The position numbers and the translations under genes were made by a program. Below, piece after piece: positions 1 to 64,000 of a stretch of DNA of 64,000 nucleotides. The stretch covers positions 248,001 through 312,000 of the forward strand of contig NZ_JABBWV010000007.1 of the NCBI RefSeq assembly GCF_012999535.1. The letters are read 5' to 3'. The notes under the pieces are model-generated. The model had not been told where the DNA came from. It saw nothing but the letters and a program-made list of their open reading frames with translations, and searched no databases. Within the stretch, counting starts at the first letter, position 1. Each line of letters opens with the position of its first letter. This DNA comes from Microbispora sp. H11081 (GTDB taxonomy: Bacteria > Actinomycetota > Actinomycetes > Streptosporangiales > Streptosporangiaceae).

Positions 1-703
1 CGTCCTGGCCGGTCCTGCGTACGACGAGAACGTGCTCGACGCCGGGGCACTCGGCGACCGCCTCGTCCACGGTCGGCTTGAGCGCGCTGGGCGCGCCGCG
101 GCGGAAGCCGCCGTCGGCCGTGACGACGACCTTGGCGTCCGCGTCGTGGATGCGGCTCTTGAGCGCGGAGGCGGAGAATCCGCCGAAGACCACGGAGTGG
201 ATCGCCCCGATGCGGGCGCAGGCCAGCAGGGTGATCGGCAGCTCGGGGATCATCGGCATGTAGACCGCGACCCTGTCGCCCTTGCGCACCCCCAGCTCCT
301 GCAGCGCGTTGGCCGCCTTCGCGACCTCCTTCTGCAGGTCGGCGTACGTGATCGTACGGCTGTCGCCCTCGGGCTCGCCCTCCCAGTGGTAGGCGACCTT
401 GTCGCCCCTCCCGGCCTCCACGTGGCGGTCGACGCAGTTGTAGGCGACGTTGAGCTTGCCGCCGGTGAACCACTTGGCGAAGGGCGGCTCCCACTCCAGG
501 GTGGTGTCCCAGCGCTCCGCCCACGTCAGCCGCTCCGCGGCGCGCTCCCAGAAGGCCAGCCGGTCCTGGGCGGCCTCCTCGTAGGCGTCCGCCGTGACGT
601 TCGCGGCCGACGCCAGGTCCGCCGGGGGCTCGAACCGGCGGGTCTCGCTCAGCAGGTTCGACAGCGTCTCCTGGCTTTCCTGACCGGGGGTCTCGGTGGC
701 CAC
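1..703 (-). CDS. acs: Acetyl-CoA synthetase, N-terminal part (cut by window edge)
   Basis: Reverse-strand frame open from a GTG at 703 to the window edge, about 234 residues. It converts acetate, ATP and CoA to acetyl-CoA through acetyl-AMP in the cytosol. The translation has the family N-terminal domain ([20 protein letters not shown]), then [20 protein letters not shown] and the ANL-superfamily stretch [20 protein letters not shown] followed by [16 protein letters not shown]. The C-terminal domain and catalytic lysine lie outside the window. GTG at 703 is chosen because a GAAGGAG ribosome-binding site sits 5-8 bases upstream and the N-terminus length fits. The gene is divergent from the Fic-like gene at 965. 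Acs beside a Tad locus is also the arrangement recalled for other actinomycetes. Confidence 0.93.
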
Positions 704-964
704 TCCGTGCTCCTTCGCAGGGTCTGAAAGGTTGTCTCTCGTTCGGCCGCCTCGGCCAAGCTGGGGTATGCGGCTCCCACTTCACCAGGCGAGCGGTGTG
801 AAGTACAAGTAATAGGGGCTGGGGTGTTTGGTGCTGTTACCGGCCTTTGTCCTGCAAAGGTAGCCGCAAGGGGGCACGCCACCGAGACCGGCGTCGTCGT
901 CGTGCGGTGAACGGCGGCACCTCCTCGGCGAACGACGTTCGACCGGCGGGTATGGTCGGGGGCT

Positions 965-1765
965 GTGAGCGATCCACTGGCCGTGATCGCCGGGCTGCCC
1001 GGCGTGCCCGAGGCCGTTCAGGAGGCCCGGGAGGCCGTCGACCGTCTCTATCGGCATCGGGTGCTGCGCCGCCGCGGTCCCCAGGTGTCGGCCGAGTCCG
1101 CCCTGCGCGGCGCGCGTGCCTCCGCCGCGATCGAGGGTGTGGACGTGCCGCTGGAGCCGCTGCGCATGGGCGAGGTGAGCGACCCCGTCGTGCAGGGCGC
1201 GCTGCGCGCCTCGGCGGAGCTCGGCCGGCTGGCCCCCACGTGGCGGTCGGCGCCGCGCCAGGTGCTCGCCCGGCTGCACGCGCTCGCCGCGGCCGGCCTG
1301 ACCGGCGACCCCGGCAGGCCGCGCACCGCGCCCACGGCCGCCGATCCGCTCGGGCTCGGCCCCGCGCCGGGACCGGAGGAGACCGCGGCCCGCATGTCGG
1401 CCCTCGCCGGGCTGGTCACGGAGTCGGCCGCGGCGCCCGTGACCGCGTCCGCCACGGCGCCCGCCCTCGTGCTCGCCGCGATCGTGCACGCCGAACTGGC
1501 GGTGCTGCGTCCCTTCGGCGTGGCCGACGGCCTGGTCGCCCGGGCCGCCGAACGGCTCACGCTGGTCGACCTCGGTCTGGACCCCAAGTCGCTGGCCGTC
1601 GTCGAGATGGGCCACGCCGAGCTCGGTGACGCGTACGCGGAGAGCCTCAGGGCGTACCTGAAGGGCACGGGCGAGGGCGTCGGCACGTGGGTGCGGCACT
1701 GCGCCTCGGCGGTCGTCCTGGGCGTGCGCGAGACGACGGCGATCTGCGAGGCCATGTCCCGCTGA
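965..1765 (+). CDS. Fic-fold-like protein with degenerate active-site motif
   Basis: 266 residues, GTG start. The N-terminal part (EAVDRLYRHRVLRRRGPQVSAESALRGARASAAIEGVDV) resembles the N-terminal region of Fic family proteins, including the S/T-x-x-I-E-G inhibitory-helix-like stretch SAAIEG. The C-terminal half has HAELAVLRPFGVADGLVAR at the place of the Fic loop HxFx(I/L)HPFxDGNGRxxR. The catalytic HPF is RPF, and GNGR is absent. If the fold assignment is right, the protein is unlikely to transfer AMP. It is divergent from acs and followed by a strong hairpin terminator, so it is probably monocistronic. Homologues next to acs in actinomycetes are often labelled oxidoreductase, which nothing in the sequence supports. 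The Fic relationship is an inference from motif spacing. Confidence 0.7.
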   Translation: MSDPLAVIAGLPGVPEAVQEAREAVDRLYRHRVLRRRGPQVSAESALRGARASAAIEGVDVPLEPLRMGEVSDPVVQGALRASAELGRLAPTWRSAPRQVLARLHALAAAGLTGDPGRPRTAPTAADPLGLGPAPGPEETAARMSALAGLVTESAAAPVTASATAPALVLAAIVHAELAVLRPFGVADGLVARAAERLTLVDLGLDPKSLAVVEMGHAELGDAYAESLRAYLKGTGEGVGTWVRHCASAVVLGVRETTAICEAMSR

Positions 1766-1832
1766 CGCGCGCGCCTGGGATGCGCGCGAGGTGCGGGCGA
1801 GGCAGCGGGGGCGCAGGAGTGCGGGCAAAGCA

Positions 1833-1860
1833 GACGGCGTCCCTGGTGTGGGACGCCGTC
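1833..1860 (+). terminator. Hairpin terminator after Fic-like gene
   Basis: Perfect 11-bp inverted repeat GACGGCGTCCC / GGGACGCCGTC around a 6-base loop, 67 bases after the stop codon at 1765. There is no U tract, as is common for actinomycete terminators. Confidence 0.75.
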
Positions 1861-2339
1861 GCCAGTACGTGTCACCGGGCTACCAAGCGTGCACCTGTAT
1901 CTGCCGGAGCGGGTCAAGCCCGTCTCGGCACGCCTCCCGCGGCTGGTCGCGCGTGGGTACCCGATGCCGTACGCGGACCCGCAGGTCCGTAATCCCTTTT
2001 TACGTCCGTTCCCCTTGGATGGGAACCCCCCACTCCAAGAGCTTTGCCGGGTCACATGCGTCATTCCTGTACGTATGTCCCCATTAGGGCCGCATGTCGG
2101 CACAAATGGATGCGGTGCGTGACCGAGGGTGGCCATGGGCGTCACCCATTGCACCGCGCGCGTCGACCTGCCAGACTGACTCTGAGAAAAAGTTTTGCTC
2201 AGATTTGAGAGGATCCTCGACGTACCCTCTCCTGATCAGGCAGCATACGGTGTGTCTCTGATGCTGAACGCGAGCGTCCCTGGGTGTGCGCTCTTGTCAC
2301 GTCCAGGTCTCCTGAATAAAGCTTTCTTGTAATACGGGC

Positions 2340-2406
2340 CCGGCTCTACCCCCCCAGAGCCGGACCGCAACGGCGACCCCCGCTATCCCCCCCGGCGGGG
2401 GTCGCC
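2340..2406. repeat. Two tandem palindromes with poly-C loops, the second terminator-like
   Basis: The first hairpin pairs CCGGCTCT (2340-2347) with AGAGCCGG (2356-2363) around a loop rich in C. The second pairs GGCGACCCCCGC (2372-2383) with GCGGGGGTCGCC (2395-2406) and is followed by CCTTTTCT, which looks like a Rho-independent terminator reading forward. Both lie 165-230 bases upstream of the first tad gene, with no gene directly upstream on the same strand, so an untranslated transcript or leader may end here. Confidence 0.6.
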
Positions 2407-2453
2407 CCTTTTCTCCCGGTCTTCTGATCGATTTCGGGCTTTGATCGCTTGTC

Positions 2454-2480
2454 TTGTCCACAGGTGGTGTTCCGTCCACA
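2454..2480. promoter_or_regulatory. DnaA-box-like pair upstream of Tad operon
   Basis: TTGTCCACA at 2454-2462 matches the high-GC actinomycete DnaA box exactly. CCGTCCACA at 2472-2480 differs at two positions. They lie about 90-115 bases before the start of the CpaE-like gene. A second, denser group is at 6380-6513. DnaA binding is an inference from sequence only. Confidence 0.5.
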
Positions 2481-2570
2481 GAACGTGGTTCGGCGCCTCG
2501 GGCCGGTGGCGGTCGCCCGCATTGTGGTCCTCCCGAACGCCGAGTCGTCCCGGACGACAGGGAGACACCG

Positions 2571-3647
2571 ATGCCACGCCCACTGGCCATAACCGACGAC
2601 CAGGAACTCCTCGACGATCTGCTCCGCATCGCCGCCGCCGCGGGCGTCGAACTCGACGTGGCCCACGCGGCCGCCCACGCCAGGCCGTACTGGACCCGTG
2701 CGCCGCTGGTCGTGGTCGGCGGCGACCTGGCGGACGAGCTAGCCGCCACGAGTCCGCCGGCCCGGCCGAACGTGGTCGTCGTGACGCGTACGGCGGACGA
2801 CCCCGACATGTGGCGCAGGTGCGTCGCCGTCGGCGCGCACACCGTGCTGGAACTGCCCGTGGCCGAGCGGCTCCTGGTGGAGGAGTTCGGTGACGCGGCG
2901 GAGCCCGCCACCAGGGCGGGCACGGTCCTGTGCGTCGCGGCGGGGAAGGGCGGCGCGGGCGCCAGCGTCCTCGCGGCGTCCCTGGCGCTGACGGCGTCCC
3001 GGGCCGGGCTGCGAACGCTCCTCGTCGACGCCGATCCGCTCGGTGGGGGTATCGACGTGCTGCTCGGCCAGGAGGAGGCGCTGGGCGCCCGCTGGCCCGA
3101 CGTGGCAGGAAGGGAAGGCAGGGTGAGCTTCGCCGCCCTGCAGGAGGCGCTGCCGACCTTCGGCGAGCTCACCGTGTTGTCCGCGCATCGCGGTGAGCCG
3201 GTGCGGATCCCCAGGGAGGCGATGCGCGTTGTGCTCGACGCCGCGCGGCGCGGTTGCGACCTGGTCGTGGTCGACCTGCCGAGGCACGCGGGCGAAGCCG
3301 AGGCGGAGGCGCTGGCCAGGGCCGCCGCGACGATCGTCGTCGTGCCCGCGGACCTGCGGGGAGCCCTCGCGGCGGCCCAGACGGTGTCGCTGCTTCGGCC
3401 GGGGACCGGAGACCTGCGCCTGGTGATGCGCGGGGGGACGCTCGATCCGGACGTCGTCGCGGCGTCCCTGTCGGTCCCGTGCGCGGGCGTGCTCCCGGAG
3501 GTGCGCGGGCTCGTCGAGACGCTGGATCGAGGAGATCCGCCGCCGCTGCGCCGCTCGCCCCTGGGCCGTTTCTGCGCGGACCTGCTCGACGCCCTGCCGG
3601 GCGGCTTCTCGACCGGCCGGCCCTCCACCGGGACGGCCGGCCCGTGA
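2571..3647 (+). CDS. CpaE/Ssd-like MinD-family ATPase of the Tad locus
   Basis: 358 residues. The N-terminal ~115 residues form a receiver-like region without clear phosphorylation residues. From residue 125 there is a deviant Walker A motif GKGGAGAS, then VDADPLGGGIDVLLG and VVVDLPRHAG, which is the ParA/MinD/CpaE ATPase pattern. Such proteins position or anchor the Tad pilus machinery; the mycobacterial relative is called Ssd (septum site determining). ATG 2571 follows GGGAGA at a good distance; an in-frame upstream ATG at 2454 would add 39 residues of unlikely composition and lies in the DnaA-box region. The stop codon overlaps the GTG of the next gene (GTGA), so translation is probably coupled. 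Confidence 0.88.
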   Translation: MPRPLAITDDQELLDDLLRIAAAAGVELDVAHAAAHARPYWTRAPLVVVGGDLADELAATSPPARPNVVVVTRTADDPDMWRRCVAVGAHTVLELPVAERLLVEEFGDAAEPATRAGTVLCVAAGKGGAGASVLAASLALTASRAGLRTLLVDADPLGGGIDVLLGQEEALGARWPDVAGREGRVSFAALQEALPTFGELTVLSAHRGEPVRIPREAMRVVLDAARRGCDLVVVDLPRHAGEAEAEALARAAATIVVVPADLRGALAAAQTVSLLRPGTGDLRLVMRGGTLDPDVVAASLSVPCAGVLPEVRGLVETLDRGDPPPLRRSPLGRFCADLLDALPGGFSTGRPSTGTAGP

Positions 3648-4822
3648 CCCGCGAAGGCCCGGTGACCGTCCCCGCCGTCGGCGCGGACCTGGTCGAGGCG
3701 GTCCGGGTACGGCTGTCGCAGACAGGCGCCGCTCCCACCGCCGCGCAGGTGGCGGCGGCCCTGCGCGCGGAGCGTGCCGTGCTCGGCGACGCCGAGGTCC
3801 TGGCCGTCGCGCGCACGCTGCGCGCGCACCTCATCGGCGCGGGCCCTCTCGAAACCCTGCTGGCCGAGCCTGGCGTCACGGACGTCCTGGTCAACGGCCC
3901 GCGCGAGGTGTGGGTGGACGACGGAGACGGCCTGCGCAGGACGAACGTGACCTTCCCGGGAGACGACGAGGTCCGCAGGCTCGCCCAGCGGCTGGCCGCG
4001 TCGGCCGGACGTCGCCTCGACGACGCCTGCCCCTACGTGGACGCCAGGCTCGCCGGCGGCGTGCGCCTGCACGCGGTGCTGCCGCCCGTCGCGGCGGAGG
4101 GGACCTGCCTGTCCCTGCGGCTGCCCTCGCGGCGGGCGTTCACGGTCGAGGAGCTCGCCCCGCGGGACGGAGCCGCCGTGCTCCGCGCGATCATGGGGGC
4201 GCGGCTGGCGTTCCTGGTGTCCGGGGGCACCGGAACAGGCAAGACGACGATGTTGAGCGCCATGCTCGCGCTCGCGGGTCCGGCGGAGCGCCTGCTGCTG
4301 GTCGAGGACTCGGCCGAACTGCAGCCGACGCACCCCCACGTCGTACGGCTGGAGGCCCGGCCGCCGAACCTGGAGGGCGCGGGCGGCGTCGGGCTGCGCG
4401 ACCTCGTACGGCAGGCACTCCGGATGCGGCCCGACCGCCTGGTGGTGGGCGAGGTGCGGGGAGCGGAGGTGGTCGACCTGCTGGCGGCGCTCAACACGGG
4501 CCACGAAGGAGGCTGCGGGACGCTGCACGCCAACAACGCCGCCGACGTGCCCGCGCGGCTGGAGGCCCTGGCCTGCGCCGCGGGACTGTCGCGGGAGGCG
4601 GTGCACAGCCAGATCGCCGCCGCGCTCGACCTCGTCATCCACCTCGTGCGGGAGGCCGGCGGCGGACGCCGTCGCGTGTCGGAGATCTGCGTGCTGGAAC
4701 GCGGCCCGTCCGGCCTGGTGACGGCGCTGCCGGCGCTGACCTTCGACGCGCAGGGCCAGGCGGTCCTCGGCCCCTGCTTCGACGTGCTGCGCGAACGGTG
4801 CGCTGGGTCGTGGCCCTCATGA
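3644..4822 (+). CDS. tadA: TadA/CpaF-type secretion ATPase
   Basis: 392 residues, the cytoplasmic motor ATPase of a Tad/Flp pilus or type II-like secretion system. The N-terminal domain contains TDVLVNGPREVWVDDGDGL, typical of CpaF. Walker A GGTGTGKT is at residues 194-201, followed by the Asp box LLLVEDSAELQ, the Walker B region DRLVVGEVRGAEVVDLL, and the His box ALNTGHEGGCGTLHANN. GTG 3644 overlaps the stop of the upstream gene by 4 bases; a GTG at 3662 is an alternative start. The downstream tadB start overlaps this stop (ATGA). Its length is usual for actinobacterial CpaF proteins. Confidence 0.95.
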   Translation: MTREGPVTVPAVGADLVEAVRVRLSQTGAAPTAAQVAAALRAERAVLGDAEVLAVARTLRAHLIGAGPLETLLAEPGVTDVLVNGPREVWVDDGDGLRRTNVTFPGDDEVRRLAQRLAASAGRRLDDACPYVDARLAGGVRLHAVLPPVAAEGTCLSLRLPSRRAFTVEELAPRDGAAVLRAIMGARLAFLVSGGTGTGKTTMLSAMLALAGPAERLLLVEDSAELQPTHPHVVRLEARPPNLEGAGGVGLRDLVRQALRMRPDRLVVGEVRGAEVVDLLAALNTGHEGGCGTLHANNAADVPARLEALACAAGLSREAVHSQIAAALDLVIHLVREAGGGRRRVSEICVLERGPSGLVTALPALTFDAQGQAVLGPCFDVLRERCAGSWPS

Positions 4823-5568
4823 CGCCGCCGAGCGGGCCCGTCCTGGGGCTTGCCGCCGTGCTGGCCGCCGCCTTCGCCGCCTGGGTGTGGGCGGGCCCCG
4901 GCTCCGGGACGAGACGGCTCGCGTCGCTGACCGGAACACGGCGGACAAGGGACCTGCGCAGGTCCTGTGCGGCGCTCACCCGCCGCCCACGCCCCGGGGC
5001 GACGGCGGCGGCCTGGCGTGCGGCGTCGATCGAGCTGTGCCAGAGCCTGGCCGCCGAGTTGTCGGCGGGCCGGCCTCCCGGCGACGCGCTCACGCGCGCG
5101 ATCTCGTCGGTCGGCCTGCCGGATCCCGCCGCGCTGGCCCCGGTGGTCGCCGCGGCCAGGGACGGCGGCGACGTCGCCGCGGCCCTGTCCGGCGCGGCGC
5201 CCGCCCGTGGTGGTGAGGGCCTGGTGCGGCTGGCCGCGTGCTGGCGGGTGAGCGTCGCTGTGGGCGGCGGCCTGACCGCGCTGGTGGACCGGGTGTGCGT
5301 GTCCCTGCGGGAGGCGCAGGCCCATCGGGAGGAGGTGGCCGCGCAGCTTTCCGGCCCTCGGGCGACCGCCCGGATGCTGGCGGGCCTGCCCGTGCTCGGC
5401 CTGTTGATGGCCGCCGGGCTCGGCATGAACCCGCTGGCCTTCCTGCTCGGCGGCCCGGCGGGGTTCGCCTGCCTGGTCGTCGGGCTCGCGCTCGACGCCG
5501 CCGGGGTTTGGTGGACGCACAGGCTGGTCATCCGGGCCGAGGAGCCGCCGGGATCCGCTCGCCGATGA
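4819..5568 (+). CDS. tadB: TadB-like inner-membrane platform protein (T2SSF domain)
   Basis: 249 residues. An N-terminal membrane segment (GLAAVLAAAFAAWVWAG) precedes a cytoplasmic T2SSF-type helical region (CQSLAAELSAGRPPGDALTRA) and two C-terminal membrane segments (ARMLAGLPVLGLLMAAGLGM and GGPAGFACLVVGLALDAAGVWW). TadB and TadC are thought to form the membrane platform on which the TadA motor acts. ATG 4819 overlaps the tadA stop; a GTG at 4810 is possible. It is somewhat shorter than classical TadB, as is usual for the reduced actinomycete Tad loci. Confidence 0.88.
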   Translation: MTPPSGPVLGLAAVLAAAFAAWVWAGPGSGTRRLASLTGTRRTRDLRRSCAALTRRPRPGATAAAWRAASIELCQSLAAELSAGRPPGDALTRAISSVGLPDPAALAPVVAAARDGGDVAAALSGAAPARGGEGLVRLAACWRVSVAVGGGLTALVDRVCVSLREAQAHREEVAAQLSGPRATARMLAGLPVLGLLMAAGLGMNPLAFLLGGPAGFACLVVGLALDAAGVWWTHRLVIRAEEPPGSARR

Positions 5569-5614
5569 GCGGCGGGAGCGACGCCGGGCGTCCCGGCGGG
5601 AAGGGGTGCGAGAC

Positions 5615-6373
5615 GTGATCGCCGTGCTGGCCGGGATCCTCACCACACTGGCGGTGCTGGCCTGGCCGATCGCCCGTTCGCCGGCCGCGCGGCTGAACGC
5701 CATCGCGTCGGCGGCGCCGTCCCCTCTGGCGTCCGCGCAGGAGCCGCCGGGCTCCACGCGGGCGGACGCGAGCGCGTCTGGTCGGGCGGCGGCCATCGCG
5801 GCGCCCGTGGGCCTCGCGATCCTCCTCCTCGTGGGCGGGCCGGTCGGGGCGCTGGCGGGGACGGCGGCGGGAGCAGGCGTCTTCCTCGCGGTGCGCAGGC
5901 GGGAGCCCGCCGAGGTCAGGCGCTGCAGGGAACGCATCGGGGCCGACCTTCCCTTCGCCGTCGACCTGATCGTCGCCTGCCTGCGGGCCGGGCAGCCGAT
6001 GAGCGGGGCCGTCGAGACGACCGCCGTCGCCGTCTCGGGCCCGGTCGGGGAACGCCTGTCGTGGGCCGGCGCTCAGATGCGTCTGGGCGCTCCGCCGGAG
6101 GAGGCGTGGGCCGCTTTGGCCGACGAGCCCGCGCTCGCCGTCCTCGCCAGAACAATGATCAGGGCCGCCCAGAGCGGTGCGCCGGTGGCCGACGTGCTCA
6201 CGCGGCTCGCCGACGACGCCCGGCGTACGGCTCGGGCGACGGCCTCGGCCGCGGCACGGAGGGTCGGCGTGCACGCCGTCGCGCCGCTCGGGCTGTGCTT
6301 CCTGCCGGCCTTCGTCTTCCTCGGGATCGTCCCCATGGTCGCAGGCCTGGCGGGTCAGATACTCCTGCCGTGA
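5615..6373 (+). CDS. tadC: TadC-like inner-membrane platform protein (T2SSF domain)
   Basis: About 252 residues. There is an N-terminal membrane helix (VLAGILTTLAVLAWPIA), a second hydrophobic block around residues 65-95, the T2SSF core (RIGADLPFAVDLIVACLRAG, GAPPEEAWAAL, LARTMIRAAQSGAPVADVL) and a C-terminal membrane segment (LCFLPAFVFLGIVPMVAGLAG). It is the partner of TadB in the pilus/secretion platform. GTG 5615 is preferred over GTG 5606 because GGAAGGGG lies 8 bases before it. The gap to tadB is about 46 bases. A DnaA-box cluster directly follows the gene. Confidence 0.88.
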   Translation: MIAVLAGILTTLAVLAWPIARSPAARLNAIASAAPSPLASAQEPPGSTRADASASGRAAAIAAPVGLAILLLVGGPVGALAGTAAGAGVFLAVRRREPAEVRRCRERIGADLPFAVDLIVACLRAGQPMSGAVETTAVAVSGPVGERLSWAGAQMRLGAPPEEAWAALADEPALAVLARTMIRAAQSGAPVADVLTRLADDARRTARATASAAARRVGVHAVAPLGLCFLPAFVFLGIVPMVAGLAGQILLP

Positions 6374-6379
6374 ACAGCC

Positions 6380-6513
6380 TGTGGACAACACCATCCACAC
6401 CTGTGGACAGCCGGTGGGACGAATGACCCGCCAGCTCCCACATCGCGGCTCGACGATCCAGAAGTGGCGACGTCGCCCTGTGGACAACCTGGTCGGCAGA
6501 GCCGCTGTCCACA
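6380..6513. promoter_or_regulatory. Cluster of four DnaA-box-like 9-mers
   Basis: Within 134 bases of an intergenic gap there are two exact TGTGGACAA sequences (complement of TTGTCCACA) at 6380-6388 and 6479-6487, plus single-mismatch versions TGTGGACAG at 6402-6410 and CTGTCCACA at 6505-6513. The gap separates tadC from the pilin-like gene. No dnaA or dnaN gene is nearby, so this is not the replication origin; a DnaA titration site or DnaA-controlled promoter is possible. Confidence 0.6.
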
Positions 6514-6605
6514 GAATCGCGCTCGGCTCGATTCCCGCCGTCCGCGATCCCGCAACCTGGCCCAGCTGGGGCGGGCGGGCCGCCCCGAGCGGGTCAGGAG
6601 GACCG

Positions 6606-7358
6606 ATGAGCAAGCACGCCGCGACCGGCAGAACCAACCAGGCGGGCGCCCCGACCGGCACCGGTGCCGGCGAAGCTCCCCGGCGGAGGAGCAGGGGCGC
6701 GGTCGGCCGTCACAGGGCGCGACCGGCACGATGGGCCGCGCTCGCGCGTGCCGTGCGAAGCGCGCTGTCCAGCCGCTCCCGGCGGGTGTCGATGGCGGCC
6801 CGCTGCGGCGGATGGGGTAGGACGGGCGGCTCGGAGGGCTGGAGGCGGTCGCCGCTGCCGGGCCGAGGGGCGGCATTCGGTCGCCAGGGACAGTGGGTGG
6901 CCGCCGACCGGTGGATGATCGGCTGGGGGCGGGGATACGGCCGTGGCGGCGGCATACTCGCCGCCGTGGGCGTGCTCGCCGTCAGCGCACCGGCCGTGCT
7001 GCGGGGTGTGGGACGGCCCGGGCGCTCCGGTGCCCTGGGTGACGTCCTGGGGGGTGTCGTCCGGCGGTGGTCCCAGCCACGGGACGGCGCGGAGGTGGTC
7101 CGGCAGGCTCTGCGGCGGTCGTGCGCGGCGCTCCGGCGTTCCGTCGCCCGGGCCTCCTGCCGAGCCAGGACGCTGGGCATCCAGTGGACCGTGCAGGCGC
7201 GTACGAGGGCAGAGGCGGGCATGTCGACCGCGGAGTACGCGGTCGGCACGATCGCCGCCTGTGGCTTCGCCGCCCTGCTCTGGAAGGTCGTCACGAGCGC
7301 CGAAGTGAGGTCCATGCTCGCCGCGCTCATCCAGAAGGCACTGAAGCTGGCCGCATGA
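6606..7358 (+). CDS. DUF4244 Flp-pilin-like protein with long Arg-rich N-terminal extension
   Basis: 250 residues. The last ~55 residues (RAEAGMSTAEYAVGTIAACGFAALLWKVV) are a DUF4244 sequence: a short class III/Flp-like pilin with a G-M-S-T-A-E-Y cleavage-type site before a hydrophobic helix. It is the probable structural subunit of this Tad system. DUF4244 proteins are usually about 60-100 residues. Here about 190 residues precede the pilin part, rich in Arg, Gly and Trp, with one hydrophobic stretch (GGILAAVGVLAVSAPAVL). ATG 6606 has AGGAGGA 3-4 bases upstream, and the frame is open with mostly G/C third positions, which supports the long form. Its stop overlaps the next ATG. Confidence 0.75.
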   Translation: MSKHAATGRTNQAGAPTGTGAGEAPRRRSRGAVGRHRARPARWAALARAVRSALSSRSRRVSMAARCGGWGRTGGSEGWRRSPLPGRGAAFGRQGQWVAADRWMIGWGRGYGRGGGILAAVGVLAVSAPAVLRGVGRPGRSGALGDVLGGVVRRWSQPRDGAEVVRQALRRSCAALRRSVARASCRARTLGIQWTVQARTRAEAGMSTAEYAVGTIAACGFAALLWKVVTSAEVRSMLAALIQKALKLAA

Positions 7359-7843
7359 GGTCGTCGGTGGTGCGCCGCCGGGCCCGGCCGCCGCGACGTC
7401 GCGTGCCCGGCGTGCGGCGCGCGGGGGATCGAGGGTCGGTGACCGCGGAGGCCGCCGTCGCCCTTCCGGCCCTCGTGCTGGTGCTGGCCGCCTCGCTGTG
7501 GGCGGTGACGGTCACGGGCGCCCAACTGCGGTGCGTCGACGCGGCCAGGGCCGGCGCCCGCGCGGCGGCGCGGGGGGAGGCCGCCGAGGAGGTGCGGACG
7601 CTGGTCCTGCGACTGGCTCCCGAGGGTGCCACGGTGTCCATTCGCATGGGAGCCGACACCACCCGGGTGGAGGTCGTCGCCAGCGTCGGGCCGCCTTTCA
7701 GGTCGCCACTGCCGCCGGTTCGCCTCCGGGCCGACGCCGTCTCCGCCACCGAGCCCGGCGTCCTTCCGCCGCTGTCGACGGTGGCGGAGCCGGGCGGGTC
7801 TTCTGGTCGCGGGGGAGCCCTCGACGCTACTGCACCGGGCTGA
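7355..7843 (+). CDS. TadE-like pseudopilin
   Basis: 162 residues. A basic N-terminus (RRRARPPRRRVPGVRR) is followed by GDRGSVTAEAAVALPALVLVL, the TadE pattern of a charged segment, Ser/Thr-x-E and a hydrophobic helix. The exported C-terminal domain has a conserved-looking Cys (QLRCVDAARAGARAAARGE). TadE proteins act as minor pilins or pseudopilins of Tad systems. ATG 7355 overlaps the stop of the DUF4244 gene (ATGA), giving coupled translation. Confidence 0.88.
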   Translation: MRSSVVRRRARPPRRRVPGVRRAGDRGSVTAEAAVALPALVLVLAASLWAVTVTGAQLRCVDAARAGARAAARGEAAEEVRTLVLRLAPEGATVSIRMGADTTRVEVVASVGPPFRSPLPPVRLRADAVSATEPGVLPPLSTVAEPGGSSGRGGALDATAPG

Positions 7844-7983
7844 CGCGGCTGAGGAACACCGGCCGAGGAGCGCGGCGGGCGTACGGCGGTGAGCCGGGGA
7901 AACGCGGACGGCGGATCGTTCGGAACGGCGGGGACGAATGGACGAATGGACGACGGATGAAGTGCGGACATGAGGACATGCGA

Positions 7984-8373
7984 ATGAGGAGATCGCGGAC
8001 CTTCGAGAAGGGGGCGCGCGGCCTGCGGGAGCGCGGCTCGGCGACCATCTGGACGATCGCGCTCATGACCGGCGTCTGGGCGGTGGCGATGGCCGTCGTC
8101 CTGGTGGGCGTCGCCCGGGTGGCGCGGCACCGGGCGCAGAGCGCGGCCGATCTCGGCGCGCTCGGGGCCGCGCGCATCGCGCTCGCGGCCCCGGACGAGG
8201 CCTGCGCCCGCGCGGAGGCGATCGCGACGGCCAACCGCGCGTCACTGCGGTCGTGCTCGCTGTCGGACGGCGTCGCCGAGGTAGCGGTGACGGTGCGGTT
8301 CGCGGTTCCCCTCCTCGGTCCCGCGACGGCCGCCGCTTCCGCCAGGGCAGGTCCGGTCGGTGCGGTGGCATGA
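7984..8373 (+). CDS. Rv3654c-like TadE-like protein (helicase/secretion neighbourhood)
   Basis: About 129 residues. After a basic N-terminus comes GSATIWTIALMTGVWAVAMAVVLVGVA, one membrane helix, then RHRAQSAADLGALGAARIAL, the hallmark of Flp-operon TadE/TadG-like proteins. A Cys pair (DEACARAEA and SLRSCSLSDG) may form a disulfide outside the cell. Small proteins of this type are found between Tad genes and a DEAD/DEAH helicase in actinomycetes, as here. ATG 7984 is chosen because GAGGA lies 8 bases upstream; in-frame ATGs at 7957 and 7978 are alternatives. The 140-base gap before it has no recognised gene. Confidence 0.8.
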   Translation: MRRSRTFEKGARGLRERGSATIWTIALMTGVWAVAMAVVLVGVARVARHRAQSAADLGALGAARIALAAPDEACARAEAIATANRASLRSCSLSDGVAEVAVTVRFAVPLLGPATAAASARAGPVGAVA

Positions 8374-8617
8374 GGGGCGGGTAACCGACGGGCCGGACGG
8401 CCGAGCGGAGAGCGCCGCACCAGGAGAGGCAGTCGAGACCAGGGAAGGCAGTCGAGGCTTTCGTGATGTCGCGCTGATCGCGTCGCAATAGAATCACGAC
8501 TTCTTAGACATTAGGTCCAAGAGTGGACGGTTGGCATAAGGTGCCGCGTACTCTCAGTCGTCGCGCGCATCGGCAGAGGCGGCAGGGGGTGGACGGTTCT
8601 CCACGAAGGGATGCGTC

Positions 8618-10279
8618 GTGACCAGGGTTCGCAGGCTGGGGGCAACCGCGATGGTCGTTTCGGCGGCTCTGGCATCCGCACTGCTGGCCGGCGCCGCTCC
8701 GGCGTACGCGGACGGCGCCGAGATCCTGACACCCGGGGATGGTGAGGTTCTCACGTCATCCCGGCCGGTGACCGTGTCCGCGAAGACGGACTGGTACCAG
8801 GTCAGCATGTCCCTCTACGTCGAGAGCCCGTCCGGATCCCGGCAGAAGATCGCCTCCGGCGGCGCGAACCAGACGATCAGCGGGTCCTTCGACCCAGGCG
8901 ACGCTCCCAACGGCACGTTCACGGTCAGCCTGTTCGGCGAGGTCACCCACAAGACCTACGCCACGTCGACCTTCGTGCTCAGCCGTCCGCCGGAGGCGCC
9001 CTCCGGGGTCCGGGCAGAGCTCGAAGGCCTATCGACTATCCGGGTCAGCTGGGCGAAGGGCGCGGAACCGGATCTTCAGTCGTACGAGATCACCTCGGTC
9101 AAGGCCGGCAAGTCCGGTTCCGTCTCCGTCGACTCCGCCTGCTCGGGTTCGACCTGCCAGGCGAGCCTCGCGCTGCCGGCCGGTCTGGGCGGGCAGAAGG
9201 TGGACGTCTCCGTCCGCGCCTTCCGGTCTGACGGCGCCGGCGGCACGGTCGGGTCCGAGCGCTCCGCGGCCCCTGACGTGTCCGTCCCCGCTCCCAAGGC
9301 ATCTCCGAGTCCTTCTCCGAAACCGTCGAAGACGGACCAGGCGGCCCAGCCGCCCGTCGCCAAGACCCCGGACACGCACCGGCCCAGCGCGGAGCCGGAG
9401 CCGGCGCTGCCGGAGGACACCCAGTTGACCGAGGACCCTGAGCTGGGCGGGAACACCGAGCTCACGCTTCCGGAGGCCGGCGGCGACGACCAGACCGAGC
9501 CGGTGGTCGTCCCGGAGGAGACCGACGATCCGAAGACGACGGCCCAGTCCTCCTTCCTGCCGCTCGGCGGGCTCAACTTCGGCGTGTACATCGCGCTCGC
9601 CGTCGTCCTGCTGCTCACGGGCGCGAACCTGGGGGCATGGCTGCGGCGCAAGGGTCTGACCGGGGACACCGCGGGCAACGGACAGACCGGAGGCTCGCAG
9701 TCGCGTCCGGCGACCGGGGAGACGGACGCCTCGCCGGAGGCGGCCCCCGTGGCTGGTGGCGCGGTCGGTGGCGTGGCCGGTGGCACGGTCGCGCTGGGCG
9801 GCCCCGCTACGGCGAAGGCGCGAGGGGCCACGCCCGTACGACGTCCCTCCATCATCCTGGCCAGACCGAAGGCCCGGGAGGATCTCCCGGAGACGGTGAT
9901 CGGCGCCGGGGCCGGACCAGGCGGCGACGCCCCGACAGCCGCGACCATGCCTGCGACCGCGACCATGCCTGCGGCCACGAGCGTGCCTGCGGCCACGAGC
10001 ATGCCTGCGGCCACGAGCGTGCCTGCGACCACGGGCTCGGGCAGGGAGATCACACTGTCCCATCAGGAGCCGATCGGGACCGGTCAGGCGGTCCCCGCCC
10101 ACACGTCGCCGTCGACCGCCGGGCAGTCAGACCGGGGGCCGGTGGCCTCGGTGCCGGTGGCGTCCACGGGGGCGGCGGTCAACGCCCGGATGCCGGATCC
10201 GCCTCTTCGCCAGCCCGAGCCGGACGTCTGGACGGAGGACGACGACTCGCTCCACCCCGGCCGTCACCGCGATCTCTGA
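8618..10279 (+). CDS. Secreted/membrane FnIII-domain surface protein
   Basis: 553 residues. The signal peptide (residues 1-31, ending AGAAPAYADG) leads into an Ig-like domain (ILTPGDGEVLTSSRPVTVSA) and a fibronectin type III-like domain (PPEAPSGVRAELEGLSTIRVSWAKG, with a Cys pair SACSGSTCQ). A Pro/Glu-rich linker follows (KASPSPSPKPSK and ELTLPEAGGDD), then a membrane helix (VYIALAVVLLLTGANLGAWL) and a cytoplasmic Ala/Thr/Pro-rich tail. The tail holds the six-residue tandem repeats encoded at 9941-10033. GTG 8618 follows GAAGGG at 8 bases. It stands between the Tad locus and a convergent helicase gene, so a role at the cell surface near the pilus is possible but unproven. Confidence 0.85.
   Translation: MTRVRRLGATAMVVSAALASALLAGAAPAYADGAEILTPGDGEVLTSSRPVTVSAKTDWYQVSMSLYVESPSGSRQKIASGGANQTISGSFDPGDAPNGTFTVSLFGEVTHKTYATSTFVLSRPPEAPSGVRAELEGLSTIRVSWAKGAEPDLQSYEITSVKAGKSGSVSVDSACSGSTCQASLALPAGLGGQKVDVSVRAFRSDGAGGTVGSERSAAPDVSVPAPKASPSPSPKPSKTDQAAQPPVAKTPDTHRPSAEPEPALPEDTQLTEDPELGGNTELTLPEAGGDDQTEPVVVPEETDDPKTTAQSSFLPLGGLNFGVYIALAVVLLLTGANLGAWLRRKGLTGDTAGNGQTGGSQSRPATGETDASPEAAPVAGGAVGGVAGGTVALGGPATAKARGATPVRRPSIILARPKAREDLPETVIGAGAGPGGDAPTAATMPATATMPAATSVPAATSMPAATSVPATTGSGREITLSHQEPIGTGQAVPAHTSPSTAGQSDRGPVASVPVASTGAAVNARMPDPPLRQPEPDVWTEDDDSLHPGRHRDL
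9941..10033 (+). repeat. 18-bp tandem repeats coding for A-T-(M/V)-P-A-(A/T) units
   Basis: About five copies of an 18-bp unit of the form GCGGCCACGAGCRTGCCT lie inside the surface-protein gene. They keep the reading frame and add six residues per copy (MPAATS/VPAATS). Copy number variation would lengthen or shorten the cytoplasmic tail without a frameshift. Confidence 0.85.
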
Positions 10280-10299
10280 CGGTCGCGACCCCTGTGCCT

Positions 10300-10331
10300 G
10301 CTCCCGCCCCGGTCGCGTCGGGAGCGGGAGC
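10300..10331. terminator. Bidirectional hairpin between convergent genes
   Basis: GCTCCCGC (10300-10307) pairs with GCGGGAGC (10324-10331) around a 16-base loop, between the surface-protein stop (10279) and the helicase stop (10368). Confidence 0.5.
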
Positions 10332-10367
10332 GGCCGCCGGGGCCTGACCTGACGCGGACACCTCGCC

Positions 10368-12941
10368 TCAGTCGCCCAGGAGGATGCCGAGGAGGCGGAT
10401 CGCCCCCGCCTTGTCGAGTGGTTCGTTGCCGTTGCCGCATTTGGGCGACTGGATGCAGGACGGGCAGCCGCGTTCGCACTCGCACGAGGCGATCGCCTCC
10501 CGCGTCGCCGTCAGCCACTCGGACGCCCGGGTGTACCCGCGCTCGGCGAACCCCGCGCCTCCGTCGTGGCCGTCATAGACGAAGACCGTGAGCAGACCGG
10601 TGTCGGGGTGGAGTTCGGTGGAGACGCCCCCGATGTCCCAGCGGTCGCAGGTCGCGAACAGCGGCAGCAGGCCGATCGACGCGTGTTCTGCCGCGTGGGC
10701 GGCCCCGCCGAGATCGACCGCGGCCCCCGGTCGCGTCAGACCGGCGAGGGCGGGCGTGGGCAGGGTCCACCACACCGCGCGGGTGCACAGCGTGCGCGGC
10801 GGCAGGTCGAGCGGCTCCTCGCCGATGACCTCGCCGGTCTGGGCGCGCCGCTTGAGGTACGAGACGACCTGGCGGGTGACCTCCACCGACCCGAAGTGCA
10901 GGGTGCCCGGCCCGATGGGCCGCGAACGCAGCGACTCGATCACGCGGATGTCCGTGACGTCCCGCGCGAAGGTCGAGTAGTCCGGTTCCGCGGCCGTGAC
11001 CAGGGCGACCCCCGCGTCCAAGTCGAGCACGTCGACCACGAACGTCTCGCTCTGGTGCAGATAGACGGCTCCCGCGTGGACCATGGTGTGCGCCGACGGC
11101 TCGTCGACCGTGCCGAGCAGGCGGCCGGTCGACGCCTCGACGACCTGGACCGGCGCGCCACCGGACCCGCGGATGTCCGCCAGGTCGGCCGCGTGGTCGC
11201 GGCTCGTCCAGAACCATCCGGTGGGCCGCCTGCGCAGCAGCCCGCGGCTGACGAGGTCGTCGAGCGCGTCCCGCGCCGCCGGGCCGAAGATCTCCAGGTC
11301 GTCCTCGGTCAGCGGGATCTCCGCGGCGGCCGCGCACAGGTGGGGCGCGAGCACGTACGGATTGTCGGGGTCGAGGACGATGGCCTCCACCGGTTGCCCG
11401 AACACGGCCTCCGGATGATGGACGATGTAGGTGTCCAGCGGGTCGTCGCGGGCGATGAGCACGGCCAGCGCGTCCTGGCCCGCGCGCCCGGCCCGGCCCG
11501 CCTGCTGCCACAGCGAGGCGCGGGTGCCGGGCCACCCGGCGATGAGGACCGCGTCGAGCCCCGACACGTCGACGCCGAGTTCCAGCGCGTTCGTGGTGGC
11601 CAGGCCGGTCAGCTCGCCCGAACGCAGCGCCTTTTCGAGCACCCGCCGATCGTCGGCCAGGTAGCCGGCCCGGTAGGCCGCCACCCGATCCGCCAGCCGG
11701 TTCCTCTCCCGGCCGGTCGCGGCCGTGTCCGCGCTCCGGGCGGCTCGCGCGGATGACGGTCCGCCCTCTCCCGCGAAGGCTCCTTCGTGAGGTGCGCCGG
11801 GGGCTCCGCCGTAGGTCTCACCGCGTAACCCCCCGGCGGGCACTCCCAAAGGCTCTCCGGCGACAGCAGGCCCGTCGGCGTACAGGCCGCTCGTCTCGTC
11901 CGGATCCGGCACGTGCTCGCCGTACGGCGGGGGCTCCGCGTCGAGGAGGGCCTCCACCTCCTCCAGGGTGCGGCGGGCGGTGACGGCAACGGTTTCGGCG
12001 GCGCGGCGGGAGCGGACGAACGCGAGAGTGCGGACGTCCTCGATCACGAGGTCGGCCAGGAGGTCGGCCGCCTCGGCCGTGGCGGTGCGGCGGACCGGGG
12101 CTCCGCTCTCCCCGCGCAGATCCGTCAGAGGCGGCTCCCACAGGGCGAAGGTGGTCGAACCCCTGGGAGAGGCGTCCGTGGTCACCTCGGCCATCTCAAG
12201 GCCGGTGAGGCGCATTCCCGCGGCCGCGGGGTCGCTGGCGGTGGCCGATGCCAGCAGGAACACGGGGGAGGAGCCGTATTTGCCGCTGACCCGGCGCAGC
12301 CGGCGCAGGATCTGGGCGACGTGGGAGCCGAAGACCCCCCGGTAGCCGTGGCACTCGTCGACGACCACCAGCCGCAGCCGCCGCCAGAAGGAGGACCACG
12401 AGGAGTGGCGAGGCAGAATCGACCTGTGCAGCATGTCCGGGTTGGTCAGCACGTAGTTGGCGTTCTGGCGGACCCACCGGCGTTCCTCGGGCGGCGTGTC
12501 CCCGTCGTACGTGGCCGCGCGCACCTGCGTAAGCCGCAGTTTCCGCAGCGCCCTGAGCTGGTCGGCGGCGAGCGCCTTGGTCGGGGTGAGGTAGAGCACG
12601 GTGCCGCCGGAGAAGATCTCCGCGACGGCCGGGACCAGGTAGGCCAGCGACTTGCCGGACGCGGTGCCTGTGGCAATGATCACGTTTTGGCCACGTTTAA
12701 CCAGCTCGGCGGCCTGAAGCTGGTGTTCCCAGAGGCCGGTGACCCCCTGCAGGCTCAGCCGCGAGACCAGCAGTTCTGGGGTCCATTCCGGCCATCTGGT
12801 CTCACTCGCCTGACGTGCTGGAACATGCTCCACATGAGTCACGCGCCCACGGCGTGCGGGAACCGCGAGCAGACGGGTGAGAACGTCGCCTGTTCGGGCA
12901 GAGGGCGAAGAAGTCGGAGTCACTGGTTTCCAGTTTGGCAT
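10368..12941 (-). CDS. DEAD/DEAH-box helicase, MrfA/YprA-like, with C-terminal Cys cluster
   Basis: 857 residues, probably a DNA repair helicase. Motifs in order: Q-motif region LWEHQLQAAEL; Walker A ATGTASGKS; TPTKALAADQ; DEAH-type motif VVDECHGY; motif III SATAS; second RecA domain with AFVRSRRAAE; ATNALELGVDV; and QQAGRAGR. The C-terminal domain (DUF1998-like) ends with four cysteines, CECERGCPSCIQSPKCG, which bind zinc in MrfA relatives. An unusual ~75-residue low-complexity insert (Gly/Ala/Pro/Glu-rich) lies between motifs of the second RecA domain, around residues 350-425. ATG 12941 is chosen; an ATG at 13013 would add 24 residues, and neither has a good ribosome-binding site. A helicase at this position beside Tad genes and bldG is recalled from other actinomycetes. 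Confidence 0.92.
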   Translation of the reverse strand: MPNWKPVTPTSSPSARTGDVLTRLLAVPARRGRVTHVEHVPARQASETRWPEWTPELLVSRLSLQGVTGLWEHQLQAAELVKRGQNVIIATGTASGKSLAYLVPAVAEIFSGGTVLYLTPTKALAADQLRALRKLRLTQVRAATYDGDTPPEERRWVRQNANYVLTNPDMLHRSILPRHSSWSSFWRRLRLVVVDECHGYRGVFGSHVAQILRRLRRVSGKYGSSPVFLLASATASDPAAAGMRLTGLEMAEVTTDASPRGSTTFALWEPPLTDLRGESGAPVRRTATAEAADLLADLVIEDVRTLAFVRSRRAAETVAVTARRTLEEVEALLDAEPPPYGEHVPDPDETSGLYADGPAVAGEPLGVPAGGLRGETYGGAPGAPHEGAFAGEGGPSSARAARSADTAATGRERNRLADRVAAYRAGYLADDRRVLEKALRSGELTGLATTNALELGVDVSGLDAVLIAGWPGTRASLWQQAGRAGRAGQDALAVLIARDDPLDTYIVHHPEAVFGQPVEAIVLDPDNPYVLAPHLCAAAAEIPLTEDDLEIFGPAARDALDDLVSRGLLRRRPTGWFWTSRDHAADLADIRGSGGAPVQVVEASTGRLLGTVDEPSAHTMVHAGAVYLHQSETFVVDVLDLDAGVALVTAAEPDYSTFARDVTDIRVIESLRSRPIGPGTLHFGSVEVTRQVVSYLKRRAQTGEVIGEEPLDLPPRTLCTRAVWWTLPTPALAGLTRPGAAVDLGGAAHAAEHASIGLLPLFATCDRWDIGGVSTELHPDTGLLTVFVYDGHDGGAGFAERGYTRASEWLTATREAIASCECERGCPSCIQSPKCGNGNEPLDKAGAIRLLGILLGD

Positions 12942-13087
12942 CTGCGGGGAGAGTCGCCCGGAGTCGTGATTTCGTATAGACACGGAGTCGTAGCGTGGTT
13001 GAATGCCGCGCATCGGGTCTGTGCGTCTGGACTACCAGGATGCATGACCTGTATCGAGACCTACGCAAGTAAGGCGCTGGAGGATCT

Positions 13088-13438
13088 GTGGATCTGAAGT
13101 TGGACCACCATTCCGAGGACAATCTCACCATCGTCGATGTCGAGGGTGAGATCGACGTCTACACCGCGCCCAGACTGCGTGAGCTGCTGATCGACCTGGT
13201 CAACAAGGGCAACTTCCACCTGCTCGTGAACATGGAGAAGGTGGACTTCCTCGACTCGACGGGCCTTGGCGTGCTGGTCGGCGGCCTCAAGCGGGTGCGG
13301 GCGCACGACGGCTCCCTGGAGCTCGTCTGCACGCAGGAGCGCATCCTGAAGATCTTCCGCATCACCGGTCTGACGAAGGTCTTCGGGATCTACGCCTCGG
13401 TCGAGGAGGCCAAGGAAGCCCACGGCCGGGACAAGTGA
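13088..13438 (+). CDS. bldG: Anti-sigma factor antagonist BldG (STAS domain)
   Basis: 116 residues. This is a single STAS domain that binds and inhibits anti-sigma factors, controlling development and stress sigma factors. The phosphorylation loop [14 protein letters not shown] has the target Ser at residue 57, the position phosphorylated in Streptomyces BldG. It contains [15 protein letters not shown] at the N-terminus. GTG 13088 follows GGAGG at 5 bases. The downstream gene, 19 bases away, encodes an ATPase-fold anti-sigma-like protein, the same pair as in Streptomyces. The helicase gene diverges upstream. Confidence 0.95.
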
Positions 13439-13457
13439 CGGCCGGGGATTTCGCAAC

Positions 13458-13886
13458 ATGGCCACCGTCGAGCTGACGTTCAGCGCTCTGCCCGCCCACG
13501 TGCGGACGGCCCGGCTGGTCGCCACGGCCATCGCCCGGCGTACGGGCGTGGCGGAGGCGATCTTGGACGAGGTGCGGCTCGCCGTCGGAGAGGCGTGCTC
13601 ACGGGCTGTGGAGGCGCATCGCCTCCACTGCCCGGGGGAGCCCGTACGCATCGAGTTACGCGATGACTCGGGGCGTTTCGAGGTGACCGTCACCGATGCC
13701 GCCCCGGGCGAGGACGTGACGCCCCAGGGGCTGGAGGCGGACGGCAGCCTCATGCCCGAGATGGACAATCTGGGCATCGCCGTCATCGCGGGACTGGCCG
13801 ACGACGTCGAGGTGCTCCCCGGGCCGAAGGGCATGCGCATCCGCATGAGCTGGCCCGCGTCCTCCCACGGCATCGGCGCTCTCTGA
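13458..13886 (+). CDS. HATPase-fold anti-sigma factor partner of BldG
   Basis: 142 residues with the GHKL/HATPase_c_2 fold of RsbW/SpoIIAB-type anti-sigma kinases: RTGVAEAILDEVRLAVGEACSRAVEAHR is the N-box helix, and NLGIAVIAGLADDVEVLPGPKG is the later G-box/ATP-lid region. In classical kinases of this family the N-box has a metal-binding Asn (E-x3-N-A); here the residue is Arg (CSRAV). Catalytic activity is therefore uncertain, although protein binding may remain. It lies 19 bases after bldG and is probably co-transcribed. ATG 13458 is preceded by a weak GGGGA site. Partner choice is inferred from position. Confidence 0.88.
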   Translation: MATVELTFSALPAHVRTARLVATAIARRTGVAEAILDEVRLAVGEACSRAVEAHRLHCPGEPVRIELRDDSGRFEVTVTDAAPGEDVTPQGLEADGSLMPEMDNLGIAVIAGLADDVEVLPGPKGMRIRMSWPASSHGIGAL

Positions 13887-14075
13887 CCGCCGAGACCTCC
13901 GGCGAATCTCCGAGGACCCCCGCCGGCCCTCGGAGACCGTGAAGACCGGCTCCTCCGCAGGCCGTGAGGATCCGGCTTCCGCAGACCGTGAGGACCCGGC
14001 TTCCGTAAAACGGTGAGGATCCGGCCTCCGCGGACAGGGCCCGCTTCAGGAGCCCGCAGGACCGACCTTCCAGCA
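13887..14075. other. Gene-free stretch with 24-25-bp degenerate tandem repeats
   Basis: No gene is seen. Four copies of a unit close to CCGTGAGGATCCGGCTTCCG start at about 13936, 13961, 13985 and 14010, directly before the strong terminator at 14076. The copies differ at several positions and are not in any conserved reading frame. They may be remnants of duplication in the 3' untranslated region of the bldG operon. Confidence 0.6.
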
Positions 14076-14112
14076 GATCGAGTGTCGCCCCCGGCGTGAC
14101 ACTCGATCTTTT
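14076..14112 (+). terminator. Strong Rho-independent terminator of the bldG operon
   Basis: Perfect 11-bp arms GATCGAGTGTC and GACACTCGATC around an 11-base loop are followed by TTTTGTTTG. It has one of the clearest U tracts in the window. Confidence 0.92.
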
Positions 14113-14446
14113 GTTTGTGTCAACCCCAATATCGGACACCCGAAATCAGCTATGCGGTAGTGCCGTAACCTGGGCGACCCGTCCCGACAGGCCCCTGACT
14201 CCGCTGGTCAAAGCACCTTGATAGCGGTGCAAATGTTCGCTCATTACGGGGCGCCGCCTCGATTGCGGGGCCAGAGGGCCTTCATATCCGCGGGATCGCT
14301 GCGTAGACTCCCGGCACCGGCCAAGGTATTGCGGATGCAACCGGAAGCGGCACTTGTCGACCGCCCGGAAGCGCGCCACGGCCCGTGGGTTCGTCCAGCG
14401 CGGCCCGGGCAGGAGGACCGAATCCCCGTCTGGCCGAGGAGGACGG
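14113..14446. other. Gene-free leader/promoter region of hppA
   Basis: About 330 bases between the bldG-operon terminator and hppA. Two patches are AT-richer (14108-14160 and 14215-14245) and could hold promoters. An upstream in-frame ATG at 14354 would extend HppA by 31 residues without a membrane-like sequence and is rejected. Nothing else is recognised. Confidence 0.5.
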
Positions 14447-16786
<2,340 letters not shown>

Positions 16787-16806
16787 CGACGGCAGCCCCG
16801 CACCCC

Positions 16807-16840
16807 GAAGGTCCCCTGCTCCCTGAGCGGGGGACCTTCT
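16807..16840 (+). terminator. hppA terminator hairpin
   Basis: GAAGGTCCCC (16807-16816) pairs with GGGGACCTTC (16830-16839), and an inner GCTC/GAGC extends the stem, leaving a loop of only a few bases. It is followed by T/C-rich sequence 20 bases after the hppA stop. Confidence 0.85.
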
Positions 16841-16857
16841 CCATACACTGAGCACTT

Positions 16858-16959
16858 ATGGACAAGCCGAACGGTGGCAGGACGCTGGCACTGATCCTGC
16901 TGACCATGGCGGCGATGATCGTCGTCATCGTGGGCCTCGCCGTGTGGGCCATGCCGTGA
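16858..16959 (+). CDS. 33-residue single-span membrane peptide
   Basis: ATG 16858 to TGA 16957-16959. The peptide begins MDKPNGGRTL and continues with an almost entirely hydrophobic helix (LILLTMAAMIVVIVGLAVW), ending AMP. Nearly all third positions are G or C. Its stop overlaps the GTG of the SixA-like gene by 4 bases, the usual sign of coupled translation in this window. The ribosome-binding site is weak. It lies 18 bases after the hppA terminator, so it has its own promoter or is a leaderless start. The function is unknown. Confidence 0.65.
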   Translation: MDKPNGGRTLALILLTMAAMIVVIVGLAVWAMP

Positions 16960-17417
16960 GCGTCAGGACCCTCGTCGTGGTCAGGCATGCCAAGGCCGGC
17001 CACGCTCCCGGGCTTCGGGACAGCGAACGTCCGCTCACCTCCGGCGGCGAACGGGACGCCACGGCGGCGGGGGAGGAGATCAGGCCGCTCAGCCCGGGGC
17101 TCGTCCTGTGCTCGCCCTCGGTGCGCACCCGCAGGACCGCGGAGCTGCTCGGCCTCGACGCCCCCGTCGAGATCGAGCGCGACATCTACGAGGCGTACCC
17201 GGACGACCTGTTCGGCGTGCTGCGCCGTACGGACGGCGAGATCACCTCGGTCGTGCTGGTTGGCCACAACCCCGGCGTGCACGAACTCGTCGCCGCCCTG
17301 ACGGACACGAGGCTCGACGGCTTCCCGCCCGGCGCGTACGCGGTGATCGAGCTGGACGTGCCGTGGGAGGACGCCGCTCCCGGCACCGGGCGCCTGGTCA
17401 GGGCGAGCCACCCCTGA
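16956..17417 (+). CDS. SixA-like phosphohistidine phosphatase
   Basis: 153 residues, histidine phosphatase superfamily. The catalytic motif TLVVVRHAKAGH (R-H-A variant of RHG) is at residues 4-15, then SPSVRTRRTAELL with the second Arg, and VLVGHNPGVHELV with the second catalytic His. Proteins of this size and motif set resemble SixA, which removes phosphate from histidine residues of signalling proteins. GTG 16956 overlaps the upstream peptide's stop; a GTG at 16944 in frame is an alternative. The substrate cannot be told from sequence. Confidence 0.85.
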   Translation: MSVRTLVVVRHAKAGHAPGLRDSERPLTSGGERDATAAGEEIRPLSPGLVLCSPSVRTRRTAELLGLDAPVEIERDIYEAYPDDLFGVLRRTDGEITSVVLVGHNPGVHELVAALTDTRLDGFPPGAYAVIELDVPWEDAAPGTGRLVRASHP

Positions 17418-17468
17418 TAGCTCACCTGGAACGCGGGTAGGAAAAGCTGCCTGCCGCTCAGGAACGCA

Positions 17469-19589
17469 GTGCTCGCCAGAGCGCCGAGGCTGGAGGATCC
17501 ACGCCTCGCGCTCGGCTTCGGCCTGACCGGGGCCGCCTGCCTGGCGATCCCGCTGCTCGTGGGCCTGGCCACCGGTCACCCGGCGGGCGGCGCGACTGTC
17601 GGACTCGGGGCCTGGCTGGTCGCCGGGCGGGCCATCGCGAATCCCGCGGGCGTGCGCACGCCGTACCTGCTCGGGGTCGTGCTGTCGGTCGGCGTGGGGA
17701 CGTCGCTGGGGATCCTGCTGTCGGGCAGTCCGTGGTTGATGGTCGCCGTCGCCTCGGCACTGGCCGGGCTCGGCGGTCTGGTGCCCCCGATCGGCGTCAC
17801 CCCGGCGCTCACGCTCCTGCTGACCGCGGCCAACCCGCTGCCGCTCGACCCAGTGCCGCACACGGGCCTGCAACTGCTCGGCGGGCTGCTGGCGGCCGTC
17901 CTGCTCACCCTGCCCTGGCCGTGGCGGCGCACCCGCCCGATCGTCGCGGTGCTGGGGGAGACGGCCGGCACCCTGGCCGAGCTGGCCGAGGCGGTGGCCG
18001 ACCCCGCGGTGGGTCAGGACGAGTGGGACGAGCGCCGCAGGACGGCCTCGCACGCGATCATCGAGATTCGTACGGCCAGGGCCCGCCGCCTGCGGTGGGA
18101 GCGGTCGCGGGCGGCCGAGGACGTCGCGTTCGCGCTGCGCCGGGTCTTCCACGAGATCATCGCACTGCGCGGGCTGTGCGCCACTCTGGCGCGACGGGCG
18201 CCCGGCGCGGCGGTGGAGGTGGGGCTCGGCGACCTGGTGGACTCGCTGTCCGCGTCGCTGCGGGCGTACCTGGCCGAGCGCCCGCCCGCGCGGGTGCGCG
18301 TCGTGGACTTCGGCGACCGCGTGGACCGGCTGCGCGAGCGGGGCGCGGGCGGCGAGCGCGGGATGGTCGTGCTCGTGCTCCTGCGGCAGATCGCCCACAG
18401 CGCCGGACGGATCAGGGCGGCGCTCGACGGCACAGCCGAGGCGGCCGGCCGCGTGTGCGCGCCCGGCCTCGCCCCCGCTCTCGACATGGCCACCCTGGCG
18501 GTTCCCCCGCCGCTCGCCTTCGACGACCCGCGCGTGCGGCACGCGCTGCGGCTTGTGCTCGGCACCGCCTTCGCCTCTCTCGTGATCGTGCTGTTCAAGC
18601 CCGCGTTCCCGCACTGGATGGTGATCGCGGTGCTGGTCACCATCCAGCCGACGTACGGGGAGACGCGGGCCAGGGTGTGGTGGCGGGTGGGCGGCAGTAC
18701 GGTGGGCGGGCTGGTGTCTGCCGTGATCCTGCACGTCGCGCCGGGGCATTGGCCGCTCGTGGCGCTGATCGGGGTGTCGGCCGCTCTGGCGTTCGGCCTG
18801 GCCCCGACGCACCAGGCCTACTGGGCGACGTTCATGACGATGTGCGTGCTGCTGCTGCTCGACTTCCAGGTGCGGCAGACCGAGGAGATCGCCGAGTCGC
18901 GGGTCGTGCTCACCGTCGCCGGCGGCGTCATCGCCATCGCCTGCACGCGGCTGCTGTGGCCGCGGGGGGAGACGGACCGGCTGGCCGGGCGGGTCGGCCG
19001 GATGCTCGACTCGCACGCGGCGGTCGCCCGGTCGCTCGCCCAGTTGGTCCGGGGCAGGGCGGGCGCCAACCGGGCCGAGGAACGGGTCAGGAAGGCCGCG
19101 CTGGATGCCGATATGGTCGCCGCGGCACTCGGCTACATCGCGAAGGAGCCCGGCGGCGCGGCCCCGGACGCCGTCGAGGAGGCGCTGGAGGCCGCCCAGA
19201 GGGTTCGCGACCACCTCCTGACGCTGATCTCGGTGCTGCGCGACGCCCCGATCGGCGCCGGGCCGGTCCCGGACGTCCTGGACGCCGTGGCCGGGCGCCT
19301 GCGGGACACGGCGCAGGCCGTGCGGGGGCGGGAGCCGTACGAGGAACCGGCGGCGGACGTGGGCCTCGCGGACGACGCCGTGTGGGTCGGCGCCCAGGCC
19401 GAGCGCCGGCTCACCGAGCTGGAGAACGGCGCGACCGGGCCGGGACCGAAGACGGCCGCGAAAGAGCCGGGTTCGGGGCGGGCACTGCTGCGGAGCCTCG
19501 CGGTCGACCAGGCGCTGCGCTCGCTGGACGCCGACGCCGTACGGCTGTGCGCGGCGTCGGCCGGCGCTTTCGCGACCCCGCGACCCTGA
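17469..19589 (+). CDS. FUSC-family membrane transporter
   Basis: 706 residues with the duplicated layout of FUSC/aromatic-acid exporter proteins: an N-terminal block of about five membrane helices (residues 15-150), a soluble helical domain (residues 150-350), a second membrane block with KPAFPHWMVIAVLVTIQPTYGETRARVWWRVGGST around residues 380-500, and a soluble C-terminal domain. It is probably an efflux protein of the inner membrane; the substrate is unknown. GTG 17469 follows AGGAA. It is convergent with serB, with only 15 bases between the stops. Confidence 0.88.
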   Translation: MLARAPRLEDPRLALGFGLTGAACLAIPLLVGLATGHPAGGATVGLGAWLVAGRAIANPAGVRTPYLLGVVLSVGVGTSLGILLSGSPWLMVAVASALAGLGGLVPPIGVTPALTLLLTAANPLPLDPVPHTGLQLLGGLLAAVLLTLPWPWRRTRPIVAVLGETAGTLAELAEAVADPAVGQDEWDERRRTASHAIIEIRTARARRLRWERSRAAEDVAFALRRVFHEIIALRGLCATLARRAPGAAVEVGLGDLVDSLSASLRAYLAERPPARVRVVDFGDRVDRLRERGAGGERGMVVLVLLRQIAHSAGRIRAALDGTAEAAGRVCAPGLAPALDMATLAVPPPLAFDDPRVRHALRLVLGTAFASLVIVLFKPAFPHWMVIAVLVTIQPTYGETRARVWWRVGGSTVGGLVSAVILHVAPGHWPLVALIGVSAALAFGLAPTHQAYWATFMTMCVLLLLDFQVRQTEEIAESRVVLTVAGGVIAIACTRLLWPRGETDRLAGRVGRMLDSHAAVARSLAQLVRGRAGANRAEERVRKAALDADMVAAALGYIAKEPGGAAPDAVEEALEAAQRVRDHLLTLISVLRDAPIGAGPVPDVLDAVAGRLRDTAQAVRGREPYEEPAADVGLADDAVWVGAQAERRLTELENGATGPGPKTAAKEPGSGRALLRSLAVDQALRSLDADAVRLCAASAGAFATPRP

Positions 19590-19604
19590 CGCCCAGGGCC
19601 CGGG

Positions 19605-20858
19605 TCAGGTGACGGCGGGCGGCACGGCGTCCTCGGCGTCGGCCGCCTCGACCTCCTCGCGGGAGATGCCGAGCAGGTAGAGGATCGAGTCGAGGTACGG
19701 CACGTTGACCGCCGTGTCGGCGGCCTGCCGCACGATCGGCTTGGCGTTGAAGGCGATGCCGAGGCCGGCGCTGGCGAACATGTCGAGGTCGTTCGCGCCG
19801 TCGCCGATCGCGACGGTCTGGCTCAGCGGGATGCCCGCGGCGGCGGCGAAGCGCTCCAGCGCGCGGGCCTTGCCCGGCCGGTCCACGATCTCGCCGACGA
19901 CCCGGCCGGTGAGCTTGCCGTCCACGACCTCCAGGGTGTTGGCGGCCGAATAGTCGATGCCGAGGTCGGCCACGAGAGAGTCGGTGATCTGGGTGAAGCC
20001 GCCGCTGACGATCGCGAAGCGGTAGTCGAGCCGCTTGAGCGTGCGCACGAGCGTGCGCGCGCCGGGGGTCAGTACGACCTCCTTGGCGACCTTCTCGAAG
20101 ACCTCCTCCGACAGCCCTTCGAGCAGCGCGACCCGCCTGACCAGCGACTCGGCGAAGTCGATCTCGCCCCGCATGGCCTCGTCCGTGACCCGGGCGACCT
20201 CGTCGAGGCAGCCGGCGTGCCGCGCCAGCAGTTCGATGACCTCGTTCTGGATCAGGGTCGAGTCGACGTCCATGACGATGAGGCGCTTGGCACGGCGGTG
20301 CAGGCCGCTGCGCTGGACGGCGACGTCCACCTTCTGGGCGGCCGCCTCCGCGGCGAGTTCCGTCCGCATGGCCTGGGGGTCGGCGCCGGAGACGGCGAGC
20401 TCGATGCACGTCACCGGATAGCTCGACAGCCGTTCGATCCTGTCGATGTTGGCGCCGCTCGCCGCGATGCGGCCGGCGATTCCGGCCATGGCGGCGGGCA
20501 GCAGCGGCGCGCCGAGGACGGTGACGTGCAGCCTGCCGCGCCGCCGTTTCTCCTTGGACGTCGTGCCGGTGGCGATCTCGAGGTCCATGTCGAGGTCGGC
20601 GGCGACCTGCTCGACGGCCGTCCACAGGCCGCCGATGGTGCCTCCGGTGCCTGTCGGCGGTCCCCCGGAGTAGGCGACGAGCACGCCCAGGGTGAGGCGG
20701 CCACGGATGACGACCTGCTCCACGTCGGCCACGACGACCGGGAACCCGGCCAGCACGGCGAACAACCGAGAGGTGACGCCGGGGCGGTCAGGACCCGTCA
20801 GCGTGATCAGGAGCGTGCGCTGGTTCACGTTGTTTGAGGTTACTGCGCCGGTTGTCAT
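19605..20858 (-). CDS. serB: Phosphoserine phosphatase SerB with N-terminal ACT domains
   Basis: 417 residues. It makes the last step of serine synthesis, phosphoserine to serine. Two ACT-like domains (LLITLTGPDRPGVTSRLFAVLA; LHVTVLGAPLLPAAMAGIAGRI) occupy residues 1-185 and probably sense amino acids. The HAD phosphatase has DVDST at residues 197-201, IVSGGFTQ, and GDGANDLDM, all of the catalytic motifs. Unlike short SerB proteins it has the long mycobacterial SerB2-type architecture. ATG 20858 is kept; a GTG at 20828 would start at VNQRTLL. Neither has a clear ribosome-binding site. Confidence 0.95.
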   Translation of the reverse strand: MTTGAVTSNNVNQRTLLITLTGPDRPGVTSRLFAVLAGFPVVVADVEQVVIRGRLTLGVLVAYSGGPPTGTGGTIGGLWTAVEQVAADLDMDLEIATGTTSKEKRRRGRLHVTVLGAPLLPAAMAGIAGRIAASGANIDRIERLSSYPVTCIELAVSGADPQAMRTELAAEAAAQKVDVAVQRSGLHRRAKRLIVMDVDSTLIQNEVIELLARHAGCLDEVARVTDEAMRGEIDFAESLVRRVALLEGLSEEVFEKVAKEVVLTPGARTLVRTLKRLDYRFAIVSGGFTQITDSLVADLGIDYSAANTLEVVDGKLTGRVVGEIVDRPGKARALERFAAAAGIPLSQTVAIGDGANDLDMFASAGLGIAFNAKPIVRQAADTAVNVPYLDSILYLLGISREEVEAADAEDAVPPAVT

Positions 20859-21016
20859 GTGCGCGCACGAGGTTCACGATGCGGACGCCTTCATGCCCAC
20901 GACCTGAGGGGCCGTTGTCATTTCCGCATGTCGTCATGGTGGTGGGCCGCGGCGCGGACCAGGAGAGACGGGACGCCTGACCGCTGCCTGCACCCCTGAG
21001 GAAGGACGTGACGCGC

Positions 21017-21760
21017 ATGACCATCTCCTTGCGATCCCCTGCCCCCCGGCGCTCCCCAGGCTCCGGCCGTTACACCGTCGGTCTCGCCGAGAGCGCCGCC
21101 GATCTGCGTGCCGTCCAGCGGCTGCGGTACGAGGTGTTCGCCGGGGAGATGGGGGCCAGGCTCGACTCCCCGCTGAGTGGGCTCGACGTCGAGCCGCTCG
21201 ACGCGTACTGCGATCACCTCCTCGTCCGTGAGGGGGACACGGTGGTCGGCACCTATCGCCTGCTGCCGCCCCGCCGCAGCGACCGGCTCTACTCCGACTC
21301 CGAGTTCGACCTCGGCGCGCTCAGGGGCCTGCGCGGCGACCTGGTGGAGGCCGGGCGCACGTGCGTGCACCCGGATCACCGCGGCGGAGCGGTCGTCGCC
21401 CTCATGTGGGCGGGAATCGCCCATTACATGACGAGCCGGGGACACGCCTGGCTGGCGGGCTGCTGCTCGGTGCCGCTGGACGACGGCGGCGCGGTCGCGG
21501 CCGGGGTCGTCGACCAGGTGCCGCTCGGGCCGGGTGAGTATCGCGTGACGCCGCGCACGCCCTGGCGCGACGCGGGGGTGCCGCGCCCGGAGCGGTTCGT
21601 CCTGCCGTCGCTGCTGCGCGGCTACCTGCGGCTCGGCGCGTGGATCTGCGGCGCTCCCGCGCACGACCCCGACTTCGGCACCGCCGACTTCTTCGTGCTG
21701 CTCTCCGTGGACAAGGCCGACCCCCGCTATCTGCGGCACTTCCTCGGGCAGGCGCGATGA
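21017..21760 (+). CDS. OlsB-like GNAT acyltransferase (ornithine N-acyltransferase type)
   Basis: About 247 residues. It has the OlsB/hemolysin-like pattern: VQRLRYEVFAGEMGARL, DAYCDHLLVREGDTVVGTYRLL, LVEAGRTCVHPDHRGGAVVALMWAGIAHYM, and C-terminal GTADFFVLLSVDKADPRYLRHF. OlsB adds a 3-hydroxyacyl group to ornithine, the first step of ornithine-lipid synthesis. The next gene overlaps by 4 bases and is OlsA-like, which fits the two-step pathway. ATG 21017 is 11 bases after GAAGG; GTG 21008 lies nearly on the same site and is an alternative. Confidence 0.82.
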   Translation: MTISLRSPAPRRSPGSGRYTVGLAESAADLRAVQRLRYEVFAGEMGARLDSPLSGLDVEPLDAYCDHLLVREGDTVVGTYRLLPPRRSDRLYSDSEFDLGALRGLRGDLVEAGRTCVHPDHRGGAVVALMWAGIAHYMTSRGHAWLAGCCSVPLDDGGAVAAGVVDQVPLGPGEYRVTPRTPWRDAGVPRPERFVLPSLLRGYLRLGAWICGAPAHDPDFGTADFFVLLSVDKADPRYLRHFLGQAR

Positions 21761-22683
21761 GCGCCGTCGCGCACCGGAAGCCGGGCTCCTCCGCCTGGCT
21801 GCCGGTCTCTCCCTGCGGGCCCGGCGCCTGCCTGCCCACGCGGACGCGCACGGCCTGCCCCCTGCGCCGGGCGGCCCGCCTGGCGGGCGCGGTCGCTGTG
21901 CTGATCGCCGGTCTGCCGATCGCGCTCACACTGGGGCGTACGGCACGGCGTGGGGCGGTCACCATGCTGTGGTCGCGGCTGCTGTTGCGGGCACTGGGCG
22001 TCAGGCTCGTGACGCGCCGGGGGTTCTCCTTCATCGGGGGTTCCGCGCGGGCGCGGGCCGTGCCGGAGGAGGAAGGCCCCGCCCTGATCGTCGGCAACCA
22101 CGTCTCCTGGCTCGACCCCCTGGTCCTCACGGCGACCGTCGCCTGCCGGCCGCTGGCCAAGGCGGAGGTGGGCAGGTGGCCGATCATCCGCACGCTCGCC
22201 GCCGGGGGCGGCGCGCTGTTCATCGACAGGGACAGGCTGTCGGCCCTGCCGGGGGTCGTCGCGGACATGGCCGCCGCGCTGCGGAGCGGCGAGAGCGTGG
22301 CGGCGTTCCCCGAGGGCACCACGCGGTGCGGACGCGAGATGGGCGGCTTCCGGCCCGCGGTGTTCCAGGCGGCGCTCGACGCGGGAGTGCCCGTACGGCC
22401 GGTGGCGCTGCGGTTCGTGGAGGGGACGGGGGAGCGCGCCGCCCTGTCCACCCGGCCGTCGTACGTCGGGGACGACACGCTGCTCGCGTCCGTCCTGCGG
22501 ATCGTCGCGACCCTGGACCTCGTCGTGGAGGTGACGCTCTTCCCCGCCGTACGGCTCGACCACCCGGCGGCGTACGGAGGGCAGGCCCGCAGGGGGGAGC
22601 CACGGGCGGTGCTGGCGCGGATCGCCGAGGCTCAGGTCAGAACCGGGCTCACGGAATCGGACGGGCAGGCGCCGGCGGCCTGA
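21757..22683 (+). CDS. OlsA/PlsC-like 1-acyl-sn-glycerol-3-phosphate acyltransferase
   Basis: 308 residues. There is an N-terminal membrane segment (LAGAVAVLIAGLPIALTLG), the HX4D catalytic motif in LIVGNHVSWLDPLVLT, FIDRDRLSALPGVV, and the substrate motif AAFPEGTTRCGREMGGF. It acylates a lyso-lipid on the inner membrane; next to an OlsB-like gene the likely substrate is lyso-ornithine lipid, though phosphatidic acid synthesis is also possible. ATG 21757 overlaps the upstream stop (ATGA). The N-terminal ~35 residues are poorly conserved-looking (Pro/Cys-rich). Confidence 0.86.
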   Translation: MSAVAHRKPGSSAWLPVSPCGPGACLPTRTRTACPLRRAARLAGAVAVLIAGLPIALTLGRTARRGAVTMLWSRLLLRALGVRLVTRRGFSFIGGSARARAVPEEEGPALIVGNHVSWLDPLVLTATVACRPLAKAEVGRWPIIRTLAAGGGALFIDRDRLSALPGVVADMAAALRSGESVAAFPEGTTRCGREMGGFRPAVFQAALDAGVPVRPVALRFVEGTGERAALSTRPSYVGDDTLLASVLRIVATLDLVVEVTLFPAVRLDHPAAYGGQARRGEPRAVLARIAEAQVRTGLTESDGQAPAA

Positions 22684-22723
22684 GACGGCAGGACGGGGCC
22701 GGGAGGGCGGCCTGAGACGGCTC

Positions 22724-22752
22724 GCGCCCGCCCGGCGGGGCCGGACGGGCGC
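22724..22752. terminator. Bidirectional hairpin between convergent genes
   Basis: GCGCCCGCCCGGC pairs with GCCGGACGGGCGC (one mismatch) around GGG. It lies between the OlsA-like stop and the stop of the secreted-protein gene on the other strand. Confidence 0.65.
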
Positions 22753-22784
22753 CATGGACAGGGAGTTTCGAGTCGTGCGGGACG

Positions 22785-23390
22785 TCAGCGGGTGATCGAG
22801 CTCTTCGTCTTCACCCAGCCGATGCTGTCGCCGAACTCGCTGAACAGCTCCTTCGGGTCGGTGTTCAGCGAGGTGTCGATGACCGCCCCGCCGAAGTAGC
22901 CGTAGAGCTTGCCGCTGGCCGACCCGCTCACCTGGGCCTTCGCATAGAACGTGTAGCTCTTGCCCTTCTTCAGGCCGGGCAGCACGCACAGCGCGCGGGT
23001 CCGCTCCCGCGTGCACTGCTCGTGGTAGTTGGTGCCGTGCGGGACGTAGATCCGGGTCTTGGTCACGTTCTTGGGGAACTTGACCGCGAGGAAGATCTCG
23101 TCGGTCTTCGTCTTCAGCTTGTTGACGAGCGTGACCTTGAAGGACACCACGCGTCCACGGCGGACGCTGTAGGGGTAGCTGACCTGGATGCGGACGGGCG
23201 CCGACGCCGCCTTGGCCGAGGCTCCGGCGGCGGACGCGGCGGACGCGGTGGACGTCGTGGACGCCGTGGACGCCGTGACCGCGGACGAGCCGGCGGAGGA
23301 GGCGGAGGCGGGCGCGCCGGAGGCGACCAGCGCGCCCGCGACCAGTGGCACGGCCAGCAGCAGGGTCGGCTTGCCGATGGGGGTACGCAT
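22785..23390 (-). CDS. Secreted protein of unknown function
   Basis: 201 residues. The signal peptide (KPTLLLAVPLVAGALVASGAPASAS) is followed by a Ser/Thr/Ala linker (residues 30-62) with irregular AST/ASA repeats. The mature domain begins VRIQVSYPYSVRRGRVVSFKVTLVNK and continues with FLAVKFPKNVTKTRIYVPHGTNY and GLKKGKSYTFYAKAQVSG. This resembles a single beta-sandwich (DUF11-like) domain; one Cys pair (EQCTRERTRALCV) may be disulfide-bonded. ATG 23390 has an AAGG-like site. I do not recognise a family with certainty. It may be carried with queA, 41 bases upstream on the same strand. Confidence 0.72.
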   Translation of the reverse strand: MRTPIGKPTLLLAVPLVAGALVASGAPASASSAGSSAVTASTASTTSTASAASAAGASAKAASAPVRIQVSYPYSVRRGRVVSFKVTLVNKLKTKTDEIFLAVKFPKNVTKTRIYVPHGTNYHEQCTRERTRALCVLPGLKKGKSYTFYAKAQVSGSASGKLYGYFGGAVIDTSLNTDPKELFSEFGDSIGWVKTKSSITR

Positions 23391-23431
23391 GCGGCAAGCC
23401 TTGACGATCGAGATCACGGCGCGGTCACGTA

Positions 23432-24481
23432 TCACAGAAGGAGATGGCTGTCGCCGAACTCGTGCCAGAGGTAGCCCTCGGCGAGCGCCACCGCGTACGC
23501 GCGGGCGAGCACAGCGCTTCCGGTGATCGCCGTCAGCATCCTCAGATGGCTGGAACGGGGCTCGTGCAGGCCGGTGACCAGGCCGTCCACCACCCGGACG
23601 CCGCCCTCTGGGGTGACGACGTGGGAGGTCCAGCCCGACATCGCCCGCACCCTGCCGGGGGCGGGGGCATCGAGCGCGGCGGTCTCCAGCGCCCGTACGA
23701 CGGTCGTGCCGACGGCGATCACCCGGCCCCCGTGCTCGCGGGTGATGTTCGCCAGCCGTGCCGTCCACGGGGAGACCGAGAACCACTCGGGATAGGGCGG
23801 CTCGTCCTTCTCGGGGGACGCGACCCCGGTGTGCAGCGTGATCGGCGCGACCCCGATCCCCCGGCTTACCAGCGCGGTGACGAGCTCCGGGGTGAACGGC
23901 CGGCCCGCGCTGGGCATCTCCGCGCTGCCCTGCTCGGTCCCGAAGACCGTCTGGTAGTCGGCGAGGGGCCAGTCGCGCTCCACGTAGCCGTACCGGATGG
24001 GCGTGCCGTGCGCGGCGAGGTAGGAGAGCACGTCGCGGTCCAGCAGGGCGCGCCACAGGCGCGGCGTCTCCTGTCCCAGCAGGCGCAGCGTGGCACCCCC
24101 CGGCAACGGCAGCCACTCTCCCGGCGCGGCGCCGGAGTAGGGCGCCGTGGCCTTCGCCGTACGGCGGCGCAGCTCGACCAGCCATTCGCCGGACGCGAGG
24201 CGGCCGGAGAAGTGGACGGCGAGCCGGTCGAGCCGCACCGCCGCGGGCAGGGTGGCGGAGTTGTTGACCACCAGCAGGTCGCCGGGGGACAGCAGCGACG
24301 GCAGGTCGGCGAAGACGTGGTGGCCGACCTCGCCGGTGTCGCGGCGGGACACCAGCAGCCTGACCTCGTCGCGGCGCAGCCCCCGGGCCTCCGGTGGCTC
24401 ACGCGCCTCCTGCAGCGCCCTCAGCGGCCCTGTCAGCGGCGATCGGGGCCCGGTGACGTCGTCGGGGTCTGGGGTGGTCAT
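23432..24481 (-). CDS. queA: QueA-type SAM:tRNA ribosyltransferase-isomerase
   Basis: 349 residues. The family makes epoxyqueuosine on tRNA by transferring and isomerising the ribosyl group of SAM. Motifs: [88 protein letters not shown], and C-terminal [15 protein letters not shown] 24481 has GGGGAGGG 6 bases upstream and overlaps the stop of the SDR gene. No other queuosine gene (tgt, queC-F) is in the window, so this may be an orphan or a diverged relative with another role. Confidence 0.88.
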
Positions 24482-25140
24482 TCCAGCCCTCCCCGGGTCA
24501 GGCGGCCGGATGCGGGGCGGGTGCGCACGAGGCGCAGCAGCGCGGGGACCACGCTCTCGGGGGGCGGCGCGGCCCCGGCCTCCTCGGGCCCGACGGCGTC
24601 CGCCAGCATGCGGGTGCGCATCTCGCCGGGGTCCACCCACCAGACCGCCACGCCGGGCTCCTCGGCGGCGAGGACGTTGGAGACCTGGTCCAGGGCGGCC
24701 TTGGTCGCGCCGTAGCCGCCCCAGCCCTCGTACGCCTCGACGGCGGCGTCGGACGAGACGTTGAGGATCGCGCCCCGCCGCTCGCGCAGCGCGGGCAGCG
24801 TCGCCTGCGCCAGCGCGAGCGGCGCGATCACGTTGGTCTCGAACAGCGCGCGCAGCGCGTCCAGCGGATAGTCGGCGAGCCTGGGCAGCGGGGCCGGCCC
24901 GAGCCCGCTCGCGTTGTTGACCAGGAGGTCGAGCTCGGGCGCCGCCTCGGCGAGCCTGCCCACGTGCGCCGGGTCGGCGACGTCACCGGGGATGGCCCTG
25001 GCGCCGAGGTCGAAGGCCGCGGACATCAGGTCCTCCTCGCCCCGGGCGGTGAGCAGGAGCGACCAGCCGTCGTCGGCGAGCGCCCTGGCGAGAGCGAGCC
25101 CGAGCCCCCGCGACGCTCCGGTGATGAGTGCGTGCTTCAT
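24478..25140 (-). CDS. Short-chain dehydrogenase/reductase
   Basis: 220 residues. The nucleotide-binding motif [12 protein letters not shown] is at residues 7-18, with [14 protein letters not shown], and the catalytic pair YGATKAAL; Ser is in ILNVSSDAA. It is an NAD(P)-dependent oxidoreductase of unknown substrate. ATG 25140 gives the classical short N-terminus [12 protein letters not shown]; the open frame continues 22 residues upstream, and a GTG at 25149 is possible. The stop overlaps the queA start, so the two are co-translated. Confidence 0.87.
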
Positions 25141-25264
25141 ACGCGTCACGCTAGGAACCGGCACGTCGGCCGCGCGCCGGGCGGAGGTCCCGCCCTCGCT
25201 CGGCACTTCGGACTAGGCCCGGAGACCGAGGCGGTATGCCCGATGCTCGGCCTAGTCTGGGTCT

Positions 25265-26491
25265 GTGCCCAAGGCCGCCGAACCCACGGAAGACCTCGCG
25301 GAAGACTCTACGAACGACTTCGCGGAAGACCCCGCCGCCGCGTCCGCGCGGGACCGCGACGAGGTGCTGCACGCGGTCAGTTCGGCCGTGCTCGCCGTCA
25401 CCAGGCACCTGTCGGTCCGCGAGGTCCTCCAGGTGATCGTGCGCTCGGCCGCGCGGCTGCTGGACGCGAAGTACGCCGCGCTCGGCGTCCCCGACGACGA
25501 CGGCGCGTTCGCCGAGTTCGTGGCCGAGGGCATCTCCGACGAGCAGTGGAAGGCCATCGGCCCGACCCCGCGCCAGCACGGCATGCTGGGCGCGATGCTG
25601 CGCGAGGGGACGCCCGTCCGGCTGGCCGACATCCGCCAGGACCCCAGGTTCGAGTGGTGGCCGAAGGCCCATCCGATCCTCACGGACTTCCTCGGGGTGC
25701 CGATCATGGACGGTGGCACCGTCCTCGGGATCATCTTCCTGTCCAACAAGCGGACGCCGGGCGGGTTCGGCGAGGCAGACGAGGAACTGCTGACGTTGTT
25801 CGCGGCGCACGCCGCCATCGCGCTCATCAACGCCCGGCTCTACGAGCGGGGGCGCGAGCTCACCGTGGTCGAGGAGCGTACGCGCCTGGCCCGCGAACTG
25901 CACGACGCCGTCAGCCAGAAGCTGTTCTCGCTGCGGCTGACCGCGCGGGCCGCCGCCGCGCTCGCCCGTACGGATCCCGAGCGCGCGGCGGAGACGATCG
26001 ACCGGGTCGAGCGGATGGCGGGAGAGGCGCTGACCGAGCTGCGCGCGGTGATCGTGGAGCTGCGCCCGCCCGAGCTGGACCGGCACGGCCTGGTGGAGAG
26101 CCTGCGCAGGCAGGTGGCACTCCTCGACCGGCTGCATCCCATGACGGTCGCCTTCACGACCGGGGACGGGCACGATCCCGAGCGCTTCCCCGCCCTGACG
26201 CCCGAGATCGAGGTCGCCGTGCTCAGGGTCGCCCAGGAGGCGCTGCACAACGCCGTACGGCACGCCCGCGCCGCCCGCGTCGACGTACGGCTCACGCACG
26301 GCGTGGCCGGGCTCGTGCTCGAGGTCAGCGACGACGGCGCCGGGTTCGACAGCGCGGGGCTCGACGGTGCGGGAGCGCAGGGACTCGGCCTGCCGTCCAT
26401 GACCGACCGTGCCCAGGCCGTCGGCGGCGAGCTGTCGGTCTCCTCCGCGACCGGCCGCGGCACGACCGTACGACTGGAGGTGCCCGCGTGA
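25265..26491 (+). CDS. GAF-domain sensor histidine kinase (NarL/DevS-type)
   Basis: 408 residues, cytoplasmic. After an acidic N-terminus there is a GAF domain (residues ~45-195, [25 protein letters not shown] to [16 protein letters not shown]), then HisKA_3 with the phospho-accepting His at residue 213 in [18 protein letters not shown], and a HATPase domain ([32 protein letters not shown]). It is of the DevS/NarX class but has a single GAF domain and no membrane segment; ligand unknown. GTG 25265 has no clear ribosome-binding site and may be leaderless. The partner regulator overlaps the stop (GTGA). Confidence 0.92.
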
Positions 26492-27108
26492 TCCGCGTGC
26501 TGATCGCCGACGACCACCCGGTCGTACGGCAGGGCCTGCGCACGTTCCTGGAGATCCAGGAGGACATCAGCGTCGTGGGGGAGGCGGCCGACGGCGCCGA
26601 GGCCGTGACGCTGGCCGGGGAGCTCGCCCCTGACGTCCTGCTGCTCGACCTCAAGATGCCGGTCTTCGACGGCATCGGCGCGCTCACGGAGCTGTCCGGC
26701 CGGGACGTGCGCGTGATCGTCCTCACGTCGGTGAGCGACCGCGGCGACGTGGCCCCCGCCATGCGGGCAGGCGCGGCGGGCTTCCTCTACAAGGACGTGG
26801 ACCCGGGCGCGCTCGTCCAGGCGATCCGCGCCGTGCACGGCGGTCAGGTCCTGCTCGCGCCGGAGGCCGCCGAGGCGATGCTGACCGGCGAGGACAGCGG
26901 GCGGAACGGCGGGGCGGTCGCGCTGACCGACCGGGAGCGCGAGGTGCTGCGGCTGCTCGCCGCCGGTCGCTCGAACCGCGAGATCGCCCGCGAGCTCGTC
27001 GTGGCGGAGAAGACCGTGAAGACCCACGTCTCCAACGTGCTCATGAAGCTCGGCGTGCAGGACCGCACCCAGGCCGCGCTCTACGCCGTACGCCACGGGC
27101 TGGCCTGA
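26488..27108 (+). CDS. NarL/LuxR-family response regulator
   Basis: 206 residues. The receiver domain starts [17 protein letters not shown], with the phosphorylation Asp at residue 54 (LLLDLKMP), the switch Thr in VLTS and Lys in LYKD. The C-terminal LuxR-type helix-turn-helix is [44 protein letters not shown]. It is the cognate regulator of the kinase encoded directly upstream, as shown by the 4-base overlap. Targets are unknown. Confidence 0.94.
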
Positions 27109-27129
27109 GCGCGAGTAGCGGTGAGCGGG

Positions 27130-27891
27130 TCAGACCTGCGACTCGACGATGGCGTTGTGCGCGGCGACCCGGGCCCGGCGCACGGCCCGGTCGAGGTCGC
27201 GCAGGGCCAGACCCCGGGCGGCGGCCTGCCCCGAGGTGAGCCCCCGCTCGTCGGCGAGGCGGAGCGCGAGCGCCAGCCGGGAGGCGAGGGCGCCGACCCG
27301 GTGGGCCCTGCCCGGATAGCCGGGCGCGAGGGCCTCGCCCGCGCGGTCGAGGGCATCGGGCGCGGGGAATCCCTGCGCCGGCCCGTCCACGCCGAGCAGC
27401 GCCTCGGTGGCGGCCATCATGGTGGTCCGCAGCGCCTGCTCCGCCTCGGCCAGTGACGGCACGTCTGGCGGGACGGCCGACGTCTCGGTCACGGTCCACA
27501 GGACCCCGGAGTACGAGGAGCCGCGCCGGTCGTCGCACGGCACGAGGCCGAGGCACCGTCCGGGCAGGACGGCCACGGCGGCCTGGCCCGCGTCGATGGC
27601 GGCGCCGTTGAAGGCGGGGGGGCCGGTGAGCCCGAGCGGGTCGCCGGCGACGGGCAGGGCCAGCCGGAACGCGCGGAGCCCCTCGATCCGCCGGTCCACG
27701 AGGAAGGCCAGCAGCGGGGTCTCGACGCCGTCCGCCGCCACCACCTGCGGCCCGGCCTCGCGCTCGACGCGGTCGAGGGCGTCCTCCAGGCTCACGTGTC
27801 CCCCGAGCCAGGCGTTGGTCCAGGCGACGAGCGTGGCGGAGATCGGTGAATCGGTGCGCACCCGATCCACGATATGTGGTCGGACTGCCAT
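27130..27891 (-). CDS. Conserved hypothetical protein
   Basis: 253 residues, no signal peptide or membrane segment. The N-terminal half (LEDALDRVEREAGPQVVAADGVETPLLAFLVDRRIEGLRAFRLALP) looks like an alpha/beta domain, and the C-terminal half is helical (GALASRLALALRLADERGLTSGQAAARGLALRDLDRAVRRARV). I do not recognise the family. It is divergent from the ABC ATPase gene, with only 34 bases between starts, so the two promoters overlap. Confidence 0.72.
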   Translation of the reverse strand: MAVRPHIVDRVRTDSPISATLVAWTNAWLGGHVSLEDALDRVEREAGPQVVAADGVETPLLAFLVDRRIEGLRAFRLALPVAGDPLGLTGPPAFNGAAIDAGQAAVAVLPGRCLGLVPCDDRRGSSYSGVLWTVTETSAVPPDVPSLAEAEQALRTTMMAATEALLGVDGPAQGFPAPDALDRAGEALAPGYPGRAHRVGALASRLALALRLADERGLTSGQAAARGLALRDLDRAVRRARVAAHNAIVESQV

Positions 27892-27925
27892 AGTTTTATC
27901 TCAGCGAACCACGGAGGGGGACCAC

Positions 27926-28714
27926 ATGGGCGGTCAGGTGCTTCAGCTTCAGGACGTGACCGTCCGCAGAGACGGCGCGGCGCTGCTGCGCGGCATCGAC
28001 TGGAGCGTGCGGGAGGACGAGCGCTGGGTCGTGATCGGGCCCAACGGCGCGGGGAAGACGACGCTGCTCCAGGTGGCCGCATCGCTGCTGTTCCCCTCCG
28101 ACGGCTCCGTGGAGATCCTCGGCGAGCGGCTCGGCCAGACGGACGTGTTCGAGCTGCGGCCCAGGATCGGCCTGGCCAGCGCGGCCCTGTCCGAGCGCAT
28201 CCCGCCGGACGAGAAGGTCATCGACCTCGTGCTCACCGCGTCGTACGCGATCCTGGGCCGGTGGACGGAGGAGTACGACTCCCACGACGTCACCCGGGCG
28301 GTGGAGCTGATCGACCAGCTCGGCTGCGCCCACCTGATCCGGCGGCGCTTCGGCACCCTGTCGGAGGGCGAGCGCAAGCGGGTGCAGATCGCCCGCGCGC
28401 TCATGCCCGATCCGGAGCTGCTCCTGCTCGACGAGCCCGCCGCCGGGCTCGACGTGGCGGGCCGCGAGGACCTGGTACGCCGCCTCGGCGCGCTGGCCCG
28501 CGACCCGAAGTCGCCCACGATGGTGCTCGTCACCCATCACGTCGAGGAGATCCCCGCCGGGTTCACCCACGTGCTGCTGCTGCGGCACGGCTCGGTGGTC
28601 GCCCAGGGGCCGATCGACTCGGTGATGACGCCGGAGAACCTGTCCGCGACGTTCGGCGTGCCGTTGCACCTCGACCGGGGGCAGGAGGGCCGCTGGTACG
28701 CCCGTCCCCTGTGA
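27926..28714 (+). CDS. ABC transporter ATP-binding protein
   Basis: 262 residues, one ABC domain: Walker A GPNGAGKT, Q-loop region, signature TLSEGERKRVQIARAL, Walker B ELLLLDEPAAGLD, and switch LVTHHVEEIP. The arrangement resembles the single-domain ModF-like/iron-complex ATPases often found without a permease gene. No permease is adjacent. ATG 27926 follows GGAGGGGG. The cargo is unknown. Confidence 0.9.
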   Translation: MGGQVLQLQDVTVRRDGAALLRGIDWSVREDERWVVIGPNGAGKTTLLQVAASLLFPSDGSVEILGERLGQTDVFELRPRIGLASAALSERIPPDEKVIDLVLTASYAILGRWTEEYDSHDVTRAVELIDQLGCAHLIRRRFGTLSEGERKRVQIARALMPDPELLLLDEPAAGLDVAGREDLVRRLGALARDPKSPTMVLVTHHVEEIPAGFTHVLLLRHGSVVAQGPIDSVMTPENLSATFGVPLHLDRGQEGRWYARPL

Positions 28715-28773
28715 CCTCCTGCGGAACCCGCCGCCCTACCCTTGGCGGATAGCCGTACGAGGGAGTGGAGCGA

Positions 28774-29523
28774 GTGACGCCGTGGGAGGCGGTCGCGGTC
28801 TTCGCGGCCGGGATCGGGGCCGGGGCCATCAACGCCGTCGTGGGATCGGGGTCGCTGATCACGTTCCCGACGATGCTGGCCGTGGGCTTCCCGCCGATCG
28901 TCGCGAACGTGTCCAACAACATCGGACTCGTCCCGGGCGGCGTGACCGGGGTGCTCGGCTACCGGGCTGAGCTGAAGGGCCAGCGCGAGCGGCTGCTGCG
29001 GCTCGGCGTCGCGTCGGTGACCGGCTCGCTCGCCGGAGGCCTGCTCCTGCTGTGGCTGCCCGCGGAGGCGTTCAAGGTCATCGTCCCGGCGCTCATCGCG
29101 GTCGCCTGCCTCCTCGTGGTGTTCCAGCCGAGGATCAACCAGTGGCTCGCCGTACGGCGCAGGCCGCATCCCCACGGCGGGCCGTGGCTGTGGCTGGGCG
29201 TCCTCGGCGCCGGCATGTACGGCGGCTATTTCGGCGCGGCCCAGGGCATCGTCCTGATAGGCCTGCTCGGCAGCTTCCTCGACGAGGACCTGCAACGGGT
29301 CAACGCGGCGAAGAACCTGCTGTCGCTGCTGGTCAACGGTGCCGCGGCGGTGCTGTTCGCGTTCATCGCGCCGGTGGACTGGACTGCCGTGCTCGTCGTC
29401 GCGCTCGGCTCGGCGGTCGGCGGGTTCCTCGGCGCCCGGGTGGGCCGCCGGTTGCCCGCGCCCTTGCTGCGGGGATTCATTGTTGTCGTCGGTGTCGTGG
29501 CGATAGTGAAGCTGCTGTCCTGA
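28774..29523 (+). CDS. TauE/SafE-family sulfite exporter-like membrane protein
   Basis: About 249 residues with 7-8 membrane helices. The two TauE half-motifs are GIGAGAINAVVGSGSLITFPTMLAVGFPPIVANVSN near the N-terminus and GVLGAGMYGGYFGAAQGIVLIGLLG in the middle. The family exports sulfite, sulfoacetate or related anions, but the substrate here is unknown. GTG 28774 is chosen because GAGGGAG lies 8 bases upstream; GTG 28765 falls on that site itself. A small gene follows within 6 bases. Confidence 0.9.
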   Translation: MTPWEAVAVFAAGIGAGAINAVVGSGSLITFPTMLAVGFPPIVANVSNNIGLVPGGVTGVLGYRAELKGQRERLLRLGVASVTGSLAGGLLLLWLPAEAFKVIVPALIAVACLLVVFQPRINQWLAVRRRPHPHGGPWLWLGVLGAGMYGGYFGAAQGIVLIGLLGSFLDEDLQRVNAAKNLLSLLVNGAAAVLFAFIAPVDWTAVLVVALGSAVGGFLGARVGRRLPAPLLRGFIVVVGVVAIVKLLS

Positions 29524-29529
29524 AAGGGT

Positions 29530-29775
29530 ATGTCTGCCCTTGTGAAGGGCGACCGGGTGGAGATCGTCATCGATGCGGGGGGAACCCCGCGCACCTACGA
29601 GGTGGTCGCGACCAGGGCGGGCCGCCGGATCGAGATCACGACGGGCCGCGGCGTGGTCGAGGTCACCGAGGTCACGCGGGCGGGCACTCCCGTACGCACC
29701 GCGAGGTTCATGTCCAACCGCGTCCTGGCGCTGGTGGAGCACCCCGCGGACGACCGCGGCCCGGACACCGGCTGA
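29530..29775 (+). CDS. Small conserved-looking protein, 81 residues
   Basis: ATG 29530 follows AAAGGGT and lies 6 bases after the TauE-like stop, so it is in the same operon. The sequence (VKGDRVEIVIDAGGTPRTYEVVATRAGRRIEITTGRGVVEVTEVTRAGTPVRTARF) suggests a small beta-rich domain, with no Cys and no membrane segment. The family is not recognised. Third positions are mostly G/C, supporting a real gene. Confidence 0.7.
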   Translation: MSALVKGDRVEIVIDAGGTPRTYEVVATRAGRRIEITTGRGVVEVTEVTRAGTPVRTARFMSNRVLALVEHPADDRGPDTG

Positions 29776-29836
29776 GCGGCGTCCGGGCACGGCGGTGGTT
29801 CATTCGCGGTTCCGCCGGCGGCGTACGGCGCGGGGG

Positions 29837-30748
29837 TCACTCCGCGGGGCGGACCTGGATGACGCCGTCCTGCCGCAGCCGGGTCTGGAAGGCCGGCTGG
29901 CGCGACGTCGCCGGACCGTGCATGACCCGGCCGTCGGAGATGCGGAAGGCGCTGCCGTGCCATGGGCAGACGATGCAGGCGTCGCCCTCGTCCATCGCGA
30001 CCCGGCCCTGGTGGAGAGGGCCGGCCAGGTGGGAACAGTTGTCCGCGAGGACGCTCACGTCGTCGCCGAGACGCAGCACGAACAGGTCGATGTAGCCGAG
30101 TCGCCGCCGGACCGGCCGTCCGTTGGGCAGGTCCTTGAGGGAGCACAGGTCGTGCCAGCCGAGCGGCATCAGGTGTCCGACCGACTCCGCGTGGTTGGCC
30201 CCCGCGGCCTGGCGGTAGGACATGTGGCTGCCGAGATGCGCGCCCGCCGAGGCCGCCACCAGGCCCGCGTACCCCAGGGCACGCCCGGCCCGTTCCCGCC
30301 CCGCCACCCGTAAGAGGAGGGACCCGGCGTAGCAGAGCGCCGCCGTGGCGTTGGTCATGGCGTGCACGAACCCCACCCGCTGCTGTTCGCGGTGGAGCGT
30401 GGACCAGTCGGTGAGCCCCGCCGCCACCGTGGGAACGGCGCTGCCGAGCCCGGCCAGGATCAGCGTCCGCGCCGCGCGCGAGCCCGAGTTGGTCATGTCG
30501 ACCACGCTCGCCGACATCCAGCAGCCGTAGGTCGTCACGGCGAGCGCCGGATGCAGCGGGTGTCCCATCGGCACGCCGTGCAGGATGTCCCTGAGCTTGC
30601 CGGGGCCGAGCCTGCGGCGGACCTTCTTCGAGATGACGGCGATCGGCCGGTCGAGCGCGGTGGCCCGCTCGAGCCCGTCGAGGAGCTCTGCCGAGGGGAC
30701 CCTCCGTGTCGTCTTGCGCGCACGTCGCGGCCTGGTCGTCTCTTCCAT
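29837..30748 (-). CDS. DUF2231 membrane domain fused to Rieske [2Fe-2S] domain
   Basis: 303 residues. The N-terminal 190 residues hold a DUF2231-type module (LHGVPMGHPLHPALAVTTYGCWMSASVVDM) with about four membrane helices. The C-terminal Rieske domain has cluster ligands C238, H240, C261 and H264 in the patterns CSH and CPWHG. It is probably a small membrane redox protein; electron donor and acceptor are unknown. A basic N-terminus (RPRRARKTTRR) precedes the membrane part. It is followed on the same strand by no obvious partner. Confidence 0.88.
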   Translation of the reverse strand: MEETTRPRRARKTTRRVPSAELLDGLERATALDRPIAVISKKVRRRLGPGKLRDILHGVPMGHPLHPALAVTTYGCWMSASVVDMTNSGSRAARTLILAGLGSAVPTVAAGLTDWSTLHREQQRVGFVHAMTNATAALCYAGSLLLRVAGRERAGRALGYAGLVAASAGAHLGSHMSYRQAAGANHAESVGHLMPLGWHDLCSLKDLPNGRPVRRRLGYIDLFVLRLGDDVSVLADNCSHLAGPLHQGRVAMDEGDACIVCPWHGSAFRISDGRVMHGPATSRQPAFQTRLRQDGVIQVRPAE

Positions 30749-30860
30749 GTTCGCCCCCTAACACGGGATCACGTACCCGCGCGTCACAGCTGTGAACATG
30801 GACAGGCATGAGACGGTATGTGCGAGTTTCGAGCTGAGCGGCGTACGACGGCGCCTGCCG

Positions 30861-31463
30861 TCAGGGTGCCAGGTGGCCTCGCGCGACCGAGGCGGCGACC
30901 AGTTCCGCGGCGTACTCGCCGAGCGTGGGGGACCCCTCCTCGATGAGCCGCACCTTCTCCATGACCTGGGTGGCCGTCACCTTGAACAGCGGCCACGTGC
31001 CGCCGTCGTTGTGGTGGTTCGCGATGATCGGCGCGAGCCGGTCGAGCGCCCTGGCGAACCTGGCCTCCGGTGTGCGCCGCTCCTCGAACTCGTCCCACAG
31101 GGTCCGCAGGCGCTCCCCCTGGTCCTCGGGGAGCAGCCCGAAGATGCGGTCGGCCGCCGCGCGCTCGAGGGCGGCCTGGCCCTCGACCGCGACGGGGTCG
31201 TAGATGAAGGTGTCGCCCGCGTCGATCTCGACGATGTCGTGGACGAGCAGCATCGCGACCACCCTGGACATGTCGGTGCCCGGGGGCGCGTGCTCCGTCA
31301 GGGTCATCGCCATCATGGCCAGATGCCAGGAGTGCTCCGCGTCGTTCTCCCGGCGTGAGCCGTCGATCAGCGAGTTCCGGCGGATGACGCGCTTCAGCTT
31401 GTCGATCTCCAGGTGGAAGTCGAGCTGAGACTGCAGCCGTTCGTGGATGAGCGCGGTCGTCAC
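30861..31463 (-). CDS. HD-domain phosphohydrolase (YfbR-like)
   Basis: 200 residues. The HD pattern is present: R-x-E-N-D-A-E-H-S-W-H (first metal His), LLVHDIVEIDAGD (HD doublet), and a later IIANHHNDGG. Relatives are 5'-deoxyribonucleotidases that dephosphorylate deoxynucleoside monophosphates; here the substrate is an inference. ATG 31463. It is monocistronic as far as can be seen. Confidence 0.87.
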   Translation of the reverse strand: MTTALIHERLQSQLDFHLEIDKLKRVIRRNSLIDGSRRENDAEHSWHLAMMAMTLTEHAPPGTDMSRVVAMLLVHDIVEIDAGDTFIYDPVAVEGQAALERAAADRIFGLLPEDQGERLRTLWDEFEERRTPEARFARALDRLAPIIANHHNDGGTWPLFKVTATQVMEKVRLIEEGSPTLGEYAAELVAASVARGHLAP

Positions 31464-31579
31464 CCGCGCAAGCCTAACCGGTCGCGATCACCTTCCGCTT
31501 GATTCACGGGCGCGTGCCGCGCGGCCTCCGGAGCGCGCCCGTAGTGCCCCCGTTGTGCCCCTGCGGTGGCCGTGGTGGC

Positions 31580-31786
31580 TCAGACGGTGAAGAGGCGGCA
31601 GGCCTCCTCGAGTTCCCGTACGAGGTCGAAGCGGGGGTCGCGGTAGTGCCGGGCGCCGAAGCCGGTGCGGCTGACGGTCCATCTCAGGTCGCGTGCCCAC
31701 CTGTCCTGGTCGGCGCACAGCGCCAGGTCGGCCATCATCATCCGGGTTCTGATCAGCGACAACCAGGCGGCACCGGGGGGATTCAT
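31580..31786 (-). CDS. Small protein of unknown function, 68 residues
   Basis: ATG 31786 has AAGGAGGG 6-7 bases upstream, one of the best ribosome-binding sites nearby. The protein (WLSLIRTRMMMADLALCADQ, RWTVSRTGFGARHYRDPRFDLVRELEEACRLF) is rich in Arg and aromatic residues, with two Cys. It has no recognised domain. An upstream open frame ends at 31783, overlapping this start (ATGA), and could be a coupled small gene. It sits at the edge of the XRE/DUF397 accessory region. Confidence 0.65.
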   Translation of the reverse strand: MNPPGAAWLSLIRTRMMMADLALCADQDRWARDLRWTVSRTGFGARHYRDPRFDLVRELEEACRLFTV

Positions 31787-31890
31787 GGGGAGCCCTCCTT
31801 CGCGGACGGGTGCCAAATGGGGATCTCGTCGTTTTCGATACGGAGAAAGTGGGCGTCGTCCCCTCGCGGGAGCGGGCCCGTTGAGTGATC
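31783..31890 (-). CDS. Possible small coupled ORF upstream of the 68-residue gene (3' part)
   Basis: The minus-strand frame ending at TGA 31783-31785 reads GDDAHFLRIENDEIPIWHPSAKEGSP and overlaps the next ATG by 4 bases. The coding appearance fades upstream of about 31890, and no convincing start or ribosome-binding site is seen; the open frame extends to 32064. It could be a real short gene or a leader whose translation controls the next gene. The 5' boundary given is only approximate. Confidence 0.3.
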   Translation of the reverse strand, partial: DHSTGPLPRGDDAHFLRIENDEIPIWHPSAKEGSP

Positions 31891-32161
31891 GCCGCTCAGC
31901 GAACGCGAGCGCCGGCTACGCCGGCTGGATGTCGAAATCCCATTGGCCCGGATGCCTCCCGTTTTCACCCGCATCCGAGGCGGCCGGCGCCCCTCGCCGG
32001 GCGCGTGCCCCGGATAGGAAATCGGGTCTCGGAGTATTCCGCCGGCGACCGCCGGCGCCCCCACAATCCGGAAGACCCTTCCCGTATCGATCGTGACTCA
32101 GGACGCATTCCCCTGCAATACTTGGCGAAAAGAAATCCGCAAGAATCTTGTGGAGATTCGC
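31891..32161. other. Gene-free AT-richer stretch upstream of the XRE gene
   Basis: No convincing gene. The sequence from about 32080 to 32215 is the most AT-rich in the neighbourhood. It includes a perfect 11-base palindrome CAAGAATCTTG at 32140-32150. The promoter of the XRE gene probably lies here or in the following palindromes. Confidence 0.5.
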
Positions 32162-32184
32162 TGCAAATTGCAGTGCAAGTTGCA
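32162..32184. promoter_or_regulatory. Tandem palindromic operator candidate (TGCAANTTGCA twice)
   Basis: TGCAAATTGCA (32162-32172) and TGCAAGTTGCA (32174-32184) are two perfect 11-base palindromes with centres 12 bp apart. They lie about 130 bases before the XRE regulator start. Two adjacent identical half-site pairs about one helical turn apart are typical of a cooperative repressor site; autoregulation by the XRE protein is the natural hypothesis. Confidence 0.65.
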
Positions 32185-32311
32185 CGAGCCGGCGTTGTAA
32201 TCTTCGGACAGGGCGCCCGTCACCCGGGGGCCCATGCTCGCCGGGGCGCGCCCCACCCATCCGCGCGTCCCCGGGAACACCGGACCACCGGACGAAGGAG
32301 GTCGGCAGGGG

Positions 32312-33169
32312 ATGCCCGAGCACGGCAGTCCCACCGTCCGCCGACGGCGACTGGGACAGGAACTACGCCGGTTGCGTGAGCGCGCCGATCTGACGGGCGA
32401 CCAGGTCGCCGCCCGGCTCGGCTGGTCCGCAGCGAAGATCAGCAGAATAGAGACGGCGCGGACCTCGCCAAGAACCGTCGACGTGGAAGCGCTGCTCGTG
32501 ATCTACATGGTAGATTCCGGCCAACGCCAAGAGCTTCTCGCCCTGCACCGGGACGCGACCCGGAAGGGCTGGTGGGAGGATTACCGCGACTCCCTGCCCA
32601 AGGAATACACAACGTTCCTGGGCCTGGAGGCCGAAGCCACGACGGCACGCGACTGGGAACCCCAGGTGGTGCCGGGCCTGTTCCAGACAGAGGCCTATGT
32701 CCGAGCCATGATGGAGAGCGGACAGCGGAGCACCCTTGAGGCGCCGGGCAACGTCCGCAGCCGGATCGAGGTCCGGATGGCGCGCCAGCACGCGGTTCTC
32801 GGTGCGGGGAGCGCGCTGGCGATCTCGGTCGTGCTTGAGGAGTCGGTCCTGCTGCGCCGGTTCGGCGACCACGAGGTGATGCGGGAACAGCTCAGGCGAC
32901 TGATCGAGGTGTCGGAACTGCCGAACGTCGACTTGCGGATTCTTCCGTTCGACGCGGACCACCCGATCAACACCGGGGCGTTCTCCCATCTCAAGTTGCC
33001 GGAGTTCCACGACGTGGTGTACCTCGAGGCACTTCTGGGCGGGCGTCTGGTCGAGGACGAGGCGATCGTCTACCGGTACGAGGTGGCATTCGACTACCTG
33101 GAGACGAGAGCGCTCGACGTGGACGAGTCCCGCCGGTTCTTGGAGAAAACTGTCCGTCACTGGCGATAG
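32312..33169 (+). CDS. XRE-family regulator with DUF5753 domain
   Basis: 285 residues. The N-terminal helix-turn-helix (residues ~10-70, RRLGQELRRLRERADLTGDQVAARLGWSAAKISRIETART) is followed by DUF5753 (residues ~95-280; FLGLEAEATTARDWEPQVVPGLFQTEAYVRAMM, ILPFDADHPINTGAFSHLKLPE). This architecture is the actinomycete family paired with a small DUF397 protein, and some members control development or antibiotic production. ATG 32312 has AAGGAGGT 8-10 bases upstream; the frame is open further upstream but without a better start. The DUF397 gene follows 63 bases later. Confidence 0.93.
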   Translation: MPEHGSPTVRRRRLGQELRRLRERADLTGDQVAARLGWSAAKISRIETARTSPRTVDVEALLVIYMVDSGQRQELLALHRDATRKGWWEDYRDSLPKEYTTFLGLEAEATTARDWEPQVVPGLFQTEAYVRAMMESGQRSTLEAPGNVRSRIEVRMARQHAVLGAGSALAISVVLEESVLLRRFGDHEVMREQLRRLIEVSELPNVDLRILPFDADHPINTGAFSHLKLPEFHDVVYLEALLGGRLVEDEAIVYRYEVAFDYLETRALDVDESRRFLEKTVRHWR

Positions 33170-33184
33170 CCAGCTCTAGACCCG

Positions 33185-33216
33185 CCCCGGAAACCCTCGC
33201 GCTGTGATTTCCGGGG
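33185..33216 (+). promoter_or_regulatory. Hairpin overlapping the DUF397 ribosome-binding site
   Basis: CCCCGGAAA (33185-33193) pairs with TTTCCGGGG (33208-33216). The 3' arm contains the first G residues of the GGGGGGAG ribosome-binding site (33213-33220) of the DUF397 gene. If formed in RNA it would partly hide that site and lower DUF397 translation relative to the XRE gene. Confidence 0.6.
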
Positions 33217-33232
33217 GGAGAAAACATTATCC

Positions 33233-33439
33233 ATGAACTCGATTGACCTGTCCGGCGCCGCCTGGTGGAAGAGCAGCCGGAGCGCCAACAACTGCGCCTG
33301 CGTGGAAGTGGCGGTACTGCCCGACGGGCATGTGGGCGTACGTGACAGCAAGAACCAGGACGGTCCCGCTCTCGTCTTCACCTCCGCGGAATGGGACGCG
33401 TTCATCGGCGGCGTGAAGGACGGCGAGTTCGACCTTTAG
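33233..33439 (+). CDS. DUF397 protein
   Basis: 68 residues. The family pattern is complete: IDLSGAAWWKSSRSANNCACVEVAVLPDGHVGVRDSKNQDGPALVFTSAEWDAFIGGVKDGEF. DUF397 proteins are small partners of the XRE/DUF5753 regulators and are proposed to antagonise them in a toxin-antitoxin-like or signalling relation. The two adjacent Cys (NCAC) are typical. ATG 33233; the ribosome-binding site is partly inside a hairpin. A strong terminator follows at 33445. Confidence 0.93.
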   Translation: MNSIDLSGAAWWKSSRSANNCACVEVAVLPDGHVGVRDSKNQDGPALVFTSAEWDAFIGGVKDGEFDL

Positions 33440-33444
33440 TCATC

Positions 33445-33478
33445 GGCCTGGCCGGCGCTCATGGCGGCCAGGCCTTTT
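33445..33478 (+). terminator. Rho-independent terminator after DUF397
   Basis: GGCCTGGCCG (33445-33454) and CGGCCAGGCC (33465-33474) are perfect 10-bp arms followed by TTTT. Confidence 0.9.
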
Positions 33479-33480
33479 GC

Positions 33481-33517
33481 GCGTACGGCCCGCGCCGGGA
33501 AGGCGCGAGCCGTACGC
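33481..33517. terminator. Second hairpin between convergent DUF397 and Fur genes
   Basis: GCGTACGGC pairs with GCCGTACGC, and GCGCC with GGCGC inside, around GGGAA. It lies between convergent genes and can act on either strand; it is 60 bases beyond the Fur stop. Confidence 0.65.
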
Positions 33518-33577
33518 GAGGGGAAGGGGGTCAGGTGACGCCCCGGGCCCCGGGGGGACACGGACAGACAGGACGAG

Positions 33578-34003
33578 TCATAAGGCGTCGCCCGTCTCGG
33601 CCCGGCACGGCGGGCACAGTCCCCAGTAGATGACGTCGGCCTCGTCCACCAGGTAACCGGCGTCCGACGCCGGCTCCAGGCACGGCGCGTGGCCCACCGC
33701 GCAGTCGACGTCCCTGACACGTCCGCAGTGGCGGCAGACGAGGTGGTGGTGGTTGTCGCCCACCCGCGCCTCGTACCGCGTCGGGCTGCCCGCGGGCTCG
33801 ATGCGGCGGAGCAGTCCGCCGCGCTGCAACGCGTTCAGCGAGTCGTAGACGGCCTGCAGGGACACCTGCCCGACGCGCGCGCACACACCGCGATGGATGG
33901 CGTCCACGTCGAGATGGTCGCCGTCCTCCACCGTGTGCAGGATCGCCAGACGGGCCGCGGTCACCCGCAGTCCGGCTTCACGAAGGCGACAGGCGTCGTT
34001 CAC
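33578..34003 (-). CDS. Fur-family transcriptional regulator
   Basis: 141 residues. It has a winged-helix N-terminus (LREAGLRVTAARLAILHTVEDGDHLDVDAIHRGV, SLQAVYDSLNALQRGGLLRRI), a dimerisation domain with the metal-site cluster NHHHLVCRHCGRVRDVDC, and a C-terminal CPPC pair that binds structural zinc. The size and motifs match the FurA/CatR subgroup that controls catalase-peroxidase, but no catalase gene is adjacent. The divergent CapA-like gene lies 117 bases away. A 17-base imperfect palindrome between them is a candidate operator. Confidence 0.9.
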   Translation of the reverse strand: MNDACRLREAGLRVTAARLAILHTVEDGDHLDVDAIHRGVCARVGQVSLQAVYDSLNALQRGGLLRRIEPAGSPTRYEARVGDNHHHLVCRHCGRVRDVDCAVGHAPCLEPASDAGYLVDEADVIYWGLCPPCRAETGDAL

Positions 34004-34022
34004 ATCACCACGCTAACACTAA

Positions 34023-34039
34023 AGTTGAATGACTCAAGT
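34023..34039. promoter_or_regulatory. Fur-type operator candidate (imperfect palindrome)
   Basis: The core TTGAATGACTCAA (34025-34037) has arms TTGA/TCAA and lies in an AT-rich patch 20-35 bases upstream of the Fur-family gene start. Position and AT-richness fit an autoregulatory site, but the match is to a general palindrome rather than a defined consensus. Confidence 0.45.
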
Positions 34040-34120
34040 AAAGGACTTATCCAAGTTACTTTCCTCACGATCTCCCGTGGGCTCCCCGGATGCCGTCGTG
34101 AGATGGCATGCTCAGGTGCC

Positions 34121-35212
34121 GTGAGACGTCACTCCCTCGCCCTGCCCCTCCTCGCCTTCCTCGCGGCTCCCCTTCTCATGGCGGGATGCAGCCCGGCGGA
34201 GAGCGAACCCGTCCCCGTGGCGTCGCAACCGGAGACGAAGACCGCGCCGCCGTCTCCCAAACCGCCGCAGCGGCGGCCGTTCACCATCTCCTTCGCCGGC
34301 GACGTGCACTTCGAAGGGGTCCTGCGGAGCCGGCTCGACGCCAACCCGCGTACGGCGCTCGGCCCGATCGCCGCCGTCCTGCGCAGGTCGAACCTCACCG
34401 CGCTCAACCTCGAGACGGCCATCACCACCGGCGGGACGCCCGCGCCGGGCAAGCAGTACACCTTCCGCGCCCCGGCCACGGCGTTCACCGCGCTCAAGGC
34501 CGCGGGGGTGGACGTCGTCACGATGGCCAACAACCACGGCATGGACTACATGGAGAGCGGCCTGGCCGACACGCTCAAGGCGATCAGGACGTCGAAGTTC
34601 CCCGTCATCGGCATCGGCGCGAACGAGACCGAGGCGTTCCGGCCCTACCGCAGGACGGTCAACGGCAACCGGGTCTCGATCATCGGCGCCACCCAGGTGC
34701 TCGACTCGGAGTTCATCCAGTCGTGGACCGCCTCCGGCGACAAGGGCGGGCTCGCCTCCGCCAAGAACGAGCCCCGCATCGTCCGGGCCGTACGGCAGGC
34801 GCGCAAGAACTCCGACACCGTGATCGTGTTCCTGCACTGGGGCGCGGAGCTGGTCAAGTGCCCGACGCCGGTGCAGCGGAGCCTGAGCGACAAGCTCGTG
34901 GCCGCGGGGGCGGACGTGATCGTGGGCAGCCACGCGCACATCCTGCTGGGCGGCGGCTACTCCGGCCAGGCGTACGTGCATTACGGCCTCGGCAACTTCG
35001 CCTTCTACAACTGGGGCCCCGCTACCGGGCTGACCGGCGTGCTCACCCTGACGATCAACGGCAGGAAGGTGCTGAAGGACCAGTGGACCCCCGCCCGGAT
35101 CAACGGCGGCGTGCCCATTCCGTTGACCGACAGCGCCAGGCAGCAGGCGCTCGGCTCCTACCGCGCGCTGCGCGGCTGCACCGGCCTGTCGGCGGCGCCC
35201 GTCGACTCCTGA
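34121..35212 (+). CDS. CapA-like (PGA_cap) metallophosphatase-fold lipoprotein
   Basis: About 363 residues. The lipoprotein signal ends LLMAGCS, with the lipidated Cys near residue 22. A Pro-rich linker leads to the PGA_cap domain: ISFAGDVHFEG, LNLETAITT, VDVVTMANNHGMDY, GIGANETEAF, IVFLHWGAELV, VIVGSHAHILLGG, and YGLGNFAFY. This family is related to the capsule poly-gamma-glutamate protein CapA and has a calcineurin-like fold; the substrate is unknown and no other capsule gene is near. GTG 34121 fits a lipoprotein signal; ATG 34103 is an alternative. Confidence 0.88.
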   Translation: MRRHSLALPLLAFLAAPLLMAGCSPAESEPVPVASQPETKTAPPSPKPPQRRPFTISFAGDVHFEGVLRSRLDANPRTALGPIAAVLRRSNLTALNLETAITTGGTPAPGKQYTFRAPATAFTALKAAGVDVVTMANNHGMDYMESGLADTLKAIRTSKFPVIGIGANETEAFRPYRRTVNGNRVSIIGATQVLDSEFIQSWTASGDKGGLASAKNEPRIVRAVRQARKNSDTVIVFLHWGAELVKCPTPVQRSLSDKLVAAGADVIVGSHAHILLGGGYSGQAYVHYGLGNFAFYNWGPATGLTGVLTLTINGRKVLKDQWTPARINGGVPIPLTDSARQQALGSYRALRGCTGLSAAPVDS

Positions 35213-35238
35213 CGGCGACCCACTGGATTCTTGCCGCA

Positions 35239-35258
35239 AATCAGACGACTGACTGATT
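35239..35258. promoter_or_regulatory. 20-bp palindrome upstream of TetR gene
   Basis: AATCAG and CTGATT are perfect outer arms of a 20-base imperfect palindrome (35239-35258) between the CapA-like stop and the TetR start. Size and position suit a TetR-family dimer site. Confidence 0.5.
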
Positions 35259-35297
35259 AGCGCTGACCATCGCGCGTTCAGCAGGCAAGATGGGTGG

Positions 35298-36053
35298 GTG
35301 TCCAGCTGTGGGGTGACGGAACCGGGCGGCCTCTTCGTCGAGCACTGTGCCGCAGAGCAGTGCGTCGCGGTCGAGGAACGGGACAACGAGAGCAGTGAGG
35401 GGACGCCGCCGAGCTCGGCGCGTCCCGACGAGCCGCTGCGGCGGCGTCCTTCGCAGCGCCGCAGCGCCCGCAGGGTGGAACGGATGCTCGACGCCTGCGC
35501 CGAGTTGCTCGACGAGGCGGGGTACGACGCGCTGACGACGACCAGGGTGGCCGAGCGGGCCGGGGTGGCGATCGGCTCCGTCTACCAGTTCTTCCCCGAC
35601 AAACGAGCGCTCAGCCAGGCCCTGACCCGGCGCAACGTCGAGCTGTTCGTGGCCCGGGTGGGGCGCCGGTTCATGGTCGAGGACTACGCCGGATGGTGGG
35701 ACGCCGTCGACGCCGTCATCGACGAGTACGTCGAGATGCACCGCAGTGTGCCCGGGTTCCGGTCGCTGCACTTCGGCGAGGTCTTCGACCTCGGGCTCCT
35801 CGACTCCGTCGCCGACAACAACACCGTGATCGCCGGGCGGCTCCGCGGGCTCCTCCTCGCCGAATTCGGACTGGCCGACAGTGAGGATTTGGACCGTGCC
35901 ATTCTCATCGCGGTGGAGGCGGGGGACGCGGTGCTGAAGCTCGCCTTCCGGCACGACCAGAACGGCGACCCCGGAATCGTGGCCGAGGCCAAGCAACTGG
36001 TCCGCGGATACCTGTCCCGCCAGCTCACCTCTGCCGTCCCCCGGCAGTGGTGA
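35298..36053 (+). CDS. TetR-family transcriptional regulator
   Basis: 251 residues. The helix-turn-helix is at residues ~55-100: RRVERMLDACAELLDEAGYDALTTTRVAERAGVAIGSVYQFFPDKRAL. The C-terminal ligand domain resembles TetR_C_17-type members (SVPGFRSLHFGEVF). An N-terminal extension of about 50 polar residues with three Cys (CGVTEPGGLFVEHCAAEQC) is unusual and might mean the true start is further downstream or a redox-sensitive tail. GTG 35298 has no clear ribosome-binding site. The regulated gene is unknown; the adjacent palindrome suggests autoregulation. Confidence 0.88.
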   Translation: MSSCGVTEPGGLFVEHCAAEQCVAVEERDNESSEGTPPSSARPDEPLRRRPSQRRSARRVERMLDACAELLDEAGYDALTTTRVAERAGVAIGSVYQFFPDKRALSQALTRRNVELFVARVGRRFMVEDYAGWWDAVDAVIDEYVEMHRSVPGFRSLHFGEVFDLGLLDSVADNNTVIAGRLRGLLLAEFGLADSEDLDRAILIAVEAGDAVLKLAFRHDQNGDPGIVAEAKQLVRGYLSRQLTSAVPRQW

Positions 36054-36107
36054 CGCCGCGGGCGGGGCACGCTCATTGGGCCGGAGGCCGCGCCTTGGGC
36101 GGCACGC

Positions 36108-36527
36108 TCACCGGCCCGTGGGATGCGCTTGCCGGCCGCGCTTGCCGGCCGGCGCCTGGGGGCCGGTCACGGCGCGGTTGACGTCGATCGACGGCCACAG
36201 TCCCGGCGAGCCGCCGCCCTGCACGTAGGCGGTGTTCTGCCACGACCTGGTGTGGGTGCGCGGTGGAATCGTCAGTTCCCGCGGGTCGTCCCTGTCCGGG
36301 TGGCCGGGCTGTCGCCTGCCCGCTTCGCCGGTGTCGGTACGGCACCCCAGCGCCGCAGCGGGCTCCGTCCTGAGCTCCATCATCTGCAGCTTGGTCTGCA
36401 GCCGGGCCAGATCGGCGCGGGCCTGGTCGAGCGCCTCGTACTGCGCCGTGACGAAGCCGGCGAAACCCGGGACCAGGGCGGCGAGCACCGTGGTGGAGGC
36501 GAGAGTCAGTATCACCCGCTTGGACAT
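36108..36527 (-). CDS. Small exported or membrane-anchored protein of unknown function
   Basis: 139 residues. The N-terminus (MSKRVILTLASTTVLAALVPGFAGFVTAQ) is a signal peptide or anchor, followed by a short coiled coil (YEALDQARADLARLQTKLQMMELR). The rest is polar, with a single Cys. ATG 36527 has GAGGAG about 10 bases upstream. I do not recognise the family. Confidence 0.68.
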   Translation of the reverse strand: MSKRVILTLASTTVLAALVPGFAGFVTAQYEALDQARADLARLQTKLQMMELRTEPAAALGCRTDTGEAGRRQPGHPDRDDPRELTIPPRTHTRSWQNTAYVQGGGSPGLWPSIDVNRAVTGPQAPAGKRGRQAHPTGR

Positions 36528-36690
36528 GCTGCAGCGCTCCTCGCCGAGTCTCGATTGGCACCGGCGTTGTGCGATATGCCCGACTATCTGCCGAGAAAAG
36601 CGCATAGTAGCTAAACGTGCACTAACTGTTGCTTCGGCAATGCCTGGTGTTGTCCTGCGAAAGCAGGATGAGATCGGTAGCCTCGGCACT

Positions 36691-37230
36691 GTGGCACATG
36701 TGACAAATGAGCAGGTGGACCGACTGCTCGAACAGGCCCTGCTGCTCGATGACCATGGTGCCCTCGCCCGCCGCCTCGACGGGCTGGCCCAGGGGTACGA
36801 GTCCGGAGAGATGTCCAGGGCGGCGATCCTCGTGCTCGCCGCGGAGGAGTGGCGTCAGGCCGGGCAGCCCGCCACCGCCCTCGAACGCTACCGAAGCGCG
36901 CTGGACGACGGCGGCGAGGTGCCGGTGGATCCGCGCGCGGGGATCGCCGACACGTTGTTCGAGCTCGGCAGGGCCGAGGAGGCCAGGGGCGTGATCGCCG
37001 CGATCCGTGCGGCGGGCTGCGGCCCGGCCACCGCGCTGACCGTGGCAGAGACCCTGGTGGCGTACGGCGACCTCGACGCGGCGCACGAGTGGGCGACCTA
37101 CGGGATCCGCGCCTGTGACAACGCGGGATCGAGCATCCGCGACTCGCTGCTGCGCACCCGCTACCGCATCCGGGTCGACCTCGGACTGCCCGAGGACGAC
37201 CTCGACGCCCTCCTCGACGTCTCCCGCTGA
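36691..37230 (+). CDS. TPR-like helical protein of unknown function
   Basis: About 179 residues, all helical in appearance, with TPR-like repeats: LALLLDDHGALARRLDGLAQG, AAEEWRQAGQPATALERYRSALDD, FELGRAEEARGVIAAIRAAG, and VAYGDLDAAHEWATYGI. No enzyme motif is seen; a protein-binding role is likely. GTG 36691 gives MAHVTNEQVDRLLEQ; GTG 36700 is also possible. A pair of hairpins ends the transcript. Confidence 0.72.
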   Translation: MAHVTNEQVDRLLEQALLLDDHGALARRLDGLAQGYESGEMSRAAILVLAAEEWRQAGQPATALERYRSALDDGGEVPVDPRAGIADTLFELGRAEEARGVIAAIRAAGCGPATALTVAETLVAYGDLDAAHEWATYGIRACDNAGSSIRDSLLRTRYRIRVDLGLPEDDLDALLDVSR

Positions 37231-37260
37231 GCCGCTCGGCACCGGACGCGCGGCCGGCCG

Positions 37261-37317
37261 ATGGCGGGGGCGATGGTCCCCGCCATGCGAAAAGGGGCCG
37301 TGAACCACGGCCCCTTT
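37261..37317 (+). terminator. Tandem hairpin terminators
   Basis: ATGGCGGGG/CCCCGCCAT (37261-37286) is followed by AAAGGGGCCGTG/CACGGCCCCTTT (37291-37317), the second with 12-bp perfect arms and a 3-base loop. Both lie just after the TPR-like gene; the second is also flanked by A and T runs and could act in both directions. Confidence 0.85.
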
Positions 37318-37364
37318 GGGTGTCGCTGTCTTGGGGTGTCGCTGTCTTTGGGTGTCGCTGTCTT
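37318..37364. repeat. Three direct repeats of GGGTGTCGCTGTCTT
   Basis: Copies start at about 37318, 37334 and 37350, a 16-bp period, directly after the terminator. They are nearly identical. No coding frame uses them. Confidence 0.8.
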
Positions 37365-37600
37365 GGTTCTGCTGAATCCCGCCCAGGGCTTCCGCGCCGG
37401 GCGGGCCGGTGCGGGACGCGAGCCGGGTGGGGAGGGGGCGGCGCGGCTCACCACGGCCGGCGCCCACCTTCCCCGCAGGCGTTCTTCGCGCCGTCCGGTT
37501 CCCGCAGGCGTTCGCCGTACGGCGAACCCGTCACTCGTCCCGGCCCTGCCGTGGAACCCGGGCCGCCGTCCTCACGTGCCCGCCCACGGCGTACGGCGGG

Positions 37601-38923
37601 TCAGGGCAGGAGCTTCTTGCCGGTCTCGGCGGCCAGGTTGGTCACCGCGCGCGGGTCCGTCGCCTTGGCGAGGGCGGCCGGTGCGGTGATGTCGCCGTTC
37701 TGCTGGCGCACGGCCGCCTTGGGGTACTCACGCGGCTGCATCCGCGGCACGTGCCGGCCGTCCGCCCCGTTGGGCTGCAGGACCGGAGCGGTCTTCCGCC
37801 CGCCCTCGTGCCGCTGACGCCCGTCCTTGGCCCCATTCTTGCGCTCGTTCTCCGGCATCGAGGCGTTCCGCGGACCGGCCGCGGGCCGGCCGGCGTGACC
37901 CGCCTGGTTCGTGGCCGGCGCCGGTGGCACGAGCCCCGGCTGATTGCGGGGGTGGTGCTTGCGGTGGTGGCGGCCACGCGGCGGGAAGGTCTTCGTGCTC
38001 TGCTCCTGACCGGAGGCCGAGCTCTGCGAACTGTTGCTGTTGGAGACTCCCTGCGGCATCGCGCCGCCCTGTGCCCCCTGACCCTGCGCCCCCTGAGGGC
38101 CCTGTGCGCCCTGGGGACCCTGGTTGCGCGTCTCCGGCTTCTGCGCCCCAGCGTTGCGGGCCTCGGGCCTGCGCGACCCGGGGTTCTGCGACAGCGCGCC
38201 CTGGGCCGTGTCGCCACGGGGGATGTCGCCGTGGGTCGGGGCGCCCGCCGGATCGCCCTCCGGCTTCGGATTCCGGTGGCCCTTCTTCGGATGCCCCTGC
38301 GTGGCGGGGTGCTCCCGCCCGTGGGTGGCGGGCGCGGTCCGCAGCGCCTTGGCCGAGCACGCGTCCGCGGTGCTCGGCTTGGCCGGCGCGACGGCGAGGA
38401 GGGGCACGGGGGTCCTGGCCGGGAGCAGGTTCTTGGCGTCCGCCGCGGGCACGGCCGGTGCGGCCTTGGCCACGGCGGGGGCCGCACCGGTCATCGCACC
38501 GGTCATCGCACCCGTCATCGAACCCGGCAGGGTACGGGGGCCGGGCACGGCCGGGAGAGTGCGGGGACCGGGCAGCGCCGCGGGCGCCGGGAGGGCCCGC
38601 GTCGCCGGGCCGGTGGGCAGCGAGTTGCGTCCCTGACCGGCGGCCGCTCCGGCCGCGTCGGCGATGCTCAGCACGCCCGCCGCAGGAGCGAGGGTGCCGA
38701 GCCCGCCCGTCAGGTCGCGGCCCGTGCCGTCGCGGCCGGCGACGCGGCCCGGGGTGTCACGGCCGGTGTCACCCGCCGTGACGCCGCGGCTCTGGGTCCG
38801 GCAGGCGTCGGCCAGCGCGCCGTCCTTCGCCATCGCCGCGCCCCCGGTGAGCCAGCTCACCCCGGCCGTGACCGCCGCAAGCGCGACGCACCGCCCTCGA
38901 ATACTTCGTGATGTCCTGGACAT
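37601..38923 (-). CDS. Secreted low-complexity protein with collagen-like and Pro/Ala/Gly-rich regions
   Basis: 440 residues. The signal peptide (CVALAAVTAGVSWLTGGAAMAKDG) is followed by an almost entirely disordered sequence. Features include repeated GPRTLP and MTGA units, a His/Lys-rich block (PRGRHHRKHHPRNQPG), and a short collagen-like tract of G-x-x units (GPQGAQGPQGAQGQGAQGG). Three Cys are present in the N-terminal half. ATG 38923 has AGGGGGAC upstream. No catalytic domain is seen; a cell-wall or surface role is possible. It lies downstream of clpB on the same strand but with its own ribosome-binding site. Confidence 0.72.
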   Translation of the reverse strand: MSRTSRSIRGRCVALAAVTAGVSWLTGGAAMAKDGALADACRTQSRGVTAGDTGRDTPGRVAGRDGTGRDLTGGLGTLAPAAGVLSIADAAGAAAGQGRNSLPTGPATRALPAPAALPGPRTLPAVPGPRTLPGSMTGAMTGAMTGAAPAVAKAAPAVPAADAKNLLPARTPVPLLAVAPAKPSTADACSAKALRTAPATHGREHPATQGHPKKGHRNPKPEGDPAGAPTHGDIPRGDTAQGALSQNPGSRRPEARNAGAQKPETRNQGPQGAQGPQGAQGQGAQGGAMPQGVSNSNSSQSSASGQEQSTKTFPPRGRHHRKHHPRNQPGLVPPAPATNQAGHAGRPAAGPRNASMPENERKNGAKDGRQRHEGGRKTAPVLQPNGADGRHVPRMQPREYPKAAVRQQNGDITAPAALAKATDPRAVTNLAAETGKKLLP

Positions 38924-39020
38924 CCACGTCCCCCTGATCACGTACGGTAGTCCGACGAACGCCGAACGTAGCAGCGAGGGAGAAGGGCGGGGCCTGCTTG
39001 CCCCAATGGTGGGGAAGACC

Positions 39021-41612
<2,592 letters not shown>

Positions 41613-41635
41613 ATCTGGATGCCTCGTTTCGCCGG

Positions 41636-41983
41636 TCAGGCAGGTGGCAGTTCGTAGCGGACCAGTGCCCGCAACATCGTGAGCTCACCCCTGAGCCGGG
41701 TGACCTCCTCGCGCAGGTGCATGTTCTCGGTTTCGAGTTCGAGGATGCGCTTGATCCCGGCGAGGTTGATGCCGTGCTCCTGGGAGAGCCGCTGGACCTC
41801 GCGCAGGAGCACGATGTCCCTTGTGGAGTAGAGCCGCCCCCGCCCCGCCGTACGGCCGGGGCTGACGAGCCCGAGCCGGTCGTACTGGCGGAGCGTCTGC
41901 GGGTGCAGCCCGGAAAGCTGGGCGGCTACGGAGATCACATAAACAGGTGTGTCGTCGGAGATGTCGAAAAACCTGGCATCCAT
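41636..41983 (-). CDS. hspR: Heat-shock repressor HspR (MerR family)
   Basis: 115 residues. It has a MerR-type helix-turn-helix ([40 protein letters not shown]) and a C-terminal coiled coil ([33 protein letters not shown]). HspR binds HAIR sites and represses the dnaK operon, with DnaK as co-repressor in Streptomyces. Two HAIR sites lie upstream of dnaK. It starts 5 bases after dnaJ ends. Confidence 0.97.
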
Positions 41984-41987
41984 CGGC

Positions 41988-43163
<1,176 letters not shown>

Positions 43164-43205
43164 CTATCGCTTCCTTCGCACGAAAGGTGGGGAGTCAGTC
43201 AGTGG

Positions 43206-43270
43206 TCCCGCGGCTGTCGCCGCGGGAGCCGTCGCGGATCTCTCCCGATCTCCGGCGATCGGGAGAGATC
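43206..43270. repeat. Two hairpins within the dnaK operon between grpE and dnaJ
   Basis: TCCCGCGGC/GCCGCGGGA (43206-43227, 4-base loop) and GATCTCTCCCGATC/GATCGGGAGAGATC (43237-43270, 6-base loop, 14-bp arms) stand in the 116-base gap. They could partially terminate or process the transcript and so lower dnaJ-hspR-clpB relative to dnaK-grpE. Confidence 0.75.
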
Positions 43271-43279
43271 TCCGCGGTC

Positions 43280-43911
43280 TCAGTTCTCGTCCGGTCCGCC
43301 GGACTCGCCGGAGGCGGCCGCGGTCTCCGGCGCCGCCTCCTCGCTCGGCTCGGCGACGGCCACGCGGGCGGCCCGCAGAATCCGGTCGTTGACCCGGTAG
43401 CCGGGCTGGAGGATCTCGACGCACGTCGGCTCGCTGACGTCCGCCGAGTAGCTGTGCAGCAGGGCCTCGTGCACGGTCGGGTCGAAGGGGTCGCCCTTCG
43501 CGCCGTACGAGGTCAGGCCCAGCTTGCCGACGGCCGCCTCCAGCGACTCGCTCACCTTCGCGAAGCCGCCGGTCAGCTCGCCGTGGTCGCGTGCGCGACC
43601 GATGTCGTCGAGCACCGGAAGCAGTTCGGTGAGCACGCTCGCGACGGCCTGCTCCCGGACGGCGATCCGGTCGCGGTCCACCCGCTTGCGGTAGTTGCTG
43701 AACTCCGCCTGGAGCCGCTGGAGGTCGGCGGTGCGCTCCGCGAGCAGGTCCGCGGCGGACCCTTCGGCGGGCGCGGCCGCCTCCACCCCGTCGTCCCCTG
43801 GGGCCGCCTCGGTGGCGCCTCCGGCGGACTCGCGGGCCTTCCCGGTCTCCGGGTCGATCTTGCGATTGTCGCGGATCACCGGTTCCTCCTCTGAGCCGTT
43901 CTCGCGCGGGC

Positions 43912-43915
<4 letters not shown>
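43280..43915 (-). CDS. grpE: Nucleotide exchange factor GrpE
   Basis: 211 residues. The acidic N-terminus is followed by a long coiled coil ([26 protein letters not shown]) and the conserved C-terminal beta domain ([39 protein letters not shown]). It promotes ADP release from DnaK. Its GTG start overlaps the dnaK stop by 4 bases. Confidence 0.96.
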
Positions 43916-45783
<1,868 letters not shown>

Positions 45784-45805
45784 GAGTACGTCCTTGTAGT
45801 CAAAG

Positions 45806-45824
45806 TTGAGTCGGTCAGACTCAA
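45806..45824. promoter_or_regulatory. HAIR operator 1 (HspR site)
   Basis: TTGAGT-CGGTCAG-ACTCAA: perfect arms with a 7-base spacer, matching the HAIR consensus CTTGAGT-N7-ACTCAAG apart from its outermost bases. It lies directly after the -10 region of the dnaK promoter, so HspR would block polymerase at the start site. Confidence 0.92.
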
Positions 45825-45853
45825 ATTCTGGGACCCCGGCGGGGTTCTGTCAA
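45825..45853 (-). promoter_or_regulatory. dnaK operon promoter
   Basis: On the minus strand, TTGACA (45853-45848) and CAGAAT (45830-45825) are spaced by 17 bases. It is flanked by HAIR 1 downstream and HAIR 2 upstream. Confidence 0.7.
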
Positions 45854-45858
45854 ACAGT

Positions 45859-45877
45859 TTGAGTCTATGAGGCTCAA
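45859..45877. promoter_or_regulatory. HAIR operator 2 (HspR site)
   Basis: TTGAGT-CTATGAG-GCTCAA: one mismatch in the arms. It lies just upstream of the -35 element, with its centre 53 bp from HAIR 1, about five helical turns. Confidence 0.85.
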
Positions 45878-45978
45878 CCCTGGGACGCGCGGATTTCTTC
45901 CCTGCATCGCGAACGCCGGTGGCACGTCCGCGCTGCTTCGCGGCGGTGGGGCGCTGGCGCCGCCCCCGCCCGGCCGGC

Positions 45979-46440
45979 CTACTTGGCGCCGTCCACGACC
46001 TTCCTGTCGTCGAGCGGGGACTTGAGCCACACCGTCGTGGTCTTCTCGATGGCGATCTCGATGCAGGCGGCGTCGGGCTGGCGCGGGTCCTGGCCCTCGT
46101 ACAGGGTGACGGTGACCTCGCGGGCCGTCTCGGTCACCTCGACGCGGTCGAGCACGTAGCAGGGCTCGACGCCCGACCACCACACGATGTCGAGGGAACG
46201 GCCGTCGCCGGCCGGGGTCGCGCTCTCCCACGGCACCTTGCGCGGGTTCACGGTCGGCCCGGCGGGGGTCACGGGAGACGGGGCGCCGCTGGGGGCGCCG
46301 GACGGCGAGGCGGGCGTGCCGTGGTCGGCCCCGGCGCCGGAGGTGGAGCCGTCCGGCTGCTCGGGTGAGGCCGAGGTGGAGGAGGTTCCGCCGCAGGCGA
46401 CCGCCAGGAACAGGAGGGCCACGAGCCAGAGCTTTCTCAT
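45979..46440 (-). CDS. Putative lipoprotein of unknown function
   Basis: 153 residues. The lipoprotein signal MRKLWLVALLFLAVACGG has the lipobox LAVAC, followed by a Ser/Pro/Gly linker and a compact domain (SLDIVWWSGVEPCYVLDRVEVTETAREVTVTLYEG, ACIEIAIEKTTTVWLKSPLDDRKVVDG) with two Cys. The domain is common in actinomycete lipoproteins but has no known function. ATG 46440 is preceded closely by AAGGGG. It is divergent from the ABC exporter genes. Confidence 0.78.
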   Translation of the reverse strand: MRKLWLVALLFLAVACGGTSSTSASPEQPDGSTSGAGADHGTPASPSGAPSGAPSPVTPAGPTVNPRKVPWESATPAGDGRSLDIVWWSGVEPCYVLDRVEVTETAREVTVTLYEGQDPRQPDAACIEIAIEKTTTVWLKSPLDDRKVVDGAK

Positions 46441-46511
46441 GCCCCTTACACGGTTGCCGGGCATCCCCGGTTCACCCGCTGAAGAGCGTTGACGCGGCAC
46501 CTCGCCGGCAT

Positions 46512-46535
46512 TAAATTCAACGCATGATGAATTTA
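46512..46535. promoter_or_regulatory. Inverted repeat spanning the ABC exporter start codon
   Basis: TAAATTCA (46512-46519) and TGAATTTA (46528-46535) are perfect 8-bp arms around 8 bases that contain the ATG at 46524. It is strikingly AT-rich for this genome. No ribosome-binding site precedes the ATG, so the transcript may be leaderless and the repeat an operator at the transcription start. Confidence 0.75.
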
Positions 46536-47252
46536 TCCGATCCCGCGATCGCCGTACGCGATCTGCGGGTGTCGAGGGGCGGGGCGGAGGTCCTGCACGG
46601 CCTCACCTTCGAGGTGCCCCGGGGACAGGTCACCGGCCTGCTCGGGCCGAGCGGCTGCGGCAAGACGACGCTCATGCGGGCGATCGTGGGCGTCCAGATC
46701 GTCGGCGGCGGCGAGGTGAGCGTGCTCGGCGAACCGGCCGGGAGCGCGGGCCTGCGCCGCAGGATCGGTTACTCCACCCAGAGCCCGGCGGTCTACCGGG
46801 ACCTGACCGTGCTGGAGAACCTGCGCTACTTCGCCGCCGTGCTCGGCGCGCCGAAGGACGACCCCGAGCGGGTGCTCGCGGAGGTGGGGCTCGCCGACGC
46901 CGCCGGGCAGCTCGCGGCCACGCTCTCGGGCGGTCAGCTGGGCCGCGCCGGGCTCGCCGCGGCCCTGCTCGGCCGTCCGGAACTGCTCGTGCTCGACGAG
47001 CCGACGGTCGGGCTCGACCCCGTGCTGCGGCAGGAGCTGTGGACGCTCTTCCACCGCCTGGCCGAGGGCGGCACCACAATCCTTGTCTCCAGCCACGTCA
47101 TGGACGAGGCCGCGCGGTGCGAGCGGCTGATCGTGCTGCGCCAGGGGGAGATCCTCGCCGACGACACCCCCGGCGCCCTGCGCGCCCACACGCGTACGAC
47201 CGACCTGGAGGAGGCGTTCCTGCGCCTGATCGAGGAGAGGGCGGCGGCATGA
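46524..47252 (+). CDS. ABC-2 exporter ATP-binding subunit
   Basis: 242 residues. Walker A GPSGCGKT, Q-loop YSTQSP, signature LSGGQLGRAGLAAAL, Walker B ELLVLDEPTVGLDP, and H-loop LVSSHVMDEA are present. It is of the drug-exporter type and partners the permease encoded next with a 4-base overlap. The ATG pair at 46524 and 46527 is inside an inverted repeat; no regulator gene is adjacent, so the repressor must be elsewhere. Confidence 0.94.
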   Translation: MMNLSDPAIAVRDLRVSRGGAEVLHGLTFEVPRGQVTGLLGPSGCGKTTLMRAIVGVQIVGGGEVSVLGEPAGSAGLRRRIGYSTQSPAVYRDLTVLENLRYFAAVLGAPKDDPERVLAEVGLADAAGQLAATLSGGQLGRAGLAAALLGRPELLVLDEPTVGLDPVLRQELWTLFHRLAEGGTTILVSSHVMDEAARCERLIVLRQGEILADDTPGALRAHTRTTDLEEAFLRLIEERAAA

Positions 47253-47983
47253 GTCTCGCGATCACGCTCGCCACCGCCAGGCGGATCATGACCCAGCTCC
47301 GCCACGATCGGCGGACGGTCGCGCTGATGGTCCTGGTGCCGACGCTGGTGATGATCCTGCTCTACTACGTGATGGACGACGAGCGTGCCTTCGGCCACTG
47401 GGCGCCGATCCTGCTGTGCGTCTTCCCCTTCCTCGTGATGTTCCTCATCACCTCGATCGCGACCCTGCGCGAGCGCACGTCGGGCACGCTGGAGCGGCTC
47501 ATGGCGATGCCGCTCGGCCGGCTCGACCTCCTCCTCGGCTACGGCCTCGCGTTCGGGCTGGCGGCGTGCGCCCAGGTGGCGCTGGCGCTGGCCGTCTCCC
47601 TCACCTGGCTGGGCCTCGACCTGCCCGGCCCGCTGTGGCCGCTGGTGCTCGTCGCCCTGCTCAACGCCCTGCTCGGCACCGCGCTCGGCCTGCTGTGCAG
47701 CGCCTTCGCCCGTACGGAGTTCCAGGCCGTGCAGTTCATGCCGATCGTGATGATCCCCCAGATCCTGCTCGGCGGGATCCTCGTGCCGCGCGGGCAGATG
47801 GCGACCGTGCTGGAGTGGGTCTCGAACGTGCTGCCCATGTCGTACGCGATCGAGGCGATGGCGCACGCGGTCGCGGACGCCGGCCCGGGTGGCGAGTTCT
47901 GGCGCGACGTCGCCGTGGTGGCGGGGTCGGCCGTACTGGCCCTGCTGCTGGGCGCCGCCACGCTGCGCCGCCGCACCTCCTGA
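47249..47983 (+). CDS. ABC-2 type permease
   Basis: 244 residues with six membrane helices (VALMVLVPTLVMILLYYVM, ILLCVFPFLVMFLITSIATL, LLLGYGLAFGLAACAQVALALAVSLTWL, LVLVALLNALLGTALGLLCSAF, IVMIPQILLGGILVP, and a C-terminal helix). It has RERTSGTLERLMAMPLGRLDLLLGY after helix 2 and FARTEFQAVQFMPIVMIPQILLGGI, typical of DrrB-like exporters. Forms the channel for the upstream ATPase. ATG 47249 overlaps the upstream stop. Confidence 0.93.
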   Translation: MSLAITLATARRIMTQLRHDRRTVALMVLVPTLVMILLYYVMDDERAFGHWAPILLCVFPFLVMFLITSIATLRERTSGTLERLMAMPLGRLDLLLGYGLAFGLAACAQVALALAVSLTWLGLDLPGPLWPLVLVALLNALLGTALGLLCSAFARTEFQAVQFMPIVMIPQILLGGILVPRGQMATVLEWVSNVLPMSYAIEAMAHAVADAGPGGEFWRDVAVVAGSAVLALLLGAATLRRRTS

Positions 47984-48087
47984 CCGAATCCCCGTACGCG
48001 GGCGGCGCGGCCCGGCGGGTTCGGCTCCGTCCCGCGAGGTCGGTAGGCTGCGGTGAGATCCTCGGCGGACCCGGAAGAGGTGCAGGG

Positions 48088-48882
48088 ATGATCGCGATTC
48101 TCGGGACCGGAAAGATGGGCGAGGCCCTGCTCTCCGGGCTGGTGCGCGCGGGGCTGCCACCAGAGGAGATCGTGGCGACGGCCCGCAGGCCCGAGCGGGC
48201 CGAGGCGCTGCGCGAGCGGTACGGCGTGCGCGTCGGGAGCAACGCCGAGGCCGCCAAGCTGGCCGACACGCTCATCCTCGCGGTCAAGCCGCAGGACATG
48301 GACGCGCTGCTGACCGAGGTCGCCCCGCATGTGGCCGCCGACCGGCTGGTGATCTCGGTGGCGGCCGGCATCACGACCGCGTTCGTGGAGGCGCGGCTCG
48401 GCGACGGCGTCGCGGTCGTGCGGGTCATGTCCAACACCCCCGTCCTGGTGGACGAGGCCATGAGCGTCATCTCGGCCGGGGCCAACGCATCCGAGGAGCA
48501 CCTCAAGCGCACCGAGGCGCTGCTCAACCCGGTCGGCAAGGTGCTGCGCATCCCGGAGAAGCAGCAGGACGCCGCCACCGCGCTGTCCGGCAGCGGCCCC
48601 GCGTACTTCTTCTACCTGGTCGAGGCGATGGTCGACGCCGGGATCCTGCTGGGCATGCCGCGCGCCGCCGCTCTCGACATGGTCACGCAGTCGATCGTCG
48701 GCGCCGCGATCATGCTGCGCGACTCCGGGGAGCACCCGGTGATCCTGCGCGAGGCCGTGACCTCGCCCGGAGGCACCACGATCGCCGCCATCGCCGAACT
48801 GGAGCGCCACAAGGTGCGGGCCGCGTTCCTCGACGCGATCGAGGCCGCCTGCGAGCGCAGCCGCCGCCTCGCCGCCGGCTGA
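48088..48882 (+). CDS. proC: Pyrroline-5-carboxylate reductase
   Basis: 264 residues. Last step of proline synthesis, using NAD(P)H. Rossmann motif GTGKMGEALLSG at residues 6-17, LAVKPQDMD, ISVAAGITT, VVRVMSNTPVLVDEAMSVIS, and the C-terminal ALSGSGPAYFFYLVEAMVDAGI and REAVTSPGGTTIAAIAELE. ATG 48088 has a ribosome-binding site (GCAGGG). The length is normal. Confidence 0.96.
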   Translation: MIAILGTGKMGEALLSGLVRAGLPPEEIVATARRPERAEALRERYGVRVGSNAEAAKLADTLILAVKPQDMDALLTEVAPHVAADRLVISVAAGITTAFVEARLGDGVAVVRVMSNTPVLVDEAMSVISAGANASEEHLKRTEALLNPVGKVLRIPEKQQDAATALSGSGPAYFFYLVEAMVDAGILLGMPRAAALDMVTQSIVGAAIMLRDSGEHPVILREAVTSPGGTTIAAIAELERHKVRAAFLDAIEAACERSRRLAAG

Positions 48883-48942
48883 GGCCGACACACCCCCGTA
48901 CCGCGGGGTTGTTCGCGATCAGCTGTGCGGTAGCGTCGCGGC

Positions 48943-50106
48943 ATGAGCAAGGCAGTGCGGGTGGTATGGGACGAAGATCTGCTCTCCTATGATTTCGGGC
49001 CAGGCCATCCGCTCGCGCCCGTACGCGTCGAGCTGACCATGGCACTCGCCCGCGACCTGGGCGTGCTCGACGCCGCGGAGATGATCGGCTGCGTCCCCGC
49101 GACCGAGGACGAGATCGCGCTCGTGCACACCCGGGACTACATCGAGGCGGTCAAGAACGTCTCCAAGGACGGCCGCCCCGCACTGCGCTACGGGCTCGGC
49201 ACCGAGGACAACCCCGCCTTCGCGGGCGTCCACGAGGCGGCCGCCCTGGTCACCGGGGCGACGCTGGCCGCGGCCAGGGCGGTGTGGACGGGTGAGGCCG
49301 AGCACGCGGTCAACGTCGCGGGCGGGCTGCACCACGCCATGCCCGGCGCCGCCAGCGGCTTCTGCGTCTACAACGACCCGGCCGTCGCCATCGCGTGGCT
49401 GCTGTCGCAGGGCGCGACCAGGATCGCGTACGTGGACGTGGACGTGCATCACGGCGACGGCGTGCAGACGGCGTTCTACGACGACCCGAGGGTGCTCACG
49501 ATCAGCCTGCACGAGAGCCCGGGCACGCTGTTCCCCGGCACCGGCTTTCCCCAGGAGACCGGGGCGGAGGGCACGGCCGTCAACGTCGCGCTGCCGGCCG
49601 GGTGCGGCGACACCGAGTGGCTGCGCGCCTTCCACGCGGTGGTCCCGCCGCTGCTGCATCACTTCCAGCCGCAGGTCCTGGTCACCCAGCAGGGCTGCGA
49701 CAGCCACGCCCTCGACCCGCTGGCCAACCTGATGCTCAGCCTCGACGGCCAGCGCACCGCGTACGCCGCGCTGCACCGGCTGGCACACGAGACCGCAGGC
49801 GGCCGGTGGATCGCGGTGGGCGGCGGGGGATACGAACTGGTCCAGGTCGTGCCGCGGGCGTGGACCCACCTGATCGCCGAGGCGGTGGGACGCCCGGTGG
49901 ACCCGTCGACCGAGACGCCGGAGACCTGGCGGACCTTCGCGCGGGAGCACACCGGGGAGATCCCGCCCCTGCGGATGACGGATGGGCGGCATCCGCGATG
50001 GCGTGACATATCGGAGGGGTACGATCCAGCCGACGCCGTCGACCGGGCCGTCATCGCGACCAGGAAGGCGGTGTTCCCCTTCCACGGGCTGGACCCCATG
50101 CCGTGA
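48943..50106 (+). CDS. acuC: AcuC-like acetoin utilisation / histone deacetylase family protein
   Basis: 387 residues of the arginase/deacetylase fold. Zinc-site and active-site motifs: VAGGLHHAMPGAASGFCVYND, IAYVDVDVHHGDGVQTAFYDDPRV, ISLHESPGTLFPGTGFPQETG, LVTQQGCDSHALDPLANL and GGGGYELVQV. AcuC-type deacetylases remove acetyl groups, for instance from acetyl-CoA synthetase in Bacillus; target here unknown (an acs gene lies 48 kb away). ATG 48943. It is followed by another gene at 52 bases. Confidence 0.93.
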   Translation: MSKAVRVVWDEDLLSYDFGPGHPLAPVRVELTMALARDLGVLDAAEMIGCVPATEDEIALVHTRDYIEAVKNVSKDGRPALRYGLGTEDNPAFAGVHEAAALVTGATLAAARAVWTGEAEHAVNVAGGLHHAMPGAASGFCVYNDPAVAIAWLLSQGATRIAYVDVDVHHGDGVQTAFYDDPRVLTISLHESPGTLFPGTGFPQETGAEGTAVNVALPAGCGDTEWLRAFHAVVPPLLHHFQPQVLVTQQGCDSHALDPLANLMLSLDGQRTAYAALHRLAHETAGGRWIAVGGGGYELVQVVPRAWTHLIAEAVGRPVDPSTETPETWRTFAREHTGEIPPLRMTDGRHPRWRDISEGYDPADAVDRAVIATRKAVFPFHGLDPMP

Positions 50107-50157
50107 CGCCCGAGGGGAGCCCGGAATCACGCCGAGCCGAGGAGCGCTGTACCTCTC

Positions 50158-50937
50158 GTGACCCTTCCACCCTCCCGAGCCGAACTGCGCGAACACCTCG
50201 TCAGGACCGCCATCGCCGGTGACGTGGCGACCAGCCGTGAGAACAACCTCGATCACTACAGGTCGCTCGCGCTGCGCGACCCGCACTACCTCTTCGGGCT
50301 CAGCTTCGAGGGCGAGTGGTCCTACCGCGAGGTGCTCGCGCTGATGGCCGAGAAGGCGGGCGTGGCCGCGGACCCGGAGCACCGCGAGGGTCCCGACACC
50401 ATCGACCCGGAACGGACCATCGACGCCACGGAGGAGATGGGCGAGCGGATCGCGAAGGCGCTGCGGCGCGGCTCGCCCCGGATCGTGCTCGCCACCGGCC
50501 ACCCGACCGGCCTGCTCACCATCCATCTCGCGCTCGCCCGGTTCCTCGCGGAGAAGGGGGCGACCCTGCTCTTCCCGGCCGAGGGGTGGTCGCACATCAG
50601 CGGCCTGGGCCGCCGCAGGCACATCCGCTATCTGGACGGCGTGGCGATGCTGGAGGATCGGGGCACGTTCGTCCACACCCACGAGGCCGAGCCGATGCGG
50701 GCGATGCTGGACGAGGAGCGGCCCGACCTGGTGATCGCCGACCACGGCTGGGCCGGCGCCGCGGGCGAGGCCGGGGTCGAGACCGTGGGCTTCGCCGACA
50801 GCAACGACCCCGCGCTGTTCGTGGGGGAGGCGGAGGGGAAGATCGCGGTCGCCGTCCCCCTCGACGACAACGTGCTTCCGCGCTATTACGCTCCGTTGAC
50901 GGCGTACCTGCTGGCCCGGGTCACCCGGAGCCTCTGA
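50158..50937 (+). CDS. Phosphatase-family protein (PF15698-like)
   Basis: 259 residues. It contains LRDPHYLFGLSFEGEWSYREVLALMAEKAG, IVLATGHPTGLLTIHLALARFLAEKGATLLFPAEGW, MRAMLDEERPDLVIADHGWAGAAGEAGVETVGFADSNDPALFVGE. This is a conserved actinomycete family labelled phosphatase, with no clear experimental function that I can recall. Its position next to a small BldC-like DNA-binding protein gene and an epimerase is also recalled for Streptomyces. GTG 50158. No membrane segment. Confidence 0.82.
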   Translation: MTLPPSRAELREHLVRTAIAGDVATSRENNLDHYRSLALRDPHYLFGLSFEGEWSYREVLALMAEKAGVAADPEHREGPDTIDPERTIDATEEMGERIAKALRRGSPRIVLATGHPTGLLTIHLALARFLAEKGATLLFPAEGWSHISGLGRRRHIRYLDGVAMLEDRGTFVHTHEAEPMRAMLDEERPDLVIADHGWAGAAGEAGVETVGFADSNDPALFVGEAEGKIAVAVPLDDNVLPRYYAPLTAYLLARVTRSL

Positions 50938-51250
50938 CTTCCCCTTCCGGACCTCCCAAACCGGGCATTTCGCGCCCGCTTTTGTGCCTCTGTGCCGACC
51001 GATTGCCAACTTTTTTGTGTGCCTGGGCGACTCTAATGGGAGAGAAGTTGGTCCGTTCCAAGGGTGAGGCGAGGGGCACGGTCCGGCTGCTGCCAGCGAG
51101 TTTCCCGGTTTCGACGGCATACGGCTCAGATGACTGATGGAATGAGGGGTTTGCCTAGCCGAAGTCCGGACTTACGCTGACGGCAGTACACGTGCGTGAG
51201 CAATGGCACCAGTGGGGATAACCCGTAAACACGTGCGGAAGAGGCGTCCG
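50938..51250. other. Gene-free promoter region before the BldC-like gene
   Basis: There is a weak hairpin (CGGGC 50962-50966 with GCCCG 50974-50978, then CTTTTG) that may end the upstream transcript. Two AT-richer patches lie around 51005-51040. No gene is supported. This region likely holds the promoter of the small DNA-binding protein. Confidence 0.5.
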
Positions 51251-51454
51251 ATGGGTGCAGGCGAAAGACCTCTCAGCGAGGTGAAGTTCTTGACGGTGGC
51301 CGAGGTCGCGACCGTCATGCGGGTGTCCAAGATGACCGTGTACCGGCTTGTGCACTCCGGCGAGTTACCGGCCATCCGTGTCGGCCGGTCGTTCAGAGTG
51401 CCCGAGCAGGCGGTCCACGACTACTTGCGGGACGCGTTCATCGAAGCAGGGTGA
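51251..51454 (+). CDS. BldC-like excisionase-family DNA-binding protein
   Basis: 67 residues. It has the MerR-like winged helix of excisionase/BldC proteins: VKFLTVAEVATVMRVSKMTVYRLVHSGELPAIRVGRSFRVPEQAVHDYLRDAF. These proteins bind DNA as DNA-bending or cooperative regulators; in Streptomyces a close relative in the same genomic order is a developmental gene. ATG 51251 follows GGAAGAGG; ATG 51203 would add 16 residues. The next gene encodes bS22. Confidence 0.85.
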   Translation: MGAGERPLSEVKFLTVAEVATVMRVSKMTVYRLVHSGELPAIRVGRSFRVPEQAVHDYLRDAFIEAG

Positions 51455-51608
51455 ACCGGCCCGGAGGCCGCGTTTGACGGTGACGTGGCTTACTCCCGGC
51501 CGACGCGGGGTCCCCGGGGGAGCGATCTACCATGGATCGCCGGTAGTCTGTTGAGCCGGTGTGCGCTCGCGCGCCGGTTCGACAGTCACACCTTCACCTG
51601 GGGGTCCC

Positions 51609-51707
51609 GTGGGCTCTGTGATCAAGAAGCGCCGTAAGCGCATGGCCAAGAAGAAGCACCGCAAGCTGCTGAAGAAGACCCGCATCCAGCGGCGTAACAA
51701 GAAGTAG
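51609..51707 (+). CDS. Ribosomal protein bS22 (AURKAIP1/COX24-like), 32 residues
   Basis: GTG 51609 to TAG 51705-51707. The product is very basic: [20 protein letters not shown] followed by [11 protein letters not shown]. This matches the small actinobacterial 30S protein bS22. It is too short for usual gene calling. GGGGG precedes the start. It is located between the BldC-like gene and the epimerase gene, as in other actinomycetes. Confidence 0.9.
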
Positions 51708-51778
51708 CCGAGACGGAGCGCGCACCGGTCCTCAGGGACCGGGCCACCGTGAACACGCACACCCCCGGCGAGGCCTCG

Positions 51779-52813
51779 ATGACTCGTACTGTGCTGGTCA
51801 CCGGCGTCTCCGGGCACATCGGCGCTCGTGTGGCGACCTCACTCGCGGCCGACCCGGAGATCGACCGGGTCATCGGCGTGGACACGGCGCCGCCGCCATC
51901 CCCTGCCGGGGAGGACGGCGCGGTGCTCGGCCGCACCGAGTTCGTCCGGGTCGCGTTGCGCGGTCCCGACCTGGTCAAGGTCATCAGGGACGCCGACGTC
52001 GACACCGTCGTGCACCTCAGCCTGGTCAGCGGCCCCGGCGGCGGCCGGGCCGGTGGCAGGCCGGCGATGAAGGAGCACAACGTCGTCGGGACGATGCAAC
52101 TGCTCGCGGCGTGTCAGCGCTCCGCCACGGTGCGCCGGGTGGTCGTGCGGTCCACCACGGCCGTCTACGGCTCCTCACCCCACGCGCCGGCCGTGTTCAC
52201 CGAGGACACCATGCCGGTCGAGGTGTCCCGTCACGGCTACGCCAGGGACGCCACGGAGATGGAGTCGTACGTGCGGGGCTTCGCCCGGCGCAGGCCCGAC
52301 GTGACGACGACCACACTCCGGTTCGCCAGCCTCATGGGGCCGGGCGTCGACTCGCCGCTTACGCGGTACTTCTCCCAGCCCGTGCTGCCCACCGTGCTCG
52401 GGTTCGACCCCCGGCTGCAGTTCGTCCACGAGGACGACGCGGTCGAGGTGCTGTGCCGTACGGCGCGGGCCGACCACGCCGGCGTGTTCAACGTCGCGGG
52501 CGACGGCATCCTGCTGCTGTCGCAGTGCGCGCGGCGCACGGGCCGGCCGGTGGTGCCGATGCCGTCTCCCGCCTTCCGCCTCGTCAGCGGGATCGCCCGC
52601 GGCGCGCGGCTGGTGGACTTCTCGCCCGAGCAGCTGTCACTCATGAGCCACGGCCGCGCGGTGGACACCACCAGGCTCGCCGCCGAGCTCGGCTGGCGGC
52701 CGAAGTACAGCACGGCGGCGGCGTTCGACGACTTCCTCCGCTCCCTGGGCGGCCCGGGCGAGCTGCCGCGCGCCGTGGTCGACTGGCTGGGCCATCTCGT
52801 GACGGGACGCTGA
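51779..52813 (+). CDS. NAD-dependent epimerase/dehydratase family protein
   Basis: 344 residues. The extended SDR nucleotide-binding motif VLVTGVSGHIGARVA is at residues ~5-19, and DVDTVVHLS and VVRSTTAVYGSS give the strand and catalytic Ser/Thr region. The usual YxxxK is altered (HGYARDATEME), so catalytic activity is doubtful. The rest (LQFVHEDDAVEVL, GVFNVAGDG) is typical. ATG 51779 follows GAGG; a GTG at 51749 is an alternative. The acyltransferase gene overlaps the stop (TGATG). Confidence 0.87.
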   Translation: MTRTVLVTGVSGHIGARVATSLAADPEIDRVIGVDTAPPPSPAGEDGAVLGRTEFVRVALRGPDLVKVIRDADVDTVVHLSLVSGPGGGRAGGRPAMKEHNVVGTMQLLAACQRSATVRRVVVRSTTAVYGSSPHAPAVFTEDTMPVEVSRHGYARDATEMESYVRGFARRRPDVTTTTLRFASLMGPGVDSPLTRYFSQPVLPTVLGFDPRLQFVHEDDAVEVLCRTARADHAGVFNVAGDGILLLSQCARRTGRPVVPMPSPAFRLVSGIARGARLVDFSPEQLSLMSHGRAVDTTRLAAELGWRPKYSTAAAFDDFLRSLGGPGELPRAVVDWLGHLVTGR

Positions 52814-53715
52814 TGGACGACTTCCGGGACCGGCGCACGGCCGGGGCCGCGACCGGTGGCACGGCCGGCGGCAGGGCGGAGGAGCGGCTCGCCGAGCTGT
52901 TCTCCTTCCTGCGGCGCAGGATCACCGGCGACTACGAGGTCGACGAGTTCGGCTTCGACCCCGAGCTCAACGAGAAGGTGCTGCTGGAGGCGGTCCGCCC
53001 GCTCTACCGGCACTGGTTCAGGGCCAAGGCACTCGGCCTCGGCAACGTGCCTGCCGACAGCGGCGTGCTGGTCGTGGCCAACCATTCCGGCACGTTGCCC
53101 GTGGACGCGCTGATGCTGCAGGTCGCGATGCACGACGAGCTGGGCAGGTCGCTGCGCCTGCTCGGCGCCCACCTGGTCTACCAGCTTCCCGTGCTCGGGC
53201 ACCTGGCCCGCAAGTCTGGGCACACGCTCGCCTGCCCCGAGGACGCCGACCGGCTGCTGCGCAAGGGCGAGGCCGTCGGCGTCTTCCCCGAGGGCTTCAA
53301 GGGCATCGGCAAGCCCTTCTCCGAGCGCTACCGGCTCCAGCGGTTCGGCCGGGGCGGGTTCGTCGCGTCGGCGATCAGAGCCGGCGTGCCGATCGTCCCG
53401 TGCGCCATCGTGGGGGCGGAGGAGATCTACCCCAAGATCGGCGACCTTCCGTCGCTGGCCCGCCTGCTCGGCCTGCCGTACCTGCCGATCACGCCGCTGT
53501 TCCCCTGGTTCGGGCCGCTCGGCATGCTCCCGCTGCCGTCGAAGTGGCTGATCGAGTTCGGCGAGCCGATCAGGACCGACCAGTACGCCCCGGAGGAGGC
53601 CGACGACCCCATGCTGGTCTTCGACCTGAGCGACCACATCCGGGAGACCATGCAGCGGCAGCTCGACGCCCTGCGGCTGCGCAGGGGGCCGGCGTTCCCC
53701 CCGATCGCGATGTGA
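52813..53715 (+). CDS. PlsC-like acyltransferase
   Basis: 300 residues. It has the acyltransferase pattern LVVANHSGTLPVDALMLQVAMHDE (the His of the catalytic motif; the Asp is spaced further than in classical HX4D), then GVFPEGFKGIGKPFSERYRLQRFGRGGFV and VPIVPCAIVGAEEIYP. It acylates a lipid or glycolipid at the membrane; the substrate is unknown. ATG 52813 overlaps the epimerase stop, so the two are co-expressed. Confidence 0.88.
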   Translation: MDDFRDRRTAGAATGGTAGGRAEERLAELFSFLRRRITGDYEVDEFGFDPELNEKVLLEAVRPLYRHWFRAKALGLGNVPADSGVLVVANHSGTLPVDALMLQVAMHDELGRSLRLLGAHLVYQLPVLGHLARKSGHTLACPEDADRLLRKGEAVGVFPEGFKGIGKPFSERYRLQRFGRGGFVASAIRAGVPIVPCAIVGAEEIYPKIGDLPSLARLLGLPYLPITPLFPWFGPLGMLPLPSKWLIEFGEPIRTDQYAPEEADDPMLVFDLSDHIRETMQRQLDALRLRRGPAFPPIAM

Positions 53716-53796
53716 GGACCCTGCCCGGGAGGCGGGCCGGGTAGGGCGACCTACTGGTCGGTATGGTGTGCTCACCCTCACCCCCGGAGAAGCACC

Positions 53797-54819
53797 ATGC
53801 ACAAGGGCAGTAAGGCCGCCCTCGCCGGGCTCGCCCTCGGTCTTGCGATCGGCACCGCGCGACGCGTACAGGTGGCACGCGCCAAGGCCGCGCAGGCTCC
53901 GCCCGCCCCGCCCGCGCGCCGGGCCACGGTCACGACCGACGACGGGGTGAGCCTGGCCGTCGAGATCGACGACCACCCCGATCCCCGCTGCGCCGTCGTC
54001 TTCGCGCACGGCTGGCTGATGAACCGGCACTGCTGGCAGCCCCAGCGGGAGGCCCTGGCGGGCCTTGGCACGCTCGTCTTCTACGACCAGCGCGGGCACG
54101 GCGACTCCTCGCCCGGGGCGCGGGAGGCGTACACGATCGACCGGCTGGGTGACGACCTGGCCGCCGTCATCGAGGCCGCCGTGCCGGACGGGCTGCCCGT
54201 CGTCCTCGTCGGCCACTCGATGGGCGGCATGACGATCATGGCGCTCGCGGACCGGCATCCCGGCCTGGTCCAGTCGCGGGTGGCGGGCGCGGCGCTGCTC
54301 GGCACCTCGTCGGGCGGGCTCGACTCCGGTTCCTTCGGCCTCCCGGGGCCGCTCGGGCGGCTGGCTCCCCGCGTCACGACGTCGGTGTTCGAGAGCATGC
54401 CGGCCCGCGCCTCGGCCATCGACGCGCGTCCCCGGCTGAAGCGCTGGACGAACCGGATGGTGATCCGCTACATCGCCTTCGGCAGGGGCGCGAGCCGCCG
54501 GCACGTCCGGGCGGTGAACGCGATGGCCGCGGCGACGCCCACGGAGGTCATGGTCGGGTTCTTCCGGGAGTTCCGGGCACTCGACAAGCACGCCGCGCTG
54601 AAGGCGCTGGAGACCACGGAGACGCTCGTCATGGTGGGAGAGCTGGACCGGCTCACCCCGCTCGCCCACGGCAGCAGGATCGCCAGGGCGTTGCCCGGGG
54701 CCAGGTTCGTCCGCGTCCCCGGCGCCGGGCACATGATCGGCTACGAACGCGCCGAACTGGTGAACCGGGAGCTGGCCGGCTTGATCGTACGGGCCGTGGC
54801 GGACCGCCACGCGGCCTGA
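53797..54819 (+). CDS. Alpha/beta hydrolase
   Basis: 340 residues. An N-terminal helix (AALAGLALGLAIG) may anchor it. Motifs: VVFAHGWLMNRHCW (oxyanion region), LVFYDQRGHGDSS, nucleophile elbow VLVGHSMGGM, LVMVGELDRLTPLAHG (Asp) and VPGAGHMIGYE (His). It is a serine hydrolase of unknown substrate. ATG 53797. It may be in the same operon as the upstream epimerase/acyltransferase pair. Confidence 0.88.
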   Translation: MHKGSKAALAGLALGLAIGTARRVQVARAKAAQAPPAPPARRATVTTDDGVSLAVEIDDHPDPRCAVVFAHGWLMNRHCWQPQREALAGLGTLVFYDQRGHGDSSPGAREAYTIDRLGDDLAAVIEAAVPDGLPVVLVGHSMGGMTIMALADRHPGLVQSRVAGAALLGTSSGGLDSGSFGLPGPLGRLAPRVTTSVFESMPARASAIDARPRLKRWTNRMVIRYIAFGRGASRRHVRAVNAMAAATPTEVMVGFFREFRALDKHAALKALETTETLVMVGELDRLTPLAHGSRIARALPGARFVRVPGAGHMIGYERAELVNRELAGLIVRAVADRHAA

Positions 54820-54838
54820 CAGCCCCTCACGGCCGGGG

Positions 54839-55708
54839 TCAGACGGGGGAGCGGTAGTGGCGGCGCAGGGCGATGCCCGCGGCGACGCCGCCCGCGATGG
54901 CCCCCGCCGTCGCGGCGATCGGCAGGCCGATCATCGTCGCCTTCCTGCCCGTGCGGAAGTCGCGGATGCCCCAGTCGTTCTCCCTGGCGTGCTCGCGCAG
55001 CTCGCTGTCCGGGTTGATCGCGTACGGGTGCCCGACCAGGGAGAGCATCGGCAGGTCGTTGGCCGAGTCGCTGTAGGCCGAGCAGCGCGCGAGATCGAGA
55101 CCCTCGCGGCGCGCGAGCGCCCGGACCGCCTCGGCCTTGGCCGGGCCGTGCAGCAGGTCGCCGACGAGCCTGCCTGTGTAGGCGCCGTCGGCGGTCTCCG
55201 CGACCGTGCCGAGCGCGCCGGTGAGCCCGAGCCGCTGCGCGATGACGCGGGCCAGCTCGACCGGAGTGGCGGTGACCAGCCACACGCGCTGCCCCGCGTC
55301 GAGGTGCGCCTGGGCCAGCGCCCGGGTGCCCTGCCACACCCGGTCGGCCATCACGTCGTCGTAGATCTCCTCGCCGAGCCTGACGACCTCGTCCACCTTG
55401 AGCCCGGCGACGAAGGCGAGGGCCATCTCCTTGGCCTTCGCGATGTGCTCGGGGTTCTCGTTGCCCCGCACCCGAAACCACGCCTGCCCGAGCGCGAACT
55501 TCATGAGGTCACGGCTGGTGAACAGGCCGCGCGCCGCGAGTCCCCGGGCGAAGTGGTAGATCGAGGCGCCGCGCATCATGGTGTTGTCCACGTCGAAGAA
55601 CGCCGCCGCGGTGAGATCGGGGACGACCTCGGGGGCGGACACCGCCGCGGCGGCCGCCACTTCACCGGCGATTTCCGCCGCTTCCCGCCGTCGCAATAGC
55701 CGCCTCAT
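54839..55708 (-). CDS. HAD-IB family phosphatase (SerB/CicA-like)
   Basis: 289 residues. The HAD motif [13 protein letters not shown] is near residue 40, [16 protein letters not shown] is motif II, and [26 protein letters not shown] is motif III/IV. The C-terminus has a helix ([23 protein letters not shown]) that may anchor it to the membrane. Such proteins adjoin the BldN-type sigma gene in Streptomyces. Substrate unknown; not the main SerB, which is at 19605. Confidence 0.88.
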
Positions 55709-55774
55709 GACTCATCAGCTTATCCGCCGGACGGTGCCGTGAACGGGACCAGGGTGTGAGCGTGACATGACGTG

Positions 55775-56524
55775 TCAGCGTCCGGAACCGGTGAACGAGT
55801 CGATATAACTCAGGTATTGGTTCGCTTTGTCGCGGTTTTCCTGGTCGAGTTTCGGCAACAGCGGCTCCACCAGATTGCGCTGCTCACGGGCGAACTTGCG
55901 GGCGTCTCCCGAGGTTTGTCCAGGCCGGGCCACCCGGCTGAGCGCCGACCTGGTTGTCGTCTCCATGTCGTCGAGCGTCTGCGCGATCAGCCTGCGGCTG
56001 TCCGGGGCCGACGCGCCCACCAGCGAGGCGGTCTCGGCCGCGCGCTGCCGTGCCGCCACCATCTCCCGCCTCGCCAGTTCCTGCTCGTCGTAGGAGAGGT
56101 CGAGCACCGTCGCCTCCGCCAGTCGCTTCAGCGGGTACAGCGACTCGCCGGGCACCGAGTGGTATGTCCGCACCCCGGTCCAGAACATCCCTCCCAGCAG
56201 GACGCCGAGCACCAGCAGGGGGCGCAGCCGTACGAGCAGGGACGGGCGGGGCCGCGGGCGCGGGGGCTCGGCGGCGGGCGGCGTCGCGTGCCTGCCCGCG
56301 GCGCGCTCCGCCGCGTGCGCGCGCATCAGTTCGGCCCGCAGCCTCTCGCGGAACTCCGGCCTCGGACCGCCGTCCAGTCGCGAGCGCACGCCGGTCAGGC
56401 GCGCGACGACGCCGCGCGCGCGGGCCGCGGGCCCGCGGCGGAACGGAACCCGGCGGCCGGAGGCATCGCGGGCGCGGGCCCCGGACCCGCCACGGGCCCG
56501 GCGCGAGGGTCGCCACCCGCCCAT
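55775..56524 (-). CDS. DUF5667 membrane protein, possible anti-sigma factor for the BldN-like sigma
   Basis: 249 residues. A basic N-terminus with RPEFRERLRAELMRAHAAERAAG is followed by one membrane helix (LRPLLVLGVLLGGMFWTG) and a DUF5667 extracytoplasmic domain (PGESLYPLKRLAEATVLDLSYDEQELARREMVAARQRAAETASLV). In Streptomyces the membrane anti-sigma RsbN is encoded next to bldN, which is the placement here. ATG 56524 follows GGAG at 5 bases; ATG 56539 has no good site. The anti-sigma role is inferred from position and domain. Confidence 0.8.
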   Translation of the reverse strand: MGGWRPSRRARGGSGARARDASGRRVPFRRGPAARARGVVARLTGVRSRLDGGPRPEFRERLRAELMRAHAAERAAGRHATPPAAEPPRPRPRPSLLVRLRPLLVLGVLLGGMFWTGVRTYHSVPGESLYPLKRLAEATVLDLSYDEQELARREMVAARQRAAETASLVGASAPDSRRLIAQTLDDMETTTRSALSRVARPGQTSGDARKFAREQRNLVEPLLPKLDQENRDKANQYLSYIDSFTGSGR

Positions 56525-56640
56525 CACCGCTCCTGCCATCCCCCGGTTGACGCCCGGCGGAGGTCCGCGCGCGGAACCCGCCTGAAGATCCGACCTGCCA
56601 CATGCCCAACGACGGGACGCGGGGAATGGTTACGGGGATG

Positions 56641-57288
56641 TCAGCCGAGATCCTCGGGGAGCGCCCGGGCGAGCGCCTTGATCGCCCGGAACTGCAGCGC
56701 CTTGATCGCCCCCGACTTCTTGCCCATGATTTTCGCCGTCTCGGCGAGCGACATCCCGTGCAGGAAGCGCAGGATCACACATTCCTGCTGCTCAGCGCCG
56801 AGTTGCTTGATCGCCTGCATGACCCGCTCGTTGACCATGTTCGCGACGACCGCGTTCTCCGGGATGTGCGGGCCGTCCAGGGGCGTGTCGAGTATTTCGG
56901 CGGTGGTCACCTCGAGACGGTTGCGGCCCGACTTGTAGTGGTCGGTGACGAGGTTGCGGGCGATGGTGACCAGCCAGGCCCCGAAATCGCGGCCCTGCCA
57001 GGTGAACTCGGAGATGCCGCGCAGCGCCCGCAGGAACGTGTCGCTCGTCAGGTCCTCGGCCAGCGCATGGCTGCCGACCCGGAAGTAGACGTACCGGTAG
57101 ACCAACTCCAGATAGTGGTCGTAGAGCACGCCGAACGCCTCGCTGTCGCCGGTCTTGGCGCGCAGCACGAGGCTTCGCATCTCGTCGTACTCGTGCTCGC
57201 GGTCGTAAAGACCGGCGGAACCCGTGGATTGCGCTGCTCCTGCGGTGGCCGGAGGGGACAGCCCGGCCAACGGCCACGTATTCGGCAT
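56641..57288 (-). CDS. bldN: BldN-like ECF sigma factor
   Basis: 215 residues. Region 2 includes AFGVLYDHYLELVYRYVYFRVG, LTSDTFLRALRGISEFTWQGRDFGAWLVTIARNLVTDHYKSGR; region 4 is RFLHGMSLAETAKIMGKKSGAIKALQFRAIKALARALPEDL. FTWQGRDFGAWLVTIARNLV and the gene order (HAD phosphatase, DUF5667 protein, sigma, then rex-hemA further on) match the Streptomyces BldN region. The N-terminal extension before region 2 is only about 35 residues, shorter than the processed pro-sequence I recall for Streptomyces BldN. It directs chaplin/rodlin-type genes there; targets here are unknown. Confidence 0.87.
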   Translation of the reverse strand: MPNTWPLAGLSPPATAGAAQSTGSAGLYDREHEYDEMRSLVLRAKTGDSEAFGVLYDHYLELVYRYVYFRVGSHALAEDLTSDTFLRALRGISEFTWQGRDFGAWLVTIARNLVTDHYKSGRNRLEVTTAEILDTPLDGPHIPENAVVANMVNERVMQAIKQLGAEQQECVILRFLHGMSLAETAKIMGKKSGAIKALQFRAIKALARALPEDLG

Positions 57289-57445
57289 CCGTTATCCCAT
57301 GGGGGAAGGGGAGTCGGCGTGCTCGAACACTCTAGAAATCAACCGGAGATAACACAATCCGTTCGGGTGGACCAATCCCGTACGGGTGGGGAGACGCCGA
57401 GGGTGACATTCCCGTACAGGGCGACCGGCTACCCGTCAGGAGCCG

Positions 57446-59089
57446 ATGTCCGGCAGCATGGGTGGCACCATGGAAGTCCTCGTCGCACTCCTCGCGTTCG
57501 CCGGCGCGCTGCTCGCCGGCATCACCACCGGCGTCCTCGTCGGGCGTCTCCGTGACGAGCCGGCCGGTTGGCTGATCGCGTGGAGCATCGCCACGGGCGC
57601 GCTCACGTTGTCGCTCGGCGCCATCGCAGTCGGCCACCTCACCGGTTTCGGTCCCCTGATGTTCCGGACGTACCAGATCACCGGGTCGCTGCTGGCGCCG
57701 CTGTGGCTGACGATCGGCGTCATCCAGCTCCTCGCGGAGAAGGGCGGTGCCCGCTTCGCCGGCTGGCTGCTCGGCGCCGCGCTCACCGTCGTGGGCACGG
57801 TCATCATGGTGCTCGACCCCGTCGTGACCGCCGGGTTCGGCAAGACGCTGCCCGACGGGCCGGCCCACTGGGACCTCTGGCCGGAGTGGCTGCTGCGGGG
57901 CGTACACGGCCTGGTGATCTTCCTGCTCCTGCTCCTCCTCGCCATGGCCTTGCTGGCGTGGCGGGACGGCGACGAGTACGACGTCGACAACATGAACGCC
58001 ACCGTCGTGATCGCCCCGGCGGGCATGGCCGTCGCCGGCGTGCTCGAATTCGGGCTTCCCGGGCTGGTCGTCGTCGTGGTGCTGGCCGCCACGGCGGGAG
58101 GCGTCTGGTACGCCGTGGCCCGTCCGCTCGCGCCGTACGAGGACGAGGACGAGGATGACGAGGCGCCCGCGGAGGAGTGGCAGGGGCGGCGCGGCGGACG
58201 GGCCGACAGCGCGCTGCGCGCCGAGACCCGTGTGCCGTCCGCGCCATCCGGTCCGCCGACGCCGCCGCGCGGGTCCTATGGAGGCCACCCCGGCGGGCCG
58301 GGAGCGGTTCCGGCCGGAGCTCCCGGGATGCCGGGCGTCCCCGGAGCCGCGGGGGCGCCGCGGCGGTCGGGGCTCGGCGACCTGGTGGCCGAATACCGCG
58401 CGGGGGAGCAGGGCGAGGTCGACTACGCCGCCCGCATGCGGCCCCCCGACGGCCGCCGGTCCGCCGACGACTTCGGCGGGCCCGCGACCGGCCAGCTTCT
58501 CGCCGCCGACCAGTACGGCCAGCCGCGCCGGCCCGAGTACGGCATGCCCGCGGCGTCTCCGTCCGAGCCCGACCGGGCGATGCCGGCCACGGGGGCCCTG
58601 TATCCCGGCGCGGAGATCCCCGACCCCGGCGACCTCGCGGCGAGCTTAGGTGTGGGGTTCGGCGGCAGGTCACGGCCGCCCATGAACCGTCCCGCCGACG
58701 TGCTGGGGGACCGGCAGGCGGCCAGGCCGGCCGGTCAGGGGAGCTCGGTGAAGCCGGCCCCGGGCATCTACGGCCTGCTGACCGTGTTCACGCTGCTCGA
58801 CGGCACGGGCGAGGCGTTCGACAAACTGGCCGAGGAGACGGTGCAGGCCGTCCAGCGCAACGAGCCCGACACGCTGCTGTTCGTCTGCCACGGCGTCAAG
58901 TCGGCGCCGCTCCAGCGCATCGTCTACGAGCTCTACCGGGACGAGGTCGGCTACGGCGAGCACCAGCGCCAGCCGCACATGGAGCGCTTCGCGACCGAGC
59001 GGGTGAGATACGTGCTGGCGGCCAACGTGATCGAGCTCACCGTCAACGCCGCCAAGGTCGTCCCCCTCCCCACCCGCCACCTCCCGTGA
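57446..59089 (+). CDS. Multi-span membrane protein fused to ABM-like domain
   Basis: 547 residues. N-terminal ~225 residues contain 6-7 membrane helices (VLVALLAFAGALLAGITTGVLV to LVVVVVLAATAGGVWYAV). A disordered Pro/Gly/Asp-rich linker of about 200 residues follows. The C-terminal ~110 residues (GIYGLLTVFTLLDGTGEAFDKLAEETVQAVQRNEPDTLLFVCHGV, QRIVYELYRDEVGYGEHQRQPHMERF) resemble an ABM-type antibiotic-biosynthesis monooxygenase fold. ATG 57446 is 3 bases after AGGAG; ATG 57458 and 57470 are alternatives. The stop codon lies within the inverted repeat of the element at 59084. Divergent from the BldN-like gene. Confidence 0.82.
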   Translation: MSGSMGGTMEVLVALLAFAGALLAGITTGVLVGRLRDEPAGWLIAWSIATGALTLSLGAIAVGHLTGFGPLMFRTYQITGSLLAPLWLTIGVIQLLAEKGGARFAGWLLGAALTVVGTVIMVLDPVVTAGFGKTLPDGPAHWDLWPEWLLRGVHGLVIFLLLLLLAMALLAWRDGDEYDVDNMNATVVIAPAGMAVAGVLEFGLPGLVVVVVLAATAGGVWYAVARPLAPYEDEDEDDEAPAEEWQGRRGGRADSALRAETRVPSAPSGPPTPPRGSYGGHPGGPGAVPAGAPGMPGVPGAAGAPRRSGLGDLVAEYRAGEQGEVDYAARMRPPDGRRSADDFGGPATGQLLAADQYGQPRRPEYGMPAASPSEPDRAMPATGALYPGAEIPDPGDLAASLGVGFGGRSRPPMNRPADVLGDRQAARPAGQGSSVKPAPGIYGLLTVFTLLDGTGEAFDKLAEETVQAVQRNEPDTLLFVCHGVKSAPLQRIVYELYRDEVGYGEHQRQPHMERFATERVRYVLAANVIELTVNAAKVVPLPTRHLP

Positions 59090-59335
59090 TCTTGTAGTTT
59101 GTCGCAGGCATGGGGGATGACCTGCGGTGACGACCTTCGGGATCATGCACTCCGCCTGGGGATGCGTACGCTGACCTGCGGAAACGCGATTCGTGATCTT
59201 GCGATTTCCTGATACTGCAAGATCACGAATGATGTAGCCGCAGGTAGGCGGGCCTTTTGGCGGCCGTACTGCATGGTCACGGAAATTAACGTCGCAGGTG
59301 GGAGTGGGTCGCTGCGACAAACTACAAGATCACGG
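59084..59335. mobile_element. 252-bp element with 24-bp perfect terminal inverted repeats (MITE-like)
   Basis: The left end (59084-59107, starting CCGTGATCTTGTAGTTTGTC) is perfectly inverted at the right end (59312-59335). Inside is a 14-bp stem ATTCGTGATCTTGC (59189-59202) with GCAAGATCACGAAT (59217-59230), and an outer stem ACCTGCGG (59174-59181) with CCGCAGGT (59238-59245). CGTGATCTTG occurs four times in alternating orientation. Each end can also fold alone (GTCGCAGG with CCTGCG near 59103-59126, and GTCGCAG/CTGCGAC at 59291-59318). There is no reading frame. It lies between convergent genes; a clear target duplication is not seen. Confidence 0.7.
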
Positions 59336-59358
59336 CCGGTGCCTAACCCCCACCCCGC

Positions 59359-59607
59359 TCACCGGGTGAGGGCGGTGCGGAGCCGGTTCTCGTTCACCCG
59401 CCAGTAGTCGTGCTGCACGCCGTCGATCAGTACGACGGGGATCATCTCCCCGTACTCCGCCTGGTCCTCCGGCGAGGCGGTGATGTCGCGTTCCTCCCAG
59501 GGAACGCCCAGTTCCGCCGCCACGCGCCCGACCACCTCGCGGGCGTCGTCGCACAGATGGCAGCCGGGCTTGCCGAGCAGCGTGATCCGGTGATCTCGAG
59601 GAGCCAT
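59359..59607 (-). CDS. Glutaredoxin-like thiol protein (DUF836)
   Basis: 82 residues. Thioredoxin-fold start HRITLLGKPGCHLCDDARE with the CxxC pair at C16 and C19, and VVLIDGVQHDYWRVNENRL at the C-terminus. It is a small thiol-disulfide protein of unknown partner, frequently beside rex-hem genes in actinomycetes. It is convergent with the ABM-fusion gene, and the palindromic element separates them. Confidence 0.88.
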   Translation of the reverse strand: MAPRDHRITLLGKPGCHLCDDAREVVGRVAAELGVPWEERDITASPEDQAEYGEMIPVVLIDGVQHDYWRVNENRLRTALTR

Positions 59608-59699
59608 GCTCTCGATTATTGCGATCCTTGTGGCCCGGAATGGAGACCGGCGTCCCCTCCTGGGACCCTTGGATGCATGGTAGGCGGCGCTCGATCACT

Positions 59700-59717
59700 T
59701 TGTGCATCGCTTCACAA
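59700..59717. promoter_or_regulatory. Rex operator (ROP)
   Basis: TTGTGCATCGCTTCACAA matches the actinomycete Rex operator pattern TTGTGnnnnnnTTCACAA. It lies 85-100 bases before the rex start, so Rex is probably autoregulatory and couples the hem operon to NADH/NAD+. Confidence 0.9.
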
Positions 59718-59801
59718 AGGCACTAACCTGGTATTCATCCTTCGCATCCGCTGCGCGGCCGGGGGCGCAACCGGCCGTCCGTCCCCCTGGAGCCCCGGCA
59801 A

Positions 59802-60500
59802 GTGATCCGCCGTATCCCGCAGGACCGCGACCGCGGCATCCCCGACGCCACCGTGGCGAGGCTGCCGCTCTATTTGCGTGCGCTCAACGGCATGGCGGAG
59901 CGGGGCACGGCCACGGTGAGCTCGGAGGACCTGGCGCTCGCCGCCGGGGTGAACTCCGCGAAACTCCGCAAGGACCTGTCCCACCTCGGGTCGTACGGCA
60001 CCCGGGGCGTGGGCTACGACGTGCAGTACCTCATCTACCAAATATCGCGTGAGCTTGGTCTCACTCAAGACTGGGCAGTGGCCATCGTGGGGGTGGGAAA
60101 CCTCGGCCGGGCGCTGGCCAACTACGGCGGCTTCGCCTCCCGTGGATTCCGGATCGCGGGCCTGCTCGACGCGGATCCGCACGTCGTGGGCGACCGAATC
60201 GTCGGTCTCGTCGTTGAGCACACGGACGAATTGGAGTCGGTGATCAAGAAGCGCGGGGTGTCGATCGTGGTGATCGCCACCCCTGCCACGGCGGCGCAGC
60301 AGGTTTGTGACCGTGTCACCGCGGCCGGTGTCACGAGTATTTTGAACTTCGCCCCTGTCGTCCTGGCTGTGCCTGACGGCGTGGACGTCCGTAAAGTCGA
60401 TTTATCCATTGAACTGCAGATACTTGCGTTCCACGAGCAGCGTAAGGCTAATGGAGGGCCCATCATGGCCGAGGAGTGGCCGGACGGGGTGGTCATGTGA
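59802..60500 (+). CDS. rex: Redox-sensing transcriptional repressor Rex
   Basis: 232 residues. The N-terminal winged helix (IPDATVARLPLYLRALNGMAERGTATVSSEDLALAAGVNSAKLRKDLSHLGSYGTRGVGYDV) and a C-terminal Rossmann domain (VAIVGVGNLGRALANYGGF) that binds NADH are both complete. Rex represses respiratory genes when NADH is low. A Rex operator lies upstream. GTG 59802. hemA, hemC and hemD follow in the same direction, as in Streptomyces. Confidence 0.96.
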   Translation: MIRRIPQDRDRGIPDATVARLPLYLRALNGMAERGTATVSSEDLALAAGVNSAKLRKDLSHLGSYGTRGVGYDVQYLIYQISRELGLTQDWAVAIVGVGNLGRALANYGGFASRGFRIAGLLDADPHVVGDRIVGLVVEHTDELESVIKKRGVSIVVIATPATAAQQVCDRVTAAGVTSILNFAPVVLAVPDGVDVRKVDLSIELQILAFHEQRKANGGPIMAEEWPDGVVM

Positions 60501-60525
60501 GTGAGCCATCGATCGGAGCGAGCTC

Positions 60526-61824
60526 ATGAGTGTCCTCGTCGTCGGCCTGAGCCACAGGACCACACCTGTCGCGCTGCTCGAACGTGTCACGGTCAGCGGG
60601 GACGCGCTCGTCAAGCTGCTGCACGACGTGCAGGCGGACGAGAACGTGTCCGAGGCGCTGGTCGTCTCGACGTGCAACCGCGTCGAGGTCTACGTCGTCG
60701 TCGACCGTTTCCACGGCGGCGTCACGGCGGTGACGAACATGCTCGCCGCTCACTCCGGCCTCCCGCAGGAGACGCTCGCGCGGCACCTGTACGTGCACTA
60801 CGAGGACCGCGCGGTCCAGCACCTGTTCACCGTCGCCTGCGGGCTCGACTCCATGGTCATCGGCGAGGGGCAGATCCTCGGCCAGATCCGCGGCGCGCTG
60901 CGCCTTGCGCAGGAGCAGGGCACGGCCGCGACCACGCTCAACGAGCTGGCCCAGCACGCGCTGCGCGTGGGCAAGCGCGCCCACGCGGACACGGGCATCG
61001 ACCGGGCGGGGGCGTCCCTGGTCGGGGTGGGACTGACGCTCGCCGAGCGGGTGCTCGGCCCGATCCCCGGCCGGCGCGCCCTGGTCGTGGGCGCGGGCTC
61101 GATGAGCTCGCTGTCCGTCGCGACGCTGTCCCGCGCGGGCCTGACCGGCGTCGTCGTCGCCAACCGCACCCGCGAGCGGGCGGAACGGCTCGCGGAGACG
61201 GTCGGCGGCCGGGCCGTCGACCTGGCCGACATCCCCGCGGAGCTGGCGGAGGCCGACATCGTCATCTCCTGCGTCGGCGCGGGGACCCGCACCGTCACCC
61301 CCGAGATGATCGGGGACCGCGATCGCCCGCTGTTCCTGCTCGACCTCGCGCTGCCGCACGACGTGGACCCCGGCGTACGGGCCCTGCCCGGCGTGACGCT
61401 GGTCGACCTCGAGTCGATGCAGCAGGACGGCGTGGGCGAGGACGTCTCCGACGGCGGCAGGGCGGAGGCGATCCGCGAGGTCAGGCGCATCGTGGGCGAG
61501 GAGGTCTCCGCCTACCTCGACTCGGCGCGGGCCGCGCTCGTCACTCCCACGGTCGTGGCCCTGCGCAGCAAGGCCGCCGGGGTCGTCGAGGCCGAGATGG
61601 GCCGGCTGCTGTCGCGCCTGCCCGACATCGACGGGCGGATGCGCGAAGAGATCGGTCAGACCGTGCGGCGGGTCGTGGACAAGCTGCTCCACGAACCGAC
61701 CGTACGGGTCAAGCGGCTGGCCGCCTCACCGGGCGGCGACCAGTACGCGGAGGCGCTGCGCGAGCTGTTCGGCCTCGATCCCAAAGCGCCCGACGCCGTC
61801 GCCGGCCTGGAGGTGGAACAGTGA
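60526..61824 (+). CDS. hemA: Glutamyl-tRNA reductase
   Basis: 432 residues. First committed step of tetrapyrrole synthesis from glutamyl-tRNA. N-terminal SHRTTPVALLERV and catalytic region VVSTCNRVEVYVV (Cys), SMVIGEGQILGQIRGAL, then NADPH domain (ALVVGAGSMSSLSVATLSRAG) and a C-terminal dimerisation helix. ATG 60526 is 25 bases after rex. Its stop overlaps the hemC start. Confidence 0.97.
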   Translation: MSVLVVGLSHRTTPVALLERVTVSGDALVKLLHDVQADENVSEALVVSTCNRVEVYVVVDRFHGGVTAVTNMLAAHSGLPQETLARHLYVHYEDRAVQHLFTVACGLDSMVIGEGQILGQIRGALRLAQEQGTAATTLNELAQHALRVGKRAHADTGIDRAGASLVGVGLTLAERVLGPIPGRRALVVGAGSMSSLSVATLSRAGLTGVVVANRTRERAERLAETVGGRAVDLADIPAELAEADIVISCVGAGTRTVTPEMIGDRDRPLFLLDLALPHDVDPGVRALPGVTLVDLESMQQDGVGEDVSDGGRAEAIREVRRIVGEEVSAYLDSARAALVTPTVVALRSKAAGVVEAEMGRLLSRLPDIDGRMREEIGQTVRRVVDKLLHEPTVRVKRLAASPGGDQYAEALRELFGLDPKAPDAVAGLEVEQ

Positions 61825-62732
61825 CCGTCCCGCTGCGGCTCGGCACCCGCAAGAGCCTGATGGCGACCTCGCAGTCGCAGATCGTCGCCGACCGGCTGAC
61901 CGCCCTGACCGGGCGGGCCGTGGAGCTCGTCGGCGTCACCACGTTCGGCGACGTGTCCCGGGCCCACCTGACCCAGCTCGGCGGCACCGGCGTGTTCGTG
62001 AACGACCTGCGCGGCAGGCTGCTCGCCGGCGAGGTCGACTTCGCGGTCCACTCGCTGAAGGACCTGCCGACCAAGCCGGACGGGCGGATCGCGATGGCGG
62101 CGATCACGCGGCGGGACGACCCGCGCGACGCGCTCGTCGGCCCGGTGAAGCTGCACGACCTGCCCGCAGGGGCCCGCGTCGGCACCGGTTCGCCGCGCCG
62201 GGTGGCCCAGCTGCGGCTGCTCAGGCCGGATCTCGAGTACGTGCCCATCAGGGGCAACGCGGACACCCGCATCGGCAAGGTGACGTCGGGTGAGCTCGAC
62301 GCCATCGTGCTGGCCGCCGCAGGGCTGGCCAGGATCCGCCGCGACGGGGAGATCGCCCAGGTGTTCGAGGTCGGTGAGATGCTGCCCGCTCCCGGGCAGG
62401 GCGCGCTCGCCGTCGAGTGCCTGGCCGACCGCGATGACCTCATCGAGTTGCTGGGCGCCGTCGACGACCCGCTGACGCGGGCCGCGGTGGACGCCGAGCG
62501 CTCGGTGCTCGCCGCCCTCGAGGCCGGTTGCGCGGCCCCGGTAGGTGCTTTCGCCTCCGGTGACGGGCACATTCTCAATCTGACCGCCACCGTCGTCGGC
62601 GTCGACGGCGCACGGTCGGTGCGCAAGTCCACCTCCGGACCCACTTCGACGGCCGTGGAGATGGGCCGCGATCTCGCGGCAGCCATGATCGCCGAGGGGG
62701 CCGACACGTTGATGGGGGAGCAGGCCCGTTGA
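61821..62732 (+). CDS. hemC: Hydroxymethylbilane synthase (porphobilinogen deaminase)
   Basis: 303 residues. It joins four porphobilinogen units. LRLGTRKSLMATSQSQIVAD starts the fold; DFAVHSLKDLPTKPDGRI holds the catalytic Asp; TGSPRRVAQL, RGNADTRIGK; and EAGCAAPVGAF holds the Cys that carries the dipyrromethane cofactor. GTG 61821 overlaps the hemA stop (GTGA). Confidence 0.97.
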   Translation: MTVPLRLGTRKSLMATSQSQIVADRLTALTGRAVELVGVTTFGDVSRAHLTQLGGTGVFVNDLRGRLLAGEVDFAVHSLKDLPTKPDGRIAMAAITRRDDPRDALVGPVKLHDLPAGARVGTGSPRRVAQLRLLRPDLEYVPIRGNADTRIGKVTSGELDAIVLAAAGLARIRRDGEIAQVFEVGEMLPAPGQGALAVECLADRDDLIELLGAVDDPLTRAAVDAERSVLAALEAGCAAPVGAFASGDGHILNLTATVVGVDGARSVRKSTSGPTSTAVEMGRDLAAAMIAEGADTLMGEQAR

Positions 62733-64000
62733 GCCCCGCGAATCACAGCACAATGACCCGGTCCGGGTTCGTCGCCTTCGTCGGCGCCGGCCCCGGTGAC
62801 GAGAACCTGCTCACGTTGCGTGGCGCCGACCTGCTGGGCAGGGCGGACGTCGTCGTGCTCGACCGGCAGGCGTACGGCGCGCTGCTGCGCCACTGCCGCG
62901 ATGACGTCGAGATCGTCGACATCTCCGCCGACGCCGCGGAGAACTCGGTCTCGCTGAAGACCATCCAGGCCGCCAAGGCGGGCCGTACGGTCGTGCGGCT
63001 GTGCTCGGGCGACCCGTCCTTCTTCTCCTCCGTCACCGACGAGGTGGCCGCCTGCGCCAAGGCGGACGTGGACTTCGAGATCGTGCCCGGTGTGCCGCCG
63101 GCCACGGCCGTGCTGACCTACGCGGGCATCCCGCCGGCGGCGTCGGTGCCGGAGTTCCGGATCGTGGACGCCGCGCAGGTGGACGACTGGTCGAAGCACG
63201 CCGCGTGCGAGGGCACGCTGGTGATCTACAACGGGGTCGCGGACGCGGTCCCGATCGGCAAGGCGCTGATCGCCGCGGGCAAGCCCGACTCGACGCCGGT
63301 GGCGGTGACCAGCGACGGCACGACCACCGAGCAGTACACGGTGGCTTCCACGCTCGGACGGCTCGGCCCCGACCTGAAGCACGCCGGCATGACCGAGCCC
63401 GCGCTGATCGTGGTCGGCGACGCGGTCGGCATGCGCGAGCGGCTGTCCTGGTTCGAGACCAAGTCGCTGTTCGGCTGGCGGGTCCTGGTGCCGCGCACCA
63501 AGGAGCAGTCGAAGGGCCTGTCGGAGCAGTTGCGCTCGTACGGCGCGGTGCCCGAGGAGGTGCCGACGATCTCCGTCGAGCCGCCGCGTACGCCGCAGCA
63601 GATGGACCGCGCCATCAAGGGCCTGGTCACGGGCCGCTACGAGTGGGTCGCCTTCACCAGCGCCAACGCGGTCAAGGCGGTGCGCGAGAAGTTCGAGGAG
63701 TACGGCCTGGACGCCCGGGCCTTCGCCGGGCTCAAGGTCGCCGCCGTGGGCGAGGCCACCTCGCGGGCACTGGTGGAGTTCGGCGTGAAGCCCGACCTCA
63801 TGCCGACGGGCGACCAGTCGTCCGAGGGCCTGCTGGCCGAGTGGCCGCCGTACGATTCGATGCTGGACCCGATCAACCGGGTGCTGCTGCCGCGGGCCGA
63901 CATCGCGACGGAGACGCTGGTGGCGGGCCTGACCCAGCTCGGCTGGGAGTGCGACGACGTGACGGCCTACCGGACCGTGCGCGCGGCGCCTCCGCCGGCT
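62729..64000 (+). CDS. hemD: Fused uroporphyrinogen-III C-methyltransferase/synthase (3' end outside window)
   Basis: At least 424 residues. The N-terminal part is a SAM-dependent methyltransferase (VAFVGAGPGDENLLTLRGADLLGRADVVVLD, VRLCSGDPSFFSSV, EIVPGVPPATAVLTYAGIPPA); the C-terminal part is uroporphyrinogen-III synthase (GWRVLVPRTKEQSKGLSEQLRSYGA, YEWVAFTSANAVKAV, LKVAAVGEATSRAL). The fusion makes and methylates uroporphyrinogen III, linking heme to sirohaem/cobalamin. TTG 62729 overlaps the hemC stop with GGGGGAG 9 bases before; ATG 62753 is the alternative. The window ends within the synthase domain. Confidence 0.93.
   Translation, partial: MSPANHSTMTRSGFVAFVGAGPGDENLLTLRGADLLGRADVVVLDRQAYGALLRHCRDDVEIVDISADAAENSVSLKTIQAAKAGRTVVRLCSGDPSFFSSVTDEVAACAKADVDFEIVPGVPPATAVLTYAGIPPAASVPEFRIVDAAQVDDWSKHAACEGTLVIYNGVADAVPIGKALIAAGKPDSTPVAVTSDGTTTEQYTVASTLGRLGPDLKHAGMTEPALIVVGDAVGMRERLSWFETKSLFGWRVLVPRTKEQSKGLSEQLRSYGAVPEEVPTISVEPPRTPQQMDRAIKGLVTGRYEWVAFTSANAVKAVREKFEEYGLDARAFAGLKVAAVGEATSRALVEFGVKPDLMPTGDQSSEGLLAEWPPYDSMLDPINRVLLPRADIATETLVAGLTQLGWECDDVTAYRTVRAAPPPA

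Follow-up and report, generated by a model that had tools for sequence, protein, structure and literature searches.

A gene-less palindrome at a Microbispora gene end suggests an undescribed repeat-plus-nuclease system in actinobacteria

In the genome of Microbispora sp. H11081, a 252-bp palindrome supplies the stop codon of one gene and lies next to a second, convergent gene, raising the question of what such an element is and what maintains it. It was analysed within the window, the whole stretch of 64,000 nucleotides examined here. With a probability of about 0.62, the element is a gene-less member of a repeat family that is coupled to a nuclease.

Anatomy of the element and its copies

The initial annotation had described a palindrome with perfect 24-bp inverted ends, and the sequence bears this out; the 30-nt arms match at 93%. 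The motif CGTGATCTTG or its complement does occur exactly four times, at 59085, 59192, 59218 and 59325, but in the order ++-- rather than in the alternating orientation that had been given. Degenerate extra core copies bring the count to three inward-facing units on each side (Table 1). The site unit is about 22 bp long, has the core GTGATCWTGCA and is repeated at an interval of 53 bp, three times inward from either end. As annotated, the stop codon of the upstream gene comes from the left terminal repeat. No transposase frame had been seen inside the element, and no mobility gene was found there; gene-less as it is, the term non-autonomous applies.

Table 1. Positions in the window of the element, its site units and the adjoining genes
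Feature	Position	Strand	Remark
Whole element	59084-59335		Inverted array, three site units per arm; arms meet at the central dyad
Left terminal site, 24 bp	59084-59107	+	Family end is the 23-mer CGTGATCTTGTAGTTTGTCGCAG
Right terminal site, inverted	59312-59335	-	
TGA stop codon of upstream gene	59087-59089	+	Within left terminal site
Unit 2 core, left arm	59139-59149	+	GGGATCATGCA, one mismatch; 53 bp past unit 1
Unit 3 core, left arm	59193-59203	+	GTGATCTTGCG; 54 bp past unit 2
Unit 3 core, right arm	59216-59226	-	
Unit 2 core, right arm	59270-59280	-	Degenerate
Central dyad	59190-59229		Sole region with covarying arms in the repeat family
Conserved sub-motif TGACCTGC	59118-59125	+	Also 59172-59179; inverted GCAGGT at 59240-59245 and 59294-59299
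C-rich, G-poor tract outside left end	59062-59083	+	Typical of the repeat family
Upstream gene, 547-aa ORF ending in element	57446-59089	+	No Pfam match
Convergent glutaredoxin-like gene	59359-59607	-	PF05768; other side of element

On the right-hand side of the window element, the C-rich tract is poor. A 216-aa minus-strand frame (58670-59320) overlaps the upstream gene. An Rfam scan of the element gave nothing above threshold, and a simple consensus scan detected no intrinsic terminator (GC stem followed by a T run) in it. Elsewhere in the window, at 2334-2410, a 6C RNA (RF01066) scored 58.6 bits, above the Rfam threshold.

Dispersed copies with the same ends, which the initial annotation had proposed to look for, are plentiful in the own genome, and the case of one fixed copy conserved between genera can be excluded. 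The element has 104 matches there, palindromic copies being counted on both strands, and the end 20-mer was found in 148 copies at up to three mismatches; the reversed pattern gave none. Paired ends in the fetched stretches defined 87 spans, or 72 once nested ones were removed, 48 of them from the own genome. The length of these paired elements has its mode at about 238 bp and longer forms gain steps of about 53 bp, while units in the own genome are spaced by 52-54 bp in 177 of 180 intervals. The family unit starts with GTGATCWTGCA and carries the conserved tail GTTTGTCGCA on the outermost copy, and the TGACCTGC block is found about 18 bp ahead of the next unit.

Orthologous elements at L103/L092 and L108/L093 differ by roughly one unit between species; array units may be gained or lost one at a time. 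In stretch L096, the predicted N-termini of two amidohydrolase-family genes fall in array units (4398-4514 and 7074-7160), where array sequence seems to have turned coding.

A nuclease gene between inward-facing arrays

Outside the window, inward-facing arrays of the same site lie on both sides of one gene of the own genome (G000:C23:9073-10041). Here and in M. bryophytorum, end pairs of 1.3-1.4 kb enclose this gene, whose 323-aa product is encoded between half-arrays and fuses an AbiEi_1 domain with an MTES_1575 REase domain of the Vsr type. Where a transposase with matching ends had been envisaged, the gene flanked by the same ends thus encodes an AbiEi-Vsr endonuclease-like protein instead. 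AbiEi (PF09407, cut-off 22.2 bits) scored 25.8 and 29.3 bits in G000 and M. bryophytorum and 46.2 and 22.6 bits in G373 and G432, and was not detected at E 0.001 in the G144 homologue. MTES_1575 (PF18741, cut-off 38.2 bits) scored 45.3 and 43.9 bits in G000 and M. bryophytorum and 41.6 bits in G144, and stayed under the cut-off in G373 (31.1) and G432 (34.0). The residues EYDG..HS are conserved in seven nuclease sequences. Binding to inverted repeats of 23 bp is reported for AbiEi proteins (PMC7319586), and the MTES_1575 domain is a Vsr REase by its description (PMC3710099).

Inward arrays were present on both sides in all eight of the best homologues (G000, G211, G119, G077, G144, G084, G373 and G432), which span the three families f1, f30 and f32; arrays flank the nuclease in f42 too. 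The G084 homologue has a broken frame. None of seven weaker paralogues had flanking arrays. Homologues were searched for in 24 genomes, and the flanked gene was found in 8 of 12 with at least 14 array pairs vs 0 of 12 with two or fewer (p 0.0013, ignoring relatedness). Since four of the 12 array-rich genomes (G187, G059, G104 and G034) are without a flanked homologue, either arrays can exist without the gene or diverged forms of it escaped the search. Among 15 Microbispora, the nuclease is present in G000, G119 and G211 and was not found in ten array-less genomes, in G194 (8 end sites) or in G187 (42 end sites), which amounts to three of four genomes with at least 42 end sites vs none of 11 with eight or fewer (Fisher p 0.0088, ignoring relatedness).

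The gene occupies one conserved place in six genomes of the own family, with P450 and GDP-mannose dehydratase genes on either side, so that in those six the nuclease gene itself is not hopping. Site and gene co-vary: in G373, G432, G491, G077 and G144, the units beside the nuclease have the tail that comes nearest to the genome's own dispersed units, and three Microbispora have one common tail at the nuclease, closest to the dispersed sites of the genus. For G084, the tail comparison gave no clear match. No relatives of the nuclease were confirmed on viral contigs, the one sequence hit among solved structures (E 0.54) was not meaningful, and single-sequence structure prediction was too poor for use (mean pLDDT 40.3).

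At E 1e-20, the protein family was found in 245 of 394 genomes of the class. Inverted repeats common to both flanks were detected at 34 of 72 loci chosen among the matches listed, six of which are places already known among the examined homologues (batches 14/28, 18/40 and 2/4). The controls gave 3 of 72 in direct orientation and 93 of 5112 for mismatched flank pairs; the known flanked loci L304 and L305 lie below the repeat threshold. By clade, 30 of 44 rows in one clade and four of nine in the own protein's clade were flanked members, with one elsewhere. Many loci of f28 have motifs unrelated to GTGATC. Moreover, seven genomes (G653, G619, G692, G673, G404, G561 and G686) have two flagged loci that differ in motif, and a rule of one gene per genome therefore fails in f28.

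Site intervals at 30 of the 34 loci cluster at 21-22, 31-33, 41-44, 52-54 and 62-63 bp. The best period is 10.4 bp, and none of 3000 jittered sets was equally strong; the exceptions are one locus at 26 bp, one at 35-38 bp and single values of 59 and 66 bp. Spacing near whole helical turns argues that the sites function in duplex DNA. Helical spacing in f32 alone was not significant (p 0.55). The f30 and f32 loci of an earlier spacing test had been found with a spacing-limited pattern, and the 30-locus test is the better one. The nuclease locus L363 of G498 has a strict 26-bp spacing, off the whole-turn pattern.

History, placement and alternative explanations

At the window locus, the element is absent from the other 14 Microbispora. 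G211 and G194 have the homologous stop followed by a short GC-rich inverted repeat, and G097 has a different upstream neighbour. At metB, an orthologous element is present in three of 15 genomes (G000; G187, M. rosea; G119, M. bryophytorum), and ten others have a GC-rich inverted repeat in its place, at no more than three edits over the intergenic stretch; G178 and G216 match that repeat poorly. In trees of the flanking genes, G000, G187 and G119 each have different sisters without the metB element. At the glycerate kinase locus, sequence resembling decayed units was seen by eye in G168, G200, G065 and G139, in a display that covered 13 of the 14 loci. Among stretches fetched for carrying an end, 15 M. 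rosea and 14 M. bryophytorum regions are syntenic with own arrays. From this pattern of shared and absent loci, the family is old, some lineages have lost it or show its decay, and non-sister species have at least one insertion in common.

In the named genome collection, the exact end 20-mer was found in 39 stretches, all from Microbispora (rosea, bryophytorum and sp. H13382, which is G194), and with up to two mismatches it was found in 12 of 250 genomes of the family, five of them with single hits. In genus g35, every copy among the matches listed has the TTTC variant or is near it. Of 345 genomes of the order, 21 contain phased GTGATCWTG pairs, several as single hits, and so do 16 of 394 genomes of the class, including the distant families f30 and f32. 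Five g23 genomes have 153-746 such pairs and G059 has 541, and lineages differ in the tail that follows the core. G088, which belongs to a separate genus of the family, has another kind of repeat (GTGATCTTG...CAAGATCATTTCAGGAC...GTGATCTTG) at C5:82497 and C5:249788, which is unrelated or a sister repeat. Several arrays of the distant G373 (L263-L270) enclose a separate stem around ACAGAATGCTGG / CAGCATTCTG.

The element had been annotated as lying at a gene end, and its copies likewise lie at gene 3' ends, where they often provide the TGA. In the own genome, no more than 60 bp separate 56 of 62 arrays from a gene 3' end, and on 22 of 86 gene-facing sides the terminal site supplies its TGA as the stop codon. 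By gene calls from a custom codon-position score, 20 of the 48 paired elements are convergent, 25 tandem and only one divergent, with two unassigned. Near 3' ends, the own genome has its arrays in sense orientation in 70 of 72 cases, and M. rosea and M. bryophytorum together in 39 of 41; other genera gave 20/24 (g23), 7/8 (g60) and 8/9 (g35). Read in the sense of the outgoing gene, the outer 20 nt are 62% C and 12% G, and 71 of 92 array flanks passed a C-rich test vs 13 of 55 control gene ends, for which the search window was wider.

A role as two-way terminator, which the initial annotation had also considered, fits this placement and the C-rich flanks. It is possible, though we hold it doubtful, that the arrays are terminators or boundaries useful to the host, where C-rich RNA would recruit Rho, array-bound protein would block polymerase from both directions and the nuclease-like protein would be a domesticated binder. 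That the metB element occupies the place of an inverted repeat common to ten relatives also speaks for such a role. Nevertheless, the whole set of arrays is absent from close relatives, and tolerated insertion would also account for the 3'-end placement.

The initial annotation had also proposed a MITE, and the multiple copies, the terminal inverted repeats and the lack of genes agree with this. Orthologous loci without the element exist too, as an empty-site comparison had been meant to reveal. A classical MITE moved by an undetected transposase, with a secondary link to the nuclease, is nevertheless improbable, because young copies are missing, site arrays lie inside the element and the nuclease is array-flanked in four families. 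The nearest other copy in the own genome has 61-71% body identity, with the exception of two pairs at 90% and 80%; the copies are star-like without a recent burst, and a search of the own genome revealed no close donor of the window copy. The target duplication that had been anticipated was not seen by eye, the flanks being C-rich and G-rich tracts, and excision was not observed either. As for transposases, of which only the Y1 family was searched, none was detected in G000, G144 or G059. At E 0.001, Y1 (PF01797) was likewise not found in G211, G206, G178 or G051 and was present in 11 of 18 genomes; a RAYT partner was rejected as no Y1 transposase was detected in the own genome. An autonomous transposon in end pairs of about 2.75 kb (L096, L061 and L070, the last known by positions only) was also rejected: the enclosed genes are host genes of the amidohydrolase and glycerate kinase families.

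The structured palindrome of the initial annotation could mean that a long hairpin, as RNA or cruciform, is the functional form. The fold is indeed very stable (z -9.25 as RNA and -10.5 as DNA, with 0 of 200 shuffles as stable in either case), and the arms covary beside the centre. Such a reading is unlikely all the same. Among the own elements, 24 with a length of 236-241 bp gave a spacer complementarity of 0.364 within elements vs 0.353 between them (44 variable columns), the middle-unit position that is A or T half the time did not covary (0.46 vs 0.49), and covarying columns were confined to those beside the central core. As spacers pair equally well within and between elements, the long hairpin arises mostly as a side effect of the sites being inverted, and the near-whole-turn spacing also points to duplex DNA. 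The sites themselves are conserved. In nine element pairs compared between species, one of them a paralogue, differences amounted to 10/396 (2.5%) in end sites, 18/418 in inner cores, 14/125 in TGACCTGC-type blocks and 253/1355 (19%) in spacers. The end and core values are biased low, as exact end matches served to fetch the foreign copies and likeness to the own copy served to mark the cores; the contrast with the spacers is large despite that bias.

Sites for another known DNA-binding protein such as ArgR are the least probable explanation: a site in a table of predictions for Streptomyces coelicolor (CTCTCCGTGATCATGCACCC, near SCO5864; PMC5839063) contains the full 11-bp core, but it is one predicted site in another genus, and the arrays, tails and flanked gene point elsewhere. 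The surround of the core at this site is C-rich, and the site could be a lone unit of the repeat family.

Proposed mechanism and known systems

For the nuclease-coupled repeat family, the following mechanism is proposed on sequence grounds. The AbiEi-like domain would bind each site, with neighbours lined up along the same helix face, and through this binding selection would act on the sites of all copies. A nick or cut at or near array-bound DNA may then be made by the nuclease domain, and host recombination would copy arrays to allelic or new sites, comparable to the presumed upkeep of REPINs by RAYTs. The copies that persist would mainly be those at gene 3' ends, being harmless there. The arrays might also act as two-way transcription boundaries, with C-rich RNA leading into a protein-covered palindrome.

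More speculatively, nuclease-driven repeats without a known transposase could extend across the actinomycetes. An AbiEi-Vsr protein would bind phased arrays and cut unoccupied alleles or gene-end targets, and recombination would copy the arrays; site and protein would diversify together fast, with tails differing between related genera and even within one genus (G077 vs G144). The metB insertion in three non-sister Microbispora, whose sisters have the seemingly ancestral form, would fit homing between species.

Taken as a whole, the data suggest an undescribed repeat-plus-nuclease system in actinobacteria. If correct, this would be a second, enzymatically unrelated case of a bacterial gene that acts in trans and is tied to dozens to hundreds of repeats in its genome. 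A role would be suggested for the large unassigned AbiEi/DUF559-like family of actinobacteria, and the arrays would offer natural test systems for the co-evolution of protein-DNA specificity at genome scale. Open-access literature, screened by title and start of abstract, gave no description of these repeats.

BIME/REP arrays of enterobacteria are modular, extragenic and located at gene 3' ends. The present arrays resemble them in all three respects, although here the unit is non-palindromic and both the sequence and the partner are different. MITEs are short, gene-less, high-copy elements with terminal inverted repeats. The element shares these features, whereas a burst and a visible target duplication are absent and the transposons examined included none with a transposase between such ends.

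The REPIN/RAYT system, as reported, comprises extragenic gene-less inverted repeats, a gene flanked by them, co-variation of repeat and gene, and single repeats that are relic-like (PMC3116915). The arrays are like it in that many gene-less extragenic inverted repeats accompany a gene flanked by them, and repeat and gene co-vary between lineages. However, the RAYT is a Y1 transposase, whereas the protein here is AbiEi-Vsr-like, and a single hairpin is replaced by several phased duplex sites per arm. Compensatory changes, reported as common in REPINs (PMC3116915), are absent from the arms here outside the centre. The pair of repeat and nuclease appears to be new as a system, since neither the Y1 transposase nor the paired arms of REPIN/RAYT apply, a target duplication is missing, neither a transposase with the ends nor a published description was found; its function is predicted from sequence features. 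Finally, the operator of AbiEi, through which type IV toxin-antitoxin systems autoregulate, is similar in its related DNA-binding part and its 23-bp inverted sites (PMC7319586), while here gene ends across the genome hold the sites and a nuclease-like domain is part of the protein.
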